Source of the DNA: a virus
Length of the DNA stretch: 21,363 nt
Direction: 5' to 3' (one strand)
Virus record (IMG/VR): IMGVR_UViG_3300049222_000560
Coordinates: 1-21,363 of that record
Shown in pieces: positions 1 through 21,363 of this stretch. How positions within the stretch are numbered: position 1 is the first letter of the stretch; the number at the start of each line of letters is the position of its first letter. Under the pieces are notes generated by a model. The model worked only from the letters and a program-made list of their open reading frames with translations, was not told where the DNA came from and did no database searches. Both the position numbers and the translations under genes were made by a program.

Positions 1-127
1 CCAGATTGTATGACTTGACCACCTGCCCACCTGTTATTGGCCATCGGACACAAGTACCGTAACCATCGCAAAACTCCCAATCTTCATTAATTTGACGATC
101 TAATTTTTTTATTAATTGCCTAAACAT
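1..127 (-). CDS. Partial small phage protein, N-terminal part (runs off the left edge)
   Basis: Reading leftwards from an ATG at 127-125, an open frame of 42 codons continues to the window edge without a stop. It begins MFRQLIKKLDRQ, then contains W-E-F-C-D and G-T-C-V-R-W segments. The ATG lies one base after the TAA of the upstream Cys-rich gene, and a GAGG sits about ten bases before it inside that gene, so translational coupling is likely. It is therefore the last visible gene of the minus-strand small-gene operon driven by promoter P1. No family is recognised. The visible part is too short to assign a function, and the true C-terminus lies outside the window. Confidence 0.6.
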   Translation of the reverse strand, partial: MFRQLIKKLDRQINEDWEFCDGYGTCVRWPITGGQVVKSYNL

Positions 128-128
128 A

Positions 129-251
129 TTATACCTCACAACTCCAGACTGCATCCCATTCACAACCGTCTAACTCTACTGGCTCGCAATCTGCACCCTT
201 ACACACCTGGCACACTTCCTCGTAATATGTTGGCATTTCGAATCTATCCAT
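129..251 (-). CDS. 40-aa cysteine-rich acidic mini-protein
   Basis: ATG at 251 is preceded by AAAGGAG and an A/T spacer, the same leader used by the other minus-strand genes here. The product is 40 residues and acidic. It has five cysteines at about residues 14, 17, 22, 30 and 38 (C-x2-C-x4-C-x7-C-x7-C) plus two tryptophans. The spacing suggests a small metal-binding knuckle, but no named zinc-finger family is matched. It is the first gene after promoter P1 and its stop is one base from the start of the next gene. Tiny Cys-rich, acidic proteins in phage early regions are often host-takeover or anti-defence factors, but that is only analogy. Function unknown. Confidence 0.65.
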   Translation of the reverse strand: MDRFEMPTYYEEVCQVCKGADCEPVELDGCEWDAVWSCEV

Positions 252-283
252 TTTTATTTACTCCTTTGTTTTTGTATATAATT

Positions 284-312
284 ATATTACAATGTCTTAC
301 ATTGTATGTCAA
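284..312 (-). promoter_or_regulatory. Sigma70-type promoter P1 (minus strand)
   Basis: On the minus strand, TTGACA (312-307) and TAATAT (289-284) are separated by exactly 17 bases. The initiation zone is followed by an AAAGGAG leader and the ATG at 251. This is a near-consensus housekeeping promoter for the Cys-rich gene and the gene beyond the left edge. An inverted repeat fills the spacer between the hexamers. Confidence 0.8.
288..306. promoter_or_regulatory. Operator-like inverted repeat inside promoter P1
   Basis: TACAATGT-CTT-ACATTGTA is a perfect 8-bp inverted repeat with a 3-base centre. It lies almost wholly in the spacer between the -35 and -10 elements of P1, where a bound protein would block RNA polymerase. 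The core TTACATTGTA recurs in promoter P2 at 1655-1664. A ribbon-helix-helix gene lies directly upstream (316-474), so that product is the obvious candidate ligand. The link is inferred. Confidence 0.6.
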
Positions 313-315
313 CAA

Positions 316-474
316 TTATTTTAATTTTTCTTTATTATTTTTCAGAAATTGTTTGACGGCCTGATTTATTAATCCCGATTTGTTGTATAGCGAATTGTTT
401 TTACATATTTGATTTAGTTGATCTAACAATTCAGTTTCAATTCTAAATGATAATGGTTGTTTATTTGTTTTCAT
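316..474 (-). CDS. Ribbon-helix-helix (Arc/CopG-like) transcriptional regulator, 52 aa
   Basis: ATG at 474 has an AAGGAG site that lies inside the last codons of the upstream ankyrin gene. The 52-residue product starts MKTNKQPLSFRIETELLDQL, a typical ribbon-helix-helix opening: a short beta strand (PLSFRIE), then helix A (ETELLDQLNQICKNN), a turn with N-K-S, and helix B (GLINQAVKQFLKNNK) ending in a lysine-rich tail. Such proteins dimerise and insert the beta ribbon into the major groove of palindromic operators, usually as repressors. Directly downstream is promoter P1 with an 8-bp inverted repeat between its hexamers, so control of P1, and perhaps of P2, is a natural inference. Length and pattern fit the family well; the target is not proven. 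Confidence 0.78.
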   Translation of the reverse strand: MKTNKQPLSFRIETELLDQLNQICKNNSLYNKSGLINQAVKQFLKNNKEKLK

Positions 475-477
475 TTT

Positions 478-597
478 TTAAAACTCCTTATCCGCACCAG
501 CGTTTATTAACATTCTGACAATCACAGTGTCACCAAAACTACTAGCCCTATGAAGCGGAGTTTTTCCAAAGTAATCTCTTTCGTTAACATTTTCCAT
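478..597 (-). CDS. Single-ankyrin-repeat microprotein, 39 aa
   Basis: ATG at 597 is preceded by AAAGGAG and a TATAAAAAAA spacer. The 39-aa product contains one nearly perfect ankyrin unit at residues 8-39: Y-F-G-K-TPLHRA, S-S-F-G-D, V-I-V-R-M-L-I-N-A-G-A-D-K. TPLH, the glycine turn, the hydrophobic second helix and the GAD end are all present. Ankyrin repeats normally occur in tandem and mediate protein binding. One unit with a seven-residue N-terminus is unusual and may need to oligomerise or cap a partner. The final codons AAG GAG TTT TAA form the ribosome binding site of the next gene, the ribbon-helix-helix regulator, so the two are probably coupled. It could be a remnant of a longer ankyrin gene, but its own good SD argues for expression. 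Confidence 0.7.
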   Translation of the reverse strand: MENVNERDYFGKTPLHRASSFGDTVIVRMLINAGADKEF

Positions 598-627
598 TTT
601 TTTATACTCCTTTTTTTATTCTTTTTT

Positions 628-876
628 TTAGTTTTCTATATATTCACTATCCGCCATCAATTCAACCCAGACTTCTTCACAGATCCTGTGGCATCCTTGA
701 TTGGGGATGTTAATTAAATATTCATAGTGATAAGTACTTAATATGTTATCTTTTGTTTTTTCTATATAAGAAAGGTTTTTATCAATCAATTTAAAGGTGC
801 CGCCTTTCTTTAGGCCAAAGACATCTACCCCATATGTTTCTTTAGAGTCTGTCATATATTTAAATGTTTTTATCAT
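628..876 (-). CDS. Hypothetical protein, 82 aa
   Basis: ATG at 876 has a GAGGAG site formed by the last codons of the upstream 32-aa membrane peptide. The 82-residue protein begins MIKTFKYMTDSKETYG, has a lysine-rich middle, alternating hydrophobic and polar stretches that suggest beta structure, a C-H-R-I-C segment near residue 63, and an acidic C-terminus. No signal peptide or membrane segment is visible and no family is recognised. It is one member of the minus-strand small-gene operon. Its position near a regulator and an ankyrin microprotein suggests an early or accessory role, but nothing in the protein itself supports a specific function. Confidence 0.65.
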   Translation of the reverse strand: MIKTFKYMTDSKETYGVDVFGLKKGGTFKLIDKNLSYIEKTKDNILSTYHYEYLINIPNQGCHRICEEVWVELMADSEYIEN

Positions 877-879
877 TTT

Positions 880-978
880 TTAAGCTCCTCCTAGACTCAA
901 AAATGCAATCATTAATAGGCCCATCATTATTAAATTGAATAATATGAATAAATAGGCTATGGTTTTGTTTTCACTCAT
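880..978 (-). CDS. 32-aa single-pass membrane peptide
   Basis: An ATG at 978 opens a 32-codon frame: a short polar N-terminus (MSENKT), then about 22 strongly hydrophobic residues running from I-A-Y-L-F-I to M-I-A-F-L, ending L-G-G-A. This is a clear transmembrane helix with almost no soluble part. The start lies 12 bases after the stop of the 124-aa gene, with AAAGAG just ahead. Its terminal GGA GGA GCT TAA codons are the Shine-Dalgarno of the 82-aa gene downstream, a further sign of translational coupling. Small phage membrane peptides can be lysis modulators, superinfection-exclusion factors or antidefence proteins; no particular role can be chosen here. Confidence 0.6.
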   Translation of the reverse strand: MSENKTIAYLFILFNLIMMGLLMIAFLSLGGA

Positions 979-990
979 TCTCTTTAATCC

Positions 991-1365
991 CTACTCAACT
1001 TCAATCATCCTTAGACCGGCTTTAATAAAAAATAAAACCGTGCCGTCCTCATCAATCAGTTGAATATATCTTTCGATAACGATATCTGTAATTTCTTCAT
1101 GGTATTTCTTTGCTTCTGGGATAAGATTTATAATTTCATCTATAGAATCATATTGATATTGCTTGCCCTGATCACTAGTTGCCACATTCTTAAATGGTTC
1201 CACATTGCACCCGTCATAATAGAATCCCTCATAGCCAGGAGCAAACTTATCATGGAACGTTGCCGTGTAATAAGTCTTTGTTTCATGGACGGAGTCAAAC
1301 TCATCTAACAGAATTTCAATATCGTCGAAAAGATTATCGTATTTATTTATTTCTTGTTTTTTCAT
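991..1365 (-). CDS. Hypothetical acidic protein, 124 aa
   Basis: ATG at 1365 is preceded by AAAGGAGTTTAAAAA, the shared leader of this operon. The protein has 124 residues and is rich in Asp/Glu and aromatic residues. An acidic helical N-terminus (NLFDDIEILLDEFDS) is followed by a tyrosine-rich, probably beta-structured middle (Y-Y-T-A-T-F-H-D-K-F, G-Y-E-G-F-Y-Y-D-G) and a final segment (R-Y-I-Q-L-I-D-E-D-G-T-V-L-F-F-I-K-A-G) that looks like a beta hairpin. No membrane segment, signal peptide or known family is seen. The strong negative charge would permit DNA mimicry or binding of a basic partner, but this is speculation. It lies second after promoter P2. Confidence 0.7.
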   Translation of the reverse strand: MKKQEINKYDNLFDDIEILLDEFDSVHETKTYYTATFHDKFAPGYEGFYYDGCNVEPFKNVATSDQGKQYQYDSIDEIINLIPEAKKYHEEITDIVIERYIQLIDEDGTVLFFIKAGLRMIEVE

Positions 1366-1393
1366 TTTTTAAACTCCTTTTTTTTTTGTTTAG

Positions 1394-1618
1394 TTACGCT
1401 AGATATCCGTGAGGATCAGCGAAATCTATATAATCTGGGTATCTATTGGTGAGTTCTTGGTGGCACTCATGCATTTTGGCTTGGTACCACCGCGCTGACA
1501 TCATAAGGGCACGGGCTTCTGCCTCATCCTTATTTTTGGTTTTTGTATCGGGATAGTATTTCTTACCGTACCCGACAGCGTAACTACTATCTATTAATTT
1601 AATCGCTTTATATTTCAT
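1394..1618 (-). CDS. Hypothetical protein, 74 aa, first gene after promoter P2
   Basis: ATG at 1618 follows AAAGGAGTTTAAAAA and lies about 35 bases downstream of promoter P2. The 74-residue product starts MKYKAIKLIDSSYAVGYG, has a basic lysine-rich segment (KKYYPDTKTKNKDEAEARA), a helical W-Y-Q-A-K-M-H-E-C-H-Q-E region and a C-terminal R-Y-P-D-Y-I-D-F stretch. It is mixed alpha/beta and soluble. No known domain is recognised. As the first gene of the P2 transcript it should be the most strongly expressed of the cluster, which fits an early takeover or regulatory factor, but this is positional inference only. Confidence 0.68.
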   Translation of the reverse strand: MKYKAIKLIDSSYAVGYGKKYYPDTKTKNKDEAEARALMMSARWYQAKMHECHQELTNRYPDYIDFADPHGYLA

Positions 1619-1651
1619 TTTTTAAACTCCTTTGTTTTTTTGTATATAAAT

Positions 1652-1680
1652 ATATTACATTGTAATGCATATTAGGTCAA
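1652..1680 (-). promoter_or_regulatory. Sigma70-type promoter P2 with palindrome at its -10 side
   Basis: On the minus strand, TTGACC (1680-1675) and TAATAT (1657-1652) are 17 bases apart, and an ATATACA...CAAAGGAGT leader nearly identical to that of P1 follows. ATTACA-T-TGTAAT (1654-1666) is a 13-bp palindrome overlapping the -10 element and shares TTACATTGTA with the P1 operator. It should drive the whole minus-strand small-gene operon. It lies back to back with the ParB-like gene's promoter. Confidence 0.78.
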
Positions 1681-1716
1681 CACTTTTTTTAATAAAATGT
1701 TAAACAAAAAAAACAG

Positions 1717-1749
1717 TTTGTTAAATTCTTATGTGATGTTGTATATTTG
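1717..1749 (+). promoter_or_regulatory. Putative promoter of the packaging operon
   Basis: TTGTTA (1718-1723) and TATATT (1742-1747) are 18 bases apart. The same bases also read TTTG (1717-1720), 21 bases, TATATTTG (1742-1749), which fits the Bacteroidota TTTG / TAnnTTTG consensus. The predicted start point is at or next to the ATG at 1755 and no SD is visible, so the transcript may be leaderless. A TTTGTTAAA block and a TTAATAAAATGTT block here recur in the other divergent region near 11634-11668. Confidence 0.5.
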
Positions 1750-1754
1750 AATTA

Positions 1755-2309
1755 ATGAAGGATGTTTTAAAGGAACAAAGATACATTAAAACAACAGAGC
1801 TAAGAGCAAATAAGGGGCAATTAGTTGAGCGTGGAATCCCTAAGAACCCACGTAAGATAATCAAAGAAAAATTCAACTTATTGTTACAATCGCTAGATAA
1901 GAGCAACTTAACACAGATCAGGCCTTTGGATGTAATAGAGCATGAGGGTAAGTTTATTGTGTTGTCGGGTAATCAGAGACTCAGAGCCCTCAAAGACTTA
2001 AAGATAAAAGAGGTGCCTTGTAATATTCTGAGGGATGACTTAGAGCCAGAGACGTATAGACAAATTGTGCTACAGGCTAATACTACGTATGGTGAGCATG
2101 ACGATGATCTATTGGCGAATGAATGGGACGCTGTAGAGCTTCATGAGTGGGGTTATGACTTGCCGGAATGGGTGCCTATTACGCCAGAGGATGCCGAACA
2201 AGAAGAAGAGAAACCAGTTTATTTGAAGGTTGAGGGTGAACAAGTATTGTTATTGTCTTTGGTTGATGAACTAACGGCCAAAGGGTTAAAGGTGATGGTT
2301 AAGTCATGA
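1755..2309 (+). CDS. ParB-like N-terminal (ParB/Srx fold) protein of the packaging module
   Basis: The 184-aa product has a ParB/sulfiredoxin-like core at about residues 52-95: an I-R-P-L-D-V-I strand, I-V-L-S-GNQRLRAL at 68-79, and E-V-P-C-N-I-L. The C-terminal region has D-D-L-L-A-N-E-W-D...W-G-Y-D-L-P-E-W (117-139), a signature often seen in phage ParB-like proteins linked to terminase or DNA-methylation genes. Those proteins are annotated as ParB-like nucleases or DNA-binding factors; here a role in genome recognition or nicking before packaging is inferred from the adjacent TerS/TerL. The acidic tail (EDAEQEEEK) precedes a short terminal beta/alpha segment. The ATG is the only reasonable start but lacks an SD. 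The stop overlaps the next gene by ATGA. Confidence 0.82.
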   Translation: MKDVLKEQRYIKTTELRANKGQLVERGIPKNPRKIIKEKFNLLLQSLDKSNLTQIRPLDVIEHEGKFIVLSGNQRLRALKDLKIKEVPCNILRDDLEPETYRQIVLQANTTYGEHDDDLLANEWDAVELHEWGYDLPEWVPITPEDAEQEEEKPVYLKVEGEQVLLLSLVDELTAKGLKVMVKS

Positions 2310-2464
2310 GTAAAACAAAAATAATAACAGAAGCTGTCGTATCTACAATGCTTTTTTTAGGGTTTGTTTTAAGTGGTGTAGATGGGGATATCAATAATAT
2401 GATATTTTATGGGGGTTTGTTTTATATGGCTAGGGATGTTTTTAGGAGCGAGGGTAAGTTATGA
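2306..2464 (+). CDS. Small two-helix membrane protein, 52 aa
   Basis: An ATG overlaps the ParB-like stop (ATGA at 2306-2309) and the gene ends overlapping the next start (ATGA at 2461-2464). The 52-residue product has a short basic N-terminus (MSKTK), a hydrophobic segment at about 6-25 (I-I-T-E-A-V-V-S-T-M-L-F-L-G-F-V-L), a short polar D-G-D-I-N-N turn, and a second weaker hydrophobic segment (M-I-F-Y-G-G-L-F-Y-M-A). It looks like a hairpin membrane protein. The AAAGGTGATGG within the preceding gene could serve as SD. The double overlap strongly supports that it is real and translationally coupled. No family is recognised. Confidence 0.65.
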   Translation: MSKTKIITEAVVSTMLFLGFVLSGVDGDINNMIFYGGLFYMARDVFRSEGKL

Positions 2465-2691
2465 ACACAATTAAAATTAATTATAATTACGATACCGATG
2501 AGACTACGATTCAATTTAATGATGAGTTTAATTCTTTGCCAATGATTCAACAATTAGATGCCATGAAAGATGGACTATGCTTACTTGAGGAAAGATATAA
2601 TACGTTATTACATAATTTAAATAAGCAATTATTGACGCGTGAAGAAGTGAATCAGGGTGCTGATATGAATGATATAAAGGTTAGGGATTAA
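2461..2691 (+). CDS. Hypothetical protein, 76 aa
   Basis: ATG at 2461 has AGGAGCGAGGG close upstream. The 76-aa product starts with an alternating beta-like stretch (MNTIKINYNYDTDETTIQF) followed by a helix-rich remainder with an L-L-E-E-R-Y-N-T-L-L-H-N-L-N-K-Q-L-L amphipathic segment, then an acidic tail. It overlaps the 52-aa membrane gene (ATGA) and the terminase small subunit gene (TAATG), so all three are probably made from one message in linked amounts. No known domain is recognised; it may assist packaging, given its position immediately before TerS. Confidence 0.7.
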   Translation: MNTIKINYNYDTDETTIQFNDEFNSLPMIQQLDAMKDGLCLLEERYNTLLHNLNKQLLTREEVNQGADMNDIKVRD

Positions 2692-3098
2692 TGGCGTATA
2701 ATACCGAAGAACTTTATAAAATGGCTTTAAAGATTATTAAAGAACGTGAAGTTCGAACGATTGAAGGGGTTATTGCACTAATGCCATGTTCTAAACCAAC
2801 ATTTTATGATCATTTTCCAGTAGAATCTGACGAATTTAACAGTATTAAAAGAGAATTAAATAAAAAAAAGGTTGAGGGGAAAGAAAGATTAATACGTATG
2901 ATGGGGTCAATTACTCATGGTTCACCTGCTGAACGTATTTTTCTTTACAAACTATGGGCGGACAAAGAAGAGAAAGAGGCTATCTATGATACAAGCATTA
3001 AGGCCAAGATCGAAACACCTAAACATGAAATAACATTAAATTTATTAAAAGATGATGAACAAAAATTAATTGAAGATAAAAAAGAAAGCGAGGAATAA
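2691..3098 (+). CDS. terS: Putative terminase small subunit
   Basis: The 135-aa protein has an N-terminal helix-turn-helix region (about 6-45): L-Y-K-M-A-L-K-I-I-K-E-R-E, then T-I-E-G-V-I-A-L-M-P-C-SKPTFYDHFP, resembling the DNA-binding end of many phage small terminases. This is followed by a basic/acidic helical part with G-K-E-R-L-I-R-M-M, S-P-A-E-R-I-F-L-Y-K-L-W-A-D oligomerisation-like helices and a charged C-terminus (KDDEQKLIEDKKESEE) of the kind that contacts the large subunit. Size and position, about 0.6 kb before TerL and after a ParB-like gene, fit. AAAGGTTAGGG precedes the ATG, which overlaps the preceding stop. TerS identity is inferred from architecture and context rather than a diagnostic motif. 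Confidence 0.72.
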   Translation: MAYNTEELYKMALKIIKEREVRTIEGVIALMPCSKPTFYDHFPVESDEFNSIKRELNKKKVEGKERLIRMMGSITHGSPAERIFLYKLWADKEEKEAIYDTSIKAKIETPKHEITLNLLKDDEQKLIEDKKESEE

Positions 3099-3100
3099 AA

Positions 3101-3322
3101 ATGATAAAAACAACACAGAGGCATATTAATATTGTTAGTGAATTAAGAGATCGGGCCATTAGGGATAAGTCACAATTAGACAGTGCATTACTACAAGATG
3201 AAAAAGAGCGTTTTGCTGTTGCTATTGCGGGGCTAGAGACAACGAGAAAGCGAATGATGATTGATCTATTGGAACAAGAAAAGCAGAACGTTACAGAGGA
3301 ATTGGACAAGTTAAATGGTTGA
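3101..3322 (+). CDS. Small coiled-coil protein, 73 aa
   Basis: ATG at 3101 has GAGGAAT at the right distance. The 73 residues are almost all charged helix: T-Q-R-H-I-N-I-V-S-E-L-R-D-R-A-I-R-D-K, then L-L-Q-D-E-K-E-R-F-A-V-A-I-A-G-L-E-T-T-R-K-R-M, and M-I-D-L-L-E-Q-E-K-Q-N-V-T-E-E-L-D-K-L. Two helices could form a hairpin or dimeric coiled coil. It lies two bases after TerS and overlaps the next gene by 8 bases. No family is recognised; a packaging-accessory or chaperone-like role is possible by position alone. Confidence 0.68.
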   Translation: MIKTTQRHINIVSELRDRAIRDKSQLDSALLQDEKERFAVAIAGLETTRKRMMIDLLEQEKQNVTEELDKLNG

Positions 3323-3542
3323 TATAATTTTAGATGATCTATGGTCAAGTATTGATTTATTGATTACGCTATCGATTTATACGTTGGCCGTTGGAATCAA
3401 TCTTCTGTTTGCTTTTCGTGTAATGTACATGGTGAAGCAAAACAAAGACCCCATCAAAGCTTTAAAAAAAGAGGAAAAGAACAATACATTGCGTGACGTT
3501 TTAATCAATCAAAAGGAATACAACGATATCAATGGAATTTAA
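3315..3542 (+). CDS. Single-pass membrane protein, 75 aa
   Basis: The ATG lies inside the end of the coiled-coil gene, with GAGGAATTGGA upstream. Residues about 9-40 are hydrophobic (L-W-S-S-I-D-L-L-I-T-L-S-I-Y-T-L-A-V-G-I-N-L-L-F-A-F), one membrane helix with a likely periplasmic N-terminus, followed by a positively charged cytoplasmic tail (K-Q-N-K-D-P-I-K-A-L-K-K-E-E-K). The positive-inside rule supports N-out/C-in topology. It overlaps the next small gene by 11 bases. Function is unknown; a holin-like role is possible but the lysis genes are elsewhere (7518-8474). Confidence 0.68.
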   Translation: MVDIILDDLWSSIDLLITLSIYTLAVGINLLFAFRVMYMVKQNKDPIKALKKEEKNNTLRDVLINQKEYNDINGI

Positions 3543-3711
3543 ATTAAAGGTTAACAAACGTTACAAGCTAAATGACGGTAACGAATACGTTTTAATTGGA
3601 ACTTATGGCAACCTTGCCACATGTAAAAACAAATTTGTTGTTCTTGTAGACGATATTCGGTGGAAACGCAAAACACTGACAATTCAAGATTTTTATGAAC
3701 AAGTAAAATGA
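3532..3711 (+). CDS. Hypothetical protein, 59 aa, bridging to TerL
   Basis: An ATG at 3532 opens a 59-codon frame that overlaps the preceding membrane gene and ends in an ATGA overlap (3708-3711) with TerL. The product is basic and beta-rich: M-E-F-K-L-K-V-N-K-R-Y-K-L, N-E-Y-V-L-I-G-T-Y-G-N-L-A-T, K-F-V-V-L-V-D-D-I-R-W-K-R-K-T-L-T-I, resembling a small barrel or SH3-like protein, though no family is claimed. AAAAGGA lies 13 or so bases before the start, slightly far. Since TerL has no SD of its own, translation of this gene probably delivers ribosomes to it. Confidence 0.62.
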   Translation: MEFKLKVNKRYKLNDGNEYVLIGTYGNLATCKNKFVVLVDDIRWKRKTLTIQDFYEQVK

Positions 3712-4994
3712 TAGCAACACTCAACTATAACCAATCAGTCATATTCAATACTGTTTTCAATGAAAATATGACAATGAAGAAAGATTGCCCAAGAGAGATC
3801 GCTTTCTGGGGTGGTTATGGATCAGGTAAAAGTTGGGTTAGCATATTATTGGCTTATTATTTATGCCATTATCATGAGGGCGTACAGTTATTAATGACCA
3901 GATACAGCTATCGGCAGCTTAAGGATACATGCATAGTGCAATTTCTTGAAGCGTTCCCCCCAGATGAATATGGGTATACCCACATGAAAGCAGATCATGA
4001 GTTTCATTTTTCGAATAATAGCAAAATCATTTTTAGATCGTTTGATGACCCAAGGAAGATTCTGTCTAGTAGTTATGATGCCGTTATTATGTGTCAGGCC
4101 GAAGAATTGAAAGAAGAACACTTTTTAGGTGCGTTAGGTCGTATGAGAGGCACGGCTTTACCGGTTAAGTTGATATTTACTGAAGGAAACCCTCGGTATG
4201 GATGGTGCAAGAAACGTTATCATGACAATGCCCCACCAGAAGATTGTTTATATATTCGGGCGACAACATACAGCAATAGGCAAAACTTACCCAAAGACTA
4301 CATTAGAAATATGGAAGAGAACTTTCCACCAAGTTACATTCAGCAGTTTCTTGAGGGTAATTGGGATTCAACACAGAATGCGGTATATGACCAATTAATG
4401 AGTCATCACATTATACCTAGGCAACAGATACACGATTATTGGTATAAGTGTATTGGGCTTGATCATGGAACACGTGTTGATACTAGCATTGTGTTTATGG
4501 CAAAGGATGAGTCAGGGCGTGTATACATATATGATGAATGGCACAAACCACATCCCACAGTCAACGAAATTGTGCAAGCGTGTAACCGATACGGACCACA
4601 GCCAATTATTGCCGATTACAGCATGAAAGTACAAGATCGTGACTATGGCTCATGGTGGCGAGACTTGCAATCACATGGCCTAAATCTCATCGAAGCAGTC
4701 AAAGAAAAGTCAGGGAATATCTTATTGGTCAATCAATTATTGTTTCAGAACAAGTTATTGTTTTTTAATAATATTCCATACGTCATTGATCAGCACAAAA
4801 ACTACATGTACGTGGACAAGCTACACGCTAACGATGATCAATTCAAAGTAGTTAAAAAGAACGACCATTCATGCGATGCCGTTCAATATGCGGTTAGGCA
4901 TTTAAAAAATGTTGAAGTTAAGAACCCAAGTGCTAAATGGGCGATGATTAATGATGGGCTTACACTAGATGACTATGTGAAAGGTAAAGTTTAA
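3708..4994 (+). CDS. terL: Terminase large subunit (ATPase and nuclease)
   Basis: The 428-aa protein is the packaging motor. Walker A is GGYGSGKS at 35-42. A Walker B-like strand with acidic end is Y-D-A-V-I-M-C-Q-A-E-E-L (123-134). A coupling motif T-E-G-N-P lies at 158-162. The RNase H-like nuclease begins at G-L-D-H-G (D252), continues with V-Y-I-Y-D-E-W-H, I-I-A-D-Y-S (D303) and ends with the family-typical D-H-S-C-D-A-V-Q-Y-A-V-R (386-397). The acidic residues would hold the metal ions that cut concatemeric DNA. Length is normal for the shorter TerL families. The start overlaps the preceding stop (ATGA) and no SD is visible, so it is probably coupled. The portal partner is encoded on the opposite strand 4.5 kb away. 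Confidence 0.95.
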   Translation: MIATLNYNQSVIFNTVFNENMTMKKDCPREIAFWGGYGSGKSWVSILLAYYLCHYHEGVQLLMTRYSYRQLKDTCIVQFLEAFPPDEYGYTHMKADHEFHFSNNSKIIFRSFDDPRKILSSSYDAVIMCQAEELKEEHFLGALGRMRGTALPVKLIFTEGNPRYGWCKKRYHDNAPPEDCLYIRATTYSNRQNLPKDYIRNMEENFPPSYIQQFLEGNWDSTQNAVYDQLMSHHIIPRQQIHDYWYKCIGLDHGTRVDTSIVFMAKDESGRVYIYDEWHKPHPTVNEIVQACNRYGPQPIIADYSMKVQDRDYGSWWRDLQSHGLNLIEAVKEKSGNILLVNQLLFQNKLLFFNNIPYVIDQHKNYMYVDKLHANDDQFKVVKKNDHSCDAVQYAVRHLKNVEVKNPSAKWAMINDGLTLDDYVKGKV

Positions 4995-4996
4995 AA

Positions 4997-5701
4997 ATGA
5001 GCCAAAAACAAAAGATTAAAGATATATTAAAATCGGAAAATGTAACGTTAGATGATATTTTTAAAATTGAATTTGAGTATGAATGCACAACTGCACAATA
5101 TGATGACGACGTTGGCTTAAAAATGGTCACTGCTTATCGCACAATTCCTGTGAGCAAAAAACATTTTTATTTATTCATAAATGACGAAAAAAGACAGCTA
5201 AAAGACATGCAACAAAAACACATTCAGGATATCATCATGGATTCGTTGTTAAATATTTATTTGGAATGGCTAAACACTAATACACAAATAAAGATAAATC
5301 GAATTATTAGGATTTACACAGAAGACAAAATCAAACCTACACTTGAGATAAACGAAGGTCAAAGGGGTTATCGGATAACCGATTTAGATATCACTAATAA
5401 GAAATGCAGAGATATGCTTTTACTTATTAAATCAATTAAAAAAGATTATCCAAATAACCAAATTGTAAATATTAGTGATGAAAGAATTGATCTTTTGGTT
5501 TTGTATGCTAATACACTAAGTAAAATAGATTTTGATAACCTTCATTGTGAACAAGACCAAATTGAGAGATATTTATATAAATTGACTTCCGCACTAGACA
5601 ATGAAGACAGGGCAAATTTACTAGGAACATATGCTCGTTTTAGGGTGTGGTATATAACATATATAGATAAATTACGTAATTCTGTGAAAGGGAGAGTTTA
5701 A
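4997..5701 (+). CDS. Hypothetical protein, 234 aa, downstream of TerL
   Basis: ATG at 4997 follows AAAGG and an AGTTTAAAA spacer, two bases after the TerL stop. The 234-aa product is charged and mixed alpha/beta. An N-terminal helix (KIKDILKSENVTLDDIF) is followed by beta-like F-E-Y-E-C-T-T-A-Q-Y and a K-K-H-F-Y-L-F-I-N-D-E-K segment, then long helices (D-M-L-L-L-I-K-S-I-K-K-D-Y, I-E-R-Y-L-Y-K-L-T-S-A-L). No catalytic motif, signal peptide or membrane segment is visible. I do not recognise the family. Its position may indicate a packaging or virion-accessory role, but the protein gives no direct clue. Confidence 0.72.
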   Translation: MSQKQKIKDILKSENVTLDDIFKIEFEYECTTAQYDDDVGLKMVTAYRTIPVSKKHFYLFINDEKRQLKDMQQKHIQDIIMDSLLNIYLEWLNTNTQIKINRIIRIYTEDKIKPTLEINEGQRGYRITDLDITNKKCRDMLLLIKSIKKDYPNNQIVNISDERIDLLVLYANTLSKIDFDNLHCEQDQIERYLYKLTSALDNEDRANLLGTYARFRVWYITYIDKLRNSVKGRV

Positions 5702-5703
5702 AA

Positions 5704-5742
5704 ATGCATAAAAACAAAAAAAAGAAACCAAAAAGATATTAA
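5704..5742 (+). CDS. Possible 12-aa lysine-rich leader peptide
   Basis: An ATG two bases after the 234-aa gene is preceded by GGGAGAG at good distance and opens a 12-codon frame, MHKNKKKKPKRY, then TAA. Eight of twelve residues are Lys or Arg. The next gene starts 16 bases later with its own AAGGAG. It could be a real micropeptide, a leader that spaces ribosomes, or chance in an A-rich stretch. The good SD favours translation; nothing else supports function. Confidence 0.3.
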   Translation: MHKNKKKKPKRY

Positions 5743-5758
5743 AAAAAAGGAGTGTAAA

Positions 5759-6208
5759 ATGCCATGCCATTATGAACATGATAGAAAGCCAACATGGTTA
5801 GATAGTTTTATAAATAAAATTTATAAAACTCAATCAAATTTGTGTAACCAAATAAATGACGAGCATATCAGGCAATCAAAAATAATAGTTGAATGTCTGA
5901 ATATGCTTAATTATATTGTATTTGTTCAATCCACATGTGTAATTAAAGACCATAAATTGTCACAAACGTTTGAGGCTTATCGAGATCAAAAAATTAATTA
6001 TTTAATTCAAGAAGCACAAAAAAACCCAACAACCGTTTATGATTCTATTGAGGAAGAAGCGGATTTTTTAACTCAGACATTGTGTTATATGTTGCGTCAA
6101 TTAAGTAAACAACAGTTAAGCAAAGTAACTAAAAAGCATAAAGGTTTAAATTTGTGGTGGTTACAACATCAAGCAGAAGATCAAAAAAGGAGTATAAAAA
6201 ATGGATAA
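5759..6208 (+). CDS. Hypothetical helical protein, 149 aa
   Basis: ATG at 5759 follows AAAAGGAGTGTAAA. The 149-aa protein is rich in Gln, Lys and aromatic residues and predicted mostly helical: T-W-L-D-S-F-I-N-K-I-Y-K-T, I-V-E-C-L-N-M-L-N-Y-I-V-F-V, D-F-L-T-Q-T-L-C-Y-M-L-R-Q-L. The N-terminus has H-x-E-H-D and the C-terminal part has L-N-L-W-W-L-Q-H-Q-A-E-D-Q-K. No known family. It overlaps the next gene by 8 bases and that gene's SD (AAAAAAGG) lies inside it, so they are coupled. Confidence 0.68.
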   Translation: MPCHYEHDRKPTWLDSFINKIYKTQSNLCNQINDEHIRQSKIIVECLNMLNYIVFVQSTCVIKDHKLSQTFEAYRDQKINYLIQEAQKNPTTVYDSIEEEADFLTQTLCYMLRQLSKQQLSKVTKKHKGLNLWWLQHQAEDQKRSIKNG

Positions 6209-6788
6209 CATAGAAATGGCAATAGCGACATTGGAATCAAGGATGGCGAAGTCTTTAAAGGGCATAAACGATTCTATCGATGCACGAATTGCAACGTCAG
6301 TTAAAACTCAAATAGCTAATAGCATTGAGTTTCAAGTTAACAATCATTTAAAAGCAATTCAAAATATATCAGTTGATAAGGCATTAACTGTTGAGCAGTT
6401 GACCCGGTTATATCAAGATGTCTATCAAGCATTGCAAGATTTAAAGTTAAACACCAATGGTTATGGGTTGTATGAGCAAATGCAACAGTTGAACAATGCG
6501 TTTCAATCCACACGAGGCGAATTACAAACAGTTTCAAACAACGTACAAAAATTAATTAATAATAAATACATCGAGGCTGAAATAACAAAAGAGCAACTAA
6601 AAGCATTATATGACCAAACTAATATAAGCGCAGATGAACTTGCACGTCATTTTAAAATGAGTACGGTTGAAGTCTATAACGTTTTGAATTGCAAACGAAA
6701 AGATATAAAAATGAGAAATGAGTTTAAAATCTATTTAGAAAGTAAATTAAAAAATCAAAAAAAGGAATTACAAAGTGCCACTGTATAG
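6201..6788 (+). CDS. Coiled-coil protein with C-terminal helix-turn-helix-like end, 195 aa
   Basis: ATG at 6201 follows AAAAAGGAGTATAAAAA. Residues 1-130 are a long heptad-like helix region (A-I-A-T-L-E-S-R-M-A-K, E-Q-L-T-R-L-Y-Q-D-V-Y-Q-A-L-Q-D-L, T-V-S-N-N-V-Q-K-L-I-N-N-K). After E-I-T-K-E-Q-L-K-A-L-Y, residues about 143-165 read S-A-D-E-L-A-R-H-F-K-M-S-T-V-E-V-Y-N-V-L-N, a classic helix-turn-helix profile, and then a basic tail (K-R-K-D-I-K). An oligomeric DNA-binding protein is the simplest reading: a late regulator or a packaging/nucleoid factor. No named family is certain. The 3' end overlaps the zinc-ribbon gene by 14 bases. Confidence 0.7.
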   Translation: MDNIEMAIATLESRMAKSLKGINDSIDARIATSVKTQIANSIEFQVNNHLKAIQNISVDKALTVEQLTRLYQDVYQALQDLKLNTNGYGLYEQMQQLNNAFQSTRGELQTVSNNVQKLINNKYIEAEITKEQLKALYDQTNISADELARHFKMSTVEVYNVLNCKRKDIKMRNEFKIYLESKLKNQKKELQSATV

Positions 6789-7143
6789 TTTTAAATGTCA
6801 GTCATGTGAACACGTACAAGATAATTATTTTTCGGTTAATGATAAGAAAATAGTTAATTGTGAATCTTGCCGGAGTACAAATATGAAGCAATATTTTGGT
6901 GGTCACAATGTAGCAATTCATGGTTTTACAGAGTTTGACGACCCACGAGGCACAGGTGGAAAATTGACCATGAAAGAGATTAAAGAAATAGAGAAGAAAC
7001 AAAAACTCGTATATGGGGGTCATGACGAACTCAAGCAAGAAGCAGACAAAAACCGGCGCCACAACGAAAACAAAACCAAAAAAAAACTGGAAGGCATTAT
7101 AGATAAAAGCGTAAATACGCTTCATAAAAAGTATAATAGTTAG
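6775..7143 (+). CDS. FmdB-type zinc-ribbon protein with lysine-rich C-terminus, 122 aa
   Basis: The start is a GTG preceded by AAAAGGAATTACAAA. It is chosen because it gives MPLYSFKCQSCEH, the standard opening of the FmdB/CxxC-CxxC zinc-ribbon family, with C8-x2-C11 and C29-x2-C32 as the zinc ligands. The usual family ends soon after. Here, after Q-Y-F-G-G-H-N and a D-D-P-R-G-T-G-G linker, there is a long charged helix (E-I-K-E-I-E-K-K-Q-K ... K-K-K-L-E-G-I-I-D-K-S) that could bind nucleic acid or a partner. Small phage zinc ribbons are often regulatory; here the target is unknown. The start lies within the preceding gene. Confidence 0.75.
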   Translation: MPLYSFKCQSCEHVQDNYFSVNDKKIVNCESCRSTNMKQYFGGHNVAIHGFTEFDDPRGTGGKLTMKEIKEIEKKQKLVYGGHDELKQEADKNRRHNENKTKKKLEGIIDKSVNTLHKKYNS

Positions 7144-7176
7144 GAGGTCAATACACTTTTAGAATATAATAAAAAA

Positions 7177-7338
7177 ATGATTAAAGATTTGGAAATTGTT
7201 AATTTTGACTTTTGTTTTTACACCATTGAAGACTATAACCTTTTTATATATAAGGATGGGATAGTTCCTAAGTGTGATGAGGAAGACTGGGTAGAATCTT
7301 ATGATGAATTTGGCACTTTCTGGGTTAACATTAACTAA
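7177..7338 (+). CDS. Hypothetical acidic protein, 53 aa
   Basis: An ATG at 7177 opens a 53-codon frame: M-I-K-D-L-E-I-V-N-F-D-F-C-F-Y-T, Y-N-L-F-I-Y-K-D-G-I-V-P-K, then D-E-E-D-W-V-E-S-Y-D-E-F-G-T-F-W-V. It is acidic and aromatic with a beta-like pattern. The bases before the ATG are all A, with no SD. A perfect AGGAGG sits at 7142-7147, about 30 bases upstream, with no usable start at normal spacing. A TATAAT (7165-7170) lies six bases before the ATG, so a leaderless transcript is possible though no -35 is seen. No family recognised. Confidence 0.6.
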   Translation: MIKDLEIVNFDFCFYTIEDYNLFIYKDGIVPKCDEEDWVESYDEFGTFWVNIN

Positions 7339-7360
7339 TACAAAAAAAAAGGATAAAAAA

Positions 7361-7525
7361 ATGAAAATAACAGAGTTTAATAAAATGGTATGTGAGAAAG
7401 AAGGCGGACAAAAAGAATTGACGATTGCACAAGTGTCTGAGGTTATGAAAATTGCTAACGAGTTAACCAATGGCGTACTTTATGGCGTTATTGAGTTGAT
7501 GTCAACGCCAGAAAAAGATGTTTAA
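7361..7525 (+). CDS. Small protein of the lysis section, 54 aa
   Basis: The start is placed at the ATG at 7361 because AAAAGGATAAAAAA lies directly before it; an upstream in-frame ATG inside the 53-aa gene lacks an SD. The product, beginning MKITEFNKMVCEKEGGQKE, continues with L-T-I-A-Q-V-S-E-V-M-K-I-A-N-E-L-T and ends acidic. The pattern (K-x-x-E/D-F-x-x-x-V-C-x-x-E-G-x-x-K-x-L-x-I-A-Q-V) is one I associate with small conserved phage proteins near lysis genes; no function is established for it. It overlaps the holin-endolysin gene by 8 bases. Confidence 0.65.
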   Translation: MKITEFNKMVCEKEGGQKELTIAQVSEVMKIANELTNGVLYGVIELMSTPEKDV

Positions 7526-8474
7526 TATTGTAGGCAACCTTTTAGGGGGGGTTGTCAACACCGTTGGTGATGTTGTTAAGCGTGATCAACAAATTAAAAA
7601 AATTAAAGAAAAAGGTAAACTTGATATTCAACAAGCAAAGGTTGATCTTAATTTGGCAAAACTAAAAGCGCAAATTAAACAACAAGCTACACAAGCCCAA
7701 AATGACATGACCTATGATATGCAAGTACTAAAAAATAGGCGTGAATCGTTTATTGACGAGTTTATTATTTTAGGCTTTTTTGTCATTATGATACTAACGT
7801 TTATCCCGGCTACCCAAGCAACAATGGCCGAAGGTTGGAAAGCATTAAATGATACTGCTTGGTGGTTTGAATTTGGGATTGTTGGAATACTTGTCTCAAC
7901 ACTTGGACTTAAAGATGTGTTACGTATTTTTGTTGGTGGCTCCATAGATAAACTAAAAAAAAAAACGGTAAATGACAATAATAAAACGGTTTCCCGACTT
8001 CAGGAAGCCAATAATCTAAACCAGTCGAATTCGACCCCTTTAGAATACGATCTTATCTTTGATGTTGTTGATACGTGTAATGACCAAAAGCTAGGAAACT
8101 TATGTATAGGTGCGAATGTATGGCAGTGTACTAGTGGTGGCTATGGGAAAGGGCCATTGCCAAAGGGTATGTACATAATTGATAAATGCTACACATTAAA
8201 AAAAATAATGATAGAGAAAAAAGACAAAGACGGAAAAGTTATAATGGTTAATAAGGTTGAGGCTTACACAGGCAAAGAGTTTGCGTGGGTAGCTAAACTA
8301 AGTCCACAATTCGAAACAGATCGTACAGGATTATTAATACATCCCGATGGCAACTTACAGGGAACTAGAGGCTGTATTGGGATAAGTCAAAAAGAAAATG
8401 ATATAGAGGTTTATAACTCAATTAAAGAGTTGTTAAAAGTAAAAAAAGAATTGATACTTTATGTTAATAGCTAG
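7518..8474 (+). CDS. Holin-like membrane domain fused to L,D-transpeptidase/endolysin-like domain, 318 aa
   Basis: Residues 1-75 are amphipathic and charged, with a heptad-like helix (K-I-K-E-K-G-K-L-D-I-Q-Q-A). Two membrane helices follow at about 81-100 (F-I-I-L-G-F-F-V-I-M-I-L) and 116-139 (F-E-F-G-I-V-G-I-L-V-S-T-L-G), like 3TM/GTA-type phage holins. After a lysine-rich linker (146-165) lies a soluble domain with P-L-P-K-G-M-Y-I and then L-L-I-HPDGN at 272-279 and Q-GTRGCIGIS at 281-290. H275 and C286 match the His/Cys pair of YkuD-like L,D-transpeptidase and related peptidoglycan-cleaving folds. One polypeptide thus seems to combine membrane and cell-wall functions, normally two genes. 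An A11 tract marks the linker (7955-7965). A fusion is also possible from an assembly error. Confidence 0.78.
   Translation: MFNIVGNLLGGVVNTVGDVVKRDQQIKKIKEKGKLDIQQAKVDLNLAKLKAQIKQQATQAQNDMTYDMQVLKNRRESFIDEFIILGFFVIMILTFIPATQATMAEGWKALNDTAWWFEFGIVGILVSTLGLKDVLRIFVGGSIDKLKKKTVNDNNKTVSRLQEANNLNQSNSTPLEYDLIFDVVDTCNDQKLGNLCIGANVWQCTSGGYGKGPLPKGMYIIDKCYTLKKIMIEKKDKDGKVIMVNKVEAYTGKEFAWVAKLSPQFETDRTGLLIHPDGNLQGTRGCIGISQKENDIEVYNSIKELLKVKKELILYVNS
7955..7965 (+). other. A11 homopolymer at the holin/endolysin junction
   Basis: Eleven A bases encode L-K-K-K-T at residues 146-150, between the second membrane helix and the enzyme-like domain. Gain or loss of one base, by polymerase slippage or sequencing error, leads within four or five codons to TAA or TGA, giving a holin-only product of about 150 residues. 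Confidence 0.6.
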
Positions 8475-8505
8475 TATACTAATACAGTAATCTCATCTTA
8501 CATAT

Positions 8506-8555
8506 TGGCCTACCCACCTTTGTTTTTTGTGATCATGTTTTAAACTGGTAGGCCA
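8506..8555. repeat. 9-bp inverted repeat before the MORN gene
   Basis: TGGCCTACC (8506-8514) and GGTAGGCCA (8547-8555) are perfect complements separated by 32 bases. It lies in the gap (8475-8583) between the lysis gene and the MORN gene. No T-tract follows, so it is not a standard terminator; a regulatory site, an RNA stem or a recombination footprint is possible. Confidence 0.55.
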
Positions 8556-8583
8556 TACCTTGTAAACTAAAAAGGCGAATAAT

Positions 8584-9051
8584 ATGAATAGAATACATGG
8601 AGCAACACCAAATAGACAAACACGTATAAGAAATACTGTTTATGTAGGTAATACATTAAATGGTAAAGCGGAGGGGCATGGGGTATTATGTCATCCTGAC
8701 GGTAGCGGTTATTGTGGCGAATGGGTCAACAATAAAAGACAAGGTTATGGTATAGAAACCGAAAAAATGGGAACAAAGTACGTGTATAATGGGCAATGGG
8801 TCAATAATAAAAAACAGGGAAATGGGAGTTGCATATATAATAATGGCAATTCTTACATTGGGCGATGGAAAAATGATAACCCACACGGTAAAGGCATTTT
8901 TCAGTGGAAGTCTGGGGGGAAAGTTAAAGGGGTATGGGTTGATGGGAAGATTGAAGGGGAAGCCCATTTAATTGATAAAAATGGCCTTCAATATGAAGCT
9001 GTATTTCGAGACGGGAAAGAACAATCTCGAACACCAATCCAACCCCATTGA
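8584..9051 (+). CDS. MORN-repeat protein, 155 aa
   Basis: Five to six tandem MORN-like units (Y-x-G-x-W-x-x-x-x-x-G-x-G) run from about residue 19 to 147, for example Y-C-G-E-W-V-N-N-K-R-Q-G-Y-G, Y-N-G-Q-W-V-N-N-K-K-Q-G-N-G, Y-I-G-R-W-K-N-D-N-P-H-G-K-G, with weaker units at both ends (Y-V-G-N-T-L-N-G, V-K-G-V-W-V-D-G). MORN repeats form elongated beta-hairpin rods that bind protein or lipid. There is no signal peptide. It stands alone between the lysis gene and the inverted portal, flanked by an inverted repeat upstream and a branched hairpin ending in T6 downstream, like an accessory cargo gene. A host-surface or modulatory role is only inference. The SD (AAAAAGGCG) is weak. Confidence 0.8.
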   Translation: MNRIHGATPNRQTRIRNTVYVGNTLNGKAEGHGVLCHPDGSGYCGEWVNNKRQGYGIETEKMGTKYVYNGQWVNNKKQGNGSCIYNNGNSYIGRWKNDNPHGKGIFQWKSGGKVKGVWVDGKIEGEAHLIDKNGLQYEAVFRDGKEQSRTPIQPH

Positions 9052-9094
9052 CTTTATAAAACAAAAAAGATATTATTTAATTAGTCTTTTATAG

Positions 9095-9197
9095 GGTGGC
9101 TCCTATGAATGCACTTTGTTCCAATGACAAAATACACAACTTTTAAGTGAGTATTTCTGAGTCACTCGCTTAAAACTGGAGTCACCAAACCTTTTTT
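9095..9197 (+). ncRNA. Putative branched structured RNA / terminator between convergent genes
   Basis: Outer stem: GGTGGCTCC (9095-9103) with GGAGTCACC (9178-9186), nine pairs including one G-U. Inside lie a 5-bp hairpin TTTGT/ACAAA (9115-9119, 9127-9131, 7-base loop) and a 12-bp hairpin TTTTAAGTGAGT/ACTCGCTTAAAA (9141-9152, 9164-9175) with one U-G. A T6 run (9192-9197) follows. Both non-Watson-Crick pairs are wobble pairs only in the plus-strand RNA; on the minus strand they would be A-C mismatches. This supports a plus-strand transcript: the terminator of the MORN gene and perhaps a stable small RNA. Not a tRNA. Confidence 0.55.
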
Positions 9198-9214
9198 AAT
9201 CTTGATTATCTTAG

Positions 9215-9544
9215 TTATTTTTTATAACGTTTTACAATGTTTTGCCCGATTTGTTTTAAACGTCGGACAGAGTCGTAATTGCTTGGTATTGGGGCATCCC
9301 ATCGCTTAAATTGCATTGCTGCTGGGGTAGGTCGCCCTTGTTTATCTTTTAAAGGTTGGCTTTGTTTTAAAATTTGTGTTGCTTTTCTTAATAGAAACTT
9401 GCCACGTGTCAGTTTGCGTGACGGACTAGCTTTACTAACATCCCTAACAGGACTAGCAACACTCCCACCGGCGCGGTTATATTCAGCCATTTTCTTATTT
9501 GTACGATTGTCATAGCGTTTATACTTTTCTTCCGCACTTAACAT
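9215..9544 (-). CDS. Small basic protein downstream of the portal, 109 aa
   Basis: The ATG at 9544-9542 overlaps the portal stop (TGATG); an in-frame GTG at 9547 would add one residue. The product is strongly basic (about one third Lys/Arg): an acidic-basic start (MLSAEEKYKRYDNRTNKKMAEYN), a Ser/Ala/Gly stretch with S-P-V-R-D-V-S-K-A-S-P-S-R-K, and a tail with R-R-L-K-Q-I-G-Q-N-I-V-K-R-Y-K-K. No domain is recognised. The coupling to the portal suggests a portal-associated, DNA-binding virion or assembly factor, but no evidence is direct. It is the last gene of the inverted two-gene segment, which runs into the structure at 9095-9197. Confidence 0.65.
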   Translation of the reverse strand: MLSAEEKYKRYDNRTNKKMAEYNRAGGSVASPVRDVSKASPSRKLTRGKFLLRKATQILKQSQPLKDKQGRPTPAAMQFKRWDAPIPSNYDSVRRLKQIGQNIVKRYKK

Positions 9545-11592
9545 CACCCGATACTATTTATAAAATTAGGTACTTGTGACATTTCATAGTTATTAATTGA
9601 ATCTGTAGCCATATCATCAGCCATTTCAGGTTGTGGCATTTCAGGCATTGGCATTGTTAAGCCTAAGCTATCCGTTATCGTACTAATTGCCGATACTTGT
9701 TGCTCAATAGGTAATACACCAATTAATTCAATGATATCTTTTAAGCTCATGTTTACGTTTTTGATGTATGCGTTAAAGTCTGGCTCAGGTATTGGCACTT
9801 GCGCCTGTTCATCTTGTTCTTCTTTTATTTTATTAATGATTGCTCGGTAGTTTGGATAATCTAGGGTGCGCAAGATTAACTCTTTAACGTCAGGATTATT
9901 GATATCACCAAAAATGCCTTGTTGAGCTAATTGCATGGTGGTTGCAGCGATTGCCGATTGTGATTGTGGCAATGAACTTCCAGCGGTTATTTCAACTTCA
10001 TACTCACCTAAAGTCAAATCAGATTTAATGGTATCAATGGCCATTAATTCGTCTGTTTGCATGTCACGATCATATATATTGATCTGCATTTCACCCATTT
10101 CATTAGGTTCCATCGAGGCAAATTGAGTTCCACTGGCCATACGTATGATTCGTGGTTGGTTGTAATATAACTGAATTAATACAACAGCTTTATTGCTTAT
10201 ATCAGCTAAAAAGTTTTTAAAATTCCGTTGCATTTCTCGAATGGATGACATTGGCGATTCAATCAAATCACGTACCATTTGACCACTATTAACACCGGTT
10301 GGGCGTTCACCTGAAAGCATAATCTCATTGATACGTGCTATTTTATAAGCATCCTGTTTTAAATCTTGTATGTGTTGCCTAATAATTTGGATATCCTGCG
10401 TTAGTTTATTGGTGACTAACATTGGTTGTGTCATTGGGTCACCCGGTTGGCTTCCAATAATATCGAAATTACCTTGAAAATGTCTGCGGTAGTTTTCAGG
10501 AACGATTAACATTGATTTGTATTTGACAATTAACTCTTGAAGTTTTGCGTATGCATTGGTTAAACGTGCTTGTATTTGCATTAAATCCTCAACGTCCCCT
10601 TGACCCATAAGAGAATCAGCTTGTGTCGGTGAGTAAGTTGCAAACGGAAAACCAAAGGGGTAATCAATTGGCCGATCTTCCAATATTTCCTCACCACTAA
10701 AAATGATTAAACGTCCGTTAGGGTATTTAAATCGTTCTTCCGTTTTCATTTCTTTGTCTTGTTCTGATTCATCATCCAAAGGAACAAGCACCGTATCATC
10801 TTTTAAGTAACATTCCCAAAGCTCAATATTATGCTCAGTTCCAGAAGGTTTTAAACTACCTTTGTTTAAATACATTTCACTACCGGTAGTTACACCGTTA
10901 GCGGTTACTTTACCAGCCACAACCTTGTTGGTAGGTTCACCCATGTCAATCGTTGCCGATGGGGAACTTAATTCATCAATCTTTTTAAGTATCTCTGGCT
11001 TATTTTTATATTGGTTGATCAAATCAAAACGACTTATAACACGCTTAACAAATATATAGTTACAGTTTTCAATACTCGTTGCTGTTGGTTCAGGGTAGAA
11101 ATCTAATGGACTAACACGCTCTATTCTTATATCCCCTAACCCATTATTAATTGATTGGTTCCATATAACCTTAGCAATCCCCACGCCATATATTGACCCA
11201 TCACGCATAACTTTTTGCGAGATGTTCGGTAATTCCGAACTTCTTTTAATGTTTTCCCAACAATCATTAAGAATGTCTGCGATTGATTCTAATTGTTTTA
11301 AGTTATCAAAAGTTTGATGTGATAGATTAGCAGGTTTAACGTTTGTCGTAATCATCGCATCCAAAGCAGTTGTAGCCTTAGTCTCAACGATTGGTTTTAT
11401 GACGTTATAATATGCGTTACCCTGCCCAGTACTACCAAGCGTGGTATTTCCATCACGGTCAACGCCAGTAATAGGCTCAAACGAACCATCATAATAACGC
11501 TTATATTTTTTTAATTGCTTGGTGTTATGCCCTGCCTTAGCCTGAGACAATAAATTATTCAGGTATTTAATAAAGGGATTATCCATAGGCAT
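9544..11592 (-). CDS. Portal protein (P22-like, short-tailed phage type)
   Basis: About 680 aa. The start is set at ATG 11592; TTG at 11601 and ATG 11586 are alternatives, none with an SD, and a TATTAT lies before 11586. Recognisable portal features include Y-Y-D-G near the N-terminus, N-V-I-K-P-I-V-E-T-K, V-M-R-D-G-S-I-Y-G-V-G-I-A-K-V-I-W, S-P-L-D-F-Y-P-E-P-T-A, Y-P-F-G-F-P-F-A-T-Y-S-P-T-Q, a G-Q-G-D-V-E-D-L-M stem-like helix, and P-T-G-V-N-S-G-Q-M-V-R-D-L. The C-terminal third is helical and Gln-rich, fitting the barrel of large portals. Portal rings form the DNA entry vertex and dock TerL. Its opposite strand to TerL and coat is unusual. Confidence 0.85.
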   Translation of the reverse strand: MPMDNPFIKYLNNLLSQAKAGHNTKQLKKYKRYYDGSFEPITGVDRDGNTTLGSTGQGNAYYNVIKPIVETKATTALDAMITTNVKPANLSHQTFDNLKQLESIADILNDCWENIKRSSELPNISQKVMRDGSIYGVGIAKVIWNQSINNGLGDIRIERVSPLDFYPEPTATSIENCNYIFVKRVISRFDLINQYKNKPEILKKIDELSSPSATIDMGEPTNKVVAGKVTANGVTTGSEMYLNKGSLKPSGTEHNIELWECYLKDDTVLVPLDDESEQDKEMKTEERFKYPNGRLIIFSGEEILEDRPIDYPFGFPFATYSPTQADSLMGQGDVEDLMQIQARLTNAYAKLQELIVKYKSMLIVPENYRRHFQGNFDIIGSQPGDPMTQPMLVTNKLTQDIQIIRQHIQDLKQDAYKIARINEIMLSGERPTGVNSGQMVRDLIESPMSSIREMQRNFKNFLADISNKAVVLIQLYYNQPRIIRMASGTQFASMEPNEMGEMQINIYDRDMQTDELMAIDTIKSDLTLGEYEVEITAGSSLPQSQSAIAATTMQLAQQGIFGDINNPDVKELILRTLDYPNYRAIINKIKEEQDEQAQVPIPEPDFNAYIKNVNMSLKDIIELIGVLPIEQQVSAISTITDSLGLTMPMPEMPQPEMADDMATDSINNYEMSQVPNFINSIG

Positions 11593-11712
11593 ATAATACA
11601 ACTAGAATTTTATATGTTCATTATTTTTTTTTAAACATTTTATTAATATTTTTAAACATTTTGTTAAAAAAAAGTAAATGCATTTTATAAATTCGGAATA
11701 TATGATTTTGGT
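11593..11712. promoter_or_regulatory. Divergent regulatory region with two AT-rich direct repeats
   Basis: TTTTTAAACATTTT(A/G)TTAA occurs twice (11628-11646 and 11649-11667), 21 bases apart with one mismatch. TTGTTA (11661-11666), 18 bases, TTATAA (11685-11690) is a possible plus-strand promoter, and a TATGAT (11701-11706) lies six bases before the ATG at 11713. TATTAT (11598-11593, minus strand) lies before the portal ATG at 11586. The repeat core and TTTGTTAAA are shared with the 1681-1754 region, suggesting a common regulator. Confidence 0.55.
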
Positions 11713-12057
11713 ATGGAATTAAGATACGGACGAGCATTACAGCTTAAAAAAGATATTGACCTGGATTTTTATTGTGACGGCATATTGCCAGCGGGTCAAA
11801 TGGGATACCAAGAAACTCACTATAAAATCAAATTTGAACAAGCCACAATTATTTTGCCAGAAAGTTTAGTTTCTAACCTTTTTGAAGAATATAAAATTGA
11901 AGGGGATACTATTACGGATAGTTCTGATTTTGACTTAAATAAACTTAAAAAAGATGAATTAATTGAATTAGTTAAAACGGCGTTTCCTGATCGTGATTAC
12001 AACGGTTTAAAAAAAGATGAATTAATTGCAATTCTTGAAGGGCCTACACATGCATAA
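11713..12057 (+). CDS. Putative head-completion-like protein with repeated LKKDELI motif, 114 aa
   Basis: ATG at 11713 has no SD. Residues 1-60 look beta-rich (L-R-Y-G-R-A-L-Q-L-K-K-D, H-Y-K-I-K-F-E-Q-A-T-I-I-L-P). The C-terminus has F-D-L-N-K-LKKDELIELVKTAF and, after P-D-R-D-Y-N-G, a second LKKDELIAILEG; a 19-base stretch of the two coding repeats is identical. The helical segments fit the HeH/LEM-like or SAP-like helix-extension-helix style found at ends of phage structural proteins. It opens the head operon before the scaffold, so a capsid or head-tail joining role is plausible. The 3' end overlaps the next gene. Confidence 0.65.
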   Translation: MELRYGRALQLKKDIDLDFYCDGILPAGQMGYQETHYKIKFEQATIILPESLVSNLFEEYKIEGDTITDSSDFDLNKLKKDELIELVKTAFPDRDYNGLKKDELIAILEGPTHA

Positions 12058-12400
12058 AGATAAAAAAGATGGAATTATGATTGTTTTTGGTGGTTCAAAG
12101 CCTGATAAGGACGATTATAAAGAAGATAAAAAAGAGTATAAAAAAGATAAAACTGAAAAGACTGAAAAAGAGTCCAAGTTACAATATACTCTTGAAGATT
12201 TTGGCGGATATACGCCCATGTCATTGGTTTCAAAATTAGAGGAAGCCAAAGACGCAATAGCTAAAGGTAGTACCAAAGAGGCAATTATGGCTCTTGATTC
12301 TTGCATTGTTCGGATAACGGGGAAGCAGTTACCAGAAAACGACCCGGACAGTGCATTGAAGACAGACCCATTTTATGAACTCGATAGGATACTATCTTAA
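12050..12400 (+). CDS. Small virion-assembly protein with lysine-rich N-terminus, 116 aa
   Basis: The start is the ATG at 12050, which overlaps the stop of the preceding gene and has GAAGGG nine bases upstream; a TTG 24 bases further up is open but lacks an SD. Residues 1-50 are short hydrophobic I-M-I-V-F-G-G followed by an extreme K/D/E-rich stretch (D-Y-K-E-D-K-K-E-Y-K-K-D-K-T-E-K). The rest has a likely helical domain (M-S-L-V-S-K-L-E-E-A-K-D-A-I-A-K-G, T-K-E-A-I-M-A-L-D-S-C-I-V-R-I-T-G). No family assignment. Its position before the scaffold and coat suggests a head-assembly accessory. Confidence 0.65.
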   Translation: MHKDKKDGIMIVFGGSKPDKDDYKEDKKEYKKDKTEKTEKESKLQYTLEDFGGYTPMSLVSKLEEAKDAIAKGSTKEAIMALDSCIVRITGKQLPENDPDSALKTDPFYELDRILS

Positions 12401-12420
12401 AAATATTTTAGGAGGAAACA

Positions 12421-13224
12421 ATGGCAGAAGACATCCAAGCTGATGTTGCACCGGAGCAAGTCCAACCAGAAGCCACCCAAGTTACTTTTGGGCAAGGCGA
12501 TAATACGGACACTTCGAGCAATGACAATGGACAAGTTGAAAGCGAGTCTATAAATTCATGGGAAGGGGATAAGCGGTTTGAATCGCACTGGGCAAAAGAC
12601 CCAAACAAAATGTACGAGTCATTGCGTTATCATGAGAAAAGACAAGGTGACTTCGACAAACAGATTAATGATTACAAATCTCAAGTTGAGGAACTCCAAA
12701 GATATAAAGACGACTATTCGCAAATTGAAGAATTGTTCAATCATGAACAAATGGGAAGTGAGCTTTTAGGAGTCATAAACAAATATAGTAACGGTGAACA
12801 AGAACAAGCACAGCCACAGCCACAAGCTAATGTTCAGGATGACAGGTTAAATGATTTGCTATCCTGGAAAGAGAGCATCGAAAAGCAAGCATTGTCACAT
12901 TACGATACTCAACAGCAAAATGAAGCTTTTAATAAAATTGATAAATTAGCAGAGCAGTATGTCATTAATTATGACAAAGAGCAATTCGCTAACTATATGA
13001 ATGAAGCACAAATCCCTAAACATTTATGGTTTGACGCATTTAAAGCACAAGCATTTGAGCAAGTAATGGCAAAACATGGAACACAATCAGCCGAACAAGC
13101 ACTAAGCAAAGCACAAGCAACGCAAAGTGTGGTTACTGGTAGCAATAAGGTTCCTGTATCGACAACTGCCCCAAGAAATATTGATGATTTTAAGGCGAAA
13201 CTTGATTCTCTTCTACCGGATTAA
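12421..13224 (+). CDS. Capsid scaffolding protein (putative)
   Basis: ATG at 12421 follows AGGAGGAAACA. The 267-aa protein is Gln/Glu/Asn-rich with low complexity at the N-terminus (MAEDIQADVAPEQVQPEA), an early F-E-S-H-W-A-K-D-P-N-K-M-Y-E-S-L-R-Y motif seen in phage scaffolds, a central coiled coil (F-D-K-Q-I-N-D-Y-K-S-Q-V-E-E-L-Q-R-Y-K-D-D), a glutamine run, and a helical C-terminus (I-D-D-F-K-A-K-L-D-S-L-L-P-D). Acidic, helical proteins directly before the major capsid gene are typical scaffolds that guide coat assembly and then leave. No protease gene is visible. Role is by position and composition. Confidence 0.78.
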   Translation: MAEDIQADVAPEQVQPEATQVTFGQGDNTDTSSNDNGQVESESINSWEGDKRFESHWAKDPNKMYESLRYHEKRQGDFDKQINDYKSQVEELQRYKDDYSQIEELFNHEQMGSELLGVINKYSNGEQEQAQPQPQANVQDDRLNDLLSWKESIEKQALSHYDTQQQNEAFNKIDKLAEQYVINYDKEQFANYMNEAQIPKHLWFDAFKAQAFEQVMAKHGTQSAEQALSKAQATQSVVTGSNKVPVSTTAPRNIDDFKAKLDSLLPD

Positions 13225-13240
13225 AAAAGGAGAATAAAAA

Positions 13241-14257
13241 ATGGCTTTAACATCCGCACAGCTAGACGAAGTACAAGCGGTCGCACATAATGCTCTTGAT
13301 AAGATTATGCCCGATCAATTTTTAACATCCTCTGCCTTTGGTAGCATGATGGCTAAAAAACCCAATTTGGAATATGTTTCAGGTGGATCAAAAATCCAGC
13401 AACCTGTACAAATTGCAGAAAATCAAGCCGATGGTTTTATCGACGGAAAGTTTGATGTATTGGATTTATCAGCTTCTCAACAACTAAGTTTTGCAGAATT
13501 TGATTTCAAATACCAAACCTACAACGTATCTATCACTCTTGATGAAATTACTAGAACTGGTGATACCCCTAACGCAATCAAATCACTTTTAGTTGAAAAG
13601 GTTAATTTAGCGGCTGGAACTGCAAAGCGTACCTATTCAAAACAATTACATGGTAACGGTTCAGGCTTTAACGGTAAATCAATCAACGGACTTGGTGACG
13701 TAACAGCTGCCTCTGGAACTGCTTATGGTGGTATTATTAACACAGATTTAGTCGACCCAACAACTTGGTTGACTGAAATTGATTCAACCACTAACACAAT
13801 TAATTATGCTAAATTGAATAGTTTAGTTGGTAAATTAATCGCTCGCGGTCAAGGGGCAGGGGATGCAGGTGGTACATACGCCCCTGACGTTATGATTTCT
13901 AATTCATTTGTACAAGACCAGTTTTTAGCTTCTCAACAGACTCAGCAACGTTTCGCACGTGAAGACGATTTGAAGGCCGGATTTGCTGGGTGCAAGTTTC
14001 GAAACATTGACTGGTACGTCGATGACTACAGCCCAGGTTCCGCCGATGGTACAACAGCCGATAATTTTCTATATGTATTATCTACCCCAACATTTGCTTT
14101 GAAATATAAGTACGGTTTTGAAGGGAAAAAATCTCCAGTTGATTTTAACGGACGCATTCCTAACCAAGCGATTATTACTTCTCAGCATTTTATGGCGTAC
14201 AATTTAGTATGTAGAGCGCGACGTTACAACGGCGTATTCAAAACTTTACAATCTTAA
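13241..14257 (+). CDS. Major capsid protein (HK97-fold type, putative)
   Basis: ATG at 13241 follows AAAGGAGAATAAAAA. The 338-aa product begins with a helix (L-T-S-A-Q-L-D-E-V-Q-A-V-A-H-N-A-L-D-K-I-M), has G-G-S-K-I-Q-Q-P-V, F-D-V-L-D-L-S-A-S-Q-Q-L-S-F-A-E-F-D-F-K-Y-Q-T-Y-N-V-S-I-T-L-D-E-I, the N-G-L-G-D-V-T core, G-T-Y-A-P-D-V-M-I-S-N, and ends with F-M-A-Y-N-L-V-C-R-A-R-R-Y-N-G-V. These features match the family of P22/N4-like coat proteins in short-tailed phages; length is typical. It lies between scaffold and decoration genes. Confidence 0.88.
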   Translation: MALTSAQLDEVQAVAHNALDKIMPDQFLTSSAFGSMMAKKPNLEYVSGGSKIQQPVQIAENQADGFIDGKFDVLDLSASQQLSFAEFDFKYQTYNVSITLDEITRTGDTPNAIKSLLVEKVNLAAGTAKRTYSKQLHGNGSGFNGKSINGLGDVTAASGTAYGGIINTDLVDPTTWLTEIDSTTNTINYAKLNSLVGKLIARGQGAGDAGGTYAPDVMISNSFVQDQFLASQQTQQRFAREDDLKAGFAGCKFRNIDWYVDDYSPGSADGTTADNFLYVLSTPTFALKYKYGFEGKKSPVDFNGRIPNQAIITSQHFMAYNLVCRARRYNGVFKTLQS

Positions 14258-14281
14258 TATTTTTTGAAAGGAGAAAACTAA

Positions 14282-14788
14282 ATGTCTTACGTAAATTCAA
14301 TCGATACTGATGACTTAACAAATCCCTCAAGCACACGTAAATATGAGCTAGGCGCACGATATGTTGATAATTCAGACACTAACGCAATTAAAAAAGAATA
14401 TGTGTATATTAAAGCACACGGTGCATTGACTCAGTATCAGCCATACCAGTTATCAGCGGTTAACACTGCTGGTGCGGAAGTATCAACAAAAGCCCCTGCA
14501 ACTACTGCAAGTGGTGCGACTGTTGTTGCTCCTCAAGTGGCTGTAACTTCTGGTTACTATGCATGGGTACCCTACAAAGGAATTGTAACTGTATTAACTA
14601 CTGATACATTTGCAGCCGGTGACTATGCCGAAGTATTGAACGCAGGAACTGGCCTTAAATTAGACGGTGGGGTTTCTGGTTCAACTGCCGAGGGTGCAGG
14701 TTCCGTTGGAATCGCAACTACTGCAACAAGCGGTGGTTCAGCATCTTTTGTATTGTCAGGAAACGTTGTAGCGGTAGCTGCTTCTTAA
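14282..14788 (+). CDS. Capsid decoration/stabilising protein (putative), 168 aa
   Basis: ATG at 14282 follows GAAAGGAGAAAACTA. The 168-aa protein opens with S-Y-V-N-S-I-D-T-D-D-L, then G-A-R-Y-V-D-N, Y-V-Y-I-K-A-H-G-A-L-T-Q-Y-Q-P-Y-Q-L-S, Y-A-W-V-P-Y-K-G and a Ala/Gly/Thr-rich beta part (T-V-V-A-P-Q-V-A-V-T-S-G-Y-Y, D-G-G-V-S-G-S-T-A-E-G-A-G-S-V-G). The pattern resembles phage decoration proteins (small beta proteins on the capsid surface) placed straight after the coat gene. The GC-rich hairpin just after its stop may stabilise this upstream message. Confidence 0.7.
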   Translation: MSYVNSIDTDDLTNPSSTRKYELGARYVDNSDTNAIKKEYVYIKAHGALTQYQPYQLSAVNTAGAEVSTKAPATTASGATVVAPQVAVTSGYYAWVPYKGIVTVLTTDTFAAGDYAEVLNAGTGLKLDGGVSGSTAEGAGSVGIATTATSGGSASFVLSGNVVAVAAS

Positions 14789-14797
14789 TAGTTTTTA

Positions 14798-14821
14798 GGG
14801 TGGTGGCCAAGTGCCACCCCC
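14798..14821 (+). terminator. GC-rich hairpin after the decoration gene (no T-tract)
   Basis: GGG-T-GGTGGC (14798-14807), CAAGT loop, GCCACC-CCC (14813-14821): a nine-pair stem with a one-base bulge, in an AT-rich genome. There is no T run after it, so it is not a standard terminator. It may attenuate transcription, or protect the 3' end of the coat/decoration message to increase its level. It lies 12 bases before the next start codon. Confidence 0.45.
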
Positions 14822-14833
14822 ACTAATAATAAA

Positions 14834-15220
14834 ATGGCAAATTACCAAGATATAATTGCAAACCAAGGGATAAAGTACTTTAAATCAACAGGAACAGGTA
14901 CAGATGCAGACCCATACATTCCCTCAACGTCAACGGCTATTAGTGCCGATGAAGTATCTAGTATTACTAATTTTAATGTATCTATTGGCACAAGTAGCAC
15001 TCAAGTTTTAGCTGCTAACAGTAACAGAAAATTACTAATATTGGTTAATGATAGCGATGAGCCTATTTATGTCTCTTTAGGTGCAACAGCTACATTAAAT
15101 AACGGCATACGACTAAACGCAAGTGGTGGAGCTTTGGCATTAGATAACCCAATATTTAAGGGTGTTGTAAATGCTATATCAGCCAATGGAAGTAAAACGC
15201 TAGTAGGTGCCGAGGGATGA
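14834..15220 (+). CDS. Putative structural beta-sandwich protein, 128 aa
   Basis: ATG at 14834 lies just after the GC-rich hairpin and has no visible SD. The 128-aa product begins with M-A-N-Y-Q-D-I-I-A-N-Q-G, contains F-N-V-S-I-G-T-S-S-T-Q-V-L-A-A-N-S-N-R-K-L-L-I-L-V-N-D-S-D-E-P-I-Y-V-S-L-G-A-T-A-T-L, a pattern typical of phage beta-sandwich virion proteins, and a further F-K-G-V-V-N-A-I-S-A-N-G. It is followed by a fibre gene with ATGA overlap. It is probably a second capsid-surface or fibre-attachment protein; the identity is inferred. Confidence 0.65.
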   Translation: MANYQDIIANQGIKYFKSTGTGTDADPYIPSTSTAISADEVSSITNFNVSIGTSSTQVLAANSNRKLLILVNDSDEPIYVSLGATATLNNGIRLNASGGALALDNPIFKGVVNAISANGSKTLVGAEG

Positions 15221-16911
15221 CATACATTTACAATCCAACTGAGGGTGGCGGAGGTGGTGGTACAGATAAGTTTCTATCATCATTAGGCTTTAACACTGGC
15301 ACTGGGCTTTTAACTGCTACCATGAACGACAGTGCTACTAGAACAGTTGACTTAGACGGACGATACTTAGAAGAAGTATTAGAAGACCCAACGCCACAGC
15401 TTGGTGGTAATTTAGATTTAAATGCCAGTGATATCACAGGTACAGGCAATATAAATATAACAGGCTCAGGCACACTATCAGGCGACTTAACCATAGATAC
15501 AAATACCTTATATGTGGATTCTACTAACAATCAAGTAGGAATTGGCACAACGACACTAAATGGTGAAATATTAACAGTTAACGGAAATGTCGAGGCAGAT
15601 AACTTTATTGGTGGATTACGTGGTGAGGTACAATTTAAAGCCAAAGCGGGTGAGGCAATAAGCAAAGGTGACCCCGTTTATATATCTAGTTTTGATGTAA
15701 CTGGTAACGTGCCAGTCGTAGGCATTGCAGATGCAAATGATGCTAATAAAATGCCAGCGTTTGGATTAGCTGAAAGCACAGTATCATTAAATGCGTCAAT
15801 AAATGTAGTAACGTTTGGCACCTTGTCAGGAATAGATACAAGCTCATTTTCTTTAGGTGATATTTTATATATATCTGATACAGGCACACTCACAGCCACT
15901 AAGCCTTATGGCGAATCATCACAAGTTCAAAACATTGGGAAAGTCCAACGAGTCCATGCCAGTGCAGGAAGCATAAAAGTTGGTGGTGCTGGGCGTACTA
16001 ACGACGTGCCTAACCTTAACGATGGTAATGTGTTTATAGGCAATTCTAGCAATACATGGGAAGCTAGAGCGTTAACCCTTGATGACGTATCAGAGACAGC
16101 GACTAACAAGCATTTTACAGCTAGCGACAACACAAAACTAGATGGCATAGAAGATAATGCCACAGCTGATCAAACAGCAGCAGAAATAAAAACTGCTTAT
16201 GAGTCTAATGCGGATACAAATGCCTTTACTGATGCCGAGCAAACTAAATTATCAGGCATTGCAACGGGCGCAGAGGTTAATGTAAATGCCGATTGGAACG
16301 CAGTTAGTGGTGATGCGCAAATACTTAATAAGCCAACAACAATAACAAGTGCAGAACAAACTAAGCTAGGGTATATATCTGTTACACAAGCGGTTGACCT
16401 AGATACCATGGAATCAGATGTAACGGCTAATAATGCAAAAGTAACCAATGCAACACATACGGGTGATGTTACTGGTGCTACCGCCTTAACGATTGCGGAT
16501 GAAGCCGTAACAAATGCAAAAATTGCACACGTTGCCACTGGAACGGTTAAAGGAAGAACAACAGCAGGTACAGGCGATATTGAAGATTTAACAATATCAA
16601 CCACATTAAAAACAGCATTAAGTCTAGTTAAAGGCGATGTTGGGCTGGGGAATGTAGCCAATGTAGATACGACTAACGCAAGCAATATATCTAGTGGCAC
16701 ACTAGCAGAGGCTAGACTGCCAAGTATAGATGCCGATAATACGACAATTAGTAATTTAACGGTTACTAACCTTAAAGCTGGGGTGCTGGACACAGACTTA
16801 AATAGTGTTAGTGCAAGTCACGATACACTTGCAAGTGCAAAGGCAATAAAGGATTATGTAGATGCGAGGGTGCAGTATGCATTGGATAATGCTACGCAGT
16901 ATTTTGGATAG
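15217..16911 (+). CDS. Fibre/appendage protein, 564 aa (capsid- or tail-attached)
   Basis: Overlaps the preceding stop (ATGA). It opens with a six-glycine run (T-E-G-G-G-G-G-G-T-D-K) and repeated beta units rich in Ser/Thr/Asp/Asn: L-G-G-N-L-D-L-N-A-S-D-I-T-G-T-G-N-I-N-I-T-G-S-G-T-L-S-G-D-L, then a globular part with G-D-P-V-Y-I-S-S and F-G-L-A-E-S, and a stalk with T-D-A-E-Q-T-K-L-S-G-I-A-T-G-A-E and N-A-N-S-like repeats, ending D-Y-V-D-A-R-V-Q-Y-A. Such T-D-A-E-Q-T-K-L-x-G-I modules are common in phage fibres. Position between decoration and adaptor genes suggests a capsid fibre, though tail attachment is possible. Confidence 0.78.
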   Translation: MTYIYNPTEGGGGGGTDKFLSSLGFNTGTGLLTATMNDSATRTVDLDGRYLEEVLEDPTPQLGGNLDLNASDITGTGNINITGSGTLSGDLTIDTNTLYVDSTNNQVGIGTTTLNGEILTVNGNVEADNFIGGLRGEVQFKAKAGEAISKGDPVYISSFDVTGNVPVVGIADANDANKMPAFGLAESTVSLNASINVVTFGTLSGIDTSSFSLGDILYISDTGTLTATKPYGESSQVQNIGKVQRVHASAGSIKVGGAGRTNDVPNLNDGNVFIGNSSNTWEARALTLDDVSETATNKHFTASDNTKLDGIEDNATADQTAAEIKTAYESNADTNAFTDAEQTKLSGIATGAEVNVNADWNAVSGDAQILNKPTTITSAEQTKLGYISVTQAVDLDTMESDVTANNAKVTNATHTGDVTGATALTIADEAVTNAKIAHVATGTVKGRTTAGTGDIEDLTISTTLKTALSLVKGDVGLGNVANVDTTNASNISSGTLAEARLPSIDADNTTISNLTVTNLKAGVLDTDLNSVSASHDTLASAKAIKDYVDARVQYALDNATQYFG

Positions 16912-16919
16912 GAGGAAAT

Positions 16920-17846
16920 ATGTTAGTTAGTGACGTTATAGATAGAATAAACACAGCAATAAGCGACGAAGACAGCACAAAAGCGACTAGTAGCTTATTC
17001 AGTAATAAAAGAAAAGTTAGCCAACTTAAAAATGCATTGGATGTATACGCAAGCACAACCAAAGGGATAGAGGATATATTTAGCACCCCTGTTAATACGT
17101 CTAGTCGAGTAGTTACAGGCCCAACAGATGCCATACGATCAGAGGCTTTTAGATTAGCTTACATATGGCGCGATGGACGTAAAAATGCAATGAGCTTTAA
17201 AGATTTGAATTACGTAACAACAGAATTTCCCTATAACACTTACGCAGGAATCCCACGATTTTTTAATGTTTGGAATAACGAAATAACTATTTACCCAGAC
17301 AATAACAATTCAGCCCAGACAACCACGCTTAATGGTGCAATAAATGACAGTGCAACAACAATTACTGTAGCATCTACCAATAGCTTTCCTGATTTAAATG
17401 GACGAATAACAATAAATAACGAAAAGATACGTTACACAGCAAAAACAGCAACAACATTCACCGGATGTACTAGAGGCATTGAAGGAACAACCGCAGCCGG
17501 TCATAGCAATTCTGATACAGTCACACATAATAACTTTGTTTTGCATTACAGAAAAAAGCATTTTGAAATTAGTGTCGATGCTAATGATACGATATTAGCC
17601 ACTGATTTAGCGAAAGAGATGGAAATACCAGACGAGCATATAGAGCCTATAATTGATTTAGTGGCCTACAGGCTTTTAATTTTGATTGATGACTATAATA
17701 GAGCAGATAGATATAAAATTGATGCCTCAGCCTTCTATAGACAAGCTAAAAATGATATTGAAGCTGGTTATGGGGATGTGATGAAAGCCGGCATGATTGG
17801 TCAGCCTTATGATTGGGAAGTTAATAATATAGGGAGTACAATTTGA
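16920..17846 (+). CDS. Head-tail adaptor / neck protein with inserted beta domain (putative)
   Basis: ATG at 16920 follows GGAGGAAAT. The 308-aa protein has a helical adaptor-like N-terminus (L-V-S-D-V-I-D-R-I-N-T-A-I-S-D-E-D), a middle with E-I-T-I-Y-P-D, and an inserted module (about 140-200): T-T-L-N-G-A-I-N-D-S-A-T-T-I-T-V-A, R-I-T-I-N-N-E-K-I-R-Y-T, G-C-T-R-G-I-E-G-T, a fold repeated in many phage neck/baseplate proteins. The C-terminal helices include Y-R-L-L-I-L-I-D-D-Y-N-R. It resembles the role of P22 gp4: linking portal and tail. It overlaps the hub gene's TTG start. Confidence 0.72.
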   Translation: MLVSDVIDRINTAISDEDSTKATSSLFSNKRKVSQLKNALDVYASTTKGIEDIFSTPVNTSSRVVTGPTDAIRSEAFRLAYIWRDGRKNAMSFKDLNYVTTEFPYNTYAGIPRFFNVWNNEITIYPDNNNSAQTTTLNGAINDSATTITVASTNSFPDLNGRITINNEKIRYTAKTATTFTGCTRGIEGTTAAGHSNSDTVTHNNFVLHYRKKHFEISVDANDTILATDLAKEMEIPDEHIEPIIDLVAYRLLILIDDYNRADRYKIDASAFYRQAKNDIEAGYGDVMKAGMIGQPYDWEVNNIGSTI

Positions 17847-19615
17847 GCTTTGTTGTAGAATCGTATCAATCTAAAGGGCTACGGGATGACAAGGGACGAA
17901 AGTTCGTCTCACCTGATTATTTCTACAATATTGAGAATATGAACTATGATAACATTATAGGTTGCCAAAGAATAAAAGCCCCTAGTGTTGAATATAACGT
18001 AGGAAGCAATCAAATTGATGGGGGTTATGATTTTAGATACATTGATTCAGTAGGACAATTCCAAAGTGAAAAAATAATTGTTCAAGGGGGATCAATCGTT
18101 AAAAACTTCTTAACAAGCCCAAGCACCATTTACACAGGATTAACAGCAAATAAAAAATGCACGTTCGGAATACTAAACGATAAGCTATTTATATCAAACG
18201 GCTTTGATTATCCATTAGTGTATGATGGAACTTATGTTAAAGAAATGGGCGCACCTACAGCCAAGGATTTACTTGTGGCTGGGGTTCTAACAGGAGCGTA
18301 TTACTACGCTATGAGCTATGTCATAGATGGCGTCGAAATTATACTTGGCACTATTAGCAACACCATTACCGTATCAAGCAAAAGTATTGATCTTGATTTA
18401 CCTGTTGGAATTGCGACATGCACAGCACGAAAGATATACCGTACAGAGGCAGGTGGTAGTACACTCAAGTTACTAACAACTATTAGCGATAACACCACTA
18501 CAACGTATCAAGATAACACGGCTGACGGCTCACTAGGCGCAAATATTCCTAGTACAAATAGTTCATGTCCAACACCCCAATTTATTACAGTAAAAGATGA
18601 AAAAATTATTGGTGCGGTCAATGCCAATAGACCAAACTACTTGTATGTCACAGAGTTAGAGGTAGAAGTTTTTTTTAATACGTCAGGCGTTTATGATGTG
18701 TCAGGCGTAGGTAACGACAATTCCCCATTAACAGGACTTATTGAAGATTATAATCAAATCGTAGTTTTTTCAGAAAAGCATATATATTTAGCGGATACGT
18801 CAGGTCTTACAACAAGTGTTAAACAAACCACGTCTAATGTAGGATGCATTGATGGTTTTAGCATTGCTAGAATACCCGAGAATGACATCTTACAAGGTGG
18901 CATTATGTTTGTTTCTAACTTGTATGATGTCCGTATTTTCAGCGGTAATATTGCCACCAACTTGGCTACAAGTTTTGACAACTTAACAACAAATAATTTT
19001 AGTTCAGCACTAAATAAAGATAGCCTAAAAAATCAATTAAAAGATAATCCATTAGAAGCAGCATTTTTCGATTATAAATATCATTTAATCGCTGAAACGT
19101 TTATGTATGTTTACGATATACGTATTAGTGGTTGGACAAAGTATTTTATAAAGACAACAAGCTACACTCCTACTTATTGGCGGTTTTTTGAGATCGAGCA
19201 AACTTTATATATATCACAAAAAAATGCAGGTATCGTTGAGCAAATGTACAACGCTTTGACCTATCGTGGGGAAGAATTAACAGCATTTTTTGAAACGCCT
19301 GAAATAGCGGTTGGGACAGAACAAAAATTTTATAAAAATTTATATATATATTATGATAAATCGGGGAGCAACACATTAACAGCCTTAGCGACAGTTGATA
19401 GCACAAAAACAGTAACTGCTACCATTACATATGATGGGGCGTATTATGATTTTGATTACTTTGACGAGGATTATTACGAAACAACAGAAGACGAAGAAGA
19501 TTACAAAGTGGTATACATAAATAAATACGCAAATTGGATGCGGTTTAAGATAAGCACACAAACACAAGCCATCATTAAAGGCTGGAAGTTGGAGGGTAGA
19601 ATTGTTGGAAGTTAA
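17843..19615 (+). CDS. Tail hub / DNA-stabilisation protein, P22 gp10-like (putative)
   Basis: TTG start at 17843 (TTGA overlap with the adaptor stop), with GGGAG upstream. The 590-aa product begins S-F-V-V-E-S-Y-Q-S-K-G-L-R-D-D-K-G-R, has repeated beta blocks such as F-I-S-N-G-F-D-Y-P-L-V-Y-D-G-T-Y-V-K-E-M-G-A-P, Y-Y-Y-A-M-S-Y-V-I-D-G-V-E, C-T-A-R-K-I-Y-R-T-E-A-G-G-S-T-L-K-L, D-Y-N-Q-I-V-V-F-S-E-K-H-I-Y, G-C-I-D-G-F-S-I-A-R, and an acidic D-F-D-Y-F-D-E-D-Y near the end. This is the pattern of beta-propeller-like hub proteins that seal the portal channel in short-tailed phages. P22 gp10 comparison is by context and pattern. Confidence 0.72.
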   Translation: MSFVVESYQSKGLRDDKGRKFVSPDYFYNIENMNYDNIIGCQRIKAPSVEYNVGSNQIDGGYDFRYIDSVGQFQSEKIIVQGGSIVKNFLTSPSTIYTGLTANKKCTFGILNDKLFISNGFDYPLVYDGTYVKEMGAPTAKDLLVAGVLTGAYYYAMSYVIDGVEIILGTISNTITVSSKSIDLDLPVGIATCTARKIYRTEAGGSTLKLLTTISDNTTTTYQDNTADGSLGANIPSTNSSCPTPQFITVKDEKIIGAVNANRPNYLYVTELEVEVFFNTSGVYDVSGVGNDNSPLTGLIEDYNQIVVFSEKHIYLADTSGLTTSVKQTTSNVGCIDGFSIARIPENDILQGGIMFVSNLYDVRIFSGNIATNLATSFDNLTTNNFSSALNKDSLKNQLKDNPLEAAFFDYKYHLIAETFMYVYDIRISGWTKYFIKTTSYTPTYWRFFEIEQTLYISQKNAGIVEQMYNALTYRGEELTAFFETPEIAVGTEQKFYKNLYIYYDKSGSNTLTALATVDSTKTVTATITYDGAYYDFDYFDEDYYETTEDEEDYKVVYINKYANWMRFKISTQTQAIIKGWKLEGRIVGS

Positions 19616-20081
19616 ACAAAAAGATTTATCCCTTAATGAGCTTATGGACCAAGCAGAATGCATCATAGCAACTGGCGAACCGGTAGAAATGCCATTAACT
19701 CATAGCTTTACCGATGGTATGTATATTCGGGAAATATTTATGCCGGCAGGAACAATTTTGACTAGCAAAATACACAAAACGAACCACCCATTCGTAGTAA
19801 GTAAGGGAAAGTGTATCGTTTACGATGGCAATAAACTCGAAACTATAAACGCACCACACACAGGAATAACAGAACCAAATACGAGGCGTTTATTATATAT
19901 AGAAGAAGATACAATTTGGACTACATTTCATATAACGGATAAAACTAATGTCGATGAGATTGAAAAAGAAATAATTGAGGAGCGTGATAATAAAATGTTA
20001 GATAAACAGTTATTTGATAAATTTAACAAAATAAACAGGCAAAACAATACATTTATGAGTAAAAAGGAGGCTTTAAAATGA
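19602..20081 (+). CDS. Cupin-like protein in the tail module, 159 aa
   Basis: The TTG start at 19602 is chosen because GGAGGG lies at proper distance; a second TTG is adjacent. The 159-aa product has a helical lead (L-S-L-N-E-L-M-D-Q-A-E), then P-L-T-H-S-F-T-D-G-M-Y-I-R-E-I-F-M-P-A-G-T-I-L-T-S, S-K-I-H-K-T-N-H-P-F-V-V-S-K-G-K-C-I-V-Y-D-G, and W-T-T-F-H-I-T-D at 106-113. H58, H62 and H110 with the G-K-C-I-V-Y-D-G turn match a cupin metal site. The C-terminus is a charged helix. Related small cupin-like phage proteins occur beside tail genes; their role (assembly or sugar binding) is unclear. It overlaps both neighbours. Confidence 0.7.
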   Translation: MLEVKQKDLSLNELMDQAECIIATGEPVEMPLTHSFTDGMYIREIFMPAGTILTSKIHKTNHPFVVSKGKCIVYDGNKLETINAPHTGITEPNTRRLLYIEEDTIWTTFHITDKTNVDEIEKEIIEERDNKMLDKQLFDKFNKINRQNNTFMSKKEALK

Positions 20082-20833
20082 GTTGGTCATCAATAGCAGC
20101 AGCAGCGATAGGGGCAATAGCAACATCATATGCAGGTTCGCAACAACAAAAAGCATTGGAACAACAAACAGCAGCGCAAGTTGGGCTAAGTCAAGAACAG
20201 TTGGCACAACAAAAGGAATTGGCTATGCAACAGTTTGCAAAAGAATTGGGAATATTAAGTGGAACACAAGCAGGGCAAGAAGAAGCTTTAGCGAGAGCTA
20301 AAGAAAGGGAAGCTACTGGTATATCACAATTTTTAGAGGCTACCGAAGGTTCTCCAAAAGAAATTAGTCGTTTGCAACAAATTATTAGTGAACAAAGATT
20401 GCCAGAACAGCAACAAGCAATTAAACGAGGCCAATTAGCTTTACAACAAGCAGGAGTTAGAGGCCCAGAGGCAGGACAGCAAACAGCAATGCTTGCAGGT
20501 CGTCTAGGGCGTGAACTTGGCTTTGATGTTGAAAAACTAGCATTAGAGGAAGCTATGAGAAGACAAAGGTCAAGAGAACAGCTTGCTGGAGCGCAAGCAT
20601 TAGCTGCACAAGCAGCAGCCCTAAGACCCGTTCAAAAAATTGACGAAACAAAAATACAAAATACAATAGAGGCACAAAAAGGTAATTTAGCAACGGATGC
20701 CGAAAAAGAAGCTTTGAAAGCGTACTATTCAGTCTGGGGTGAAAAAAAAGATTTTAGTGGAAATTATTATAAAACGACTCAAGACGAAGAACTTATAAAA
20801 CATATGAAGGAGATCGGTAAATATGGTGTCTAA
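20078..20833 (+). CDS. Internal virion / ejection protein, 251 aa (P22 gp7-like position)
   Basis: ATG at 20078 follows AAAAAGGAGGCTTTAAA and overlaps the previous stop (ATGA). The 251-aa protein begins with a hydrophobic Ala-rich segment (S-S-I-A-A-A-A-I-G-A-I-A-T-S-Y-A-G), then a long Gln/Ala/Glu-rich helical body (Q-Q-Q-K-A-L-E-Q-Q, G-L-S-Q-E-Q-L-A-Q-Q-K-E-L-A-M-Q-Q-F-A-K-E-L), R-L-P-E-Q-Q-Q-A-I-K-R-G-Q-L-A-L-Q-Q-A-G-V-R-G-P, and a charged end. Ejection proteins that enter the cell envelope with the DNA look like this, and the location after the hub fits. Exact function is inferred. Confidence 0.75.
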   Translation: MSWSSIAAAAIGAIATSYAGSQQQKALEQQTAAQVGLSQEQLAQQKELAMQQFAKELGILSGTQAGQEEALARAKEREATGISQFLEATEGSPKEISRLQQIISEQRLPEQQQAIKRGQLALQQAGVRGPEAGQQTAMLAGRLGRELGFDVEKLALEEAMRRQRSREQLAGAQALAAQAAALRPVQKIDETKIQNTIEAQKGNLATDAEKEALKAYYSVWGEKKDFSGNYYKTTQDEELIKHMKEIGKYGV

Positions 20834-21363
20834 AAATAAATTAAATATGGCTCCATTACCAACAAGGCCAACGAAAGAACAAATGACAGCAGAGCTACTA
20901 GCAAGCGGTCAGCCAATACAGCCAATGCAACCACAACAACCCAGCCCAGTTGATAATATTATTGGGGCCTTAGGGGAAGGTGCCAAAGGGTTACTGCAAG
21001 GCTTTGGGGATTTTGTAAACACGCAGAAAGCTACCCCAGAAGGGCGTCTATTACTTAACAACATGCTTGCAGGTGTAACGGTTGCTTTAGGTGCAGACCC
21101 AGCCATTGGTGCTAACATTGTACAGCAAGGACAAGAACAGTTTAGACTTGGGCTAGCTAAACAAGAAAAAGAAAGTCAACGTGAGTTTGAATTAGAAAGA
21201 TTAGGCCTACAGCAAGACGCTGCATTATTAAAAGCACAAAGAGAGCGTGATCAAGAATTAATAGATGAACAACGCAAAAGACAACAGAGAATAGAAGATG
21301 CATTGTTTCTAGATTTAAAGAAAAAAGAGCAAGATCCCAAAGAGGCTAGATTTAAAGCTAGGA
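20823..21363 (+). CDS. Partial internal virion protein (runs off the right edge)
   Basis: ATG at 20823 overlaps the end of the previous gene and has AAGGAG ten bases upstream. The frame is open for 180 codons to the window end. It starts MVSKNKLNMAPLPTRPTKEQ, then has a Pro/Gln-rich stretch (P-I-Q-P-M-Q-P-Q-Q-P-S-P), a hydrophobic glycine/alanine helix (I-I-G-A-L-G-E-G-A-K-G-L-L-Q-G-F, N-N-M-L-A-G-V-T-V-A-L-G-A-D-P-A-I-G) and a charged coiled coil (K-Q-E-K-E-S-Q-R-E-F-E-L-E-R-L). This fits a second ejection-type protein. The C-terminus is not in the window. Confidence 0.65.
   Translation, partial: MVSKNKLNMAPLPTRPTKEQMTAELLASGQPIQPMQPQQPSPVDNIIGALGEGAKGLLQGFGDFVNTQKATPEGRLLLNNMLAGVTVALGADPAIGANIVQQGQEQFRLGLAKQEKESQREFELERLGLQQDAALLKAQRERDQELIDEQRKRQQRIEDALFLDLKKKEQDPKEARFKAR

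Follow-up and report, generated by a model that had tools for sequence, protein, structure and literature searches.

In tailed phages, the holin and the endolysin are taught as separate genes, with the timing set by the holin. A wall enzyme fused to the C-terminal end of a holin is known from Clostridium sporogenes (TpeE family), where, however, all of the endolysin is fused, frameshifting is not mentioned, and the holin belongs to a single-helix family joined to a different enzyme (PMC9527704). The production of two C-terminal variants from one gene has been described for tssM1 of Citrobacter rodentium, an inner-membrane protein of a secretion system whose short form terminates close to a poly-A run. 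The A11 run of tssM1 slips at 20-25%, both forms are needed and their ratio matters, and the slippage was shown by mass spectrometry (PMC4256274). Short and extended forms in a set ratio are also made by phages in the case of the tail assembly chaperone gpG/gpGT, although through a ribosomal frameshift and in tail morphogenesis rather than lysis, as described in the available part of a recoding review (PMC5009743), a part in which holins are not mentioned.

The gene considered here, from the virus record IMGVR_UViG_3300049222_000560, resembles tssM1 in its poly-A run and differs from it in that its C-terminal part forms an enzyme domain of its own and in that the run is kept across a phage clade. 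Poly-A slippage (PMC4256274 and, for its available part, PMC5009743) and a fused holin-endolysin (PMC9527704) are each known singly, and their combination appears, provisionally, to be new. Titles and abstracts of the literature searched, a body that mostly leaves aside subscription papers and preprints, link neither frameshifting nor slippage to a joint holin and endolysin.

Layout of the gene

The window is the whole analysed stretch of 21,363 nucleotides, which also codes for a terminase, a P22-like portal and a major head protein according to profile matches, and in which no Rfam match or tRNA was found. A single uninterrupted open frame of 318 codons (318 aa) runs from 7518 to 8474 on the plus strand. 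The original prediction of one polypeptide with a holin-like and an L,D-transpeptidase-like half and an A11 tract at the join agrees with this frame, the features of which are the following:

7518..7964, + strand: holin-like half, with a charged lead, two hydrophobic segments and a basic tail ending in the lysines of the A-run
7955..7965, + strand: A11, putative slippery run (A9-A11 in relatives)
7965..8048, + strand: linker, stop-free in the lysin frame
8015..8044, + strand: palindromic repeat TCTAAACCAGTCGAATTCGACCCCTTTAGA within the linker, translated NQSNSTPL
8049..8471, + strand: Tlde1/YkuD-like (L,D-transpeptidase-like) catalytic half, PF10908 E 2.7e-5 for the window
8340..8342, + strand: codon of the candidate catalytic His275 (HPDG), invariant in 21 sequences
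8373..8375, + strand: codon of the candidate catalytic Cys286 (GTRGC), invariant in 21 sequences

In the N-terminal half, hydropathy places hydrophobic segments at residues ~75-106 and ~113-140 behind a long charged helix, in line with the two membrane helices that had been proposed. The putative assignment as a holin draws on a match to PHROG 2524 (of unknown function, E 1.6e-18) and on a GTA_holin_3TM (PF11351) match of 18.6 bits, below the Pfam cut-off of 24.8; the latter family matches three of eight diverse members at E<0.05. It is also the family assigned to TeaA of phage ICP1, for which holin activity has been demonstrated and homologues of which occur in marine phages; TeaA is a holin alone, and neither a fused lysin nor an A-run is reported in the portion of that study at hand (PMC7182436). 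The outgroup phages HMO-2011, PA11 and Pseudoalteromonas phage ACA1 possess a holin-like gene, annotated as a holin in ACA1, which lacks the A-run. Since HMO-2011 and PA11 carry a separate annotated lysozyme or endolysin gene near it, the joined form looks derived. Basic residues precede the first and follow the second hydrophobic segment, which suggests, by the positive-inside rule, that both ends of the holin lie in the cytoplasm. The full-length structure model (pLDDT 66) does badly on the membrane segments and the linker, and nothing beyond its helices was interpreted.

The predicted motif HPDGN...GTRGCIGIS is present in the C-terminal half, and its His275 and Cys286 are conserved without exception across 21 aligned sequences. 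The Tlde1 profile (PF10908) scores 25.0 bits on the window, below its cut-off of 30.1, and matches 21 of 21 relatives (best E 5.6e-7), while YkuD matches 14 of 21 (best 3.8e-7). The namesake of PF10908, the type VI secretion effector Tlde1a, has the L,D-transpeptidase fold and trims or exchanges the tetrapeptide (PMC9638812). In contrast to Tlde1a, the phage lysin is joined to a holin and lacks the second His of (S/T)HGC, the motif reading GTxGC with x being R, T, Q or M in the 21 sequences. Differences per codon position of 0.20/0.14/0.42, with an excess at the third position, demonstrate that the lysin domain is under coding selection.

AlphaFold gives a mean pLDDT of 80 for the lysin half and is confident outside the linker. 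Fold matches in the PDB are weak, with DpaA, an enzyme of the L,D-transpeptidase family, ranking second (E 0.42); among viral proteins a DUF5675 protein is matched (E 8e-5). By sequence, the window protein had no match in the PDB, and the lysin profile had weak ones only, mostly to 14-residue stretches of designed proteins. No match to the lysin half was obtained by tblastn against 50,697 phage records, and the genome collection held one Tlde1-like protein, from a Zixibacteria MAG and not joined to a holin. Three distant viral lysins (L199, L200 and L203) were set aside, as they are not joined to such holins; that of L199 has its own Shine-Dalgarno-like stretch and ATG. Phage_lysozyme (PF00959) was not found in nine related records, and a Pfam search of 20 other ORFs or pieces of a 31-kb relative (G001) gave no lytic enzyme. 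As no other wall-degrading enzyme was recognised in this relative, the Tlde1-like domain may be the lysin, with the proviso that enzymes lacking a Pfam match would be missed.

Regarding the neighbouring genes, a MORN-repeat protein (8584-9051, + strand) follows directly 3' of the lysin. The P22-like portal gene and a small neighbour (9215-11601, − strand) are oriented against the terminase and head genes, an arrangement also seen in the 31-kb relative (L155/L156). The latter carries in addition a diaminopimelate epimerase gene (L155:12797-13516, PF01678, E 1.8e-33), which is of interest alongside an enzyme whose expected site of action in peptidoglycan adjoins meso-DAP.

The A-run and the reading frames in relatives

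Relatives were collected from IMG/VR with the linker, the run and the two protein profiles as queries, and were grouped at 97% lysin identity into 24 clusters. The first matches had lengths that are not multiples of three, because in nearly all relatives the holin frame ends directly behind the run while the lysin is read in -1. An A9-A11 run is present at the holin/lysin junction in all 24 clusters; the run search itself required at least nine As, and the lysin and holin profile searches alone added L150, L151 and L152, likewise with the run. Two further hits (L109 and L113) matched the run pattern by chance, neither half being present, and were discarded. Soon after the run the holin frame stops, usually as AAA AAA AAA CGG TAA (KLKKKR*), while a second holin type ends NGGL(K/T)GLVKKKR*. 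The lysin lies exclusively in the -1 frame in 22 of the 24 clusters, and the cluster of the window mixes A11 (in frame) and A10 (-1). The remaining cluster (L005, L006, L007 and L025), which may be one phage assembled several times, reads CT-A9 and is the sole one with the lysin in +1; the run holds three in-frame AAA codons in all the others.

Runs of A8-A10 are not rare in these genomes of roughly 64% AT, and the A-run alone therefore proves little. The clusters include holin types that are only 29-39% identical to one another, the lysins of relatives are as little as 40-47% identical to that of the window, and the very divergent L150, L151 and L152 still keep the run and the -1 offset. Conservation of the run at the frame junction in 24 clusters, taken together with the open linkers, exceeds what chance would be expected to give.

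The linkers are 21 to 135 nt long, always a multiple of three, and contain no stop in the lysin frame in 684 codons from 26 sequences, compared to 91 and 88 stops in the other two frames. Their lack of third-codon-position bias counts against recoding, and it indicates a spacer that is kept open without its peptide sequence being conserved. ATG, GTG and TTG are absent from 23 of the 26 linkers, including that of the window, for which the lack of an in-frame ATG as a separate lysin start had already been noted. No Shine-Dalgarno sequence with a start was found in the linkers, and in most relatives the first in-frame starts past the linker fall inside the lysin domain, at differing places. As judged from sequence, the whole enzyme cannot be made without recoding in most of the clade. 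Two genes with a stop between them, named beforehand as an observation that would speak against the prediction, are found in relatives as far as the stop is concerned, whereas a start codon for the second ORF is missing.

We have also considered an independent lysin gene, whose translation would begin at a non-canonical start or be coupled to termination of the holin, since an ATG often directly follows the holin TAA (TAAATGA). That ATG, however, belongs to the holin frame and does not occur in L004, L017, L150, L151 and L152, and neither a start position nor a Shine-Dalgarno sequence is conserved. An in-frame linker ATG occurs in the +1 cluster only, where it is perhaps an escape to separate translation. 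A separate gene is on these grounds very unlikely, and comparison across the clade points instead to recoding at the A-run as the conserved route to the enzyme.

The palindrome of the linker (TCTAAACC[A/G]GTCGAAWTCGACCCCTTTAGA), which at 8015-8044 of the window is coding, is found elsewhere mostly in intergenic positions outside the lysis genes. Besides the window it occurs in the phage contigs L034, L037, L039, L045, L053, L063, L064, L066, L069 and L081, with two tandem copies in L039, L063 and L081, and it resembles a small mobile palindrome or a recombination site. It was rejected as a frameshift stimulator, its distance to the run varying widely and L150, L151 and L152 lacking it altogether.

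Loss of one A from the run of the window turns the protein end into ...KLKKKR*, and gain of one A into ...KLKKKNGK*, in agreement with the stop within about five codons given in the original prediction. The former exists in L003, from another metagenome, which is 99.84% identical to the window over 4453 bases and differs by six substitutions and one gap, the gap being one A fewer in the run (A10), so that its lysin is out of frame. The contig L157 (L002), 97.4% identical over a 13.4-kb main block, has A11, and in the 31-kb relative, the two ends of which overlap (L155:1-140 and the final 150 bases of L156), one end has A10 and the other A11; its assembly seems to have been opened near the run. 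The run length hence varies between near-identical phages, be it as true variation or by slippage in amplification or assembly; homopolymer lengths in metagenome assemblies can err by one.

Two alternatives follow this variation. An assembly error, with a constant true run and a gene that is always fused or a lysin that is always out of frame, would draw on the error-prone sequencing and amplification of homopolymers, but it is hardly credible given that numerous metagenomes share the junction, with both A9 and A10 represented, and that 22 clusters differing in their flanks have the -1 frame, with linkers that stay open. Replication slippage could make the lysin phase-variable, A11 genomes giving the fusion and A10 genomes only the holin, as the A10 and A11 forms of L003 and the window and of the two contig ends would allow. 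We regard it as improbable, because the lysin is out of frame in 22 of 24 clusters and nonetheless open and under selection, and one would not expect phages to predominate that lack the sole lysin recognised in them. Variation of the run in DNA and slippage during transcription are, in any case, not mutually exclusive.

Proposed slippage by the polymerase or by the ribosome

The conserved A9-A11 between holin and lysin is probably a recoding site, most likely one of RNA polymerase slippage. With A10, or A9 after T, as in most of the clade, the unslipped mRNA would yield a holin of ~150 aa ending just behind the run, and one extra A in the mRNA would yield a ~300-aa holin-lysin fusion, the only form with the full-length enzyme. 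With the A11 of the window, the fusion would be made by default and the short holin from slipped mRNA. The proposal that slippage gives both a holin and a fusion from one gene is thus strongly supported by the relatives, from which both proteins would be predicted, but the in-frame allele on which it was built is the exception, considering the A10 of L003 and the out-of-frame lysin of most clusters; as the lysin mostly lies in -1, it is the fusion rather than the holin that would be the slipped product there.

Two of the features called for by transcriptional slippage are found here, namely a run of at least about nine at the frame junction that is kept in diverged relatives and, in all members of 22 of the 24 clusters, a downstream ORF that is open, out of frame and devoid of its own start. 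The E. coli RNA polymerase inserts by slippage about three times more often than it deletes (PMC6260861), a bias that would fit the one added A needed by these 22 clusters.

Alternatively, the polymerase could be faithful, with the fusion made through -1 frameshifting or sliding of the ribosome on A_AAA_AAA. The 22 clusters need exactly a -1 shift, and those in -1 have the heptamer A_AAA_AAA, of the X_XXY_YYZ type, in the holin frame; iterated AAA codons, moreover, reportedly cause E. coli ribosomes to slide (PMC4363877). However, A_AAA_AAG is reported to be far more shift-prone than A_AAA_AAA in E. coli (PMC5009743), and AAG is never used in the run. Its lysines are always AAA, while AAG turns up in 2-8 sequences at each of the other well-conserved Lys columns of the holin and makes up 58 of the 330 holin Lys codons, counts that come from sequences that are not phylogenetically independent. 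No shared hairpin adjoins the run within a few nucleotides downstream in nine relatives, an SD-like AGGA/AAGGA just upstream is confined to the second holin type (L040, L068 and L082), and the lysin of the +1 cluster would not be reached by a -1 shift. Ribosomal slippage is accordingly rather unlikely. Slippage by the polymerase is favoured because three frames (and three run lengths) occur around the same run, because the run codons are always AAA where other conserved Lys columns mix AAA and AAG, because the better ribosomal site is left unused, and because a shared hairpin at the right distance is lacking; it would be the RNA polymerase, not the ribosome, that slips.

Possible meaning for phage lysis

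If slippage by the polymerase operates as proposed, the short and long forms, which share the membrane half, would probably co-assemble, with some protomers bearing the enzyme. The enzyme would be anchored to the inner membrane at the site of the future hole, and kept there until hole formation or flipped across, as has been proposed for the Clostridium fusion (PMC9527704). The co-assembly, the topology and the function in lysis are inferred. More tentatively, and with somewhat less than even confidence, we suggest that slippage might set the ratio of short to long forms, giving a holin assembly with a fixed share of enzyme in which hole formation itself would deliver the tethered enzyme to the wall. 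The two holin forms may be likened to the Gag and Gag-Pol of retroviruses, which co-assemble in a set ratio.

For annotation, one base would decide whether gene callers miss the enzyme, for which a start codon is absent, or report a fused gene. An uncultured phage clade seems to join a holin and a wall enzyme in one gene, with their ratio set by slippage at an A-run. If true, this would be a lysis system in which the holin and the wall enzyme are one recoded gene, and it would offer a compact and testable system for how holins and wall enzymes cooperate.
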